Of a DNA stretch of 64,000 nt, positions 1 to 64,000 are shown piece after piece. The stretch comes from Tridacna crocea (Eukaryota; Mollusca; Bivalvia; Cardiida; Cardiidae), in assembly GCA_943736015.1 (NCBI GenBank), contig OX031056.1:64383277-64447276 (forward strand), written 5' to 3'. The stretch's first letter is position 1; the number at the start of each line of letters is the position of its first letter. Made by a program: the position numbers and the translations under genes. The notes under the pieces were generated by a model. That model saw only the letters and a program-made list of their open reading frames with translations. It searched no databases and was not told where the DNA came from.

Positions 1-586
1 GTTGCCAGAACATGCTTCAAACACAAACTAAGATTTCTTTTTTGTCTGGTGAAGAGTCAAAACTTTAATCTATGCTTAATGATTTGAAATGACTTGAATA
101 GCTATCTTTGAATAAAGGAGGTTTAGTTTGCTCAGTCTGAACTTCTCGGGTAGACGAAAATTAACTTTAAGATGGCCCCTTCTTGCCCGAAGTCCACGTC
201 CGATATCGGAGTCCACATGAATGATACAGGTCTATTAAAAAGGCATATTTTATAAGACCAAGTAGGATGAAACTTGTTAGCCTTTTAAATACAAACTCAC
301 ACAGAGAACTTGTTAACTTCTGAAAATACTTAAACATATAGCAATTAAAAGGCGCAAAGCAACATCCATTGATAATGATCGAATGGCGAGATGATTGGTG
401 GGTCGACCCGTGTATCATGCGGACGGCCGACCGCCTGATCAGCTGATCCGTTTCTTTGTTAATGCATTCGATCGTCCGTTCGATCGGGCGCTCGCTCATT
501 CGTTCAGTCACTCGCTCAATCACCCATTTGTTCGCCCAGGTCCTAGTCCATTCTTTTGTTTAACAGTATATCGGTTTAATAGTGAT
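1..586. other. No gene recognised; degenerate TCGA/TCAG-rich tract
   Basis: I see no conserved protein frame and no element ends here. Positions 395-535 form a degenerate low-complexity tract of short units such as CGATC, GCTCATTCG and TCAGTCACTCG. Similar degenerate 4-bp arrays of GATT/TCAG type recur at 8020-8075 and 37755-37795. The open frames here are short, unsupported and overlap on both strands. Confidence 0.5.
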
Positions 587-868
587 CCAGTCCTTCGCTT
601 GTTTATTTCTTCGATCGTCTGTATGTTTACCAATTATTTTCCCATCGATTTTATTTACTTCGTGTAAGTTGTTGTTCATCGAATTGTACTTAGCTTTCCA
701 TAGATGTGCAGTTACAGCTAGTTAATTTCTAGTTCAACCAGTCCTTTGCTTGTATACTTCTTCGATCGTCTGTATGTTTACCAATTATTTACCCATTCAT
801 TTAATTTACTTCGTGTAAGTTGTTGTTCATTGAATTGTACTAAGCTTTCCACAGGCATGCAGTTACAG
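587..868. repeat. 151-bp direct tandem repeat, nearly two units
   Basis: Unit 1 is 587-737 and unit 2 begins at 738. Landmarks (CTTCGATCGTCTGTATG, GTGTAAGTTGTTGTTCAT, GCAGTTACAGCTA) recur at a spacing of exactly 151 bp with a few substitutions. Unit 2 is interrupted at CAGTTACAG by the MITE at 869-1231 and resumes at 1241. Unit 1 keeps the same site uninterrupted at 709-717, so it is a built-in empty site. Confidence 0.85.
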
Positions 869-1231
869 CATCCTCGGATACCCCGGGGTCTCCCTATTTG
901 CTACACTACATCGACCCCCGGGACAATTAGTTGAATTTCCTTCGCTTTACCGTTGGCCGAATGCTGGCTTTTCATTGGTTCCATCATCATTTTGTGATGG
1001 GCGAGTGTACTGTACGCTATGACGTTTCGTATCGATTTTCGGCGGCTCGCCTTACCGCTGGCCGAATGCTGGCTTTTCATTGGTTCTATCATCATTTTGT
1101 GATGGGCGAGTGGTCTGTACGGTATGACGTTTCGTATCGATTTTTGGCGGCTGATTCAAAGTTTTATTAGTCAATTGTCCCAGGGTCGATGTAGCGTAGC
1201 AAATAGGGAGACCCTGGGGTATCCGAGGATG
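869..1231. mobile_element. Mutator-like MITE with 9-bp target duplication
   Basis: The element is 363 bp long. Its terminal inverted repeats are about 60 bp with 3-4 mismatches: the left end starts CATCCTCGGATACCCC and the right end is its complement, ending GGTATCCGAGGATG. Target duplications CAGTTACAG flank it (860-868 and 1232-1240). Long TIRs plus a 9-bp duplication fit a non-autonomous Mutator-like (MULE) element; Merlin would be an alternative. The interior is two direct copies of a ~106-bp unit (about 939-1045 and 1046-1150; CCGAATGCTGGCTTTTCATT in both). Those internal copies match each other closely but are not inverted. Confidence 0.88.
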
Positions 1232-1255
1232 CAGTTACAGCTACTTGATACACAT

Positions 1256-1303
1256 CAATAATCACACTGATCAACGTGAGCCGCGAACACCATCCTTGCG
1301 TTC
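1256..1303 (+). repeat. Inverted-repeat end matching 5964-6007 and, partly, 5275-5310
   Basis: AATCACACTGATCAACGTGA and the following CGCGAACACCATCC are the reverse complement of sequence at 5964-6007. The next part (TTGCGTTCAGTTAGAGCGAAC) is the reverse complement of 5275-5300. The two matches suggest that 1256 and ~6007 are the outer ends of one ~4.75-kb foldback-type or composite element, with internal sequence rearranged. No target duplication was established. Confidence 0.55.
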
Positions 1304-1738
1304 AGTTAGAGCGAACGTGTGAGGCGAATTGTTCGCATCGCGAACAGTTAACTGAACGACTTGTTCGCGTTAAATAAAATGGCTCCCATTATAGATTTGT
1401 TTACATGGTTACTGTCGGTTGCTAATGGCACGTGTTTTTGCAGAATACTTTGATTAGTATGGCAACTTTCGTCTTAAAGTTTAAACTCAATCGGCAAAAA
1501 ATGATGATAATTTACTCGACAGGTTGATTTTTAACAAAATTTTACAACCCATATAGATCTTATCTATTTTTTGTTAGAAGTTTATGGGTAGGTTTAGAAA
1601 TTACATCATTTATTTTCCCGTCAAAGAAATTCGGATTATGTATACATAGACTTGCTGCCGAGACCAAAATACATGGAGTTAATTATCACAGTCCGTTGTG
1701 AAAAAGATCGTAACCATAATTTCTTAAACTATTACAAT

Positions 1739-1950
1739 ATTACCCTTTACCACACAATCCCGAATTTAAACGATCCAAAGAAAAAAAGAAGGCTTCTGAA
1801 AACATGTTGGAATAAGGAGAAAACGTTGGCAACTTGCTTTTTCTCCCTTCTCATCACGTTTTCTATCCTATCATGGACAAAAAGCATTTTTTGACAGAAA
1901 TGCTTTCAAATTTGACGGATTGACCTTTTGTCTTCTGGTCAAGAGTTGAC
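1739..1950. mobile_element. Degenerate TTAA-hairpin MITE
   Basis: The left end reads ACCCTTTACCACACAATCCC, as in the well-preserved copies at 33978-34207 and 36578-36837. The central hairpin (AAGGAGAAAACG ... TTTTTCTCCCTTCT) is imperfect and the right end has decayed. More weathered relatives lie at about 2240-2420, 3116-3326 and 4015-4150. Confidence 0.55.
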
Positions 1951-2439
1951 AAAATCACTTAACCACATTGTAACAAAGTTCTACTGTTAATCACGTATCG
2001 TTTATACACAAATACATAGCCAGTCAAGTTCTTGATATTATCCACTCATTTCCGTGAAAAATATTAATCTGCTAGACCAGCACCGGACCGTATATTTTCC
2101 TCCGAAACAGAATCGGTCAACAGCAGTCGGGTAAACAATAAAACCTCAAGGTTACATAACCCTTAACTCTCAACCCAACAACAAATTCTTAGACTTCTCC
2201 CGAATCCAAAGTATTTGCTGCATGCAAGTAAAATATTGCAAAAACGGTGACCATCGTCTGTGAAAGGGGAGAAAACATTTTAACGAAAAAGGAAAATGCC
2301 TGTAACTGGCATTTTTTCCTTCTTCCAGAACGTTTGTCAAGGCATTCTTAATCGCTATCGTTTAACCTCGAGATGGTGGGGTAAAAGGTTAAACTGCACA
2401 ATAAATTTAAAAAATATTCTCACCTAAACATGTTTAGTG

Positions 2440-2890
2440 ATTTAGGATGAAAAGTAAACAGTGGTGGAAAAGGAGCGATTACTTGTTGCAAGCAAACATT
2501 TATTTTCTGGCTGACTTCCAAAGCTGTTAACTGCTGAGTGTAAAAAGGTTGCATTTGTGAAGTACATGCCTAATATGTATTTGATGATGGCACATATCAG
2601 ACAACGAAAATTTAGACTCATTCATACTTTTTCAAGCACTGCCATTGACGAATTAAAAACAATGCTGAAACGGTGTAAGTCGTCTCCGAAAAGAAAGAAA
2701 AGAAATAAACGTTATGGGAAAAGGAGAAATATTGGTTATCAGCCTTTTCTGTATCTTCCTTAATGTTGTCATACTCTTTTTTTTTTTTTTTTTTTCTTTT
2801 TGGTCATTAAAACTCGAAATTATTTCGTACAGGCCTTCTTAATCAATGTCGTTTAAACTCGTAATTGTATGGTAAAAGGTTAAAATGCAC
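2440..2890 (+). repeat. Duplicated ~450-bp block, copy 1 (with hairpin MITE)
   Basis: The sequence from AACAGTGGTGGAAAAGGAGC through CTGTTAACTGCTG to the hairpin segment near 2720-2775 recurs, diverged, at 4290-4660 in the same orientation. Each copy carries its own TTAA-hairpin MITE remnant ending in GGTAAAAGGTTAA or GGTAAAAGGTGTTAA. A poly-T run lies at 2778-2798 in this copy. Confidence 0.6.
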
Positions 2891-3584
2891 AACAAATATA
2901 AAATCTGTTCCCAACCAAGTATGATTAAATGATTTCAAAGTTCTATCCTGCAAGAAATACTACCGTGCAGATTGAAAATTATCCCGCAGGATTTGAAAAA
3001 TCTGATCGTAGTCTGCACTGTCTTTCAGAGGAGCACTGAGTCTCACTTTGTGGCCTATATATTCACAAGTGCGGGATCATGCTATCAAAGTGCAATTTGG
3101 AATACAATTTTCGTTTTACAACCATTACCAAACAATCCCTAATTTTGACGACCCTGAGAAAGAAGTCTTTAGAAAACATTGTGGGTAACTTGCATTTTCT
3201 CCTCTTCCCACAATGTTTTCTACCCTTCACAAAACAAATTTTTAATTTCAGACACTTTTATTTTCTCGTATGCAAATGCTTTCGATTTGGACCAGGCTTA
3301 ATTATTGTCGTTTAGTAATGAGTTAATTACATAATTCTTGTTTTATAAATAACGCCAAAACAGAGTTTATTGCTTACATTTATGGCTGCTGTTGTTGAAT
3401 AAGGGGATGGTATTTAACTTGATCAAACAGACGCGAATGCAGTTTGTTTCTTTCATAATTTGCCGACACGTGTTTTATCGAATTTCGGTTACGACTGATG
3501 AAAGCCATACATATGTGATCGTCAATTGACCGGGCCATAAATTAACAAGCCGCTGCCGATTAGGAAATCCCTTTGGCCCTACTT

Positions 3585-3700
3585 AACCCTTAGGCTGCTG
3601 ATCACGACTTGCTTCTTTATGCAGACAGTGTAAATTAAGATCAGACTGCACAGAATGTGCAGTCTGATCTTGGCTCTATACTGTCCGATAAGGAGATATT
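3585..3700. repeat. Hairpin repeat, AGATCAGACTGCACA family
   Basis: A 15-bp perfect inverted repeat AGATCAGACTGCACA (3639-3653) and TGTGCAGTCTGATCT (3656-3670) with a 2-nt loop, beside TTAACCCTTAGGCTGC. The same hairpin with variations recurs at 35042-35078, about 35535-35580, 39320-39360, 39735-39785 and 63205-63245, usually close to GACAGTGTAGAT and TATCTCCGTAT. It appears to be the centre of a small TTAA-ended MITE family distinct from the TTTCTCC hairpin family. Confidence 0.65.
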
Positions 3701-4289
3701 TTTCTTCAATGAATGAATTTGAAATAGAACCATTTAGGTTTTTCTATGACCTCGAAAAGTTGCATTCAATTTATTCAGCAGGAGAAGGGTTAAATATCTG
3801 TCAACCGTCTGATCTCCTTGTTCCAATATTTTTCAGAAAAACATTTGATTCGCGTTAATAGTGGAACGTGTGCTGTAAAAGCTGTGTCACATTTATTAAC
3901 TCTTGACCAGACTATAAATTTTAGAAATCTCCTTCAAGAAAGTCAATATTTTATCTCTTTCAGTAATACTTTAACAATGTTTTGCATTGGTCAAGTCTAA
4001 AACTTCGCAGTCTGGTAAAGAGGCAGTTTTACTGAAATGATAGCTAAAAGGACAGGTAACATTGTGAGAAACGAAGAAATTGCTGATTGCAGGCATTTTT
4101 CTCCAACGTTTTCCATGGTTTCAAAGGTTTTACCTGGCAGGATCGTAAAAATTATTTGGTTGTTTGATTATAAGTTAACCTGTGGACATACGGGGCACTG
4201 AATATCATATGTAAGTTTTGGATGTACAAAAAAGTGATTAATAAAACAATAGGTCGGAGGTATTTCAAAGAATTAAATCACTAATAGGA

Positions 4290-4660
4290 TTTACATTAAG
4301 AATGAACAGTGGTGGAAAAGGAGCGATTACTTGTTACAAGGAAATATTTGTTTTCTGACGGATTTCTAAAGCTGTTAACTGCTGGGTGTAAAAAGTGTAT
4401 TTGTGAAGTAGGTGGTTAACTTGTATTTAAAAGCATTTTAACTCTGTGTCAGACAACGAAACATAAATCTTTAGCATTGTAAACCAAAAAAAAGAAAAGT
4501 TGAAAGGTTATAAGTCGCCTGTGAAAAGGAAGAAACGTTGTGGGAAAGGAGAATTACTGGTTGTCAACCTTTTCTCCTTCTTCCACAATGTTTTTATGTT
4601 TTCCTTTCTTCTTTGTGTTCATTAAACTGTGACTAGGAATTGTTTGGTAAAAGGTGTTAA
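4290..4660 (+). repeat. Duplicated ~450-bp block, copy 2
   Basis: Direct repeat of 2440-2890: AACAGTGGTGGAAAAGGAGC recurs at 4305 and the same order of landmarks follows. The hairpin core here (GTGGGAAAGGAGAATTACTG ... CCTTTTCTCCTTCTTCCACA, 4538-4590) is better preserved than in copy 1. Confidence 0.6.
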
Positions 4661-5300
4661 GGACATCAACATTTATTTTCGTTTTTCCTGATCCAAGACA
4701 TCGTGAGATGTAATTTTAAATAAACTGGGACACAGTGAATCGGTGTGGCAAGAAAGATCTTTGCCGCTCTGTTTCGGGGAAAAAGAACGTTTATACCAGG
4801 CGATTTATTAGTAGGGAATGGATTATATTAAGCGTAAACCAACTCAAGAAATAAACTTTTTTTGGCCCGTTAAGGTAAGTGATGGATTTATTATTTGCAA
4901 TATATGAACAATTGAAATATTCAATAATCCGTATACTAGGTCCGTCCGGATAGCTATTTTCTCATTTCAATCGGCCGTTATTGGCCACTTTTATTATCAT
5001 AACGTCCGAAAAGGGTATAAATTAAACCTTCAGATTACATTTCAAGAGTAGTATAATCGATACAATTTCGCACATGTATAGATAATTCAATAAAATGTCA
5101 GAAATACAAGAATTTTCATTTTTTATATTTCGGCTTTAGGATAACGATCATTCGTCAGCCATCTTTGTTAGCTCGGCGTACCACCATGTAAAAGCGTTTG
5201 CGATTGTTTGCAAACGTAAGCGGCGAACAGACTGTTCAATGGCGAACGTTTGCAAACGTTACAAAACGTTTTGTACCGTTCGCTATAACTGAACGCAGGG

Positions 5301-5972
5301 CATGTGTTCTCGGTACACCAGATCGAATTTTCCATGGAAGAACCGGAGGTGGTGTAAGTATTTTCACTTTTATGGAGCTGATTAACTAGATAGAAATGTT
5401 GATTTTCAGCAATGTCAAGATGATCTGTTTACACACATACTAGGGAATAATAATACCATCATATAAGCGAGCTGAGGCTTTATGAGCAACTGGGTTCTTA
5501 TTGTTTTGAAGGTTGTTGCCGATTTTCGGACAAAACCCCCTAACCATTGTTCATTTTACAAGTTTGTATGATAAGATAAATGTATTCCCTAAAGGAACAC
5601 AAAATTTCACTCAGAAATGTCCATCCAAAGCGAAGATATACGTTTTTGAATGGACCTGGGTAGAGGAAACTATGCTAACAAGACACCATTTTCATTTTCA
5701 GAGTATGTTCATGGACACCAGATCGGTATTTTGTCCGAAAATCGGCAACAACCTTCAACACAATAAGACCCCAGTTGCCCATAAAGCCACAGCTCGCTTA
5801 TATGATGGTATTATTATTCCCTAGTATGTGTGAACACAGATCAATCATTCATCTTGACATTGCTGTAAATCAACATTTCTATCTATGTTAATCAGGTCCA
5901 TAAAAATGAAAATACTTACACCACCTCCGGTTCTTCCGTTGAAAATTCGATCTGGTGTACCGAGAACACATG
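5301..5972. repeat. Long inverted repeat, arms 5301-5535 and 5729-5972
   Basis: The two ~240-bp arms are reverse complements over nearly their full length (for example GGTACACCAGATCG / CGATCTGGTGTACC and GTTGTTGCCGATTTTCGG / CCGAAAATCGGCAACAAC). The spacer is 5536-5728. Just left of the left arm, 5195-5300 is rich in short GCGAACGTTTGCAAACG-type palindromes. The right arm runs on into the 44-bp block shared with 1256-1303. It may be the core of a foldback element. Confidence 0.8.
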
Positions 5973-6042
5973 GTGTCCGCAGCTCACGTTGATCAGTGTG
6001 ATAATTGTACAACAATCTAATTCACTAAGACTGATGTTATGT

Positions 6043-6433
6043 AAGCCAAGGCTGACGATTCACTACGCTACTCTACCTTTGGCGGATCGAGCTTGATTTT
6101 TACATTCACCCAATACGCTTTTTCATTGGATGCAGCCATCTCTAGCTGCAACGAATGAAATCACTCGTAGCATTTCATCTTTGATAAAAATACAACAAGG
6201 TCGCTACCTTTCGAATAGAAGGTAAACACGGAAACCCACGTGGATGTCTGCTTATCGCCTCATGTGTATTCGTAAGTGGTTTGTAAAACGATATTTCGTT
6301 TGCTTTTAGAAATATGATGTAAAGAGGGTAATAACCAGTATCCAATAGAGGGCGCATTGCAGGAATCTCGAAATCGGGGTCAGTCAGCCAAGGTAAGATC
6401 CACGTAGCGATCGTAAACTTGGCTTGCGAAGAT
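6043..6433. mobile_element. Mutator-like MITE, second family, copy 1
   Basis: The ends carry AAGCCAAGG ... / ... GATCGTAAACTTGGCTTGCG, homologous to the intact copy at 47491-47890, and the interior is collinear (AATAACCAGTATCCAATAGA at 6325-6350). Direct repeats TGATGTTATGT at 6032-6042 and 6434-6444 flank it. The left end lacks the first ~9 bp (CATCTTCGC) present in the other copies. An internal stop-rich frame has no coding value. Confidence 0.8.
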
Positions 6434-6574
6434 TGATGTTATGTGACTGATCGATTTGTTTGTCTGTCATTTGATTAAGTGATGAATCGATTCACCGGTT
6501 TATTCCTTTTCTTTAAGCTGCCACTGACTGGTGATAAGGGTCCCGTCTTTTGACCTGTTTTTATGGATCAGTCT

Positions 6575-6647
6575 GAATTATTGACTAATCAGTCAGTCAG
6601 CCATTCTGCCAGACAGAATGGCTGACTGACTGATTAGTCAATAATTC
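6575..6647. repeat. Perfect 34-bp inverted repeat with 5-nt loop
   Basis: Arm 6575-6608 (starting GAATTATTGACTAATCAG) is the exact reverse complement of 6614-6647, with loop CCAGA. No mismatch is present, so the structure is either recent or maintained. The inner part is made of TCAG/ACTG units like the degenerate tracts elsewhere. Confidence 0.95.
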
Positions 6648-6932
6648 CTTCACTGTGTCTATACTATTTGTAAGTACATGTAACCTATTCAGGGGAAGCA
6701 ACCTACGTCCTATATAGCATACGTCATCGGAGACATTTTAAATCCACCATTTTCGTTTGAAAAGGTAAATTTTTCAGCTTGTATATTATTGTTATTGAAG
6801 ATCTGTCCAAACAAAGAAGTGCATAAGATACATGACAACTTTCTTCGTTAGTTTCGTTGATTTTGCAATTACCTCCGCACAATTTTCGAAGCGGAAGACA
6901 CATGTGCGATTTAACAATAGATGTCGTATACA

Positions 6933-7485
6933 TATCTTCGCAAGCCAAGGTTACGATTACTACGTGGATCTTACCTTGGCAAATTGAGCCCGATTTCGAG
7001 ATTCCCGCGACACACCCTCTATTGGATGCTGCTTATTATCTCCCTTTACATCATATTTCTTATAGCCAATGAAATGTCGTTTTACAAACCGCTTACAAAT
7101 ACAATGATTCAACACAAAGCAATAAACCACAAACGTACTTCGTCATTCCATTGTCAAGTGCTGGGATATAGCTTAAAACATCTGATAATTCATTGGTCAC
7201 ATTGAAACTTTATGTAAAAAAAATGTTCGTCTATGTTTTCTTCGGTAATAAACCATTATGTACAGATCCTGCACACATCCACGGAGGTATTCATGTTTAC
7301 CTTCTATTTTTATCGCGACCCTGTTCTATTTTTATCAAAGACGAAATGCTACGACCGATTTGATTTGATACAGCTACAGCTAGCTGCAACCAATGAAAAT
7401 ACGTATCGGGTGGTTGTCGAAATCAAGCTCGATCCGCCAAGGGTAGAGTAGCGTAGCGAATCATCAGCCTTGGCTTGCAAAGATG
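6933..7485. mobile_element. Mutator-like MITE, second family, copy 2
   Basis: A 553-bp element with ends TATCTTCGCAAGCCAAGG and CCTTGGCTTGCAAAGATG. Flanking duplications are TCGTATACA (6924-6932) and TTGTATACA (7486-7494), 8 of 9 identical. It is longer than the copy at 47491-47890 because it has extra, unrelated central sequence around 7100-7300. Confidence 0.82.
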
Positions 7486-7494
7486 TTGTATACA

Positions 7495-8893
7495 AGAATA
7501 ATTGTGTTGAAGTGTTTAGAGCTACAACATTGTTGCATGGCATTTTTGATTTCACGAATAGGACAAATATATTTACCGTCACCAGATGAAGTAGGTATTC
7601 TAAGTAAATTGTAGATACATAGATCTTTTTAAAGTAATTAATCTGCACTTTGCGAACAAAAATTCCGACACCTTTGCTATGATGTACGTTGCTACCCTTG
7701 CTATTGTAAATAGAGTTTGCTTTTTTACTTATTTTTTTTACCAGGTACACGTATGAATTCATGTCTATACTATCAGTTATTTCATTATATTTCTATCGCC
7801 TAATAGTGATGGATAACTGACTGATTGATCTAATTTGTCAATTATTCATTTATTTACCATCACTATGTATTAGAATATGTAAGCTTCCGTACATCTAAGC
7901 TTTCTTTCTTCTATGTAGTCCAATTTCAAATTTATGCTTACATTCTCATTCATTTCATAACATTTTCATTTAGTGATAATACGCAGCATTGATTGATAAA
8001 CCATATTGTGGCAATCGACGGACTGATTAGTCGCTCAATCGGACTGGTTGAGCGAGTGATTCGTCGACCGATTGGTGTATTAATTTCCTTAATCTTTATA
8101 TATGTCATTATGAGTTTTTCCCTCCACAAACTTATACTTTAATAACTGAAAATATCCATTTCATCTATTCACTAATTATTCTTCACTTATCTATAGCTTC
8201 ATTTTTGATCATTTGGAATTGTAAACACATGTAGCGAGAAATCGCGTGACTAAATACATTTAATTTGAAAATTTATATATTTATATAACTATAAACTTTG
8301 TAGTTTTTGTCAAAACAACGGTGTTCTGTTCTGTTCTGTTCATAAAAACCTATTTCGTCTAACAACCCGCTGTACCATGTAGAATAACGGTCTTTTGACA
8401 ATCAGAAAATCGACAAACAGCAAAAAGTGTCGACCCAGGTCAGTTTCAGCCTTTTCTCCCTTTACTACAATGTTTAAGAGAGCTTTAGTATTCGTTTATC
8501 AAACGCTAATTCGCTGTGAAAGTACATATTCAGATAAACACACAATACTATTTTAACAAATCTCTTTTTGTAAACTTGTTTAAGGCGCTGATGAGTCAAT
8601 CATTGGTTTCAATATACCCAGCGAACGCTGTGACTACACACCCTCCAAGGTGGCCTTGGTTGTGTAGCCACAAGCCTTTGAGCTCTATTGGTATAATATA
8701 TTTTCATAGGCCCATCATTTGACACAGTCACTAAATTTAGTACATTAAATCTTGTGCATCGCCCCTAAGTGCTATATAGAGTCAGAGATGCAAGTGTGCT
8801 ACTTTTATTAACGTTGTCCAATAACAGAGCAATGAACATTTTTGTGTCCTGTGAAGGACCAATAAAACTCAAGTGGCCTATATAAAAACTTAC
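7495..8893. other. Intron, no gene or clear element
   Basis: A+T-rich sequence directly downstream of host exon 5 in gene orientation. I see a short GTTCT tandem at 8318-8340 and GATT-type degenerate tracts at 7805-7860 and 8020-8075. A hairpin-MITE relic with the flanking CTTTTCTCCC and CTACAATGTTT lies near 8450-8475. No exon for the dimerisation helix or cyclase domain was recognised. Confidence 0.5.
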
Positions 8894-9071
8894 ATTCCCT
8901 GTCTCAGTGGTTGCAGAGCCTTGCTTATACCCCGGAAGTCAGGCCTTCGCTCGGGACTCTCGTGCCAACATGCTTCCATACAGTCGATGATGTAACATTC
9001 ACATGCCAAGGCTCTTGTATCTGGACGGAACGGCGGAAATGATCTCAACTCTCTAATACGATCTATAATAT
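8894..9071 (-). CDS. Receptor guanylate cyclase, end of kinase-homology domain, fifth visible exon
   Basis: A 178-nt exon, phase 1 in and phase 2 out, with acceptor TTTCAG (9072-9077) and donor GTAAGT from 8893. The split first codon gives Asp: DIIDRIRELRSFPPFRPDTR, then CMEACWHESPERRPDFRGI and KALQPLRQGM. The CWxExPExRPxF motif is the classical end of the kinase fold (helices H and I). In Gyc76C-type receptors the sequence after LxPLRxGM leads into the dimerisation helix and the cyclase domain. Those exons are not found in 1-8893, so the intron probably runs off the left edge. The upstream ATG of a longer open frame reaching 9231 is intronic and should not be used. Confidence 0.92.
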
Positions 9072-9488
9072 CTGAAATATTAAATCCTTTCAGTACAGCA
9101 GATAGACGAGTATTCAGGGTTTTTTTGTGGAAACTTTTTAAAGATATTGTGACAAAAGTATAAATTGCTTGTTGTTTTCCCTTTTGCCACAATATTTGGC
9201 TATTGGATATTGGTTCCTTTTGGTTTTTCATACGACAAGTAAAGTTGTTTCAAAGACTGATCTACATATCAATATCATCATTTGACCCTCAGTTGGGACC
9301 TTGTATCCTACATCTGTACGGGCAAATATTTCAAACAACACTCCTGCTTCCCATGGAGAAAAACTGTGCTGAATGAACTTGAAATTCATTCGTAAATAAG
9401 GAAGTAACGAATACGACGGCTGTCCCAAAATAGCGTGGACTCTTCTAATAAGATTGTTTATTATAACATTAGAGACAAACGCTCTTAA

Positions 9489-10025
9489 AGGTGGCCCTTC
9501 AGAATTTGGTACCAAAATTTTACAAAAGTACAAAAATATCATCCTTATACTCCCAAAACCTTATAATCGTCATTCATAAAACTCCAGCAGTCTAAAACCA
9601 TCCGACAACACGAGAAATTAGAGATCTACTACAAGGTCGATACCGACGGGAAACACGTTCTATTTTTACATGAACAACTCGCTCATTTACACATCGAAAA
9701 TACACAGACGAAGTCTCAAACATAGCGTCCGAAGAAGATATGAAAAATAATTACATGTTTGTTATGTAATGGAATTTAAGGGTCATTAGTCACGTGCCAG
9801 TCACTTAATATTCCCACAATGTGTTTTTTTTTTTTTTATTTGCGCGAAATCTAAAAATAGCTTAAGAGACTGCGTAGCCTTTTAAGGGAATACCATCAAA
9901 ATTTTTTTTTTTGGTAATTTTATGATTCTTAATTAGTGATGATTTTTATTGTTTTTTCATATAAATTTCAGTGATATATATATTTTTGTGATTTGGTGTG
10001 ATGTGAAACTTCTAAGTACCCACCT
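9489..10025. mobile_element. TTAA-flanked MITE (AGGTGGCCC family), copy 1, nested in mariner
   Basis: TTAA at 9485-9488 and 10026-10029 flank ends AGGTGG and CCACCT. Copies 2 (22341-22886) and 3 (about 35876-36408) share the whole interior, including GAGAAATTAGAGAT, AACTCGCTCATTTACA and CATTAGTCACGTGC. TTAA duplication is the piggyBac signature, but the TIR is only ~6-10 bp and lacks the usual CCC start. The assignment is therefore tentative. Confidence 0.75.
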
Positions 10026-10177
10026 TTAAGAGCATAATTATGAACACATACATGAAAGACTATGTGAAATGTCAACGTTCTAGCTTATGATATAATTTAG
10101 CACAGAGAACTTTACTTTGCACCAATCGTAATCATAACCCCGGCCCACACTTTCAACAGACGTCAGTGTCATTAGCG

Positions 10178-10742
10178 TCAGTCATTTTCGAAATACTGGC
10201 CGTGGCGATCGATGGTGCCGCACAACCCACTTGTCATACACGTTGGTAGACCAGCTGGTCTGTAATCCGCGAAACACTCTAATAAGCCTATGTCCCCGTA
10301 CCTGTGACGTCTGTTAAGGAAAGACGGCAAAAACTAGTGGGGCTAGGTCAGTGCTATAAGGGAAAGTAAGCAAACTAGGCACCCATCTTGCACAGACTCT
10401 AGACATGTTTATTGTCTCACGTAAAATCCTGTGAACAGATGACTCGCTAATTCCGACAGTTTCCGCAATCTCTCGCACAGCTATTCGCCGATCCCCTTCG
10501 ATGGCGTTCCTGACGCTGTCTACTATACGGCTGTCTATTTCTTTTGGTCTACCGGACTCCACACATTTTGCCTCTCTCCATCCTTCTGAAAATCTCTTTT
10601 GCCATTTGAATATGTGCAAGCGAGAAACAGATTTATACTTCTCCGTAGTTTGCAACAGTTTAAACGTCTATGTCGGTGTCATTTTTAGGGCAACACAAAA
10701 TTTTATCATATTTCGGTGTGCCATTTCCTTTGACGTCGACAT
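10178..10742 (-). pseudogene. mariner transposase remnant, internally deleted
   Basis: A start MSTSKEMAHRNMIKFCVALK lies at 10742 and is followed by a stop/frameshift near 10670. The next frame (to 10314) carries the N-terminal helix-turn-helix domain: VSRLHIFKWQKRFSEGW, SGRPKEID, VREIAETVGISESSVHRIL and MSRVCARWVPSLLTF. It then passes directly to PYSTDLAP, which in mariner transposases lies far downstream, near the third catalytic acidic residue. The segment with the first two catalytic Asp residues is thus deleted. A third frame ends DRHGQYFEND with a stop at 10178-10180, the usual mariner C-terminus. Not functional. Confidence 0.88.
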
Positions 10743-11154
10743 TTTGTTATTCTCTACAAATAAGCTACCATTCGTGTTTTCTTTATGTTTTTTTTTTTCA
10801 AAATAAGGCCATGTGAATGGTTTCTTTTCAGGAATGACGTCATACTTGACAACAAAAAAGTGCATTTTACAATTTCATGCAAATCTATCAAAAAACCTCT
10901 GATATTGAACGTTAAAGTAACCACACATTAAAAACCTTTGATAAAATCATGGATGGAACCACAAAACCTAATCTGAAATTAATATCTGCATTTAGAATAG
11001 ACTCAACTGTATATACATATAACTACTTCACTATTTCTTCTTCAGATGCGCAAATGATTAAAATGACATCGGTAAAATATCATGAAAATAAACGCCGGGT
11101 TTCGGAAAATAAAAAAGTTGTCCACACTATTTTGGGACAGCCCTCGTAATAATA

Positions 11155-12580
11155 AACAAGAGGGCCAAGATGGCCCTGGATCGCTCACCTGAATTTTTGA
11201 GAGGACCAAAGCCTTTTTTTTTTTGAAGGTATTGAAACACTGGAAACAAAATCATTATTTTGCCAAGCAATTTTTAAAAAGGTCACCTGTAAAAATCCTT
11301 TCAAAATCTGACCAGCAGTTTCAGAAGAGAAGAATTTTTAGGAGTTTCTTAATTTCCGTACAGTGCAAGTAGCCCACATTCACCAGAGCCATGTTTCTTG
11401 ACCTATCAAAATTTCGCGAACACATTTTGAAAAAGGTCATTCAAAGAATATTTCCATGAAATAATTTTCAAATCTGACCAGCCGTTTCAGAGAAGAAGAA
11501 TTTTCAAGAAATTGTTCAATTCCATATAGTGCAAGTAGCCCCCATTCAGAACAATGTTTCTCAATGAATTAAACTTTCACAATTTTTGAAAAGGGTCATC
11601 CAAGGAGTATCTCCGTAAAAATTTTTCAAAATCTGACCAGCCGTTTCAGAGAAGAAGAATTTTTAAGAATTTCTTCATTGCCCTATAGTGCAAGTAGCCC
11701 CCATTCACCAGAGCCATGTTTCTTGACGAATCAAAATTTCACGAACAATTTTTGAAAAGGGTCACCCAAGGAACATCTCTGTGAAATTATTTCAAAATCT
11801 GACCTGCGGTTTCAGAGAAGAAGAATTTTTAAGAATTTCTTCATTTCCCTATAGCGCAAGTAGCCCCCATTCACCAGAGCCATGTTTCTTGACGGATCAA
11901 AATTTCACGAACACTTTTTGAAAAGGGTCATCCAAAGAATATCTCTGTTAAATTATTTCAAAATCGGACCAGCGATTTCAGAGAAGAAGAATTTTTAAGA
12001 ATTTCTTCATTTCTGTATAGTGCAAGAAGCTCCCATTCACCAGAGCAATGTTTCTTGAAGGATCAAAATTTCGCAAACAACCTTTGAAAAGGGTCACCCA
12101 AGGAATATCTCTGTGAAATTATTTTAAAATCTGGCCAGCGGTTTCAGAGGAGAAGAATTTTTAAGAATTCCTTCATTTCTGTATAGTGCAAGAAGCCCCC
12201 ATTCACCAGAACCATGTTTCTTGACGGATCAAAATTTCGCGAAATTTTGAAAAGGGTCACCGAAGGAACATCTCCGTGAATTTATTTTAAAATCTGGCCA
12301 GCGGTTTCAGAGAAGAAGATTTTTAAATAATTTCCTAAAAAATTCCATTTCGTTGCCATGGCAACCAGAGTTTTTGACGGAATCAAATTCTGTGAACAAT
12401 TTTTAAAGAGGACCTTTCAAGAAACATTCCAGCCAAGTTTGGTTCAAATTGGCCCAGCGGTTTAGGAGGAGTCGATGTTTAAAGAATTGTTGACGACGCA
12501 CGACGGACGACGCACGACGGATGACGGACACAGGGTGATCCTTAAAGCTCCCCTTGAGCACGTTGTGCTCAGGTAAGCTA
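11155..12580 (+). mobile_element. Tandem-core (pearl/Helitron-associated-like) element, copy 1
   Basis: It starts AACAAGAGGGCCAAGATGGC, then ATCGCTCACCTGAA, and ends GAGCACGTTGTGCTCAGG followed by TAAGCTAAAAA. The core is about seven diverged units of roughly 160-166 bp (landmark TCTGACCAGCSGTTTCAGAG). The 3' part carries a GACGACGCACGACGG microsatellite (12493-12535). A 3' hairpin, a tandem core and a 3-bp-unit satellite resemble the pearl/HINE elements of bivalves. No coding capacity. Four further relatives occur in this window. Confidence 0.8.
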
Positions 12581-12584
12581 AAAA

Positions 12585-13318
12585 GGATGAAAAAGGGTTA
12601 ACGGTCCCTTATTTCTTTAGCAAAATAAAGACAGTCCCTCAACAATTTTGTTAATTTATGTCCAGAAAAAATAACTTGGAATGATTATTGGTTCATATAA
12701 ATAGCATTTTACGGGAACATTTCCACGCTTTATGTAGAGCGCAGATAGATCTATAAAAGAGAAACTTTGAATTTTACGGTCGGTCAATAGGTTGAGAAGA
12801 ATATTGAGCAGGTAAAAGAAACTTCAGGATCGTATGGGAGGTGCACTTGCCGCCGAAATGTATATAGATCTACACACAAAAGGTAAAAACAAACTAACAA
12901 AAACAGATTTTCATATCTTCAGTAGTGAACAAGTCTACCCATATCTTACCTGGAGTTTCTTTAGAATCAGAGTGCGTTGATCCCTAAAATCAGATTATTT
13001 TAGCTTTCCTTTTTCATCTCACCTGCTTTCCTTCACGTCCATCATTAAAACAATGAACAAGGTAAATAAAGGAACGAATTCTGTCGCAATGATTACATTT
13101 AGATCTATCATCAATCCTATAGGAATGAAACTTGTCGAGTTAGCAGATAAACTCTCATGCAGATAAACTCTAGATATTAAAAAAAATGCCAAAATTTTAA
13201 ATTTATCAACAATATTTCGTAACAAACAAATTATATTCGAGCCATTTTGCGGTAAATGAGAGTTTAATGTATCTATGTGATATATTATATCAGGCAAATT
13301 AGTACATATTTAATAAAT
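12585..13318. other. Intron, nothing recognised
   Basis: A+T-rich DNA with no tandem structure, element ends or conserved frame that I can identify. The 92-codon minus-strand frame at 13019-13297 has no recognisable similarity. Confidence 0.5.
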
Positions 13319-13320
13319 AG

Positions 13321-13448
13321 AGGATATTTGTCTTTTTCGGTGAAAGATCGAAATTTATTTCATGGAGTGGACACCATCGGTAATATTACCGATGGTGTTC
13401 ACGAGATGAAATAAATTTCGATCTTTCACCGAAAAAGACAAATATTCT
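13321..13448. repeat. Near-perfect palindrome without loop, 64-bp arms
   Basis: Centre between 13384 and 13385 (GGTAATATTACC). Arms 13321-13384 and 13385-13448 are complementary over about 58 of 64 positions, including GTCTTTTTCGGTGAAAGATC and its complement. A DNA cruciform or RNA hairpin could form. The copy at 40010-40170 has a 26-bp central extension which is itself palindromic (GCGTGGCGCAGCTACG). Confidence 0.9.
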
Positions 13449-13580
13449 ATTTATTTCATGCTTTTAACCCTTTCTGGGAGGAGCTCTATCTAAATCCAGT
13501 ACAATTCTTTTCCGTTATTCCCCGTGACGTACCTCTCCCGCATAGCAATGCATTACAATATTACGTCAAGCGCAAGAAAT

Positions 13581-13697
13581 GTAAGTAAAAGTTATTGATC
13601 ATATATTTCATTTGTATGAAATCAAATCGGAGGGAGGCGAAGCCGACCTACGATTTAGTTTCATACAAATGAAATATGTGATCAATAACTAACTTAC
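13581..13697. repeat. Palindrome 'P', copy 1
   Basis: GTAAGTAAAAGTTATTGATC and TTTCATTTGTATGAAA on the left are mirrored on the right. The centre GGAGGGAGGCGAAGCCGACC is not copied between copies in a fixed orientation. Copies at 16267-16380, 23443-23561 and 48109-48222. Copies 1, 2 and 4 abut the TTACAGTTTGCCCTA end of repeat S; copy 3 abuts the large repeat at 23165-23443 instead. Confidence 0.88.
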
Positions 13698-15427
13698 AGT
13701 TTGCCCTATTTTCTAATTGACTGACAGCTAAGGATGGGTAGAAAGAGCCATACAAGAACGACAGAAAGTTCGGTTCGACCCGCCTCTATTGATTGACGGT
13801 TGTACGAACGTGCGTTTTCAGTCGTACGGCGTTAAAACTATTATTCAGGTTGTCCTTGAACTAGTTTCAGGACAATTGTCTGTGCACAGTCAGGCTCATT
13901 CGGCATATCACGGGTGGTGGTACCTAGCCATCATATCCCTCGTCTGTACCTAGTGGATTGATGTTCAGCAGATCGGTACACCCGGAAATACGCTGGTATA
14001 CCGTTCTGAAAATTGTCAGGCTCCTCTTCCAAAAGAAAACTTGGGTTTTAATTTTCTGTCGAAATCTTTCGAACCATATTTCAGGCGACAAACAATTCGT
14101 AGATCTACATTAATTTTTAATCAGTTCCGATCGAAGTTTTAACCGACAGATAGACAGATGTGAATAACTTCATCGAGGTTGTTTATGCCGTTGCTAAACG
14201 AATCACATTGGCCCGCCATGTATAAGATCACGTGACTCGTAGTTCAAATGTAAACGACCGTTATACGGACGAGGTAAGATGTAGGTACGGAATCGGCCGA
14301 ATTTCATGCTCTTTGAAGCGATAGATTCAGCAATGGATGCATGCTTTGAGCCGGTTGAAGACGAGGAATTTTATGAAAAAAAAAAATATAATTTTCTTCG
14401 GTTGATTGGGTAAGAATTAGAAGGAAATTTATTTCCCTTCACTGTGCATGTAATGTCCGGGTTGTAGTTAGTGCACGTGCTTTACGTGTTTCTTGTTTAC
14501 GCGTTGTCATTCAGCTCTGGACGACTGGCCTCTGTGGACGTGGCAAAATTCACTCATTTCTCGATATAAGAAAAAGCATCGATGGTTCGGGACATATAAA
14601 GATACATTCCAAATTCATTTAAAACCCTTGCAATTCACGGGCCACTAGTCCAGGTGCTACCAGGCATTTCAATAAAACATTTATTGAACTTGTTGTTGTT
14701 TAGTTTGTTACGGACATGGAAGTAGGTTAAGGGAAATGTATTTTCCCCGATACAGGTGACGTCTCGCTAACACAACTATGTACAATAAACACCCATGTCC
14801 CTCTAAAGTGGCTCACAGTCCAGGATCTGTTTCATACCAGATAGCCCTCTTTTTTACTGCCCTGAGGCAGAAGGCGGGTGAAAACATTACGGATAGAGGA
14901 GAAATTACTTGTAAGGAGCACTTTCTCCTTTCCTTCTAGATCTATGTTTCTATTTTTCATTTCACAGACAAATCCTTTAATTTGAACAAGTACCAAGTTG
15001 TTGTCTGCAAACGGTTTCAAATTGGACACAAGCCAAATTTCCCAGCCTGGTAAAGACTTCCTTAGCAGGGTCGTTAAAACCAGAGGTTTGGTAAAGGGTT
15101 AAATACCACGTGGCCAAGTACGCTTTGTTTAGTCCCGATATTCACGTGGAAATTACGTCACTATTTTGGCGATGATGCAATTACTTGGAATAGTCACCGC
15201 CCCTTTTACTACAGTGTATGCATTAGATTGGTATTTATTCTACAAAGACCAGCTAAAATACTGTGGGCGGAGCTTCTGGTTAACCGGGATACAACTGTAT
15301 ATAGGTCAACCATTTAATGATTAAGTGGTCACATATTGCAACATATTGAGTCTGTATGGAATTAAATCGAGCAGTTTTGAACGAAATCCGGCGTTTTCAT
15401 TGGTTTAGAAAGCAGGGCAAACTGTAA
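13694..15427 (+). mobile_element. Repeat 'S', copy 1 (with P forms one inserted unit)
   Basis: The ends are TTACAGTTTGCCCTA and AGGGCAAACTGTAA (15-bp inverted repeats). Together with P (13581-13697) it is inserted in T; TGTAA occurs at both junctions. It contains a ~340-bp segment (14380-14720) absent from copy 2 and a TTAA-hairpin MITE relic (14838-15101). An ATG frame at 14305 with DSAMDACFEPVEDEEFY is also found in copies 2, 4 and 5. The segment around 14215-14245 (CACGTGAC, GGCCCGCCATG) looks promoter- or 5'-UTR-like. No transposase. Confidence 0.75.
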
Positions 15428-15755
15428 GGTATATGACGTCATATTTCCCGTCTGGTTGTTAGGCATGCGCAACTTATCTAGGCAACAAGAACGTGAAAAT
15501 CGGTATTTCACTGGTTGTGCCAGTGTAAGATCGAAAAATATTTTCACTGCTATTTCTCGATATCCTACCGAAAGGCATGAAATATCATACATCCACCTAA
15601 CTGACTGAATATTAGAATGCAGGCATAGATCTACTGGTCCTTATAGACACGCAAAAAGTTGAAAAAGAGATCTGGCAAATAGTTTTTTCTCCGGTTAGAT
15701 TGCGCAGACTGCACATGCAGATTTGGGTCGATAGTTTTTGCATAAACCCTCTATA

Positions 15756-16268
15756 TAGTTTGCCCTACTTTCTAAACCAATGAAAACGCCGGATTTCGTT
15801 CAAAATGCCGCTTTACTAGAAGCTCCGCCCAGAGTTTTTAAGCTGGTCTTTGTAGAGGAAATACCAATCTAATGCATACACAGTAGTAAACGGGGCGGGG
15901 ACTATTCCAACTAATTGCATCATCGCCAAAAAAGTGACGTACTTTCCACGTGAATATCGGGACTAAACAACTCGTACTTGACCGCGAGATATTTAACTCT
16001 TTACCAAACAAACTCTGATTTTGACGACCCTGGTATGGAACTATTTACCAAGCTTGAAAATTTGGCTTAGGTCCAATCTGAAACCGTTTGCAGACAACAA
16101 CTTGGAACTTGCCCAAATTACAGGATTTGTCTGTGGAAAGAAAAAATATGCAGAAAATGCTCCTTACAACAATTTCTCCTTTACCCTCAGGACAGTACAA
16201 GAGAGCTTTTCTGGTATGGGTTAAAATGAATCAGATCCTGGACAGTGAGCCACTTCAGAGGGACATGT
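15756..16268 (-). mobile_element. Repeat 'S', partial inverted copy 3
   Basis: Reverse-complement match to the right third of S, from AGTTTGCCCTACTTTCTAAA to GAGGGACATGTAT, where palindrome P copy 2 begins. A TTAA-hairpin MITE relic (about 15990-16225) lies in the same relative place as in copies 1, 2 and 4, so it was present before S spread. Confidence 0.72.
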
Positions 16269-16380
16269 ATAAGTTACTGATCATATATTTCATTTGTAAG
16301 AAATTAAATCGGAGGGAGGCGAAGCCGACCGACGATATAGTTTCATACAAATGAAATATATTGATCAATAACTAACTTAC
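16267..16380. repeat. Palindrome 'P', copy 2
   Basis: Same palindrome as 13581-13697, orientation GGAGGGAGGCGAAGCCGACC. It lies between the truncated inverted S copy on its left and the complete S copy on its right. Confidence 0.85.
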
Positions 16381-17764
16381 AGTTTGCCCTACTTTCTAAT
16401 TGACTGACAGCTGCGGATGGGTTGAAAGTGCCATACGAGAACGACAGAAAGTTCGGTTCGCCACGCCTCTTTTGATTGACGGTTGTACGAACGTGCGTTT
16501 TGAGTCGTACTATTATTTATGTTGTCCTTGAACTGGTTTCAGGACAATTGTCTGCAGTCAGGCTCATTCGGCATATCACGGGTGGTGATGGTAGCCATCA
16601 TATCCCTCGTCTGTATCTAGTGGATTGATACGCAGCAGGTCGGTACATTCATCGCCCGGAAATACGCGTGTTTACCGTTCTGAAAATTGTCAGGCTCCTC
16701 TTCCAAAAGAAAACTTGGGTTTTAATTTTCCATCGAAATCTTTCGAACCACATTTCAGATGACAAACAGTTCGTACATTAATTTTTTATCAATTCCGATT
16801 GAAGTTTTAACCGACAGATAGACAGATGTGAATAACTTCATCGAAGTCGTTTATGTCGTTGCTAAACGAATCACATTGGCCCGCCATGTGTAAGATCACG
16901 TGACTCGCAGTTCAAATGTAAACGACCATTATACTGACGAGGTTAGATACAGGTACGGAATCAGCCGAATTTCATGCTGTTTGAAGCGATAGATTCCGGA
17001 ATGGATGCATGCTTTGAGCTGGTTGGCGACGAGGAATTTTATAAAGAAGTTATTTTCCCCGACACAGGCGACGTCTCACTAACACAACTGTGTACAATTT
17101 AAACACCCCACCAATGTCCCTCTAAAATGGGTCACTGTCCAGAATCTGTTTCATTTTTAACCCAAACCAGATAAGCCCTCTTTTTTACTGCCCTGAGGCA
17201 GAAGGCGTGTGAAAACATTGCGGGTAGAGGAGAAATTGCTTGTATGGAGCATTTTCTCCTTTCCTGCTATGTTACTTTTTTTCTTTCCACAGACAAATCG
17301 TATAATTTGAGCAAGTACCAAGTTGTTGTCTGCAAACGGTTTCAAATTGGACCCAATCCAAATTTCCCAGCCTGGTAAAGACTTCCTTAAGTTCCTTACC
17401 AGGGTCGTTAAAACCAGAGGTTGTTTGGTAAAGGGTTAAAGACCACGTGGTCAAGTACGAGTTTTCTAGTCCCGATATTCACGTGGAAAGTACGTCACTT
17501 TTTTGGCGATGATGCAATTACTTGGAATAATCCCCGCCCGTTTTACTGCAGTGTATGCATTAGATTGGTATTTACTCTACAAAGACCAGCTAAAAAACTG
17601 TGGGCGGAGCTTCTCGTTAACCGGGATACAACTGTATATAGGTCAACCATTTAATGATTAAGTGGTCACATATTGCAACATATTGAGTCTGTATGGAATT
17701 AAATCCAGCAGTTTTGAACGAAATTCGGCGTTTTCATTGGTATAGAAAGTAGGGCAAACTGTAA
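16377..17764 (+). mobile_element. Repeat 'S', most complete copy 2
   Basis: 1388 bp with both TTACAGTTTGCCC ends. Landmarks in order: CGGCATATCACGGGTGG, AAAACTTGGGTTTTAATTTT, TCACATTGGCCCGCCATG, the short frame 16974-17102, the hairpin-MITE relic 17156-17440 and GTGGGCGGAGCTTCT. The hairpin relic ends GGTAAAGGGTTAA. Immediately to the right begins the inverted copy 5. Confidence 0.75.
16974..17102 (+). other. Short conserved frame carried by repeat S (not a proven gene)
   Basis: A 42-codon ATG-to-stop frame: MLFEAIDSGMDACFELVGDE, then FPDTGDVSLTQLCTI. The same frame, with substitutions, is present in S copies at 14305 (+), 17902 (-) and, frameshifted, about 47100 (-). The family is unknown to me. 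The acidic, low-complexity-free character and upstream GC-richer ATGGCGGGCC context suggest a captured first exon, but random retention in a repeat is not excluded. Confidence 0.35.
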
Positions 17765-18508
17765 GGTGTTTATTGTAGATCGACACAGTTGTGTTAGAGA
17801 GACGTCGCCTGTGTCGTGGAAAATAAATTCTTTATAAAAATCCTCGTCTTCAACCAGGTGAAAGCATGCACCCATTGCTGAATCTATCGCTTCAAAGAGC
17901 ATGAAATTCGGCCGATTCCGTACCTACATCTAACCTCGTCCGTATAACGGTCGTTTCCATTTGAACTGCGAGTCACATGATCGTATGGCGGGCCAATGTG
18001 ATTTGTTTAGCAACGATATAAATGACCTCGATGAAGTTATTCAAATCTGCCTATCTGTCGTCTAAATCCTCACTCGGAATTGATAAAGTACGTTAAAAAA
18101 TTGATGTTCGAACTGTTTGTCATCTGAAATATGGTTCGAAAGATTTCGATAGAAAATTAAAACCCAAGTTTTCTATTGTAACAGGAGCCTGACAATTTTC
18201 AAAACGGTAAAACCTGCGTATTTCCGGGCGATGAATGTACTGATCTGCTACATATTAATCCAGCAGATACAGACGAGGGATATGATGGCTACCATCACCC
18301 GTGGTATGCCGAAGGAGCATGACTGCAGAAAATTGTCCTGAAACTAGTTCAAGGACAACATAAATAATAGTTAACGCCGTACGACTCAAAACGCACGTTC
18401 GCACAACCGTCAATCAAAAGAGGCGTGGCGAACCGAGCTTTCTGTCGTTCTTGTATGGCTCTTTCCACACATCCGTAGCTGCCAGTCAATTAGAAAGTAG
18501 GGCAAACT
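17765..18508 (-). mobile_element. Repeat 'S', inverted truncated copy 5
   Basis: It lacks the hairpin-MITE third and starts directly with the GACACAGTTGTGTTAG segment. It ends at AGTAGGGCAAACT, joined without the terminal GTAA to the large inverted repeat at 18509. Tail-to-tail placement with copy 2 makes 16377-18508 a large imperfect palindrome. Confidence 0.72.
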
Positions 18509-18800
18509 CACACTGGAGAGACCTTACGAACTTGCTCCTGGTCAACGTTACTGTCCCTGTCAATTTTACGTACCCGTTCGAGTAAAAAACATGGCTGCGC
18601 CCACAAAATTACACAAGGTAAGCAGAAAAACATACTTCTATAACAACCAGATGAGTAGATGTGCTGTAGATGGTTGTCGCACGGAATGTCTGGGATGTTA
18701 GTGCATATTTCTGTATTGTTCCTTTGGCGGTTTGTTATTTGTTTAAGACGTTTAATCCAACAAACTTCCGTCAGCGACTGCGATTTCTGAATAATCAACA
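18509..18800. repeat. Arm of a ~5-kb-spaced inverted repeat (partner 23165-23443)
   Basis: CACTGGAGAGACCTTACGAA, GGTCAACGTTACTGTCCCTG and ACATCCCAGACATT-type landmarks are reverse complemented at 23443 to 23165. The outer sides are S (left) and P copy 3 (right). With P copy 2 this suggests that 16267-23561 is one composite bounded by inverted P palindromes. Confidence 0.7.
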
Positions 18801-19824
18801 CCCGGAAGTCAGCAAAAAGCTTTTTTAAACATACAAACACAATAACCTGAAGTTTGTGTTGTGTCAAGTGAATCACATATACTTTATTCACCACAGTTGA
18901 AAACAAAAAACTATACGACATCCATTAAAAAACACTTTTCTCTCAATTTTTGTAGGCAACGCTCCACGCTCCAGAACACATTAAAACGATCCAGTTCCTG
19001 AATTGAAACAGAGAACGATATCATAATGTGATTGTGTACGAGTTTAATGATTTTTTTACCTTTTTTTAATCAATTTATGTATAACTGTCTACTTGTTCAT
19101 CTTTCAGGTTTTCTTTCCGTCAAGTTTATTGTCCTTTTGATGCTTTTGAAATGAAATGCCATGATATAGACAAGGGAATTTGACATTCTATAACCAAAAT
19201 AAATGATAAAATATGGAAAGAAAATCTCCCCTATATAATATAAACACAAGGAATGCAACGTCTCGATTGCAAGCGACAGCGCAAGACAGCCTTTCCAACC
19301 CAAAATCACCCACGAAACAAACATTGATCATAATTTCCTTTAGCATAGCGATAGACAACACGAAAATGTACCTGCGACATTCGGCGATTCCTTTTAACCG
19401 GAGACAATTTCTATTCATCGAGGAGGCCATTCGCTGACGTCACGGGAAGAGTCAGGAAACGTATTTTCGGATTACGTATTACTATTATTTTTTTCGTTTT
19501 TAAGATATATTTATGGACATCACATGATACTTAATAGAAGTAACTAACAAAAGTATTTGACCGTATTATCTTTTAAAGAAAAGATATTTGACTCTAATAC
19601 ATAATCCGAAAATACACTTCCTGGCCCTTCCTGGGAATCCTGTGACGTCAGCGAATGGTCTCCTCGATGGATAGAAATTGTCAAAGAAAAAAATGTAATA
19701 CATGACGGATATTTCCGGTTAAAAGGTGTCTACTGAGGAATCGCCGAATGTCGCCGGTACATTTTTGTGTTTTCTATCGCTAGGCTAACAGTGATCGGTA
19801 AAGAAATTATTTCAATGAGACAAT

Positions 19825-21123
19825 GGCTCCTGTCTTTGAAAACCAATGGGACATTTTCAAAAGTAATGAGACATTTAAATCTTCAGATGAGACGTTATAA
19901 AGATTTCAAGTAAAGCACTTTATTCTGTTTTATTGTTTTAGCACATGAATAATCAATACTGTTCATTTTTCCATATACAAATTTATAAACAATCAGACAG
20001 ATTTAAAGCATTTGCAGGATCTATATTTTCATTTCATACAACAACATTTTTTTCACTCATGAACGGAATTTAGCTTTCACTTATTGCTTTATTCAGAGAT
20101 TTGTATAAATTCACTGTATAAATTCATTATTATTGATGAGAAGATAGTTTGAAGTCTCCCTGATCGGACGAGGCCAAGCTGCTCATTGTATTGTCATGCG
20201 GGTTTTCACGCTTTTTTGGCGATCTATATTTTCGTGGCAATTAATTTTTGGAGAAGTATTGCTACATGATTTGACATCATCCAGTCAGTTTAAATAGCAA
20301 ATAAATTGAAAAATCTGTCACTTTACACTACATAAGAGGAATAACAACTTTGTCACTCTGTCATAAATGACTCGACAGCCTCATTATCATCCGCGTGTCC
20401 TTCGCATTTTATACTGATCGTGTTTAGCCCAATTTTCTGCTGGATGTACGCAAGCTAGATTTTATGAAGCTCTGGACGATAATTTCATGCGTCAGATATT
20501 TTCCACTGTCAAAGATAGATCATTTCAAATTTCCAAGTCTCAAAACCCGGACTCAGGGATCAAATGAGAAGCGTGCCGAGTTGTCAAGTTTTGTCAAATA
20601 ATCCATGGACAAAAATTTCTTTCTCATTTTTCCGGCCAATTTTGATGTTTGTTATCTACTGTTCAATCGAAGATTGTGATTAATGATAGTCACAAAACTA
20701 AGAATACAAGTTTAGGCACCAAGCGAGTTCAAGAATCGACTACAATCGATTCCGGGTTTTCTCAATCGATTATCGGAATCGGAAGCCAAAACCAAATGAC
20801 TTTCGACTATAGTCGATCATCTGCCCACCAGTAAGTGATAGATACAAGGACTTCCTGCAATAAGCAGTTTAATTTATGGCTCGATGATTCAATCACAATA
20901 TCTCGGATATAAAGTCGCATTTTATCAATGTATTATCGAGTAACATTCCCGAATACCGATGTTAAAATTAGATTCTAACGCATACAATCAATAATAATAT
21001 TCACAAAATACGAGAATACCTAACTTCACTTTTCTTTTGTTTTAGTTTTAGAAAGATTTGCAAAAAATATAGGCGCAATTTCCGTTTTCCTATGAGACAG
21101 TTGGGCGCATTTCTAGGATTTTG
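19825..21123. mobile_element. Unclassified 1.3-kb insertion with 11-bp flanking duplication
   Basis: Direct repeats AATGAGACAAT at 19814-19824 and 21124-21134 flank the segment, and it interrupts an otherwise matching inverted-repeat arm. The interior is A+T rich and has no frame, TIR or poly-A that I recognise. Variants of ATGAGAC recur near both edges (19866, 19888, 21092), which could mean the apparent duplication is partly a local repeat. Confidence 0.5.
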
Positions 21124-21188
21124 AATGAGACAATCGAAACGTTGCAGTCCTTGTGTTTACATTATATAGGGGAGATATTTTTTTCATA

Positions 21189-21383
21189 TGTAACAGGTGG
21201 TGAAAAATATATCGCGGCTCGACCGGGATTCGAACCCAGGGCCTCAGGAATACCGTTCCTGCACTCTAACCAACTGAGCTACCGAACCACATATCGATAC
21301 GGCCGCTCGATATATCACCAAATACCTGTACCCGACTACATTATACCTTTGTATCTATCTATGGGATAGATCAGTATACTACA
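21189..21383 (-). repeat. TRIM LTR (3' LTR in element orientation)
   Basis: 195 bp, TGTAACAGG ... ATACTACA on the plus strand. It differs from the other LTR at the fifth base region (TAACAGG versus TATCAGG) and in CATATCGAT versus CATGTCGAT. Short flanks of the tRNA-like part are themselves inverted (GGTGATATATCG and CGATATATTTTTCACC on the minus strand). Confidence 0.88.
21216..21288 (-). promoter_or_regulatory. tRNA-like sequence / pol III promoter in TRIM LTR (first)
   Basis: Folds as a full cloverleaf on the minus strand: acceptor GGTTCGG/TCGAGCC, D arm GCTCAGTTGGTTAGAGT, anticodon stem CAGGA/TCCTG and T arm CTGGGTTCGAATCCCGG. The A box (TAGCTCAGTTGG) and B box (GGTTCGAATCC) are excellent. 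The anticodon loop ACGGTAT has C in place of U33 and would give GGT (Thr-like), so a true tRNA gene is unlikely. A T5 terminator follows at 21203-21207. Confidence 0.85.
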
Positions 21384-21461
21384 TACTTCCCCACCACATG
21401 AAGATTCGTCCACGAATCTCTCAATCACTACTACCCTATCTCTCTTAATAAGTGGGTTATT

Positions 21462-21475
21462 TACGTTGGGCGCCA
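21462..21475 (-). other. Primer-binding site for tRNA-Lys (TRIM)
   Basis: Minus strand TGGCGCCCAACGTA; the plus strand ACGTTGGGCGCCA equals the mature tRNA-Lys 3' end including CCA. It lies two bases from the 5' LTR edge, the normal distance. Confidence 0.9.
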
Positions 21476-21477
21476 AA

Positions 21478-21672
21478 TGTATCAGGTGGTGAAAAATATA
21501 TCGCGGCTCGACCGGGATTCGAACCCAGGGCCTCAGGAATACCGTTCCTGCACTCTAACCAACTGAGCTACCGAACCACATGTCGATACGGCCGCTCGAT
21601 ATATCACCAAATACCTGTACCCGACTACATTATACCTTTGTATCTATCTATGGGATAGATCAGTATACTACA
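21478..21672 (-). repeat. TRIM LTR (5' LTR in element orientation)
   Basis: Same 195-bp repeat at a spacing of 289 bp. In element orientation the LTR begins TGTAGTATACTGATC and ends CACCTGATACA, two bases before the primer-binding site. Confidence 0.88.
21505..21577 (-). promoter_or_regulatory. tRNA-like sequence / pol III promoter in TRIM LTR (second)
   Basis: Identical to the first copy across the cloverleaf. The T5 terminator is at 21492-21496, eight bases after the acceptor stem and inside the LTR. A pol III transcript from here would therefore end before the primer-binding site unless termination is bypassed. Confidence 0.85.
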
Positions 21673-21954
21673 CATATTTGATCATTTATTTTGGTTATAG
21701 AATGTCAAATTCCTGTGATATAGATGAAGAGCTTGATGACAGACAGTATCATGCAAAGGATATCTATCATAACTATCTTGCAGAAGATCCATAACTATTA
21801 TAAATACCATCTTCGATATCGTCATCAAGAGACTCGTTTTTGTGGATATGATTTAATAATAATGATCATCAACGACCAACCATTCGTATGCCTTGTAAGC
21901 GGCACACCTAAAAGTAACTATTAATATCTAATACTATGCTTTAAATATTGATCA

Positions 21955-22128
21955 GCGATACTCTGTGGAAAGGGGGCTTAATGCATCTGCGGAAAGAATC
22001 TGCCCAGGTCAGCTTGTGCATTCCGTGCAGGCGGAAGTGGACCAAGACTTTTCGCTTTAGGTAAATTTTCTGTATGTTCAAGGACCAGTCTGCCTAATGA
22101 TACCTTTCTCTCTCTCTCTCTCTCTCTT
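21955..22128. repeat. Decayed CTCTGTGAAAAGGGG-family repeat and a CT microsatellite
   Basis: ACTCTGTGGAAAGGGGGCTTA with AGGTCAGCTTGTGCATTCCG resembles the better copy at 32328-32545. The tract 22107-22127 is (CT)n. Confidence 0.55.
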
Positions 22129-22340
22129 TCTTTTCACGATGGGTGTCTGATTCTGTCAGCTTAATAAAATTGGGGATAGAAAAAGAGAACCCGAGATCGC
22201 CTGAACATGCCCAGTAACAGTAGGCCTATTGATAGAAAGAAGAGTTCAATGTGTTGTAGAATGGTACTTCCATTCAAATATTTATTTAACTACACTACGA
22301 CTGTGACTACGATGATTAATATAGAATCTTGACCAACTTA

Positions 22341-22886
22341 AAGGTGGCCCTTCAGATTTTGGGACGAAACTTTTACAAGAATACAAAGAAATCATCCTTA
22401 TACTCCAAAAGCCTTTTAATTTTCATTCATAAAACTTCGGTAGTCGAAAACCATCCCACAACAAGAGAAATTAGAGATTTACTATAGCCCAGGTCGACAC
22501 CGACCGGAAACACGGTCTATTTTTACATCAGCCACTCGCTCATTTACACACCGGAAATATACAGACGAAACTTCAAACATAGCGTTTGAAGAAGACTTTA
22601 TGAAAAATAAATACATATTTGTTATGTTTTGGAATTTCAGCGTCATTAGTCACGTGCAAGTCGCTTAACATTCCCACAAATCCCTTTTTTATTTTTGGCG
22701 GGAAATCTAAAAATAGCTTAAGAGGCTATGTAGCCTTTTAAGGGAATACCATTAAAAATATATATATTTTTTTTATAATTTTTTTATTCTTAATTATTGA
22801 TGATCTGTATTGTTTTTTTCATATAAATTTCTATGGTATATATATTTTCTAATTTGGTGGGGTTTGAAAATTCTAGATACCCACCT
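22341..22886. mobile_element. TTAA-flanked MITE (AGGTGGCCC family), copy 2
   Basis: TTAA at 22337-22340 and 22887-22890 with ends AGGTGG/CCACCT. It is collinear with 9489-10025 throughout, at roughly 85-90 % by eye. Confidence 0.78.
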
Positions 22887-23164
22887 TTAATACCAAAATT
22901 GTTCACTGTAACACAAACCCATACGCTTACCGTATTTTCAGCTCAGAAGCTGAATCGTTGTATTGACTGTAGGAGCATCTTACGTTGTAATGTAAAAATG
23001 GCAAAATATCCCTGAATAACTGCAATTTGATCTTTTATCGGTTTATAGTGCTGAGGATAATCACTGTATTGGTCATCTGACACGGCACACACTTCAGAAT
23101 ATTGAGTGTATATGTTTTACAAGGGTTTTTGGAGACTCCAAGTAGTGTTTTTTTTCAGAAATCG

Positions 23165-23443
23165 TAGTCCCCGGCGAAACTTTGTTGGATTAAACGTCTT
23201 CAACAAACGATTAACCACCAAAAGAACAAGAGATTAACGTGCACTGACATCCCAGACATTCCGTGCGACAACCTGCAACTGCATATCTATTCAATAACAT
23301 GTTAAAAAAATTATGTTTTTGTGCTTGCCTTGTGTAATCTTGTGGGCGCAGCCATTTTTTTTAATCGAACGGGTACGTAAAATTGACAGGGACAGTAACG
23401 TTGACCAGGAGCAAGTTCGTAAGGTCTCTCCAGTGTGAAACTG
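23165..23443. repeat. Right arm of the inverted repeat paired with 18509-18800
   Basis: Reverse complement of 18509-18800, ending GGTCTCTCCAGTGTGAAACT, then directly palindrome P copy 3. Short frames on the minus strand of the left arm (IPDIPCDN) recur here but show no known domain. Confidence 0.7.
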
Positions 23444-23561
23444 TAAGTTAGTTATTGATCAATATATTTCATTTGTATGAAACTAAATTGTCGGTCGGCT
23501 TCGCCTCCCTCCGATTAAATTTCATACAAATGAAATATATGATCAATAACTTATACTTACA
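23443..23561. repeat. Palindrome 'P', copy 3 (inverted centre)
   Basis: Same arms as 13581-13697 with the centre in the opposite orientation (GGTCGGCTTCGCCTCCCTCC). It is the only copy not touching an S end. Confidence 0.85.
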
Positions 23562-23722
23562 GACCATATATCCGGCTTTCTCTGTAAATGGCATTTTGAA
23601 GCAGTCAAAAAACTAGTTTAATCATGATTTCTAGGACACAATATTTTCCGCGTAAAAACGATTCGTGCTTGACGTAAGAATAGTATGATTGATAACATAG
23701 GTCGAATTATTTTTGTCCTGTG

Positions 23723-24539
23723 TGTGTCGTTACATGAGTCAATTTTAGTGCGGAAGGGTCCGTGTAGTATACTGTTTCTAAAATCTGCTTTGGGGCTTTA
23801 GGACCCGTGTATTATACCTCTCTTCAGAAAAAAATGGTCCAGCCATGTTTGCTAGGAAGATTAGAAAATTTTTCATTCAAGACAAAACATAGGCCATTTT
23901 TGGTTCCCCCACAGAGTAAGTAATCAAAATCATTGTGTAAATGTCAAACTTTGGATTTATGAATTCTCAGTTTGTAATTCAAACTGGTTAGGTTAGAATT
24001 TAGTCATTTGTCACATTCGCATGGCAATTAGTCTAGAATAGAACATTTGCATAGTTCGTTAGAATCAATTTTTGGATTTGTTTCGCATGTAGTGTAGGCA
24101 TGGATCATCTTGCATAAGTATGCAACCTGATCCCAGTCTACACAACTTGCTTTTTACTCTATGTCTTTCAGGAATTTATTTTAGTATTCTTTTATATTGT
24201 GAATTCAGAAAATAGAATGGAATCTGTAGGAAAATATTAATAGAAAATATTAATAGAATTAGGAAAAGGTTTAATTTACCTTTTATTGTCATAAGTAACA
24301 TTGAAGACACATAGTATAGGCACATAGTAAATTTATAGACTGTGTTAGGCAGGTTTAAGGTAAAGGGAAAGCTGTACCTTATGGTCGCTGTTCCTTTTAC
24401 CACAATATTTTTAAGTTTTAAGAAATTAAGCTACAAATGGGTTTTTTTAATCTGTTTCAGCTTTCTACCTTCTCCAGAGGAAGTTTTGTAAATAGATCTA
24501 CTTTTAATAAAAGATATAAAACAATACAGAAACATTACA
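23723..24539 (+). repeat. BEL/Pao 5' LTR
   Basis: TG...CA ends. It differs from the 3' LTR at 23734-23740 (CATGAGT versus CACGAGG), by one A in a run near 23826, near 24098 (GGCATGG/GGTATGG), near 24158 (ACTCTAT/ACTATAT) and by one T near 24440. AATAAA at 24506-24511 is the likely poly-A signal. The 75-codon minus-strand frame inside is present in both LTRs and has no recognisable similarity. Confidence 0.95.
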
Positions 24540-24566
24540 GTAGAAAGTCTTGTATAAAAACCATTC
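24540..24566 (+). other. BEL/Pao leader, no canonical primer-binding site
   Basis: Only 27 bases separate the 5' LTR from the Gag-Pol ATG. They contain no TGG-starting tRNA complement. The first TGG (24568-24570) is inside the start codon context. Either the primer is a non-canonical or internal tRNA fragment, or the site overlaps the coding start. Confidence 0.6.
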
Positions 24567-27500
24567 ATGGAAACAGAAAGCAGTTCTAGAAGAGTTAGAA
24601 GTTTAACTCCAAAAGCTCAGGCTTTATATGATGAAAAGGTTGCCAGCTATAACTCTGGTTTGGCAACTATTAGGAAGCAACTGGAAGGATCATTGCCGCA
24701 CATTAACCAAAATGCACAGAATTATACTGTCTTAAAAGAAGTAAAGTTAATGTTAGAAGAAGGGATTCAAAAATACATGTCCTTATCCAATGAATTCAAA
24801 GGTTTTTTAGAACTAACATGTACAACAGACAGTACCTCAGAACTATGTGGTCATGAACTCATTAGAAAGTCATTGGAAGAGAAAATACAAATTTCCATTA
24901 ACAATATTGATGCATTAATCAAGAAGATTAGAGATAAGGAGCATATAGAACAACAAAACTCTCAGGATACAGATTCTACAGATTCTACTAGATCCATTAA
25001 GACAAATAAGAATTCTACATGTTCTAGTAGATCTAGTTCCAGCCGTAGATCAATTAATGAACTATTAGCCGTGAAAACCTCAAAGGTTGCAGCAGCAAAA
25101 GTGCGGTTGAAATTTATAGATCAAGAAGAAAAACTGAAACGCGAGTTGGCAATTCTTCAATGTAAAAGAGAAATTGATGAAGCAGAAGCCGAAGTTTCAG
25201 CGATCCAAGAGATTGTGGATAGTGACATAGGATCACAAAAGATTTCTATACCTGGTACCAACAAAAACGAAATGGTTAAGAAGTTTTTAGACTGTGATAA
25301 AGAAGATGGTAATTTAAAAGATCAAGATGAGATAGTGCCTTCTAGTGACAATAAATATGTTGGCCGAGGAAGAGTTACCTCCCCCTGCAGAGAACATTTG
25401 AAAAGAGATCTGTTTCTTAACAGTCTAACAGCATTTGATGACAGACCAGAAACTTTTATAAGCTGGAAGCTGAAGTTTAAACGTTTAATTGAAAAAATCG
25501 ACGCTAACGTCACAGAAGAACTGAACCTTTTGACAAAATGGTTAGGGCCAACATCAAAAAGGCAGGCCTTAAGCTTGCAGATAGCCAATGCCCATGATGA
25601 AAAAGAAGCAAAGCGTAAAATTTGGCAGAGATTAGAAGAAAGATACGGAGCTCCAGAGCTTATTACAGAATCATTTAGGTTAAGAATTGAGAAATTTCCT
25701 AAGTTAAGAGTGGAAGACTGTGATAAGCTTTTTGAGTTATCAGACTTACTCACCGAAGTTCTGTCAATAAGAGACAATGAAAGGTATAGGTCGGCCTTAG
25801 CTTATCTCGATTCTTCACATGGGATAAATTCAGTTCTTCAAAAATTACCCCCCTTTATGCAAAATAAATGGATTGACAGTGCAAGTAATTATAAAGTACA
25901 TTATGGTGTGATGTATCCACCATTCAGCTTCTTGGTTGAATTTATTGACAAAATGGCGTCTAGGATGAATGATCCAAGTTTTAAAATAGTAATCAAAAAG
26001 GAAACGGCTCCCACTGCAAAGCAAACATCAAAGTCAAGTCAGTCTCAAGCTTTTGTTAAAAAGACTGATGTTCAAAGTAATTTATCAGAAACAAAGGTCA
26101 AGTGTCAAATTCATGGTGAATCCTCTAAACACACATTAATGGATTGTCGTGCATTTCTAGAAATGTCATTAGAGGAAAAGAGGGGTTTCGTACAAAAAAG
26201 GGGACTTTGCTTTAAGTGTTTAGGTGGAAAACACTTAGCAAAACAATGCAAAGAAAATATCAAATGTTCGAAATGCGAAAGCAAAGGTCATTGTACTCCC
26301 TTTCATATTCAGGATGATTCTAATGGTGCGAAACAGCATGGCGGGGAAAGTAGCAGTTTATCACATGTAAGCTCTAAGTGTACTGAGGTATGTGGTAAAG
26401 GGTCATGGACAGGAAAGTCATGTGCCAAGACTCTATTGGTCAAGATTTATCCAAAGGGTAATTCAGAAAAGGCATTGAAAGCATATGCTATAATCGATGA
26501 ACAAAGTAACAAATCTCTGGCTAGGCCAGAATTACTAGAATATTTTCAGGACAAGTCAGAATCTGTAGAATACACGCTCTCATCATGCTCAGGGAAAATA
26601 TCAAAAACTGGGAGGCGTGCACAGGGGTTCGTTATAGAGTCTTTAGATAGGTCATGCAAGTTAAATTGCCCCCCTTTACTAGAGTGCAATGACATCCCAG
26701 ACACAAAACAAGAAGTAGCAACACCATCTGTTGCTAGACAGTTTAAACACCTGAGAAACATAGAACACTTAATACCAGAAATAGACTATAGTGCCAATAT
26801 ATTGGTCTTAATAGGCAGAGACTTGCTTAAGGCACATCATGTGTTAGATCAGAGGATAGGTGGAGAAAATGAACCTTATGCTCAAAGGTTAAGTTTAGGA
26901 TGGGTTATAATAGGAGAAGCCTGTTTAGGTCTTGTACACCAAACAAGTCATGTGAATGTTAATAAAACTAACATTCTTTATAATGGCCGAGAGTCAATTT
27001 TTGAGCCATGTCAGAACATATTTGAGGTCAATGACAGCATTTTCTGTAAAAGTGCTGATGACGATATGATTGGTCTTTCTCGTGAGGATAGACAGTTTCT
27101 CAAACAAATAGAATCAGAAATGTCAAAGTCGTCAACGGGTAAATTAAGTTGTCCACTTCCCTTACGTGATGCCAGGGAAACTCTTCCAAACAATTATAGC
27201 CATGCAAAGAAAAGGATTGGTAATTTGATAGCTAGTTTGAAGCGTGATCCTGTCAAGCAAACCCATTTTCTTGAATTCATGGAAAACATGTTGGTCAAAA
27301 ATCATGCTGAATTAGCCCCACCGGTGCAAGAAGGTCAAGAAATTTGGTATTTACCTATTTTTGGTGTCTACCATCCACAGAAGCCATCCAAAATAAGGGT
27401 TGTGTTTGATTCGTCAGCAAAATTCAAAAATGTATGTTTGAATGATGTCCTCCTAAAGGGTCTCGACTTGTCAAACAATTTAATTCGGGTACTTACTAAC

Positions 27501-30365
27501 TTTAGGAAAGAAAAGTTCGCTGCCATGGCTGATGTTGAACAAATGTTTTTCAACTTTGAAGTTGACGAAAAGCATCGTAATTTGTTACGTTTCTTGTGGT
27601 TCAAGGACAATAACCCTTCAAACCCTATTGTTGAGTATCGCATGAGGGTTCATGTCTTCGGGAACTCTCCGTCCCCAGCTATAGCGACATACGGACTGCG
27701 AAAAGCCGTTTGTCCTCAGTCACATGAGATTGATAATTTTAAGGACTGTGATGATGTTTGTCATTTCGTCAACAATAACTTCTATGTTGACGATGCTTTG
27801 GTTTCAAAACAAAGGGAAAAAGATTTGGTAGATCTTTTAACTCGCACACAATGTAGGTTACAGACTGGTGGGAAGATTCGTTTACACAAAATTGTGTCCA
27901 ATAGTTCAGTAGTTATGGAGAGCTTTCCAACAGGTGACTTGGCAAAGGATGTGGCTGAGATTGATTTTGGTTCAGACAAACCATACATCCAGAAAAGTTT
28001 AGGTCTATCTTGGGACATAGTCAATGACTGTTTCACATATCAGGTGCAGGTTAAGGAAAGGCCTTATACAAAAAGAGGTCTACTTTCAGTTATTAATGGG
28101 TTGTTTGATCCCCTTGGATTTGTGGCTCCGGTAGTTTTAGAAGGTCGGTTGATCTTCAAACAAGCAATTCACAACAGTGATTTAGACTGGGACGATCCTC
28201 TCCCATATAATGTTCTGAGCGATTGGGAAAAATGGGTTCAGTCACTTTCTCATTTGAAGACAATGAAAGTTTCCCGTTCATTTGTAGACTTACCATTCAG
28301 AGATAGTCCTGACAAAGAGCTACATGTCTTTTCAGACGCATCTAAAGAAGCAGTTGCAGCTGTTGCCTATCTTAGGGTGTATGATAAAAATAGAAAACCC
28401 CAATTAGGTTTTGTATTAGGTAAATCTAAATTAGCTCCACGGCATGGGCACACAATACCAAGGTTAGAATTATGTGCAGCTGTCTTAAGCACAGAGCTTG
28501 CAACATTTATTCAGAGACACCTAGATCTATCCGAACACTATTACAAAGACAGTGAAGTAGTTTTAGGATATATAAATAATACCACTAGGCGATTTTATGT
28601 CTATGTTGCAAACAGAGTGGACAAAATCCTTCGGTCATCACTGCCAAATCAATGGTACTATGTACCTACACATTTAAACCCAGCAGATCAGGGAACACGT
28701 CCCTTGAGAGCTCAGAAATTCAATGATTCGACATGGTTAATTGGTCCAAAATCATTTCTACAAGAACAAGAATGTGCAAGATTTAGGCATGATTTAGTAG
28801 ACCCTGATTCAGACAAAGAAATTTACCCAGTTGTTAAAGTGAGTAAGGTACAGATAAAGTCAAAAAGTCTTGGAACTTTTAGATTTGAAAGATTTTCTTC
28901 ATGGTCCAGACTAATACGCGCAATAGATTTGTTAAGACGCAGAGTCAGATACTTTCATAGGACTGTAGAAAAAGACTACTTATCAGAAAGTGAATCTAAA
29001 ACACTTACAGAAGTTTTCCTTCTGAAGGAAATTCAAAGAGAAATGTACTCTACAGAAATAGACTGTATTAAGAGTAAGAAACCAATCCCTAAGAATAGTA
29101 GTTTGAAAACATTAACACCAGTGTTAGACATGCAGGGTTTATTAAAGGTTAGTGGTAGACTTAGCAATGCATGTATGGAAACAGGGGAAAAAACTCCTAT
29201 CATTATACCGGGTAACAGTCATATAGCTACATTACTAGTTCGACACTTTCACGAGTTGGTCCAACATCAAGGCCGCCATTTTACCGAAGGATCAATTAGG
29301 TCAGCTGGTTACTGGTTAACTAGAGGAAAAAGACTCATAAACCAAGTAATTCATAAATGTCTAAAATGTCGAAAGCTCAGAGCACCTGTTAAATCTCAAA
29401 AGATGTCAGATTTACCAACTTGTAGGGTTACACCAAGCCCTCCAATCACCTATGTTGGTGTTGATACTTTTGGACCATGGTCGATTGTAACTAGAAGAAC
29501 AAGAGGAGGCGTTGCTAACTCTAAGAGATGGGCTATAATGTTTTCGTGTCTTAGTTCACGAGCAGTGCACATTGAAGTTGTTGAGGACATGAGCTCCTCG
29601 TATTTTGTCAATGCTATGCGTAGATTTATCGCTACACGCGGTCCAGTGAAAGAGTTTTATTCTGACCGTGGGACAAATTTTGTTGGAGCGGTCGCAGAGT
29701 TAGGAATGAATCAAGTGAATATTGAAGATGACAAAGTTAAAAGCTGTTTGAACAAACAAGGCGCAACATGGTTCTTTAACCCACCACACGCTTCACATAT
29801 GGGAGGGTCCTGGGAACGTATGATTGGCATAGCTCGTAGAATTTTGGATTCGATGTTGTGTAGTGTTAGTGCTAAGAGTTTATCACATGAAGTTTTGTGT
29901 ACGCTACTAGCTGAAGTAATGTGTATTATCAACAGCAGACCTATTACACCCGTGTCATCAGATCCAACTTCACCATTTGTACTTTCACCAAATTCTTTAC
30001 TTACACAAAAGATAAATTCCCAGATTGAACCTTTTCAAGGTTTAGACTTAAAAGATATGTACAAATCACAGTGGCGTCAAGTGCAGACATTAGCCAATCA
30101 GTTTTGGAAAGCTTGGAAAACTCAATATTTGCAAAGTCTACAATCCAGAAAGAAATGGAACAATGAACTTCCTAACTTGAAAGAGGGAGATGTTGTTTTA
30201 ATGATTGAAAATAGTTTACTGAGGATTCAGTGGCCTTTGGGAATCATTGACAAAGTTTTTCCAAGCTCAGATGAATTAGTGAGAAAAGTATCAGTGCGTG
30301 TTGTTAATGACGGAAAAACTGTGACATATACACGTCCAATTTCTCAATTGATTTATTTGCTATAA
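24567..30365 (+). CDS. gag-pol: BEL/Pao Gag-Pol polyprotein, 1932 aa, intact
   Basis: Domains in order (residue numbers approximate): N-terminal coiled-coil Gag with a Ser-rich stretch at ~150-165; DUF1759-type Gag block ~275-450; two zinc knuckles at 548-561 (CX2CX4HX4C) and 567-580 (CX2CX4HX4H); aspartic protease with DEQSN around Asp644; reverse transcriptase with ADVEQMF (Asp989) and YVDD (1073-1076); RNase H with SDAS (Asp1257); integrase zinc-binding motif (His1560 to Cys1598/Cys1601); integrase core Asp1633, Asp1700, Glu1750 (DDX49E); and a C-terminal DUF5641-type domain. All catalytic residues I can check are present and no stop or frameshift occurs. Gag and Pol are in one frame, as usual in BEL/Pao. 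The start is the first ATG after the LTR. It would make virus-like particles, copy the RNA and integrate the cDNA. Confidence 0.95.
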   Translation: METESSSRRVRSLTPKAQALYDEKVASYNSGLATIRKQLEGSLPHINQNAQNYTVLKEVKLMLEEGIQKYMSLSNEFKGFLELTCTTDSTSELCGHELIRKSLEEKIQISINNIDALIKKIRDKEHIEQQNSQDTDSTDSTRSIKTNKNSTCSSRSSSSRRSINELLAVKTSKVAAAKVRLKFIDQEEKLKRELAILQCKREIDEAEAEVSAIQEIVDSDIGSQKISIPGTNKNEMVKKFLDCDKEDGNLKDQDEIVPSSDNKYVGRGRVTSPCREHLKRDLFLNSLTAFDDRPETFISWKLKFKRLIEKIDANVTEELNLLTKWLGPTSKRQALSLQIANAHDEKEAKRKIWQRLEERYGAPELITESFRLRIEKFPKLRVEDCDKLFELSDLLTEVLSIRDNERYRSALAYLDSSHGINSVLQKLPPFMQNKWIDSASNYKVHYGVMYPPFSFLVEFIDKMASRMNDPSFKIVIKKETAPTAKQTSKSSQSQAFVKKTDVQSNLSETKVKCQIHGESSKHTLMDCRAFLEMSLEEKRGFVQKRGLCFKCLGGKHLAKQCKENIKCSKCESKGHCTPFHIQDDSNGAKQHGGESSSLSHVSSKCTEVCGKGSWTGKSCAKTLLVKIYPKGNSEKALKAYAIIDEQSNKSLARPELLEYFQDKSESVEYTLSSCSGKISKTGRRAQGFVIESLDRSCKLNCPPLLECNDIPDTKQEVATPSVARQFKHLRNIEHLIPEIDYSANILVLIGRDLLKAHHVLDQRIGGENEPYAQRLSLGWVIIGEACLGLVHQTSHVNVNKTNILYNGRESIFEPCQNIFEVNDSIFCKSADDDMIGLSREDRQFLKQIESEMSKSSTGKLSCPLPLRDARETLPNNYSHAKKRIGNLIASLKRDPVKQTHFLEFMENMLVKNHAELAPPVQEGQEIWYLPIFGVYHPQKPSKIRVVFDSSAKFKNVCLNDVLLKGLDLSNNLIRVLTNFRKEKFAAMADVEQMFFNFEVDEKHRNLLRFLWFKDNNPSNPIVEYRMRVHVFGNSPSPAIATYGLRKAVCPQSHEIDNFKDCDDVCHFVNNNFYVDDALVSKQREKDLVDLLTRTQCRLQTGGKIRLHKIVSNSSVVMESFPTGDLAKDVAEIDFGSDKPYIQKSLGLSWDIVNDCFTYQVQVKERPYTKRGLLSVINGLFDPLGFVAPVVLEGRLIFKQAIHNSDLDWDDPLPYNVLSDWEKWVQSLSHLKTMKVSRSFVDLPFRDSPDKELHVFSDASKEAVAAVAYLRVYDKNRKPQLGFVLGKSKLAPRHGHTIPRLELCAAVLSTELATFIQRHLDLSEHYYKDSEVVLGYINNTTRRFYVYVANRVDKILRSSLPNQWYYVPTHLNPADQGTRPLRAQKFNDSTWLIGPKSFLQEQECARFRHDLVDPDSDKEIYPVVKVSKVQIKSKSLGTFRFERFSSWSRLIRAIDLLRRRVRYFHRTVEKDYLSESESKTLTEVFLLKEIQREMYSTEIDCIKSKKPIPKNSSLKTLTPVLDMQGLLKVSGRLSNACMETGEKTPIIIPGNSHIATLLVRHFHELVQHQGRHFTEGSIRSAGYWLTRGKRLINQVIHKCLKCRKLRAPVKSQKMSDLPTCRVTPSPPITYVGVDTFGPWSIVTRRTRGGVANSKRWAIMFSCLSSRAVHIEVVEDMSSSYFVNAMRRFIATRGPVKEFYSDRGTNFVGAVAELGMNQVNIEDDKVKSCLNKQGATWFFNPPHASHMGGSWERMIGIARRILDSMLCSVSAKSLSHEVLCTLLAEVMCIINSRPITPVSSDPTSPFVLSPNSLLTQKINSQIEPFQGLDLKDMYKSQWRQVQTLANQFWKAWKTQYLQSLQSRKKWNNELPNLKEGDVVLMIENSLLRIQWPLGIIDKVFPSSDELVRKVSVRVVNDGKTVTYTRPISQLIYLL

Positions 30366-30714
30366 TTGCATTTTGCAAAAGAGTTTGGAAAAAGCATAGA
30401 ACATGGCATTAGAGCATAAATGAGCATTTAAAGATTTCTTGTTTAACATTGTCTCTTTGTAGATAGTTGCTTTATTTAGGCAATGGTCTGCATGGTACAA
30501 TGTTTTGCAGATGTATTTGCAGACTAGTTGTATATCTTCAAAGGTTGCGAGGTAATCATTTGAGCTCATGATGAGTTCAAATGTAAGCATCATTATCTTT
30601 GAAATTTGATCATGAATTTTATCTATTATAGGGTGGTTAATATCATAATTTAAGTTTATCACTTTCTGTCATTTAAGTTATTAGTGATTTTGATTTCCAA
30701 AATCAGACGGGGAA
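30366..30714 (+). other. BEL/Pao 3' untranslated region and polypurine tract
   Basis: No coding capacity on the plus strand. The AGACGGGGAA stretch ending at 30714 abuts the 3' LTR and is the candidate plus-strand primer; it is short and broken by one C. Confidence 0.7.
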
Positions 30715-31529
30715 TGTGTCGTTACACGAGGCAATTTTAGTGCGGAAGGGTCCGTGTAGTATACTGTTTCTAAAATCTGCTTTGGGGCTTTAGGACCCGT
30801 GTATTATACCTCTCTTCAGAAAAAATGGTCCAGCCATGTTTGCTAGGAAGATTAGAAAATTTTTCATTCAAGACAAAACATAGGCCATTTTTGGTTCCCC
30901 CACAGAGTAAGTAATCAAAATCATTGTGTAAATGTCAAACTTTGGATTTATGAATTCTCAGTTTGTAATTCAAACTGGTTAGGTTAGAATTTAGTCATTT
31001 GTCACATTCGCATGGCAATTAGTCTAGAATAGAACATTTGCATAGTTCGTTAGAATCAATTTTTGGATTTGTTTCGCATGTAGTGTAGGTATGGATCATC
31101 TTGCATAAGTATGCAACCTGATCCCAGTCTACACAACTTGCTTTTTACTATATGTCTTTCAGGAATTTATTTTAGTATTCTTTTATATTGTGAATTCAGA
31201 AAATAGAATGGAATCTGTAGGAAAATATTAATAGAAAATATTAATAGAATTAGGAAAAGGTTTAATTTACCTTTTATTGTCATAAGTAACATTGAAGACA
31301 CATAGTATAGGCACATAGTAAATTTATAGACTGTGTTAGGCAGGTTTAAGGTAAAGGGAAAGCTGTACCTTATGGTCGCTGTTCCTTTTACCACAATATT
31401 TTTAAGTTTTAAGAAATTAAGCTACAAATGGGTTTTTTAATCTGTTTCAGCTTTCTACCTTCTCCAGAGGAAGTTTTGTAAATAGATCTACTTTTAATAA
31501 AAGATATAAAACAATACAGAAACATTACA
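30715..31529 (+). repeat. BEL/Pao 3' LTR
   Basis: 815 bp, starting TGTGTCGTTACACGAG and ending AACATTACA; AATAAA at 31496-31501. Followed by the CTGTG duplication. Confidence 0.95.
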
Positions 31530-31628
31530 CTGTGTAAATGTAAATTTTCTGTTTTCGAAGGATCATTCAACCCTATCATTCAGGTGGTTGTTAATCAAAA
31601 TAGATTTTGATAGATCCATAATTATGTT

Positions 31629-31917
31629 ATAAACGGCTTGATAATAATTTGGAACACAACACGCGAAAAGGGACAGTCGGACATTTGCTACAACGTGTTA
31701 ACTTGGATTAGCCTGAGCAGTTCGTACTGGCCTATCCTTATCGACACTCCATTTTTTCTGTAATTTTCTGTTTTGTGCAAATCTACTGAAGCACAAAATC
31801 TAATGTTTTCGTAAAGTGCCGTCTCGGATTACCTGCGCGGACTGCGCACGCTGCTCCGAGACGACACTTTACGCAAATGTCCGAACGTCCCTTTTCGCAT
31901 GTTGCAAGCCATTATAA
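31629..31917. mobile_element. MITE, GCAACACGCGAAAAGGG family, copy 1
   Basis: Inverted ends: AACACGCGAAAAGGGACAGTCGG left; CCGAACGTCCCTTTTCGCATGTTGCAAGCC complementary right. The centre carries AAGTGCCGTCTCGG and CCGAGACGACACTTTACGC as a second inverted pair. Two other copies lie at 40850-41104 and 49207-49484. Confidence 0.75.
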
Positions 31918-32327
31918 TGTATTACGGCCATGCATTAAACAACCATTTTACAAAGTATGGCTCCTTTAAATACTACAACGTGGAACTTTACTTCAGGAAT
32001 GCAGACAAGCAAACATCCATAGGATACTCAAAACATTGCATAGTTAGTTGCTTAAAAAAGGTATTTCTCCACATATTCATTCCTTAATTATACGCAGTTG
32101 ATTTTCTATTAGAGGTGAATATGAAAACAACCTTTTCTGTGTATAAATATAGATAAATTCTGAGACAGGTCCAATAGAATGAAAGAATTCTTTAGAATAT
32201 CAAAACGGCCTTCGAACAATACACAATCTTTAAAAAAAGCTGATTTAGTGGTAGTAGTCACAAAGTCAACACTAGCTTTAACGATGTCGAAATATCCTAA
32301 ATGTAGCCATATTTTCTTAGATGTATG

Positions 32328-32545
32328 AGATATGCTGTGTGGAAAGGGGGCTTAATGAATGCATTTGAAAAAAGTAACAACCTGCACACTCCATGCAGGC
32401 TGACATCGGTCGAAAATGTTTGCTATCGTCCAATTTTCTGCATGTCCAAGACCAGTCAAAAAGGATTTATGGATCAATACTGTTTTTATAAATTGCTTTG
32501 TATGATGTATTAAATCCCCTCCTGCCAGAGCATGACCCATATGTT
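32328..32545. mobile_element. MITE, GCTCTGTGAAAAGGGG family
   Basis: Left end GATATGCTGTGTGGAAAGGG and right end CAGAGCATGACC, with a central inverted pair near ACTCCATGCAGG. The best-preserved copy is 48708-48966; remnants at 21955, 34768-34920, 39125-39260 and 42880-42900. Confidence 0.6.
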
Positions 32546-32675
32546 CCAACACAGACGTCAAATGGCTCACACTTGGCTTGATTGACATTTATCATCTGAT
32601 GGTCTCAGTTTCTTGTCCAGTCTTACAAGTAACTGATTTCGCTTCTAGTACGGTGCCAAAAGGACTGAAAACTGA

Positions 32676-33487
32676 ATAAGAGGCCATGATGGCCCTGTAT
32701 TACTCCACTGGCTTTTTAACCCTTTGAAATGTTCATGACCATGAAAAAGAAGGCTTTTGAAAACAATGAACACTGTCAGGCAGTACAGGTAGGTTTGTTT
32801 ATGGACATGAAAGGTAAAAACTTTGGGGGAAAATCTGAATGACAGAAACCTTACTTGAAATTTAATATTCCACCGATATAAGCATAATCATTAGCATCGA
32901 AATGAATCACTCTCCCTCAAAACAGAATATTTTCTATCAAAATACTTAAATTAGAGGCACCATTCATGTATCGCTGCAGCTTGATAATCAAGGGAGCTAA
33001 ATATTAACAAACTTTACCTTTATAACAAGGGTTTCTTCCCTTGAATGCGTTAAAATTGACGTGACTACATGTTATGGAAGTCCATGTTAAAATAGTGATC
33101 CCTGGAATGGATCCAATTTTGACCCCACGCATAAATTATAAAGAAATTTGTTAAAGGTCCATTAGATAAAGCTACATGCCAAATTCAGTACCCCTTGGCC
33201 TCGTGGTTTCAGAGAAGAAATTCTTTAAAAATGTTTTTTTTTTTTTTTTAAGTTTTGTTGCCATGGCAACCAGAGCTTTTAAAGGAATCAAATTCTTTTA
33301 CGAATTCTGAAGAGGACCATGGCAAGATCATTTCTGCAAAGTTTCATCAAATTTGGAGGGGTAGTTTCAGAGAAGAAGATGTTTGAAATAAAAGTTAATG
33401 CACGCACAAACGCACAGACGGAAGCACGGACGCACAGAGGACACCGGGCCATGAAATAAGCCGGCTGACCTTAGGCCAGTGGAGCTA
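32676..33487 (+). mobile_element. Tandem-core element relative, copy 2 (divergent ends)
   Basis: Starts AATAAGAGGCCATGATGGCC, with CTCCACTGGC near the 5' end and its exact complement GCCAGTGGAG before CTAAAAG at the 3' end. The satellite part reads ACGCACAGACGGAAGCACGG. It has a short core, with no clear 160-bp repetition. TTGCCATGGCAACCAGAG near the end is shared with copies 1, 3 and 4. Confidence 0.72.
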
Positions 33488-33702
33488 AAAGCAACTAGTG
33501 ACTAGCGTTTTTATAGTTATCAGATAGGCACTTGGCTTCAACTGCACCAGTGATGGCATATTGCATGTCAGTTACCTCACTGGGAGGGTATTGTTTGCGA
33601 GAAACTTCCATACGATTTTTATTAGTATAAGTTGAGCTTATCCAAATTGGAAACATTTGTAGGCGACAAAATCGAATATGGGAAAAGGAGTAAATTTGTC
33701 AT

Positions 33703-33703
33703 A

Positions 33704-33755
<52 letters not shown>

Positions 33756-33757
33756 GG
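33703..33757 (+). repeat. (GA)n microsatellite
   Basis: A 55-bp tract of AG/GA with a single C and two G interruptions. Confidence 0.97.
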
Positions 33758-33977
33758 GAAAAGTTTCAGCATTGTCTCCTTCTCAAAAGGTTTTTAAAGA
33801 ATTCGGTGCGAGTGCTGGTGTAGCTCTCAGAAAGTAGAATCGAGAGACTGTTAGAATTCGCTGTAGAATACCGGTAAAATTATTTAAAGTGAACAAAAAA
33901 AAAACATGAGCCGCGCTCTGACACAAGGGGACTATGCAAGTCATTCCATGATTATGAATACATGAAATACATTTTGT

Positions 33978-34207
33978 TTAACCCTTTACTCCATAGATAC
34001 TAATTTTGACGTATCAACAGAAGACACTTTTTGAAAACATTGTGGGAAAAGGAGAAATTGCTCATAACGAGCAATTTCTCCTTTTCCCACAATGTTTTCC
34101 ACTCAATCAGATATTTGTATCATCATTTGTTCATATCTTTGACATCATATCTTTATTTGCTGCTGAAATAGAAGAGCCTCAAATTGGTACATCAGGTAAA
34201 GGGTTAA
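33978..34207. mobile_element. TTAA-hairpin MITE, well-preserved copy
   Basis: TTAA-CCCTTTAC at the left and GTAAAGGG-TTAA at the right (33978-33989, 34196-34207). The centre is a long hairpin: AACATTGTGGGAAAAGGAGA on the left and TCTCCTTTTCCCACAATGTT on the right, with a short loop around 34067. TTAA duplications and a CCCTTT start are what piggyBac-type elements leave, so I read this as a non-autonomous piggyBac-like MITE. No autonomous partner is in the window. Confidence 0.82.
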
Positions 34208-34339
34208 TAACCAACTGGATTATAAAAAACTATGTCCTCGGACATACCCCTAATTCACCAATACCAAACGTTTTGGATCCTGCTGAGTCTGCACAGGCTG
34301 ATCTCAGTCTATACATTTTGTAGAAGCATTATTTACTCT

Positions 34340-34530
34340 TAGCCACATAACTCGGAGTTTTGACAATCCCTAGATAAAAATGTTTACGAAAACATTGTGC
34401 GAAAAGGTGAAAATGCTGATACTTAGCACTTTCTCCTTTTCCTACAATGTTTTCTGCTTAAAGTCCACTTTCGATTTTTCGCAAGTATTTTGAACTTGGG
34501 CAAATCTAAAATTTTATAATTTCGTCTAGA
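34340..34530. mobile_element. TTAA-hairpin MITE, decayed copy
   Basis: Central hairpin AACATTGTGCGAAAAGGTGA / TTTCTCCTTTTCCTACAATG at 34397-34451; the ends are weathered. It ends about 50 bp from the host exon 34583-34726. Confidence 0.65.
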
Positions 34531-34582
34531 GTAAGGCCTTTTTTTAAGGGCATTCTTCCATATCCTTATCTATGTTACCTAC

Positions 34583-34726
34583 CTCGAGGGGCCATTCTGG
34601 AGAAGCCAAAAGGACCAGCACGACCAAATATTTCATGTAGAATGATTCCGAATGAGTACACGTCTCCTTTAGCGGACCATGACGGCATAGAAGTGCGGAG
34701 AAGTTCCGGGGCTCTCCAAAATAAAT
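34583..34726 (-). CDS. Receptor guanylate cyclase, kinase-homology domain, fourth visible exon (APE and helix F)
   Basis: A 144-nt exon, phase 1 at both ends, with an acceptor ending TTATGCAG and donor GTAGGT from 34582. It encodes [12 protein letters not shown], then [18 protein letters not shown] and [17 protein letters not shown] and the DVYSFG helix F are standard protein-kinase C-lobe landmarks, and the sequence is typical of membrane guanylate cyclases. The open frame usually found at this place (34544-34780) is in another frame and is a shadow. The next exon in the gene lies 25.5 kb away at 8894-9071; the long intron between them holds the BEL/Pao element, the TRIM, a mariner and most of the composite repeats. 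Confidence 0.93.
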
Positions 34727-35041
34727 CTGCATAAGAAATATTATAAATACATGTCCTAGATAATTAATGAGGCATGCCATGTGAAAAGGAGGCTGATTTC
34801 ATCTACAATATTAAACAACTTACGGCTATCCGTTGCTAGTTTAGAAGATACTAAAAGTTACAAATAATCCCGGAGATGCATCAAGCCTCCTTATTCCAAG
34901 GCATGATTCACATGTATTATTAACCGATCATTTACCCGAATAACTAAAACGAAATTTTGAATCCGATTGTGAAAATTGTAGTATTGTTATTTCAAAGGTA
35001 CGTTTTGGGGAATAATATCTCCGTATTGGTCAGTGTAATTC

Positions 35042-35078
35042 CAAGATCAGACTGCACGTTTTGTGCAGTCTGATCTTG
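35042..35078. repeat. CAAGATCAGACTGCAC hairpin
   Basis: 16-bp perfect arms (35042-35057 and 35063-35078) with a 5-nt loop; same family as 3639-3670. Confidence 0.9.
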
Positions 35079-35252
35079 ATCTACGCTGTCTGCAAAAGAT
35101 CCTTCAGTCGCGCTTGCCCCGCCGACCGTAGACGTGTTTTCTCCTTCAGCCATAACGTTTTAGTCTTTTGTTTCGCATATAAACTTATGCGACTTGGGTA
35201 AGTTAGCCCTAATCCTGCTAAATAAGTGAAGTGAAACGTTTAAGCCGATAGT

Positions 35253-35480
35253 TTAACCCTTTACTCCATAGATACTCATTTCTATGCATTGCTTGTAGGA
35301 GCCTTTGGAAAACATTGTGGCAAAAGGTGAAATTGCTCGTGACGAGCAATTTCACCTTTTGCCACAATGTTTCTATGCTATCAAAAGGTGTCATATACAC
35401 ATAAGAAACAGCTTCATCCTTGCTGTTATTTAGGGTCAGTTAGAGATACCATAGATATGCCTTATGGGGTAAAGGGTTAA
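35253..35480. mobile_element. TTAA-hairpin MITE, GACGAGCAATTTC subfamily copy 1
   Basis: TTAACCCTTTACTCC to GGGGTAAAGGGTTAA. The hairpin is ACATTGTGGCAAAAGGTGAA / TTCACCTTTTGCCACAATGT. It is nearly identical, in inverted orientation, to 48970-49198, so this subfamily was mobile recently. Confidence 0.85.
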
Positions 35481-35875
35481 CACAATTTGCCATTTTAAAG
35501 GTATCTTTTGGGGAAAAATATGTCCTTATCGGGCAGTGCAGATCAAAGATCACACTGCACTTTTGTGCAATCTAATTTGATCTACACTGTCCGGTAAAAG
35601 CCTGTGAGTTGCACTTAGTAAGTCACAATTTAATATTGTCTGCTATAGGGTTGTCCAAGGAGGAAATATGCAAATTTATTGTGAAAAGGATATTTTCAGC
35701 GAGAAAAGAAGAATGTCAGATGTTGCAACAATAATGTCGCTTGACAGAAACAACTGACATTTCCAATAATCTTGCATTAACTGCGGAGAAAACATTAAGA
35801 TAAAGGAGCGTGTTGCCTATACAAAAATCATTCCTTTTCCACTTAAACTTCCCAATACACTAACTCATGGGAATA

Positions 35876-36408
35876 GTCGACCTTCAGATTTTGGGGGGAA
35901 AATTTTTACAAAAATACAAAAAAAAACCCACTTATTTTTGTACTCCCAACCTTTTCATTTTCATTTATAAAACCCAAGGAGTCGAAAACCATCCGACAAC
36001 TAGAGAAATTAGAGATTTACAAAGGCCCAGGTCGATACCGGCGGGAAACACAGCCTACTCTTACATGAGCAACTCGTTCATTTACATAACGAAAATAAAC
36101 AGGCGAAGCTTCAAACATAGAAGACATTATTGAAAATAATAACATGCGTGTTATGTTATGGAATTCAAGCGTCATTAGTCACGTGCCAGTAACTTGACAT
36201 TCCCACGATTTTTTTTTTTTATTTCTGGCACGAAATCTAAAAACACCTTAAGATGCTACGTAGCCTTTTAGAGGATATCATAAAAAAAAAAAATGTTGTA
36301 GTTTTATGATTATCAATTATTGATAATTCGTATCCCTTTTTTTAAATAAATTTCAGTGATATAGATATTTCTTAACTTGTGAGATGTGAAAAATCTAAAT
36401 ACCTACCT
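35876..36408. mobile_element. TTAA-flanked MITE (AGGTGGCCC family), copy 3
   Basis: Collinear with copies 1 and 2 (CATTAGTCACGTGCCAG at 36173). The left terminus has decayed to GTCGACCTTCAGA; the right TTAA is at 36409-36412. Confidence 0.72.
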
Positions 36409-36577
36409 TTAACTCTGATACCCTGAAGAAAAACAATACCTGCTTCATGAAAATATAATTTTCAAATATCACCGATATCGAGATAAATCAATCAATTACA
36501 AGAAAATATTGATGCTGAACATCAATGGCGCCGCAAACCACTTATTTCTGTAACGGGGCACAATACATTGGACTGCG

Positions 36578-36837
36578 TTAAACCGTTTATGAAAATTACG
36601 TGATCGTTCAACTCATTATTATCAAACGACAAAATTTTAGGACTGTCCAAAGCGAAAGCATTTGCAGACGACAAAATAAAAGTGACTGAAAAACTGAAAT
36701 TTGTCTTGTGAAGGGTAGAAAACATTGTGGGAAAAGGAGAAAATGCTGTTACCAGCATTTTCTCCTTTTTCCACAATGTTTTCTAAAGCTTCCTTCTCAG
36801 AAGCGTCAAAAGTAGGGATTGTGTGGTAATGGGTTAA
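36578..36837. mobile_element. TTAA-hairpin MITE
   Basis: TTAA at both ends (36578-36581, 36834-36837), right end GTGTGGTAATGGGTTAA. Hairpin core 36722-36784, AACATTGTGGGAAAAGGAGA with its complement. It contains the TTTGCAGACGACAAAAT segment typical of the longer subfamily seen inside repeat S. Confidence 0.8.
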
Positions 36838-37820
36838 CAGGCTCAGTAGGAATCATATTGTTGATCACCTGACTCATTTTGTCACGTTTAACATCCAGTA
36901 TAGTATATATGTGGAGAAAATCGTCGCCCTTGTAAGATTTTGTCTACACAAACGGACATTTGTCGGCAATGAATGAACAGTCATGCGAGTTTTAAGATTT
37001 GTTGAACAATAGGGTCAAAATATTTCGTCATGTATCATAAATGGCTATATTTTCTTTCCAATTATAACTATCAAACTGTTTGTGAAATAGAAAATATACT
37101 TTTTAATGTCATACAAACACAGTATTGCCCAAACAAAACTTAGGTTCGGTAAGGTTAGGGAAGGTTCGGTAAGGTTCTGTGTTTAGGGGGACCGATCTGT
37201 CACCCGCTCAAACATTGACCTAGTTACAGTTAGCTGGTCTTAAAAACACGATCGCGATAGGAAAACAATATTTCTACAATCCATACAACACTAGAACAAA
37301 AATATAACGGGGGTCACAAGTACCACATAGGGTACTCTAGGGTCAAAGAGCTTGAAAATATCTCTTAATCTTTTTCCAGGGTAAGATATTTAAAATGGCG
37401 GCTTCGAACATTTTTGACGGATAATTTTTTATCACGTGACTTATTTTTATTATTTTTCGAAAGGAAAATGTTGATATGTCTACAATCAGGGTTTTTTATC
37501 CTTCTAACGATGAAAGTACAATATTATTATAGATCTATATTTAAAAAATCCCACAAATAAATAAAAAAGTTAATATGGACCCCGATCTGATAATCAAAGT
37601 ACAGTAGATATAGATGGATGTTTAAACAAAGCGTGGAACCAGTTCAATATGGTTGCCTCCATAGGCACTTTACAAAACCGAATAAAAATATAGTGCCGCC
37701 GCCTCAGGCGTTGCCACAATGAAAGCAAGCGATAAAGCAATCTAGCCATCCCTCTTTCCATCAAACAACCAACCAATCAACCAATCAATCAATCACGGAC
37801 CATTTATCATAATGCCTTAC
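36838..37820. other. Intron, no recognisable element
   Basis: Host intron between exons 34583-34726 and 37821-37983. A short GGTTCGGTAAGGTTAGG tandem (37142-37178) and a GATT-type degenerate tract (37755-37797) are the only structure seen. Confidence 0.5.
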
Positions 37821-37983
37821 TTCTATAAAAGGCATGTTCATCTTCTATCTTGTAAGTAGCTGCACGCACTTCAAGTAGACCAAAATCTGTTATCTGTAGT
37901 GACCAACGGCTATTTACGACACAGTTGGAACTTTTCAGGTTGCCATGGTATCCAAGTTCGCTGTCGTGTAGGAATATCATCCC
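37821..37983 (-). CDS. Receptor guanylate cyclase, kinase-homology domain, third visible exon (HGNLKSSN and DFG)
   Basis: A 163-nt exon, phase 0 in and phase 1 out, with acceptor AG at 37984-37985 and donor GTAAGG from 37820. It starts [20 protein letters not shown] and continues to [18 protein letters not shown]. The catalytic loop reads HGNLKSSN where active kinases have HRDLKxxN, so the catalytic Asp is absent. That change is diagnostic of receptor guanylate cyclase pseudokinase domains. The DFG motif is kept. The last codon is split with the next exon to give Asn in [13 protein letters not shown]. The domain binds ATP allosterically in known members; this is family knowledge, not shown here. 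Confidence 0.93.
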
Positions 37984-38287
37984 CTAGTAAGGAAAGTAAT
38001 GACATAAAAAAGAAAAGGACGTAAATCTAGCTCATCCTGTAACAGAACTTGCACTAATAATGTAATTAGTGACAACGATATTATCATATCTTACTGTGTA
38101 CTTGTATTTATTTGCTGTTTTTGATAAAGAACCTGATAACATGAACAGTATTTTTGTTTGCTCATCCTGTTTTAGTATTCGCTGTACCAATTTACGCTGT
38201 TTCATATTTTAACATCAGCAAAGTAGAGGCTACTTTTACACACAGAGGAAGAGGTGGACGTACAGGACCCAAGAAAACAGTAACTTT

Positions 38288-38889
38288 AACAAGAGGGCCA
38301 AGATGGCCCTGGATCGCTCATCTGAATTTTTGTGAAGACCATAGCCAATCTTTCGGAGGTATTGAAACTTTGGAAACAAATTCATTATTTTGCCAAGCAA
38401 TTCTAAGAAAGGACACTTGTAAAAGTCATTTCAAAATCTGTCACTACCTCTACAATCATCCCGACAGCAATGTCCCATCAGTGCAAATAGCCACCACTAC
38501 CAGAGTCATCTTTCTTGACAGATCACAATTTTACAATTTTTGGAAAGATTCACCCAAGGAAAATTCATGTGAAGTTATTTCAAAATCTGACCTGCCGTTT
38601 CAGAGAAAAAGAATGACTAGCGGTTACAGAGGAGAATAATTTTAAAGAATTTCATAAAATAGTCCATTTCGGTTGCTATGGAAACCAGAGTTTTTGGTGG
38701 AATCAAATTCTGTAACATTTTTTAAAGAGGACAACCCAAGGAACATTCCAGCCAAGTTTGCGCCAAATTGGCCCAACGGTTTAGGAGGAGAAGATGTTTA
38801 AATAAATTTTTGACCACGGACGACGCACGACGCACACAGAGTGATCCTAAAAGCTCTCCTTGAGCACGTTGTGGCCAGGTGAGCTAAAA
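38288..38889 (+). mobile_element. Tandem-core element, copy 3 (short)
   Basis: Starts AACAAGAGGGCCAAGATGGC and ends GAGCACGTTGTGGCCAGG then TGAGCTAAAAA. It holds only about two to three core units and is closest to copy 1. The 161-codon plus frame crossing its left border is chance. Confidence 0.75.
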
Positions 38890-39124
38890 ATGAGGCAAGC
38901 CTAGCATCAAGGTTCAATACCAAGATCGGATGAAGAATCGTCTTAAAAAATGGAACGAAAAACGAATTTCAAAATGATTTTTTTCCATCGAGGGCTTAGC
39001 GCAAAACTATTGTTAGTGTCTATTAATTAACAGGTATTTACAATAGTTTTGCACTAACCTTTCGACATGTTAACTATATCTTGTAAGGAGTCCCTCAAGA
39101 CTTTTCATTTCATTTGTTAACATA

Positions 39125-39790
39125 AAAATCCACGCTCTATGAAAAGGGGATTAATGTTTCCGCCTGAGCACTTTCTGCAGACTGACCTGTGCCAAGACTT
39201 TTTGCTATTAGTAATTGTTGTGCATGTCAAAGGACCTGTGTACCTGATGATTCGGCCGATTGTTTTAGTCCTTATGCTTCTAAGCGCGTTTAACTGATCT
39301 TTTGCGGACAGTGTAGATGAAGATCAGACTGCAACGAACGTTCAGCCTGATCTTGGATCTAAAGTGTCAGTTATGGAGATATTGTAAACCAAAACATAGC
39401 ATTGAAATTGCAATATTTGGATTTTTCCATCGATTTAAAAGAAATTATTTTAGTTATTTAGCAGGACAAGGGTTTGAATCGATATTATTATGCATCACGG
39501 AGAATGCATTAAAAGTCATTAGCTAAGAGCAGTGATAAATTGTATAGCGGTGAATAAATGTGATTGCAGACAGTCGTTGGATAGATTCCTTTTATCATGT
39601 GTTCGTTAATCGTTTAAGGAAAAAAAAAATCTAGGATTATGTAACTCTTCAAAAGCGTTCACAGACCAAAGGCCAGGATGAAATACAGTAGTATTACAAT
39701 TTTTCAGTGTCCTAGTAGAATACATGGTTTAGGCGGCACAGATCAAAATCAGATCGTGTAGTCCGATCTAAGATTTATACCGTCCACTTA
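39125..39790. repeat. Cluster of MITE remnants
   Basis: A GCTCTATGAAAAGGGGATTA remnant at 39131 and two AGATCAGACTGCA/TCTTGGATC-type hairpin relics at 39318-39362 and 39740-39785. A small palindrome GCAAAACTATTG / CAATAGTTTTGC lies just to the left at 39001-39053. Confidence 0.5.
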
Positions 39791-40849
39791 ATCAACAGTT
39801 CAGAAACGAATCTTTCTCGGTTTCAACTGTTTTTATTTTTTTCGGGTGTATATATTTGACATAAACAAGTCACATAACCCTTGAAACAATAAGCCAGGAT
39901 TTTGTTTTCTTTTACGTGTTATGCTGATCCTGCTAAATGCTGACCACAAAAGCTAACAAAAACTGTTCCTGAGAAGCATACGTTCCCTGAAGTATAATAT
40001 ATAGAGGATATTTGTTCTTTTCGGTGATAGATCGAAATTTATTTCATCGAGTGGACACCATCGGTAATATATTCACGCGTGGCGCAGCTACGAGTGAAAA
40101 TATTATCGATGTTGTTCACGAGATGAAATAAATTTCGATCTTTCACCGAAAAACAACAACAACAAATATTCTATTTATGTCATGCTTTTTACCTTTTCTG
40201 GGAGGGGTTTTATCAAAATCCAGTACAGTTCTTTTCCGTTATTCCCCGTGACGTACCCTTCCCTACGGAATCCTGTTTCCGCCATCCACTTTTCGACCTA
40301 CGAGGAACTCGAAAAGTAGAAATTAGGCGCACTAACTTCCACTTTTCTAGCAAAAAAGTTACCTCGAAAAGTCGAAAAGTTGAAGTTTTTTGACCTGACA
40401 ATTGTCATAAAACTTTCCACTTTTCGACTTCACGTTTGTTTAGAAAAGTAGAAATTAGGAAGCACTAACTTCCACTTTCCGCCTTAAAATGCTAGGTCGA
40501 AAAGTAGAAAAGTTGAAGTTTTTCACATGACAATTGTCAATAAAACTTCCACTTTTCGACCTAGAAAAGACAAAGTCGAAAAGTCGAAAAGTGGAAGTTA
40601 GCCGATTAAAACTTCCACTTCTCTAGTTAGGACTAATTTTTCGCAGGATTAATTGGTCGCGTTATTATTTTAAATTACACCGGACAAAGGAAGATGGCGG
40701 GAGCGAATGGTAGAGATTAAATGTACACCGAATAAGTCTTATGTCAGCCATGATACGGCAACTCCCTTTTCATGTTAAACCCGCCCTTATCCCATTGCTA
40801 CGTCCTTCAGGCTTTAACGGTACACATTATTAGATGTAATATTGAAATC

Positions 40850-41104
40850 ATGTGGCCTGCAACACGCGAAAAGGGGCATACGGACATTTGCGTGAAGTAT
40901 CGCTTCGTATCAGCCCTCACAGTTCGACACTTTCCGTTTTATGTAATTTTCAATTTAGCGCAAGTCTACTGTGGCACAAAATCTAATGTGGTCTTAAAGT
41001 GCCGTGTCGGATCAGCCTGTACGATCTGCGCAGGCTGATCCGAGACGACACATTATGGAAATGTCGGAATGCCCTTTTTCGCATATTGCAAGCCATATAT
41101 AGTT
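40850..41104. mobile_element. MITE, GCAACACGCGAAAAGGG family, copy 2
   Basis: Ends GCAACACGCGAAAAGGGGCA and GCCCTTTTTCGCATATTGC. The centre AGTGCCGTGTCGGATCAGCC is paired with GGCTGATCCGAGACGACAC. Nested in the spacer of the foldback element. Confidence 0.78.
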
Positions 41105-41239
41105 GATACTTTGGACACTGATTAGTCCCTGAAGATTGAGTTGCGATCTCAAAATGTGGCTTGATCGCCGCTGATCGCAAGTAATCGGCGTTTGAACACA
41201 CCTTGGTCTTCTGTAGTCGCACAAGGTCGAGGGAAAGTA

Positions 41240-41260
41240 TTCCCCCCCCCCAAAAAAAAA
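41240..41260 (+). repeat. Poly-C/poly-A homopolymer junction
   Basis: About ten C followed by nine A. Similar C-runs occur at 61533-61545 and G-runs at 51781-51791. Length here may be inaccurate in any assembly. Confidence 0.9.
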
Positions 41261-41772
41261 GATCGAAACTAGGTTTTTGACATGTCAAAAAACTAAGCTG
41301 CGACTTGTGCGATCTGGAAAATCGCAGATAGATTGCCGAAAGATCATCCGTTAAACCATTTTTTAAGGGATCTTATCCAACTCGGATTTACGTTGAGAAA
41401 ACCTGCTATAGGCGAAAAGTTTCAACATGGCGCAATTCCTGCAGTCTGACCAGATCGAGATGGTCCCTTTTCATGTGACGGGTTGCATATCATGAAATGA
41501 CACTACTAGACATTACTCAACCGAAATACCATCGCGGCAGATTCGGGGAGGTCATATTGATGTTAATGTAACAATGGGGAAAATATCGAGTTCCGAGGAC
41601 AGAAATCCGTAATCGAATTCGGAGGATATAAATCCATAATCGACTCCGATCAGCATCATAGATAGGCCTACATCGACATTTTTATTAACCTTGCAAAGAT
41701 TATGAAGGATCCCAGTGCCCACGCCTAGCCAGTGTTCGAACCAGCGACCGAGATGTTGACAAGTCACACATT

Positions 41773-42002
41773 TTAACCCATTACCACACGATTCCTGTTT
41801 TTGACACCTTTGCAAAATATTATTTAGGAAAACATTGTTAGAAAAGGAGAAATAACTTTTTACAAACTATTTCTCTCACAATGTTGTCTACTCTATATTA
41901 CACTTAGATTTCAATGCACACTTTGAAATGTCGTCTTCAGTTTCTTTAAATTTGGACAGTCTTTTATTTTTTGTCATCTCGTAGTGGGTTAAACGTGGTT
42001 TG
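41773..42002. mobile_element. TTAA-hairpin MITE inside foldback spacer
   Basis: TTAACCCATTACCAC to GTAGTGGGTTAA. The hairpin GAAAACATTGTTAGAAAAGG is partly lost on its right side. Confidence 0.72.
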
Positions 42003-43083
42003 AAAATGTCAAATTGGGCGCACGCTTGATGCGCAGTTCCTGACTAGATTTGTGTAACTATAAACTCAGCCCATAGGAGGTATCGGACAAAGATAGACGT
42101 CAGACTTAAACAGTGTACATGTATACTTATTCGGTGGAGGTTTAACTTTCACCGGGTCCAAATACGAAGGACCGGTGACACAGGAATTTTTACCCCTACG
42201 CTGGCTCCACCATTATTCGGTGCTGATAAACAAACATCCCGTGATAATCAGTCCTAACTAGAAAAGTGGAAGTTTTAACGCTAACTTCTACTCTTCAACT
42301 TTTCGACTTTTCAACTTTTCGACTTTTCAACCTTTCGACTTTGTCTTTTCTAGGTCGAAAAGTGGAAGTTCTATTGACAATTTTCATGTGAAAAACTTCC
42401 ACTTTTCTACTTTTCGACCCACCATATTAAGGCGAAAAGTGGAAGTTAGTGCTTCCAAATTTCCACTTTTCTAGACAAACGTGAGGTCGAAAAGTGGAAA
42501 GTTTTATGACAATTGTCAGGTCAAAAACTTCAACTTTTCGAATTTTCGAGGTAACCTTTTTGCTAGAAAAGTGGAAGTTAGTGCGCCTAATTTCTACTTT
42601 TCGAGTTCCTCGTAGGTCGAAAAGTGGATGGCGGAAACAGGATTCCGTACCTCCCGCATAGCAACGCATTACAATATTACGTCAAGCGCGAGAAATGTAA
42701 TGTATATTACGTCATATTTCCCATCTGGTTGTCAGGCACGCGCAATTTACCTAGGCAACAAGAACGTGAAAATCGGTATTTTCACTGGTCGTACCAGTGT
42801 AAGATCGAAAAATATTTTCACTGCTATTTCTCGATATCCTACCGGAAAGCATGAAATAATGCATAAAATTATATGAAACATGCTCTGTGAAAAGGGCTTT
42901 TATTTTATATCTAGCAGTGAAATCCTGGAATTTTCCAGTGTAATAAATTTTGATATCATCACTAGTGACGATATCAACTTTCACTTTCACTTCCTGCCGT
43001 AATTTAGGAACTATTTTTTTTTTACTACATTTTTTTCAACTTTCAAACGAAAAATTAAAAATAATAATGTTAATAAGGTATAT

Positions 43084-43252
43084 GATAAATAGAATAATCA
43101 AATGGTCATTTTTGATATGAAAAATATCTTACTCGGATGCGTCGTAAGGCGTTAAAAAACTCGTGCTGCGCACTCGTTCTTTCAACGCCTAACAACGCAT
43201 CCTTGTGAGATATTTTTCATATCAAAAATAACGAGTTGATTATCCTCTATTT
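43084..43252. repeat. Long palindrome, arms ~77 bp
   Basis: Arms 43084-43160 and 43177-43252 are complementary with few mismatches (GATATGAAAAATATCTTACT; GGATGCGTCGTAAGGCGTT and complements). The 16-bp centre contains TGCTGCGCA. The outer TCCTCTATTTCATGCAT resembles the ends of repeat T, so it may be a shorter relative. Confidence 0.85.
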
Positions 43253-43439
43253 CATGCATCTTTGAAAAATGTCGACTCAGGTCAGCCTGCATCGATACTT
43301 TGTGAGCACTATGCGTCGATTCTTTGCATATCAAAGCATTAATCTGTCTCGTGATTATGTCGTTTCTTTGACAAAATAGAAATTGTGGATCAATTGTGAG
43401 ATTTTGTTTCGAACCTTGCATCATTAAATCCACTGTTCT

Positions 43440-44643
43440 AAAAGCGTGTATATGTATTGTATGGTTCTAATGACCAGAGGGTTGTGAAAAAAAGTTTCAA
43501 GAAACAAACCTAGAATGATGCATCCAACACTGTAAGGTCTAATTAGAACATCACTTTAAACGAGGTATGTCTGTAAGTCCGTGGACAATGGTGATATATA
43601 TAAAGTTAAGGTGTTTTCGCAAAATATATTGCCTCCATACTTTGGGGTATATATTACGCTTTCTATGAAAAATGCAAAGATATTGCGCCAACAATAAGTA
43701 GGGTGTAAAGTTTTGGGCGACGCAGCACAAACAAAGTAAAGAATTTGATTTTTCAAATTGTCGTCTTCAGCCAAGTACCTAATGTAAAAAGAACTAACCC
43801 GCTTCAGATTTTATCCTGTGGTTAAGGATGACGAGACATCATCTCAAAAAAAATAAAGACGCCGACATCGAAGCCGTTACCATTTTGGGCTCACAATTTC
43901 TGAAGGACGGCGAAGATATGTTTGTCAATAGTGGCGGAGTTTAACGTCGCGTAACAGAGGGAGGTAATATAGTTTGAAGCCGAGAAATAACAGATAAATA
44001 CCATGAAAAAGCTGTGTGAAGCTACAAAAATGTCAGCTGTATGTCGCTCACTGGTTTAAAAGTGGCACAGGAGACCTTCGGACTGGCGAAATTCAACCGT
44101 TGACGACAAAAGATACGGGCGGTCAGGCATCATTAGCGTAGGATCGGTGGGTTCAATGAACATGATGACTGAAGAGAATAGCACGGTCAATGTTAGGGAA
44201 CTGTTGAACGAAAAATGTGTTCTAACGAAAGGTCAATATTTCTAGATGGTCTGAACTGCGTTTGATTGTCTCACACTTACATTTTTATTCAGCAGTAAAT
44301 ACCTGGCACTTAGCAATACAATATTTGAAAACCATATCGTGACGTTTTGACGATGTCAACAACTGTTCCGGGTCCTTACTGGTATGTGCAGTAGGACCAA
44401 TGATTGAAAACTGTCAATAGCAGCGGCATCCGTGTTTTATGACATGTCGGCTGAGAAAACATTGCTCTTCATAATGATATAAGTTGCCTGGGCCTAACTT
44501 GTAAGTGTTATGACTTTTTAGCAATGTTCGCGAATGTTAGTTACGGACATACCTCGTATATGGACAAAAGCACCCTGTCCAGTCTATATAATTTTCATTC
44601 ATTTAAGGGAGGTAATCTTGATAACCAAAAAAACAAAACATAC
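43440..44643. other. Intron, apparently single-copy
   Basis: No element ends or hairpins were recognised and base composition is more balanced than in surrounding repeats. No conserved protein frame was found on either strand. Confidence 0.5.
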
Positions 44644-44715
44644 CTGTATAATGTCTTTCACCAAAGAAGCAATAAACATGTTGTCTAATTTCACATCTTC
44701 ATTTTCTAGAATATC
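44644..44715 (-). CDS. Receptor guanylate cyclase, kinase-homology domain, second visible exon
   Basis: A 24-codon exon, phase 0 at both ends, with a polypyrimidine-AG acceptor (44716-44717) and a GTATG donor (from 44643). It reads DILENEDVKLDNMFIAS and on to VKDIIQ. Joined to the preceding exon it gives KGSLL-DILENEDVKLD, the expected order of the guanylate cyclase family (SL-x-DILEN). This is the helix D/E region of the pseudokinase domain. The exon sits just left of the Harbinger-like element at 44792-45960, so an insertion landed within 80 bp of its acceptor. Very short exons such as this are missed by gene finders, but splice sites, phase and motif all agree. Confidence 0.9.
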
Positions 44716-45131
44716 CTAAAAAATAAAATTCTCGAAAAGAATGTTTGGACGAGTCATTTAACCCATACCGTGCAATCCGGTATCAATCTAATACCCCCAT
44801 TCCACTAGGCCGCGATCCACAGCGCTCTGACGGAGCGCCGTAGATCGCTATGCAGAGCTCCAAGAACGCCAAGCACGCTAACAGATCTTTAACGGATCGC
44901 CAAGATCGCCTAGATCGCCACCAGTCTACTCCCTTGCACAAAGATCCGTGGCGCTCTGTTCAGAACGCCGTCACATCGCTACTTAATCGCTTAAATCGCT
45001 ATCGAAACACAACTTGAACGTAAACATCGTAAATGGAGCGCTATCGGATTGCTCAACAGCGCAAAAGTTCCTCCAGTATGCCGGTCATTGCGCTCCTATG
45101 TGATCCGATAGCGACCATCAGAGATGCAGTA

Positions 45132-45259
45132 GCGCTCCGTTGCGATCAAGTGGCGATATGATCGCGCTCCCATACGATCAAGTGGCGATATGATAGCGCT
45201 CTGTTACGATCAAGTGGCGATAGGATAGGGCTCCATTACGATCAAGTGGTGATATGATG
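45132..45259 (+). repeat. 4 x 32-bp tandem repeat
   Basis: Units begin GCGCTCCGTTGCGATCAAGT and end ATATGATN; four consecutive 32-bp copies, then a fifth partial start at 45260. Confidence 0.92.
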
Positions 45260-45284
45260 GCGCTCCGATCGCAGAGTGTCTGTC

Positions 45285-45620
45285 TCTCAGACCGGTAGTG
45301 CAGTGGTAAAAAGCTGGACTTTCAATCCTGAGGCCCGAAGTTCGATACCCAGCCCAACCAGGACCTTTCTGAGACACCTTGTGTTTCCCACAAAGTGGAC
45401 TGGTTTGACACCAAGAGGTGGAACCCTCGCGTGTGTCGGTGCTTTATACTGGGCACGTTAAGGAACCAAGGAGGTATATTCGAAGAAGAGCTCGTGACTT
45501 GTACCCGGATTTCCTTGTATCCGATTCTTTTTCTCTAATGATCCATACCATACATGTATATGTCTCGAGCACAGAGGGACCTTAATCCTACAAAAGTCAT
45601 CATATCATCATTTCACATTT
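45285..45620 (+). mobile_element. tRNA-derived SINE
   Basis: The head contains an A box (TAGTGCAGTGG, 45296-45306) and a B box (GTTCGATACC, 45340-45349) in a tRNA-like order. It is followed by a body with GTGCTTTATACTGGGCACGT, a stretch I recall as common in molluscan SINE bodies without being able to name the family. The 3' end is not certain; a CATCATATCATCATTT tail near 45600-45615 is the likely end. Confidence 0.72.
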
Positions 45621-46328
45621 GGAGACCACCTAGTGTAGGTATAATAAACCCCTTAGTCAACTACAGTATGCCACCCAGGAGAAGGAGCGAAAGGAGGGTC
45701 AAAGCCACGGGTCGCTAATGGAGCGAAAACAGGTCGCATAAGATCGCAACACCTAGCGAGGCTGCAATAGTGACTATGCACTGTTCAATCGCAATCGGAT
45801 CTCAATGGTCGTTACTTGATTGCCGATGGAGCGTTATCTGGTTGTTATCTGAGCGGGAGTGTCCTCATAATCATCAATCCGGCAGCGATCTGGGGCGATC
45901 TACGGCGCTCTGTATGAACGCACAGAGCGCCGTAGATCGCGGCCTAGTGGAATGGGGGTATAAGTAGCCTTATTATCCACTAAGTACATTTAAGGAATAA
46001 TCTACTTATTATCGTGGTGTTTCGTTCAATAAACCACAGTTGTGAGTTATAAGGCACAATAATTATCGTTATTTTAGTTATATCATGGTTCACGATAACA
46101 GCAAAAACATAGATGCAGATTATACCGGTATTCCATTGAATAATTCCTTACTTTATACAGAATGACGTCACTCGATATACAATGACGGAGATTTTACAAT
46201 GCTTACGTTGCACTTTGTTTATAGAGCCGGATTCACGCACCGTGTTAGAATTTTTTTTATAGGGAGACACGGTTGTTTTGGTTTAAATTTGAAACCGATA
46301 TTTGACTGATTTTGATCTATTTTCATGT

Positions 46329-48112
46329 TTACAGTTTGCCCTACTTTCTAAACCAATGAAAACGCCGGATTTCGTTCAAAACTACTCGATTTAATTCCAT
46401 ACAGACTCAATATGTTGCAATATGTGACCACTTAATCATTAAATGGTTGACCTATATACAGTTGTATCCCGGTTAACGAAAAGCTCCGCCCACAGTATTT
46501 TAGCTGGTCTTTGTAGAGTAAATACCAATCTAATGCATACACTGTAGTAAAAGGGGTGGGGACTATTCTAACAAATTGCATCATCGCCAAACAAGTGACG
46601 TAATTTCCACGTGAATATCGGGACTAAACAACTTGTACTTGACCACGTGGTATTTAACCCTTTACCAAATAACCTCTGGTTTTAACGACCCTGGTAAGGA
46701 AGTCTTTACCAGGCTGGGAATTTTGGCTTGGATCCAATTTTAAAATCATTTGCAGACAACAACTTGGTACTTGCTCAGATTAGAGGATTTGTCTGTGGAA
46801 AGAAAAAAAGAAACATGCCAGGAAAGGAGAAAATGCTCCTTACAAGTAATTTCTCCTCTACCCGCTGTGTTTTCACGCGCCTTCTGCCTCAAGGCAGTGA
46901 AAAAAAGAGGGCTTATCTGGTATGGGTTAAAAATGAAACAGATCATGGGCAGTGAGCCACTTTAGAGGGACATGTAGTCATGTACACAGTTGTGTTAGCG
47001 AGCAGTCGCCTGTGTCGGGGAAAATATTTTTTTTTATAAAATTTCTCGTCGTAAACCGGCTCAAAGCATGCATCCATTGCTGAATCTATCAAAATGCATG
47101 AGATTCGGCCGATTCCGTACCTACATCCAACCTCGTCCGTATAACGGTCGTTTACATTTGAACTGCGAGTCACGTGATCTTATACATGGCGGGCCAATGT
47201 GATTCGTTTAGCAACGACTTAAACGACCTCGATGAAGTTATTCACATATGTCTATCTGTCGGTTAAAACTTCAATCGGAATCGATAAAAAAATTAATGTA
47301 GATCTACGAATTGTTTGTCGCCTGAAATATGGTTCGAAAGATTTCGATAGAAAATTAAAACCCAAGTTTTCTTTTGGAAGAGGAGCCTGACAATTTTCAG
47401 AACGGTATACCGGCGTATTTCCGGATGTACCGATCTGCTGCATATCAATCCACTAGATACAGACGAGGGATATGATGGCTACCATCACCCCATCTTCGCG
47501 AGCCAAGTTTACGATCACTACGTGGATCTTACCTTGGCGGATTGAGCTTGATTTTTACAACCGCCCGATACACCTTTTCATTGGATGCAGCCAGCTCTAG
47601 CTGCATCGAATAAAATCGTTCGTAGCATTTCATCTTTGATAAAAATAGAACACGGGCTTACCTTTCGAATAACAGGTAAAACATGGATACACGCGTGGAT
47701 GTCTGTTTATCGCTTCATGTGTATTCGTAAGAGGTTTGTAAAACGATATTTCATTTGCTTTTAGAAACATGATGTAAAGGGGAGTAATAACCAGTATCCA
47801 ATAGAGGGCGCATCACAGGAATCTCGAAATCGGGCTCAATCAGCCAAGGTAAGATCCACGTAGTGATCGTAAACTTGGCTGGCGAAGATGCCATCACCCG
47901 TGATATGCCAAATGAGCCTGACTGCAGACAATTGTCCTGAAACTAGTTCAAGGACAACCCGAGTAACAGTTTTAACGCCGTACGATTGAAACGCACGTAC
48001 GTACAACCGTCAATCAAAAGAGGCGTGTCGAACCGAGCTTTCTGTCGTTCTTGTATGGCTCTTTCCACCCATCCTTAGCTGTCAGTCAATTAGAAAGTAG
48101 GGCAAACTGTAA
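46329..48112 (-). mobile_element. Repeat 'S', inverted copy 4, carrying a MITE
   Basis: Ends TTACAGTTTGCCC and GGGCAAACTGTAA. Removing the nested 400-bp MITE and one 9-bp duplication leaves ~1375 bp, close to copy 2. It includes the hairpin-MITE relic at 46650-46930 and the frameshifted DSAMDACFEPV frame near 47050-47100. P copy 4 abuts the right end. Confidence 0.78.
47491..47890. mobile_element. Mutator-like MITE, second family, intact copy nested in S
   Basis: 400 bp with ~50-bp TIRs: CATCTTCGCGAGCCAAG left, CTTGGCTGGCGAAGATG right. Duplications CCATCACCC at 47482-47490 and 47891-47899 are perfect, 9 bp. The uninterrupted target GGCTACCATCACCCGTG is present in S copy 5 near 18287. Confidence 0.92.
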
Positions 48113-48222
48113 GTTAGTTATTGATCATATATTTCATTTGTATGAAACTAAATCGTCGGTCGGCTTCGCCTCCCTCCGATTTAATTTCATACAAATGAAA
48201 TATATGATCAATAACTTATACA
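48109..48222. repeat. Palindrome 'P', copy 4
   Basis: Inverted orientation relative to copies 1 and 2 and joined to the inverted S copy, so the P-S order is conserved. Confidence 0.86.
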
Positions 48223-48707
48223 TATAGTCCACATGGCAAATGATAAAGTTTCAAGCTTTCTGATTCAAAAGTGAAAACATTTCATGCTTAATAGAAATAT
48301 AAAGTAAATCTTATCAGCCAGTGTAGTTTTTTTTTAACCGTTTTCATATCAAAATCAGAATATAAAAAATCACATTTAACTACAAATTGTCTTTAGACCT
48401 CGTTTTTGATATTGATACTCCCGTTTATTCAGGTTATAATTCTGCTAAATTTATACATAGAAAACAAGTTTTTTTTACTCCAAAATACCATGTGCATCTT
48501 CCATCATAAATACTGTATCGTGTATGATGCTGTCGTATTGCTTTAGGGAAAAAAAATTTTTTTTTTCATAATTTTTGTTTTCGTTTGATATGTTCGATGT
48601 TTTACGCAACATTGTATGTGACTTTTTCCTTGTATTCCAATTTCATGCGCATTAAACTTTTTTTAACGAACAATTTGTTTACCAGTCCACTTTCAATATG
48701 GTTGTGC

Positions 48708-48966
48708 CGTGCTCTGTGAAAAAATGGTTTAATGCATAAATTTGCAAAAAGTTTCCACCTGTGTCAGCCTGTGCAATCATCTTAGGCTGACATGGGTGGA
48801 AACTTTTTGCTAGTTATAAATTTTCTACATGTCAAGGGACCATCGTACCTTATAATATAGTCGGTTATTTTACAAGATGGATTTATGGGTCCATAAATAT
48901 GTATGACTCTCTTGGTATATCGCACCAAGGATATCAGTTTCATCCCGTTTTCACAGAGCATGGCTC
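48708..48966. mobile_element. MITE, GCTCTGTGAAAA family, best copy
   Basis: GTGCTCTGTGAAAAAATGG at the left, TTTTCACAGAGCATGG at the right. An internal inverted pair AAAAAGTTTCCACCTGTGTC / GACATGGGTGGAAACTTTTT forms a second hairpin. Confidence 0.8.
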
Positions 48967-48969
48967 ATG

Positions 48970-49198
48970 TTAACCTTTTACCTCATAAGGCATTTCTATG
49001 GTATCTCTAATTGACCCTTAATAACAGCAAGGATGGAACCGTTTCTTATGTGTATATGACACCTTTTGATAGCATAGAAAACATTGTGACAAAAGGTGAA
49101 ATTGCTCGTCATGAGCAATTTCACCTTTTGCCACAATGTTTTCCAAAGGCTCCTACAAGCATTGCGTAGAAATGAGTATCTATGGAGTAAAGGGTTAA
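48970..49198. mobile_element. TTAA-hairpin MITE, GACGAGCAATTTC subfamily copy 2
   Basis: Inverted, nearly identical to 35253-35480, with TTAA at both ends (48970-48973, 49195-49198) and hairpin ACATTGTGACAAAAGGTGAA / TTCACCTTTTGCCACAATGT. Confidence 0.85.
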
Positions 49199-49206
49199 AT
49201 TAATCC

Positions 49207-49484
49207 TTGGAACGCTATATGGATTGCAACACGCGAACAGAGGCATCCGGACATTTGCGTAAGGTGTCGTCGCGGATCGACCAATGGAAGTCCGCGCAGG
49301 CTAATTCCAAACGACACTTTCCGTTTTTATGTAATTTCCTGATTTGCACAAGTCTACTGAAGCACAAAATCTCATGTAGTCGTAAAGTGTCGTTTCGGAT
49401 TAAACTGCGCAGACTGATCTGAGACGACACTTTACGCAAAATTGCAAATGCCCTTTTTCGCGTTTTGCAAGCCATATGCAACAA
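49207..49484. mobile_element. MITE, GCAACACGCGAAAAGGG family, copy 3
   Basis: Left GATTGCAACACGCGAACAGAG, right GCCCTTTTTCGCGTTTTGC, with internal AAGTGTCGTTTCGG / GAGACGACACTTTACGC. It abuts the preceding TTAA MITE within 10 bp. Confidence 0.75.
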
Positions 49485-50286
49485 ACAGTAATTTATGAAC
49501 CTATATTTCTGGCTGCACATATTTATGCATTGTGAAATTGGATCATACCGTTTGATTCTTATACCTAAGGTAAGAAATGTTTCTGGGTTTCTAATGGCCT
49601 GTATCTATAAGGCGGCGAAGAAGGCCCTGTTTAATGTTTGAAACCAAATAACCTCTGTAAACGGTGCATATTTTAAAAAGGGATATTGTAATTTTGACGG
49701 TCGTTTTTTAGGAAATAATAACCATTCTCTATTCGATTCTTAGTCTTACTCTAGATTTAGAAGGCAAGGCAACTTCAGATCGGCTAAGCAATTTGTGTTA
49801 CTTTTATAATAAAAAATTCTTGAGAATTTTCATCATAAAGAAAGGCTTGTGAAGATGGACCAGGGGTCATATTCACCGACCGTTCTTGAAACTATTCTTA
49901 GTATTATTTTTCAAGATTTGCAAAGTTTGAAAATATAACAATTTCTGCTTGGCTAAACAATTTGGTTTAGGCAATCTGAAGTTGAGTTACTTTCAAATAT
50001 AGAAAATTCTGGAAAATAAGACAAAAAATGTTTTTAAGAATGGTTGGAGAAAATGAACCCTTGTCCTACCACGAAACTTATTATTTACCTACCGACAACG
50101 TTTAAATTGAAAACTTGAAAGCATTTGGTAACAAAAAAATAAATTTGGTTGAAATACTTGGACTTTTTTAAAAGAAAAGTTAGAAAATACTGGGTAAACA
50201 AAACGGCTGTTAAAGCTATCTCCATGTATCTGAGTCATTAAAACTCGGGGATATCTGTTGAATGTTATACTGCTTGAGCTACTCAC

Positions 50287-50391
50287 CAGTAAGCTCCCTT
50301 TTGAGCAATATTCTGTTACAATGATGAGTGAAGGTGGGTCTATACATGCCCCCAGAAACGTATTGATGTTTGTGTGTCGGAGGTCCCGCAT
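50287..50391 (-). CDS. Receptor guanylate cyclase, kinase-homology domain, first visible exon (partial gene)
   Basis: This 35-codon exon, phase 0 at both ends, lies between an AG acceptor (50392-50393) and a GTGAGT donor starting at 50286. It begins MRDLRHTNINTF and continues through GACIDPP to IIVTEYCSKGSLL. In membrane guanylate cyclases the same block is the helix C to beta-5/hinge part of the pseudokinase domain, which relays ATP and ligand state to the cyclase domain. It is the most upstream exon I can see. Exons for the ectodomain, membrane helix and glycine loop are missing from what I recognise between 50392 and 64000, so they lie outside or escaped me. The leading Met is internal to the protein, not a start codon. 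Membership of the family is firm; the exact orthologue is not. Confidence 0.9.
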
Positions 50392-50639
50392 CTGTAAACA
50401 ACAACAGGATAAGGGTTAACAACCTAATGGTACTCGCGTAACATCGACTTTCATCGTCAAATAAACGCAGGATTCGGCTAATACTCGGGTAGTCCGTAAT
50501 TGATCGATAGATGCTGGTTTCCCGGATCGTTTACGGGCTGCCCGAGACATAGACGAATCCGTACGATTTAGGCGATAGAAAGCGATATCAAACGAATCCC
50601 AAGGATTTGGGTTTAATTAGACTACACAATTTCAGATTG

Positions 50640-50715
50640 ATTGTTTGTTTGTTTGTTTGCTTGCTTGCTTGCTTGATTGATTTTTCGGACTGATTGGTTG
50701 ATTGATTGATTGATT
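50640..50715 (+). repeat. TTGT/TTGC/TTGA tetranucleotide tract
   Basis: TTTG, then CTTG, then ATTG units in succession, interrupted by TTTTTCGGAC. Low-complexity, no function seen. Confidence 0.9.
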
Positions 50716-50927
50716 TGTGTTTAACGCCGTTTGAAATATTATTTCAGTTATATCGCGGCGACTAGCGCACCTATCCATGCTTTCCTGGTTTCTACCAGTA
50801 CTCCGCACAATTTTCTTTCCAAGCCACTGGTTGATTTCGGGCATAACCGTCGCCGAGACGATAGTCAGCTACGGAATACCGTTAGGGCCATCGCCTTTGA
50901 ATGTGTTAATTTGAAACACGATACTCG

Positions 50928-51432
50928 ATAGTAAGATGACGATAACGCGAGACAACGAACCACGATGGTGAAAACGCGATAGTATGATGACGATAACACG
51001 ATACTACGATGGTGAAACCACGACAATACGATAGTACGATGATGATAGTGCGATATAATATCGTGTTTTCATCATCGTACTGTCGTAATTTCACCATCGT
51101 AGTATCGTATTTTCGTGTTTTCACCATCGTACTATCGTATTATCGTCATCGTATTATCGTGTTTTCGTCATCGTACTATCGTGGTATCATCATCGTACTA
51201 TCGTGTTTTCACCATCGCACTATCGTAGTTTCACCATCGCACTATCGTATTATCGTCATCGTACTATCGTATTATCGTGTTTTCGTCATCGTACTATCGT
51301 GTTTTCGTTATCGTACTATCGTATTATCGTCATCGTACTATCGTGTTTTCATCATCGCACTATCGTATTATCGTCATCGTACTATCGTAGTTTCATCATC
51401 GTACCATCGCGTTTTCACCATCGTACTATCGC
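50928..51432. repeat. 22-bp minisatellite array, left arm
   Basis: Units vary in ATCGTATTATCGT, ATCGTGTTTTCGTC and ATCGTAGTTTCACC forms. Orientation changes at ~51050. Because 22 is not a multiple of 3 and units lack stops, all frames stay open, which creates long spurious frames. Confidence 0.93.
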
Positions 51433-51564
51433 CTTCCGGTGGGCATGCGCATCCTCCAATATTCAAGACCTACAGGACAACAGTACACATGGAAGAGTTT
51501 ATTCAAAGTCATTTTGAGAGAGGCTATGCCTGTAAATTGGGTTATCTACCCTCTTAGACAATTG

Positions 51565-51654
51565 CGGAGTCAATGGCCTTATGGATAAAGCACCTGCTAA
51601 ATGTGAAGTAGACCAAGGTTCAAATCCGGCATAGAACTCTGTTTTTTTTTTTTT
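51565..51654 (+). repeat. tRNA-like (SINE head) sequence in foldback spacer
   Basis: A box TGGCCTTATGGA (51574-51585) and B box GGTTCAAATCC (51617-51627), followed by a 13-T run at 51642-51654 that would terminate pol III. Arms are too imperfect for a working tRNA. Confidence 0.6.
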
Positions 51655-51854
51655 CAACTAGATTTTCTCCACTATCTTAACTTTTTTTAAACATTGATAT
51701 AGTCAGAAATTTAATTTGTATCAAGAACTTTTGCCTTTGACTTCAACAAATTTGTATCTGTGACTTCAGAAAGGGGTATTTGGGGGGGGGGAATAGCTTC
51801 TTTTGTTTTTCCCATAATTGGGTGCGACTAATTGTCTAGAGCATAATCTTCCAA

Positions 51855-51925
51855 GCCCTGGTATCTCAGTCGGTAGTGTACAAGACTTGAGAACAGAGGT
51901 CACTGGTTTGATCCGCAGCTCGGCC
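51855..51925 (+). repeat. Second tRNA-like sequence in foldback spacer
   Basis: A box TATCTCAGTCGG and B box GGTTTGATCC at tRNA-like spacing (51862-51914). Likely the 5' part of a SINE running to about 52135. Confidence 0.6.
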
Positions 51926-52688
51926 AATTTCTTTCCGAGGATTGATGATAGTCATTGTGACAGGATTCATTCCTCTCTCTCTGCTGATCATTGTTCAGAT
52001 GATAGTTATGTGGGAAAGCAGCCACTAGCTCGAAAAAAATATTGTGGGAAGTACCAGAAACAAAATTTACGGGAAAGCATGGATAGGTGGACTGGCAGCA
52101 GTAATAAAACTAAAATAATACTGATAATGATGTAAAACACCATACAACCAAACAAATACGTGATAATGTGTATATTCCTTTCATAAACTTCTGTATTTCT
52201 TCCGCAAACAAATCAACTATATTTAACCTGCTAATTTTTTAGATTTACCAATCCCATTTCACCTTTGTTTAGGATATATACTTATAGAATAGGAACATGT
52301 TTTTCTAATAAATCTACATGTATGTGTTGTTCCACAATCTAGTTGGGTTAATGTATCCTGTAATTTTTTTGCCACCAAAAAGAAAAATAATGATAAATTC
52401 AGGGTATTTCAAAGCTTGAAATTAGATTACTCTTGTACTGTAAGATGGTTTTGCTAAAAAGAAAGCGTCAGGTAGCAGACTGCACTTTCTTATCCACAGT
52501 CTCAGCTCTCCAAAAGCGATTTTAATCCCCACGGGCAGTTAAAGAGTAAAAGAGCTTCGGTACTGGAAAAATATCGGATATCTAGGGACTAATATAGCCT
52601 CTCTCAAAATGACTTTTTTATAAACTCGTCCATGTGTACTGTTGTCCTGTAGGTATTGAATATTTGAGAATACGCATGCGTACCGGAA

Positions 52689-53208
52689 GGCGATAGTACG
52701 ATGGTGAAAACACGATACTACGATGACGATAATACGATAGTACGATGATGAAACCACGATAGTACGATGACCATAACACGATATTACGATGACGAAACTA
52801 CGATAGTACGATGACGAAAACACGATAGTGCGATGACGATAACACGATAGTACGATGACGAAAACACGATAGTGCGATGACGATAACACGATAGTGCGAT
52901 GGTGAAAACACGATAGCACGATGACGATAACACGATAGTACGATGACGATAATACGATAGTACGATGATGATAATGCGATACTACGATAGCACGATGGTG
53001 AAAACACGAAAATACGATACTACGATGGTGAAATTGCGACAGCACGATGGTGAAAACACGATACTATATCGCACTATCATCATCGTACTATCGTATTGTC
53101 GTGGTTTCACCATCGTAGTATCGTATTATCGTCATCGTTCTATCGCTTTTTCACCATCGTGGTTTCGTTGTTTCGCGTTATCGTCATCGTACTATCGAGT
53201 ATCGTGTT
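52689..53208. repeat. 22-bp minisatellite array, right arm
   Basis: Mirror of the left array, mainly GATGACGATAACACGATAGT units, flipping near 53068 to the opposite sense. Confidence 0.93.
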
Positions 53209-53403
53209 TCAAATTAGCACATTCAAAGGCGGTGGCCCTAACGGTATTCCGTAGTCAGCGCTGGGAGAGGAATAAATCCTGTTACATTGACAAACGTTAT
53301 CCTCAATCCTCGGGAAAAATGGCCGAGCAATAGATTGACATATTTTCGGACTCGTCTGCCTAGAAACCATTTGAAAGTGGAACACTAACCTTTGACCTGC
53401 TGA

Positions 53404-55699
53404 ACAAGAGGGCCATTGGCCCTGGAACGCTCACTTTAGACTATAGCTTATGAGTGAAATTCAATTCTTTGAGAACTTTGGTAAAGCTTCACCCAAGAAA
53501 CATCCCTGCCAAGTTGCATCAAGATTGGCCCAGTGGGTTAGGAGAAGAAGATGTTTAAAGAAATTGTTGACGGGCGACAGACGCCTGACATAGGGTTATC
53601 AAATATCAAAGCTCTACACCTTCCGGTTTCAAAGAAGAATTTTACATTTTCCTTCTTTGTCCTATGTTCGAACTTGTGGTCTCGGGGCTGGGTCAGTTTT
53701 AACCAAAGCAGCATCCTTGGAACAAACTTATTAGAGGTCCACTCAAAGATGCTACATACCAAGTATCTACATACCAAGTATCAAAGCTCTACACCTTCCC
53801 GTTTTAGAGAAAAAGAAATTTAACATTTTCCTTCTTTGTTCCTATGTTCCAACCTGTGACCTCCGGGGCATGGCCAGTTTTGATACCAGGGACATCATAT
53901 GACCAAACTTGGTAGAGGTCCACTAGAAGATTCTGCATACCAAATATCAAAGCTCTGCACCTTCAAGTTTCAGAGAAGATTTCTAAAGTTTTCCTTCTTT
54001 GTTGCTATTTTCAAACCTGTGACCTCCCGAGGCAGGGCCATTTTTGACCCAAAGGGCACAATATGAACAAATTGGTAGAGATCCACTAGGAATTGCTACA
54101 TGCAAAATATCATAGCGCTATGCCTTTTAGTTATAAAGAAGAAGAATTTTAAAATTTCTTTCATTGTTCCTATATTCGAACTTGTGACCTCCGGGACGGG
54201 GCCAGTTTTGACCCCATGGGTATTATTTAAACCAACTTGGTATTGGTCCACTAGGAGATGCCACACAACAAATATCAAAGCTCTACGCCATCTAGTTTCT
54301 GAGAAGGAAAGCTTTAAAGTTGTCGTTCTTTGTTCCTATGTTCAAACTAGTGACCCCCGCGATGGGGTCAGCTTTGACCCCAGGGACATCATTTGAATAA
54401 ACTTGGTAGAGGTCCACTAGGAAATACAACAGACCAAATATCAACGCTCTATGCTCTCTAGTATCTGAGGAAAAGAATTTTAAAGTTTTCCTTCTTTGTT
54501 CCTATCCACAAATTTGTGATCCCCGGGGTGGGGCCAGTTTTGACCCCAGGGGCGTAATTTGAACAAACTTGGTAGAGGTCTACTAGGAGATGCCACATAC
54601 CAAATATCAAAGCTCTACGGGTGGCGGTATGGCTTTACCATGTGGCGGGATGTACTTCCACCAGTATCGATCTTGGTTGTAAAGTAGTTCAAATTTTTAA
54701 CTTAGCTTGTTTGCACAGTAACACTGTGGGTCTTTGTCACAAGGGCTCACTTGTTGCTATCTAATTATTTGTAAGATACTGAGAGGGGCTGTGGCCAGAT
54801 TTCGCCAATCAAAGATTTAATTCTTTTGCTCTGAATTGCTTTGAAATGACTTGTCAAATAATATTAGTAAATTACCTAAGTGTTTAATTAGTTTGTGTTT
54901 GTCCTCTATAACAAAGCTCTACTCCTTCAAGTTTCAGAGGAGAAAATTTTTCAAGTTTTCCTTCTTTGTTCCTATGCTCAAACTTGTGACCCCCGGGATG
55001 GGGCCAGTTTTTACCCCAGAGACATAATTTGAACAAACTTAGTAGAGGTCCACTAGGAGATGTCACATACTAAATATCAAAGCTCTACGCCTTCAAGTTT
55101 CAGAGGAGAAGATTTTTAAAGTTTTCCTTCTTTGTTCCTATGCTCAAACTTGTGATCCCTGGGGTGGGGCCAGTTTTGACCCCAGGGATATAATTTGAAC
55201 AAACTTGGTAGAGGTCCACTAGGAGATGCCACATACCAAATATCAAAGCTCTACGCCTTCAAGTTTCAGAGGAGAAGATTTTTAAAGTTTTCCTTCTTTG
55301 TTCCTGTGCTCAAAAGCGCTCAAACGCGTTATCCCGCGGGGCGGGGCCAGTTTTTATCCTAGGGGCATAATTTGAATAAACTTGGTAAAGGTCCATTGGG
55401 AGATGCTACATACCAAATATCAAAGCTCTACCCCTTCTAGTTTCAGAGGAGAAGATTTTCAAAGATTTCGTTTTTTTTTCGTTTTGTTGCCATAGCAACC
55501 AGAGTTATGGGTGGAATTGAATTATCTGAACAATTTCGGTAGAGCTTCACCCAAGGAATTTTCCTGTTAAGTTTCAAAAAGATTGGCCCAGTGGTTTAGG
55601 AGGAGAAGATGTTTAAAGAAATTGTTGACGGACGACGGACGCCGGACATTGGGCGATCACAATAGCTCACCTTTAGCACTTTGTGCTAAGGTGAGCTAA
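53404..55699 (+). mobile_element. Tandem-core element, copy 4
   Basis: Starts AACAAGAGGGCCATTGGCCC, then CGCTCACTTTAGAC, and ends TTAGCACTTTGTGCTAAGG followed by TGAGCTAA. The core is about 12 units of ~160-166 bp (landmarks AAATATCAAAGCTCTACGCC, TTGGTAGAGGTCCACTAGG). It is interrupted near 54615-54905 by non-repeat sequence. Contains GACGGACGACGGACGCC near the 3' end. Confidence 0.82.
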
Positions 55700-56170
55700 T
55701 AAAAAATCAAAGTACTGATAGTACTGAAGGCCAGGAAATTGAGGATGCGAAACAACACATGAGGTCAATTTTAATTAATACAAACAGGTAAACGGACAGG
55801 GATACAAGCGGATTCCACTAAGCCCCTGGAATTCTTGGTTTTTATCAGGAAATTTTGAACTGATACTAGAAAGTATCAGCCAGAAACTAATCAAGCCAGA
55901 GCTAGGCATGTGCTCACAGATATGGGGTGCTTGATAATGGCTTAGAATACTTAGTAATTTGTCGTGCTTGTAAACAATCCCAAGTCAAAATTGAACCGTA
56001 TTCAATCGGCGCAATACCAACTTTGGTTATCTAAATTTTCTGAGACATGTGATGTCTTGTAGTCCTGAATAACGTTATTTTTTACATTTATGACGCAAGA
56101 ACATATTTATTTTTATTGATTTCAATGAAGAAAATACATGTAAGATAGATCAAGGTAAAATGTAATGAAT

Positions 56171-58364
56171 AACAAGAGGACCATGATGGTCCTATATCGC
56201 TCACCTGAGTACCAAGCAGCAAAGGTCTACAATAAAGATAAATACCAAATATCAAGGTTCAAGGCTAAATGATAATGAAACAAGAGCAGCAATTTGTCGC
56301 AATTTGACTTGAGACTTTGAAGTTCCATGTCAGACAAGCAAGAAATACTGTAAGAATGAAGATCAATGTGGAATTACATAAAGTTCGCACTAGGTAGAGT
56401 TATTGTTCTTGCGCATTGTACTCTGTAATACTGCAACAAACATGCATACCAAGTTTGAAGTCGTTTTGACTTGAGATGAGGCACTAAATGCTGTAAAAAT
56501 GACATTCAAAGGGAAATAACTCAAAGACAGCACAAATTAGCGTTACAATTCTTGTGCACTGCACTTCCAAATATTGCACCAAATAATCATACCCAATTTC
56601 AAGTCATTCCTACTTAAGATGACAAAGTTTTGCTCCGGACAAGCAAGAAATGCTATGAAATGAAGTTCAAAGGGGAAATAACTCAAAATTCAAGCTAGAA
56701 GAAGTTATGGTTCTTGTGCACTGCACTCCATAAATATACAACGATCATGCATATCAAATTTGAAGATGTTTAGGCTATAGATGACAAAGTTATATTCCAG
56801 ACGAGCAGAAAATGCTGTAAAAATGACAATCAAAGGGAAATAACTTACAGACAGTATAAGGTAGAGTTATGGATTTTTCAGATTGCACTCTGCATTATTG
56901 CAACAAACACAAATGTCAAGTTTCAAGTCAATCAGACTGGAGATGACAAAGTTATGCTCTGGATTAAGAACTATTATAAAGAACTTTTTAATTCAAGGGC
57001 AAATAACTCCAGTTGTTTGTGTCCGATTACACCCATAATTCAACTCGTCCAAGATCTTATGGTTATATATATTTTGGCCAAGTTTACAGCTGATTGGTTA
57101 AAAATTGTAGATGCTAGAGTGTAAACAAAGTGCAGTATATCAATTTTTCTAATTCAAGGGCAAATAACTCCAGTCATTCTGGTCAGATTAGACCCATAAT
57201 CAAACTCATCCGAGATCTTATGGTCATATATACTTTGACCAAGTTTGGTCCTGATTGGTTGATATTTGTAGATGCTAGAGGGTAAACAAAGTGAAATACA
57301 GCAATTTTTCTAATTCAAGGGCAAATAACTCCAGATGTTCTGGTCCGATAAGACCCAAGATCGAACTCATCCGAGATCTTATGGTCATATATACTTTGAC
57401 CAAGTTTGGTCCTGATTGGTTGATATTTGTAGATGCTAGAGTGTAAACAAAGTGAAATACAGCAATTTTTCTAATTCAAGGGCAAATAACTCCAGATGTT
57501 CTGGTCCGATTAGACCTAAAATCGAACTCATCCGAGATCTTATGATCATATATACTTTGACCAAGTTTGGTGCTGATTGGTTGATATTTGTAGATGCTAG
57601 AGTGTAAACAAAGTGAAATACAGCAATTTTTCTGATTCAAGGGCAAATAACTCCAGACGTTCTGGTCCGATTTGACCCAAAATCGAACTCATCCGTGATC
57701 TTATGGTCATATATACTTTGACCAAGTTTGGTGCTGATTGGTTGATATTTGTAGATGCTAGAGTGTAAACAAAGTGAAATACAGCAATTTTTCTAATTCA
57801 AGGACAAATAACTCCAGACGTTCTGGTCCGATTAGACCCAAAATCGAACTCATCCGAGATCTTATGGTCATATATACTTTAAAAAAAGTTTGGTGTTGAT
57901 TGGTTGATATTTGTAGATGCTAGAGTGTAAACAAAGTGAAATACAGCAATTTTTCTAATTCAAGGGCAAATAACTCCAGATGTTCTGGTCCGATAAGACC
58001 CAAAATCGAACTCATCCGAGATCTTATGGTCATATATACTTTGACCAAGTTTGGTGCTGATTGGTTGATATTTGTAGATGCTAGAGTGTAAACAAAGTGA
58101 AATACAGCAATTTTTCTAATTCAAGGGCAAGTAACTCCAGATGTTCTGGTCCGATAAGACCCAAAATCGAACTCATCCGAGATCTTATGGTCATATATAT
58201 TTTGACCAAGTTTGGTCCTGATTGGTTGATATTTGTAGATGCTAGAGTGTAAACAAGAAAATGTGAACGGACGGACGCCGGACGGACGGACGGACGACGG
58301 ACGCCGACGGACGGTGAGTGATCACAATAGCTCACTCTGAGCACTTCGTGCTCAGGTGAGCTAA
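56171..58364 (+). mobile_element. Tandem-core element, copy 5
   Basis: Starts AACAAGAGGACCATGATGGT, then CGCTCACCTGAG, and ends TGAGCACTTCGTGCTCAGG followed by TGAGCTAATAA. From ~57000 to 58255 it holds seven to eight closely matching 161-bp units (landmark TAGATGCTAGAGTGTAAACA), then GGACGGACGCC satellite (58266-58314). The left half has older, diverged units around GGGAAATAACTCAAAGACAG. The uniformity of the right units points to recent array expansion. Confidence 0.85.
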
Positions 58365-60228
58365 TAAAGATTGGAGTGATATGGCTGTTGATCATGTTGT
58401 CTCTACCTTCCACAAGTCGACGAAATTTTTAACTGGTCATATTTGAAGGAAGTTGTAGATGAAAATCCAAAGTAGTTCTTCGTGTATATTGAAAAGTAAG
58501 ATTTGGGGGAAATTGGGAGGAATTGCTTGTTACAAGCAAATTCTCTTTTAGCCAAAATATTTCCTCAATAAAATACTGTGAAAAGGTTGGATTGTTTTAG
58601 GAAAACGATTAGGCTCGGTTTTCCTATTTTACTTGCCTATTTTACGGACAAGTCACAGTAACTTGAGCTTCGATACTTATATCTACATAATATAAAAAGA
58701 CGTTAATCCTAATTCATAATCGTTATCCAGGGACAACTTGTGTAAAGCCCGCGAACACTTGACTCTCAAGCTTGACCTAGACCCTCCCTGGACCTGAATA
58801 GATGTTTCAAAGGGAACTTCTGTTCATGATGGAGAACAATGCGTTATGCTAATTTATATCGGAATCTATCCAAAAATGCAGGAGTTATGGTTCGGACGAA
58901 AAATTGGCCTTCAATGTGGCCATAATCATGAACCTACATGAACAGATGTTTCAAATGGCACACGTGATGGAGGTCAATTGTGCCAAATTATTTTGAAATC
59001 CATCCACAATTGTAGAAGTTATAGACTGGAAATATTCGGATGCACACAAGCCAAAGTGAACACTAGAAATATGTGTGTCAGAGACACTGATGCCCCTGCT
59101 AAATGGTATTGGTGACAGGTATGTCATATGACACTAGTAGAGAGAGAGAGATGAAAAAAAAAAAAACATTAAATGACAAGCGAACGACTACAGAAAAAAA
59201 TTATAAGCATTTATTTGGTTTCAAATCAAAGTCAATCAAAGACATTTTTAAGAATCACACAGGTGTAATCTATTTGTGACAGGTGTAAAGGGTGTGAAAT
59301 ACATCCTATCAGTGTGAAATAGGCTGTATAAACAATGACAAAACTACCAAATAACTCTTGGATAAAGGTAACTAATACACATAATGTACATACTAAAGAC
59401 AACGAAATTTCAAAAATATTTTTATAGACAACTTGTTTAACGATATGGATGAAATTTGATGGTGGGGTCGATTTTTCTAAAATTTGATTTGGGGACGATT
59501 TCACCAAAGAAATCGTCTCCAGGGGACGATTTCTCCGGAGTGATAAACATAACACGGGCCAAGCAGTTTGGGGACGATTTCTCCAGGGGCCGATATCTCC
59601 AGCATTCCGCTGAAGTACCCTAGATTTAGTCGATATACATAAGAAAAAGTGATAAACATAGCACGGGCCAATATTCTATATGTAGTTTTCTTTATTTACA
59701 ATCGCATTTTAGCGGAGACGTGTTTTGTGACACACATGTTCAAATGTCAACACAACGTTATAGACAAACTCCGACCAGAATCGTCGTTCGTTAATCTCAC
59801 CATATCTGAATGTGAATGATTCGGAGTGCAAGAGAGAGCGTTATAGATATTAACCGTATATAGCGCGTAAGAATACACAACTGCCGGATAAAGCCAAGTT
59901 CATTAGGTTACGCCTTTATTAGGTCAGTGTTAATGACAAAAACGGGATAAAAAACACACACTCGTCAGTTATTAAAGGATTGTAATACCCTTGCAATTCC
60001 ATAGCATTTTGCAGATGAAAGCTTTGAAGAAAGGAAAGCATTCACACCGTGTGATAAGCAATCTCTGTATATACTTGGGAAACTAATTGTTTTGGCGGAC
60101 TCAGCGGTATAGAGTGGACACACCGTCCAACATTTTTGTCTGAATAGGCAGCTTACGATCCCTATAGGCAAGGGAATCCCTTAAGAGGGATTCCCTGGCC
60201 TAAAAATTAAAACCTTATAGTTTTCAAT
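58365..60228. other. Intergenic/intron, weak repeats only
   Basis: A hairpin-MITE relic around 58500-58565 (GGAATTGCTTGTTACAAGCAAATTC), three irregular copies of GGGGACGATTTC at 59493-59582 and a 16-bp hairpin at 60165-60198 (AGGGAATCCCTTAAGAGGGATTCCCT). No gene recognised. Confidence 0.5.
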
Positions 60229-61689
60229 TAAGTCCGGTCTGTTAGCTCAAAAATGTTTACCAGCCGGACGAAAGTGTGAAAATTTTATATGATGTAAACA
60301 ATACGTTTCTAAAACGATAAAAAGGGGTGTGCCCGACTTTAAGGCCCTAGATCAATTTTTACTGCGATTTGAAATTCGGATAACTGTACTGTCCGAATAC
60401 TCTTCCTTTGTAGAACAGTAATTTGGTTGTTTCCCGTTTAGTCAAATTGTATGATCGACAAAAAATGGTGTTTCAGAAGTATTTTGCCATTTTAAAGGCA
60501 CAGCTGGATTTAGGGATTGATTTCATGGATATATTATATGCCTTTCGTATCTGTGGGTTTATCTGTCCGTCCATTTGCCTGTCATTTGTTTACACTTTAC
60601 ATACTTAAAAAGAACTGACTTTGAATTTCGCGTATAGGATTCCTTCGAATTTGGTCGATTGGCAGGACAAATCAAATAGCCTTCAGATTTCTGCATACAA
60701 TGCAATAGACAGTTTACGATTACATTTGATATAACGGATATTTTTTTTTTTGTCCAAAGCATTTTTTTCAAGGACAAATGCTGTATGTCCCGTTCGCAAA
60801 CACTTTACATTTGGACAAAATCACAACTGAAAAGAAAATGACATAGCAAAAAATCTAGAGGAAATCAATTCTAACACAATTTAGTAATATTTCGTGATAT
60901 TGCTTTTGAAAAAAATAATCATGAACAGACAAAATATGCATTTTATGAGATCGTATTGAAATAAAGAGCATATAGAGACTAAGAATGAACCCTCTGTAAC
61001 CTGTGTATAATTCAAAATCCTGTCCATTAATGGTCGCCACACGGGTAAATTAATATGAAACAAAAGCTAAAAAGAGTCAGTTTAACGTGACACATGTTTG
61101 GTAAGAAGACAGTACATTACAACTCTTCTATAGGTCACGCATCCTGCAGTGCCATACCGAGATCAAAAGAACACCCGAGTTAACCCTTTACCATTTTTCA
61201 CATCTTTAAATGCTCAAAATGAAGTTTGAATAAATATTTTGTGAAAACGGTAAAGAAGGTTTGAAAATTTATCTGAAGCCACGTTTCTTTTGTCCATGAT
61301 CTACATGTATAACATGAAGTTATTCGTCAGTAGGAACTAGGCAACAAAGACGGTTTGATACTAGTGCTATAATATCGGTAAATGGACTGTCCCTGTCATT
61401 CTGAAGACACTGGACCGCTATTTTATCTTTTACCAAAGTATTTCGTGTTTTGGCGACCCGGAAAAAAGGGGCAGACGTGCTGATTTGTCCCACTTTCTAT
61501 TTTTTGTATCACATCCTCAACCTCAACACCGTCCCCCCCCCCCCGCAAAAAAAGTAATCAATATATTATAGCTCAAAAACATCTGTGAAAAATGAATTTT
61601 CAAAGTGTGAGAGAAAATCTTTCTCCAGCTTCAACAATATGTTTTACTTTTTTAAGGACAATTACAACCATTTGAATCACCTTTATTCG

Positions 61690-62165
61690 ATCGTCTCCAT
61701 TTGCTGGGTGTATAGGACAAAAAAACGAATGGGACAAAAGCCCACTAGGACAAGCCCACTGGGACAATAGCCCAATAGAACTTTTAGTTCTGTCAGATCA
61801 TGTATGGAATTAATAAGTTTCGTATATATTATGTGACTTGTCTCTACAAAAAGTAGAAAATATTATGTGAAAAGCAGAAAATGCCGATAAGCAGCATTTT
61901 CTTCTTCTTTCACATGGTTGTTATAAGAATGGGAAATAATGCAGAGAATTAAACATTGCAAAGAAAGAAAAGCAATTTGATCATTCTGATCATTAAATTT
62001 CTGTGTTTTTTCTACAAAAATGATTACAAAATTATTTTATATACACTTTTTTATAAGCAGGGTGCATTTTTCCTCCCTGTCAAAATTAGCAGTGAGCTTT
62101 TGCCCAGTGGGCTTTTGTCCAGTGGACTTTTGTCCGTCCCCCATATGCTAAGTATATGGACGTCG
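61690..62165. repeat. Inverted cluster of GGGACAAAAGCCCACT units
   Basis: Left: GGGACAAAAGCCCACTAGG and a second variant at 61731-61775. Right, inverted: GCCCAGTGGGCTTTTGTCC and variants at 62100-62140. Between them lies a TTTTCTTC hairpin relic. Probably the ends of a small MITE. Confidence 0.65.
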
Positions 62166-62192
62166 TCGGGTGAAAACATTCACTGTAACTAT

Positions 62193-62417
62193 TTAAAACC
62201 CTATACCGCATAACACAAGCTTTTCACGACCCTGAGAAATATAGTTTTCAAAAATGTTATAGAAAAGTGATAAAGTTCTGGTAACCAACCTTTTTCTCCT
62301 TTTCCATTTGCTATGCTTCATACAAACAATTTCATTTTTTCAAGTCACATTCAAATTTTTGTCTGCCAAGGCTTGCAATTTGGGCAAGTTTCAAATTTTC
62401 GTTTGGTAAAGAGTTAA
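62193..62417. mobile_element. TTAA-hairpin MITE
   Basis: TTAA at 62193-62196 and 62414-62417; right end TTTGGTAAAGAGTTAA. The hairpin is degraded. A further incomplete copy begins at 61181 (TTAACCCTTTACCA) and another runs off the window from about 63919. Confidence 0.7.
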
Positions 62418-63164
62418 TGTAGATTCAGTATTGTAAGAAATTGGGGAAAAGGGAGAAAAATAACATTAATATAACTGCAATAGACTTTCCCTATTTTTAT
62501 GTTTGATTGATCAACTAATGTTTGCCGAATTCCATGGCTAAGTTTTTTTAAGTAGGCTACTGGCTCGAAATCCAGGAATCGGTGGTTTGATTTATTTAAA
62601 CTATTAAAGTAATAATTTTTGTTTTAAAAAAAAGTTCCAGTATCTGGAAATAGACAGAGGAAGAAGACACAGACAGTTTATTTACAAAAAACTGGGATAT
62701 CATACATTTTCAAGTTACAGCGAAAATCATGACTTTGAAATAATATTTGAAATCTCTAGTTGCATTTTTGTCATGTTCCTGTTTAACAAAATTCAATTCA
62801 AATCTCAAACCTCCCTTTCCTTCTAGAAAAAACAGAAATTCGAGCACCGACTAACACACAAGTGTCATAATTATGTGTTTATCCCGTTCAGCCTTACGAT
62901 GATATCACTTGTAAAGGGTTACCAAGGTTAAAATCTGTTACAGAGGATAAGTCTGTTCTATCTGCCCGAACATTTTTTTTTTGGTTTTCAAATGCATTAT
63001 TATGTAACCTGATTTAACCAGTGTTAGTTTAACAGTATATTTGCACTTATTTCTTTCGGAATGGGCTTGGGGATTTGTTTTTCAAATTATTAAACCTTAT
63101 CCTACTAATTAAATGACACTTTAAAGCCGATCGTAAAATCCAAAATGTTATTTCAAGAGGAATA

Positions 63165-63296
63165 TCTTAAGGAAAAATATCTCCGTATCGGACAGTGTAG
63201 ATGATATAGGATCAGACTGCACATTCTTCGTAGTCTGATCTTAGTCTCCATTGTCTGCAAAAGATCATTTAGTCGCGGTTGGCAGCCTAAGGGTTA
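63165..63296. repeat. Hairpin repeat, ATCAGACTGCAC family
   Basis: GGATCAGACTGCACATTC with TAGTCTGATCTTA, then GGCAGCCTAAGGGTTAA at the end, which mirrors TTAACCCTTAGGCTGC at 3585. Confidence 0.65.
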
Positions 63297-64000
63297 ATGC
63301 ATACAAAAAGTTCTATCAACACGCTCGACAGAAGATGGCGCTTATGGTACTGCTTTACGCTCTGAAGTCTACCGAAAGATTGATAAAACATTTCTTTTTT
63401 TGTGTGTATCTTCGAAAAAGATGATTAATAAAACTACCGGCACAGCCGTTTTAGGTTTTTAGGACCTTTCAAAAATTTCGGAACTTAATATAAAAGTGAA
63501 AAAAGTACTAAGAATGCCCATTCTGGGTATCATTTCGGATTTATTCACATCTATATTACTGAAAATAAACCAAAATCCACTTACAAAGTAAATAAAAAAC
63601 AAATTTTCGATAAAAAAAATGAAGTTCTCTTAAATTTGAAAGCGTTTTGATCGACCCTCAGTGATGTGATCAAATTATTGTGAGATACAAATATATGTGT
63701 TCTGATAAAAATACAAAGGAAGAGCATTCGGACACTACATCTATCCGAATATAAAACAGGCAGTAATTAATAAACTAGGCCACTAAAATCGGGCACACCA
63801 GGCGCAAATGGTTCGCAATGATGTCTATTAACTGTGTGCAAAATTCGTTGCTTTCGTCCGGAGTGTAAACATTTTGCTAAAAAATCGAGTTAACAGACCG
63901 GACTAGATATCTTCTCTTTAACTCTTTCCCAAACGAAAAAAAATTGGACCTTTCCAAACCAAAAGAGTTTGCAGACGACAATTTCAAATTTGGATAAAAT

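Follow-up and report, generated by a model that had tools for sequence, protein, structure and literature searches.

How could an LTR element be transcribed in full if each of its LTRs carries a pol III promoter followed by a terminator, the first of them ahead of the primer-binding site? The question is raised by a 484-bp TRIM that runs on the minus strand, from 21672 to 21189, of the window (the whole stretch of 64,000 nucleotides analysed here). A first-pass annotation had described a TRIM that resembles Cassandra and bears a tRNA unit in its LTRs, a description that the anatomy and the genomic copies support. It had also pointed to a puzzle, since a pol III transcript of about 90 nt would miss the primer-binding site. 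The computational analysis reported below suggests that the element is probably a Helenus-type LTR retrotransposon, non-autonomous and active in recent times, in which each LTR holds a tRNA-derived internal pol III promoter and the R region consists of the tRNA-like unit together with a run of five T residues (T5).

Anatomy of the element

The element is organised as LTR, interior and LTR, with the following parts.

21478..21672, minus strand: 5′ LTR, TGTAG...GATACA, 195 bp; the higher-coordinate copy, since the element runs on the minus strand
21384..21477, minus strand: interior, 94 bp
21189..21383, minus strand: 3′ LTR, 195 bp
21673..21676 and 21185..21188, no strand assigned: target site duplication (TSD) of 4 bp flanking the element, CATA on the plus strand
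21463..21475, minus strand: primer-binding site (PBS) TGGCGCCCAACGT, a 13-nt match to tRNA-Lys that begins 2 nt past the 5′ LTR
21386..21392, minus strand: purine tract GGGGAAG, then TA; short, 2 nt ahead of the 3′ LTR

The two LTRs, which both open with TG and close with CA, show 2 differences over 195 positions. The coordinates and anatomy first proposed, with two 195-bp TG...CA LTRs, a CATA duplication and a 94-bp interior, hold, as does the purine tract at the far end of the interior, short as it is. The primer site and its 2-nt spacing from the 5′ LTR also stand; its match, given earlier as 13-14 bp, extends over 13 nt and not 14. The sequence that we take to be the 3′ end of tRNA-Lys underlies the assignment of TGGCGCCCAACGT. 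No ORF of at least 100 amino acids overlaps the 484-bp element, and a blastn search of the element against the window gave no further copy within the 64,000 nt. With assumed rates of 5e-9 to 1e-9 per site per year, the age of the window copy would be 1 to 5 million years.

Each LTR contains a tRNA-like unit followed by a T5 tract.

21505..21577, minus strand: tRNA-like unit of the 5′ LTR, 73 nt (A box 21559-21570, B box 21515-21525)
21216..21288, minus strand: tRNA-like unit of the 3′ LTR (A box 21270-21281, B box 21226-21236)
21492..21496, minus strand: T5 tract of the 5′ LTR, pol III terminator-like
21203..21207, minus strand: T5 tract of the 3′ LTR, where the genomic RNA would end

ARAGORN and Rfam both identify one tRNA per LTR, on the element's own strand and at LTR positions 96-168, and neither reports any other tRNA in the window. 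The unit scores 54.8 bits in Rfam, where 29 is the gathering score. Both promoter boxes, A (TAGCTCAGTTGG) and B (GGTTCGAATCC), agree with the consensus, and the acceptor, anticodon and T stems are all pairable. The 73-nt cloverleaf with A and B boxes noticed in each LTR at first reading is confirmed by these calls and by the consensus boxes. The anticodon is GGT and position 33 is C. A threonine tRNA with a GGT anticodon and C33 are not known to be in normal use in animals, and we regard both features as a sign of a non-working tRNA. The T5 tract, at LTR positions 177-181, starts 8 nt past the tRNA-like unit and lies 14 bp ahead of the LTR end; it does fall before the LTR edge, as had been described. 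Self-priming by the tRNA-like unit was ruled out, as only 5 contiguous nt match. In the available part of the paper by Kojima, self-priming by an LTR tRNA is likewise dismissed for Helenus in general (PMC10886601). LTRs of this kind are also a source of tRNA gene calls that are probably spurious, and the two made in this window both fall in the element.

Copies across the genome

The 484-bp sequence was used as query in a search of the whole genome (1.05 Gb in 31 contigs), and 40 of 999 first-look candidates were scored. At least 42 near-full-length matches, 93-100% identical to the query, were found at 40 loci. The analysed sample consists of these 40 fetched loci (L024-L063, L024 being the window copy) and gives 82 LTRs and 42 interiors; as the query was the full element, the sampled copies all hold at least LTR-interior-LTR. 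Single LTR-interior-LTR units occupy 38 of the 40 loci, and the other two carry tandems of three LTRs and two interiors. The tandem copies extend over positions 401-1171 of L047 and 401-1174 of L049, each with one matching pair of 4-bp TSDs.

Exact 4-bp TSDs are present at 34 of the 40 loci, both tandems included. They are missing at L029, L037, L056, L058, L060 and L063, among which L056 and L063 match at 3 of 4 bases. Neither of the contrary outcomes named beforehand, long arrays without TSDs or PBS, or copies with unconserved TSD and PBS, was encountered among the fetched copies, where single units and exact TSDs prevail and the PBS TGGCGCCCAACGT is exact in 34 of the 42 interiors. When the first and last LTRs of each locus were compared, the median divergence was 1.8% and the two were identical at 6 of the 40 loci, which points to recent activity of the family. 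The 100-bp flanks of the fetched loci have a mean GC content of 33.6% (sd 3.8%) as compared to 37.6% for the window; a mild preference for AT-rich targets is possible, flanks having been compared with the window only.

Conservation among the copies

All copies compared here were picked as top hits of a single query, so that shared ancestry and this selection both inflate the conservation seen in the counts that follow. The A box consensus is found in 74 of the 82 LTRs and the B box in 75. GGGGAAG occurs near the end of the interior in 34 of the 42 interiors. In the 40 nt that close the LTR, 79 of the 82 LTRs have a run of at least four T residues and 76 a run of at least five; the longer run is found in 35 of the 40 first LTRs and, where the B box is exact, in 69 of 75 LTRs. 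Finding a T5 in a 20-nt stretch is not in itself unusual (725 of the 12796 minus-strand 20-mers of the window), and retention in 76 of 82 LTRs is stronger evidence than such an occurrence alone, though the copies are closely related. The three stems of the tRNA-like unit are paired in 555 of 574 cells (acceptor), 400 of 410 (anticodon) and 397 of 410 (T). The GGT anticodon and C33 are each seen in 74 of the 82 LTRs; in this the unit departs from a cellular tRNA gene, for which U33 and an anticodon in animal use are expected.

Over the 82 LTRs, the mean diversity per site amounts to 0.063 in U3, 0.138 at positions 169-176 and 0.033 in T5; within the tRNA-like unit it is 0.018 for the A box, 0.043 for the B box and 0.049 for the remainder. 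With one (first) LTR per locus, the values become 0.020 for the A box, 0.061 for the B box, 0.058 for T5 and 0.066 for U3. The A box therefore stands out as a low-diversity segment; the B box does not. Because the per-locus diversities of the B box and of T5 are hardly under that of U3, retention of these two motifs is weak as proof of function.

A further motif was noticed in U3.

21597..21608, minus strand: GGTGATATATCG, 5′ LTR copy, TATA-like, 20-31 bp upstream of the tRNA-like unit
21308..21319, minus strand: GGTGATATATCG, second copy, in the 3′ LTR

This motif (LTR positions 65-76) varies less than any other 12-mer of U3, ranking 1 of 84, and is exact in 73 of the 82 LTRs. The polyadenylation-type hexamers AATAAA and ATTAAA were searched for as well, and neither occurs in any of the 82 LTRs or 42 interiors. 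Because both are absent, T5 is the sole recognised 3′-end signal. The start and stop signals recognised in the LTR are the internal pol III promoter, the TATA-like motif and T5.

Comparison with known TRIM families

TRIMs with tRNA-derived LTRs were named Helenus by Kojima in 2024 (PMC10886601). According to the available part of that paper, their hosts are fungi, animals and a single plant (Selaginella), and 51 of the families come from pteriomorphian bivalves. The TSD of animal Helenus is 4 bp long, the primers of bivalve families include tRNA-Lys, seven bivalve families can encode tRNA-Thr, and insertion of a SINE is the proposed origin (PMC10886601). The element studied here has the same general features: a TRIM below 1000 bp (484 bp) with two LTRs and no protein, a tRNA-like sequence with A and B boxes in each LTR, and a PBS and a polypurine tract (PPT) at the edges of the interior, each exact in 34 of 42 interiors. 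It shares the 4-bp TSD (34 of 40 loci) with animal Helenus and the tRNA-Lys primer site with bivalve Helenus, where some families also have tRNA-Thr calls; tandem arrays are described, in the same part of the paper, for Helenus LTR-11_DR (PMC10886601). Each defining feature examined fits, and the element belongs to the Helenus type. A tRNA-bearing TRIM in an animal, as put forward at first reading, is a type already published as Helenus in 2024. Set beside the 51 bivalve families by description, the present element is a new Helenus example or possibly a family already listed.

In a term search of the main text of the Helenus paper, terminators were named for Cassandra only (PMC10886601). The reading of the R region proposed below may be unstated in print for Helenus, on the basis of that main text alone. 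Our literature searches led to no other work on tRNA-bearing bivalve TRIMs that we recognised among the matches listed, and no TRIM was found in the available part of a paper on bivalve transposons (PMC10294476).

Cassandra offers a comparison for the reading of R. Its RNA starts in the 5S unit of the 5′ LTR, stops in the one of the 3′ LTR and so has 18 bp repeated at its termini, as reported in the available text of PMC10886601. Like Cassandra, the element has a TRIM layout, a pol III promoter and terminator in each LTR (here predicted) and tandem LTR-interior-LTR arrays. In contrast to Cassandra, it is tRNA-derived and not 5S-derived, the only two Rfam matches at gathering score in the window being tRNAs, and its R repeat would measure about 86 nt as compared to 18 bp (PMC10886601). 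Ajax, a nemertean TRIM with a partial 5S sequence, also has an LTR with a presumed pol III promoter and falls under the same TRIMp3 concept. According to the same source, however, Ajax is 5S-derived, with a 5-bp TSD and a tRNA-Leu primer site (PMC10886601), where the present element is tRNA-derived with a 4-bp TSD and a tRNA-Lys site.

The biv-TRIM element (Satovic 2019, PMC6934838) is likewise a small bivalve LTR element for which tandem TDRx_I(x-1) arrays are known. It differs by its TDRs of 202-218 bp and interior of 77-80 bp, as compared to 195 and 94 bp here. In the available part of the paper, its PPT is GGGGAGA, no unambiguous PBS is reported and a tRNA-like unit is unmentioned (PMC6934838), whereas our element has GGGGAAG, a tRNA-Lys PBS and a tRNA-like unit. 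The biv-TRIM segment TGATCCCAAAGGAC is absent from both strands of the element and from all 42 interiors.

A proposed transcription cycle

The RNA of an LTR element starts and ends inside the LTRs, with a common R sequence at both ends. In the cycle that we propose, pol III would initiate transcription in the 5′ LTR, at its tRNA-like unit. The majority of the RNAs would end at the first T5 after about 86 nt, and a minority would read through it, spanning the PBS, the interior and U3 before ending at the T5 of the 3′ LTR, for a length of about 375 nt. These lengths, 86 nt for the short RNA and 375 nt for the read-through RNA, were computed for a start at the first base of the unit and an end at T5. 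The two ends of the genomic RNA would then share an 86-nt repeat, so that the tRNA-like unit and T5 would constitute the R region and would serve strand transfer after priming by tRNA-Lys. In such a cycle the role of the tRNA-like unit would be that of promoter and R, not that of a working tRNA. Reverse transcriptase and integrase would presumably be supplied in trans by an LTR retrotransposon, most likely of the Gypsy group by analogy with animal Helenus.

A terminator ahead of the PBS is to be expected under this proposal because T5 marks the end of R, provided that it is leaky in the 5′ LTR. The puzzle of an RNA of about 90 nt that misses the PBS would be eased if the unit and T5 make up R, by analogy with what the available text of PMC10886601 describes for Cassandra; a short product is still predicted. 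In yeast in vitro, T6 suffices alone for full release by pol III whereas T4 is weak, according to the available part of PMC9278858. Neither T5 nor molluscs are dealt with in that part. T5 may terminate efficiently, in which case full-length RNA would be rare. More tentatively, with somewhat less confidence than doubt, we suggest that the whole tRNA-like gene through T5 acts as an R of the retroviral type, where a leaky T5, passed in the 5′ LTR and used in the 3′ LTR, would replace the skipped 5′ poly(A) site and GGTGATATATCG would tune the process, either as a TATA-like TFIIIB site or as a hairpin arm found in the RNA of the 3′ LTR only. GGTGATATATCG might just as well be a TATA element for pol II. 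Pol III transcription of Helenus is unvalidated by its author's own statement in the available text (PMC10886601), and a young multi-copy family is a test case for the proposed pol III cycle of tRNA-bearing TRIMs.

Alternative readings

Transcription by pol II would leave the tRNA-like unit as an R/U5 structure or a SINE relic, with RNA made by read-through from host genes or else driven by an LTR promoter, for which the TATA-like GATATATC, some 25 bp ahead of the unit, would be the candidate. The position of GGTGATATATCG, the least variable U3 12-mer, is that expected of a TATA box that would start RNA near the unit, the diversity of the B box comes close to that of U3 when one LTR is taken per locus, and tandem Cassandra transcripts are known from mRNA, according to the available literature text. 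Against this, AATAAA and ATTAAA are found in none of the 82 LTRs, the A box (0.018) is less diverse than the rest of the unit (0.049) and U3 (0.063), though the B box (0.043) is unremarkable, and a T run of at least five is retained in 76 of 82 LTRs. We consider pol II transcription unlikely, while giving it appreciable weight. A different role for T5 would follow if an extended stem, formed between LTR positions 65-82 and 166-185 in the RNA of the 3′ LTR only, boosted termination there and left T5 leaky in the 5′ LTR. The 121-nt fold indeed beats 199 of 200 shuffles for the 5′ LTR (z -2.88) and 195 of 200 for the 3′ LTR (z -2.26), one of the arms includes the conserved 65-76 segment, and in yeast in vitro a hairpin at most 7 nt from T4 improves release by pol III (PMC9278858, available part). 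However, shuffling reaches the arm-to-arm pairing in 516 of 5000 cases and background windows of the same geometry do so in 156 of 3194, none of the 16 pairs shows a pairing-preserving change on both sides, 35 of the 82 LTRs have an alignment gap opposite position 70, and the acceptor stem of the tRNA itself lies near T5 in both LTRs. Such a stem seems improbable to us, and GGTGATATATCG is no less plausibly a TATA-like motif, serving TFIIIB or pol II, than a hairpin arm.

The RNA of about 86 nt might also be the main product, the LTRs being dispersed tRNA-like genes that act in the cell and the retrotransposon a mere carrier. T runs of at least five in the last 40 nt of 76 LTRs would suit this view, as would the paired acceptor, anticodon and T stems (555/574, 400/410 and 397/410). 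But C33 and GGT, each in 74 of 82 LTRs, do not, and a single double change across the three stems indicates that the pairing mostly reflects recent common descent. In the available text on Helenus, the isotype calls disagree in many families and function is deemed unlikely, yet seven bivalve families pass as tRNA-Thr (PMC10886601). We judge this reading slightly less probable still than the extended stem. Finally, what looks like a TRIM might be a tandem array or two tRNA-derived SINEs joined as a dimer, and three-LTR tandems do exist at 2 of the 40 loci. Exact 4-bp TSDs at the element ends at 34 of 40 loci, single units at 38, the placement of the PBS and purine tract at the interior edges and the matching TSDs of both tandems refute it for the fetched copies, and we give it practically no credence. 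A pol III cycle with the tRNA-like unit and T5 as R is the reading that we prefer.

Searches for relatives and other features of the window

An exact LTR-PBS pattern gave no match in viral contigs, and an LTR tail pattern gave none in GTDB genome contigs. The combination of B box, T4 and PBS was found in 0 viral contigs and 0 genome contigs. A looser pattern of B box and PBS occurred in 15 viral contigs and was set aside as chance, since 0 of the 15 had an LTR-length match. The best of them was a 56-bp match at 79%, inside a called tRNA of contig L001, and L001 was the only one of the 15 in which upstream 16-mers recurred downstream (5 of them). As regards an autonomous partner, the exact TGGCGCCCAACGTAAAT (PBS plus flank) was absent from viral contigs. 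The Bel-like element of the window was rejected as a partner, being without the TGGCGCCC site and having a 5-bp TSD.

This latter element, at 23723-31529 on the plus strand, is a young LTR retrotransposon with LTRs of about 817 bp that are 99.3% identical, flanked on both sides by CTGTG (5-bp TSD), and with a long open frame at 24558-30365. The piece 27000-28000 gives a weak RVT_1 match (E 3.2e-5, 24.2 bits), under the Pfam cut-off. We take the element to be of the Bel/Pao type.

On the minus strand, the stop-to-stop frames 8890-9249 and 50089-50415 contain pieces of a kinase domain (PF07714), the first under the Pfam curated cut-off. They are perhaps exons of one minus-strand gene, in which case the TRIM would be intronic. 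A helix-turn-helix fragment is found at 10314-10667 on the same strand, with HTH_24 over the cut-off; it is perhaps a transposase remnant. Tandem arrays with periods of mostly about 161-166 bp are located at 11299-12334, 53600-55480 and 56985-58256, the last of which is 94% matched over 7.9 copies.
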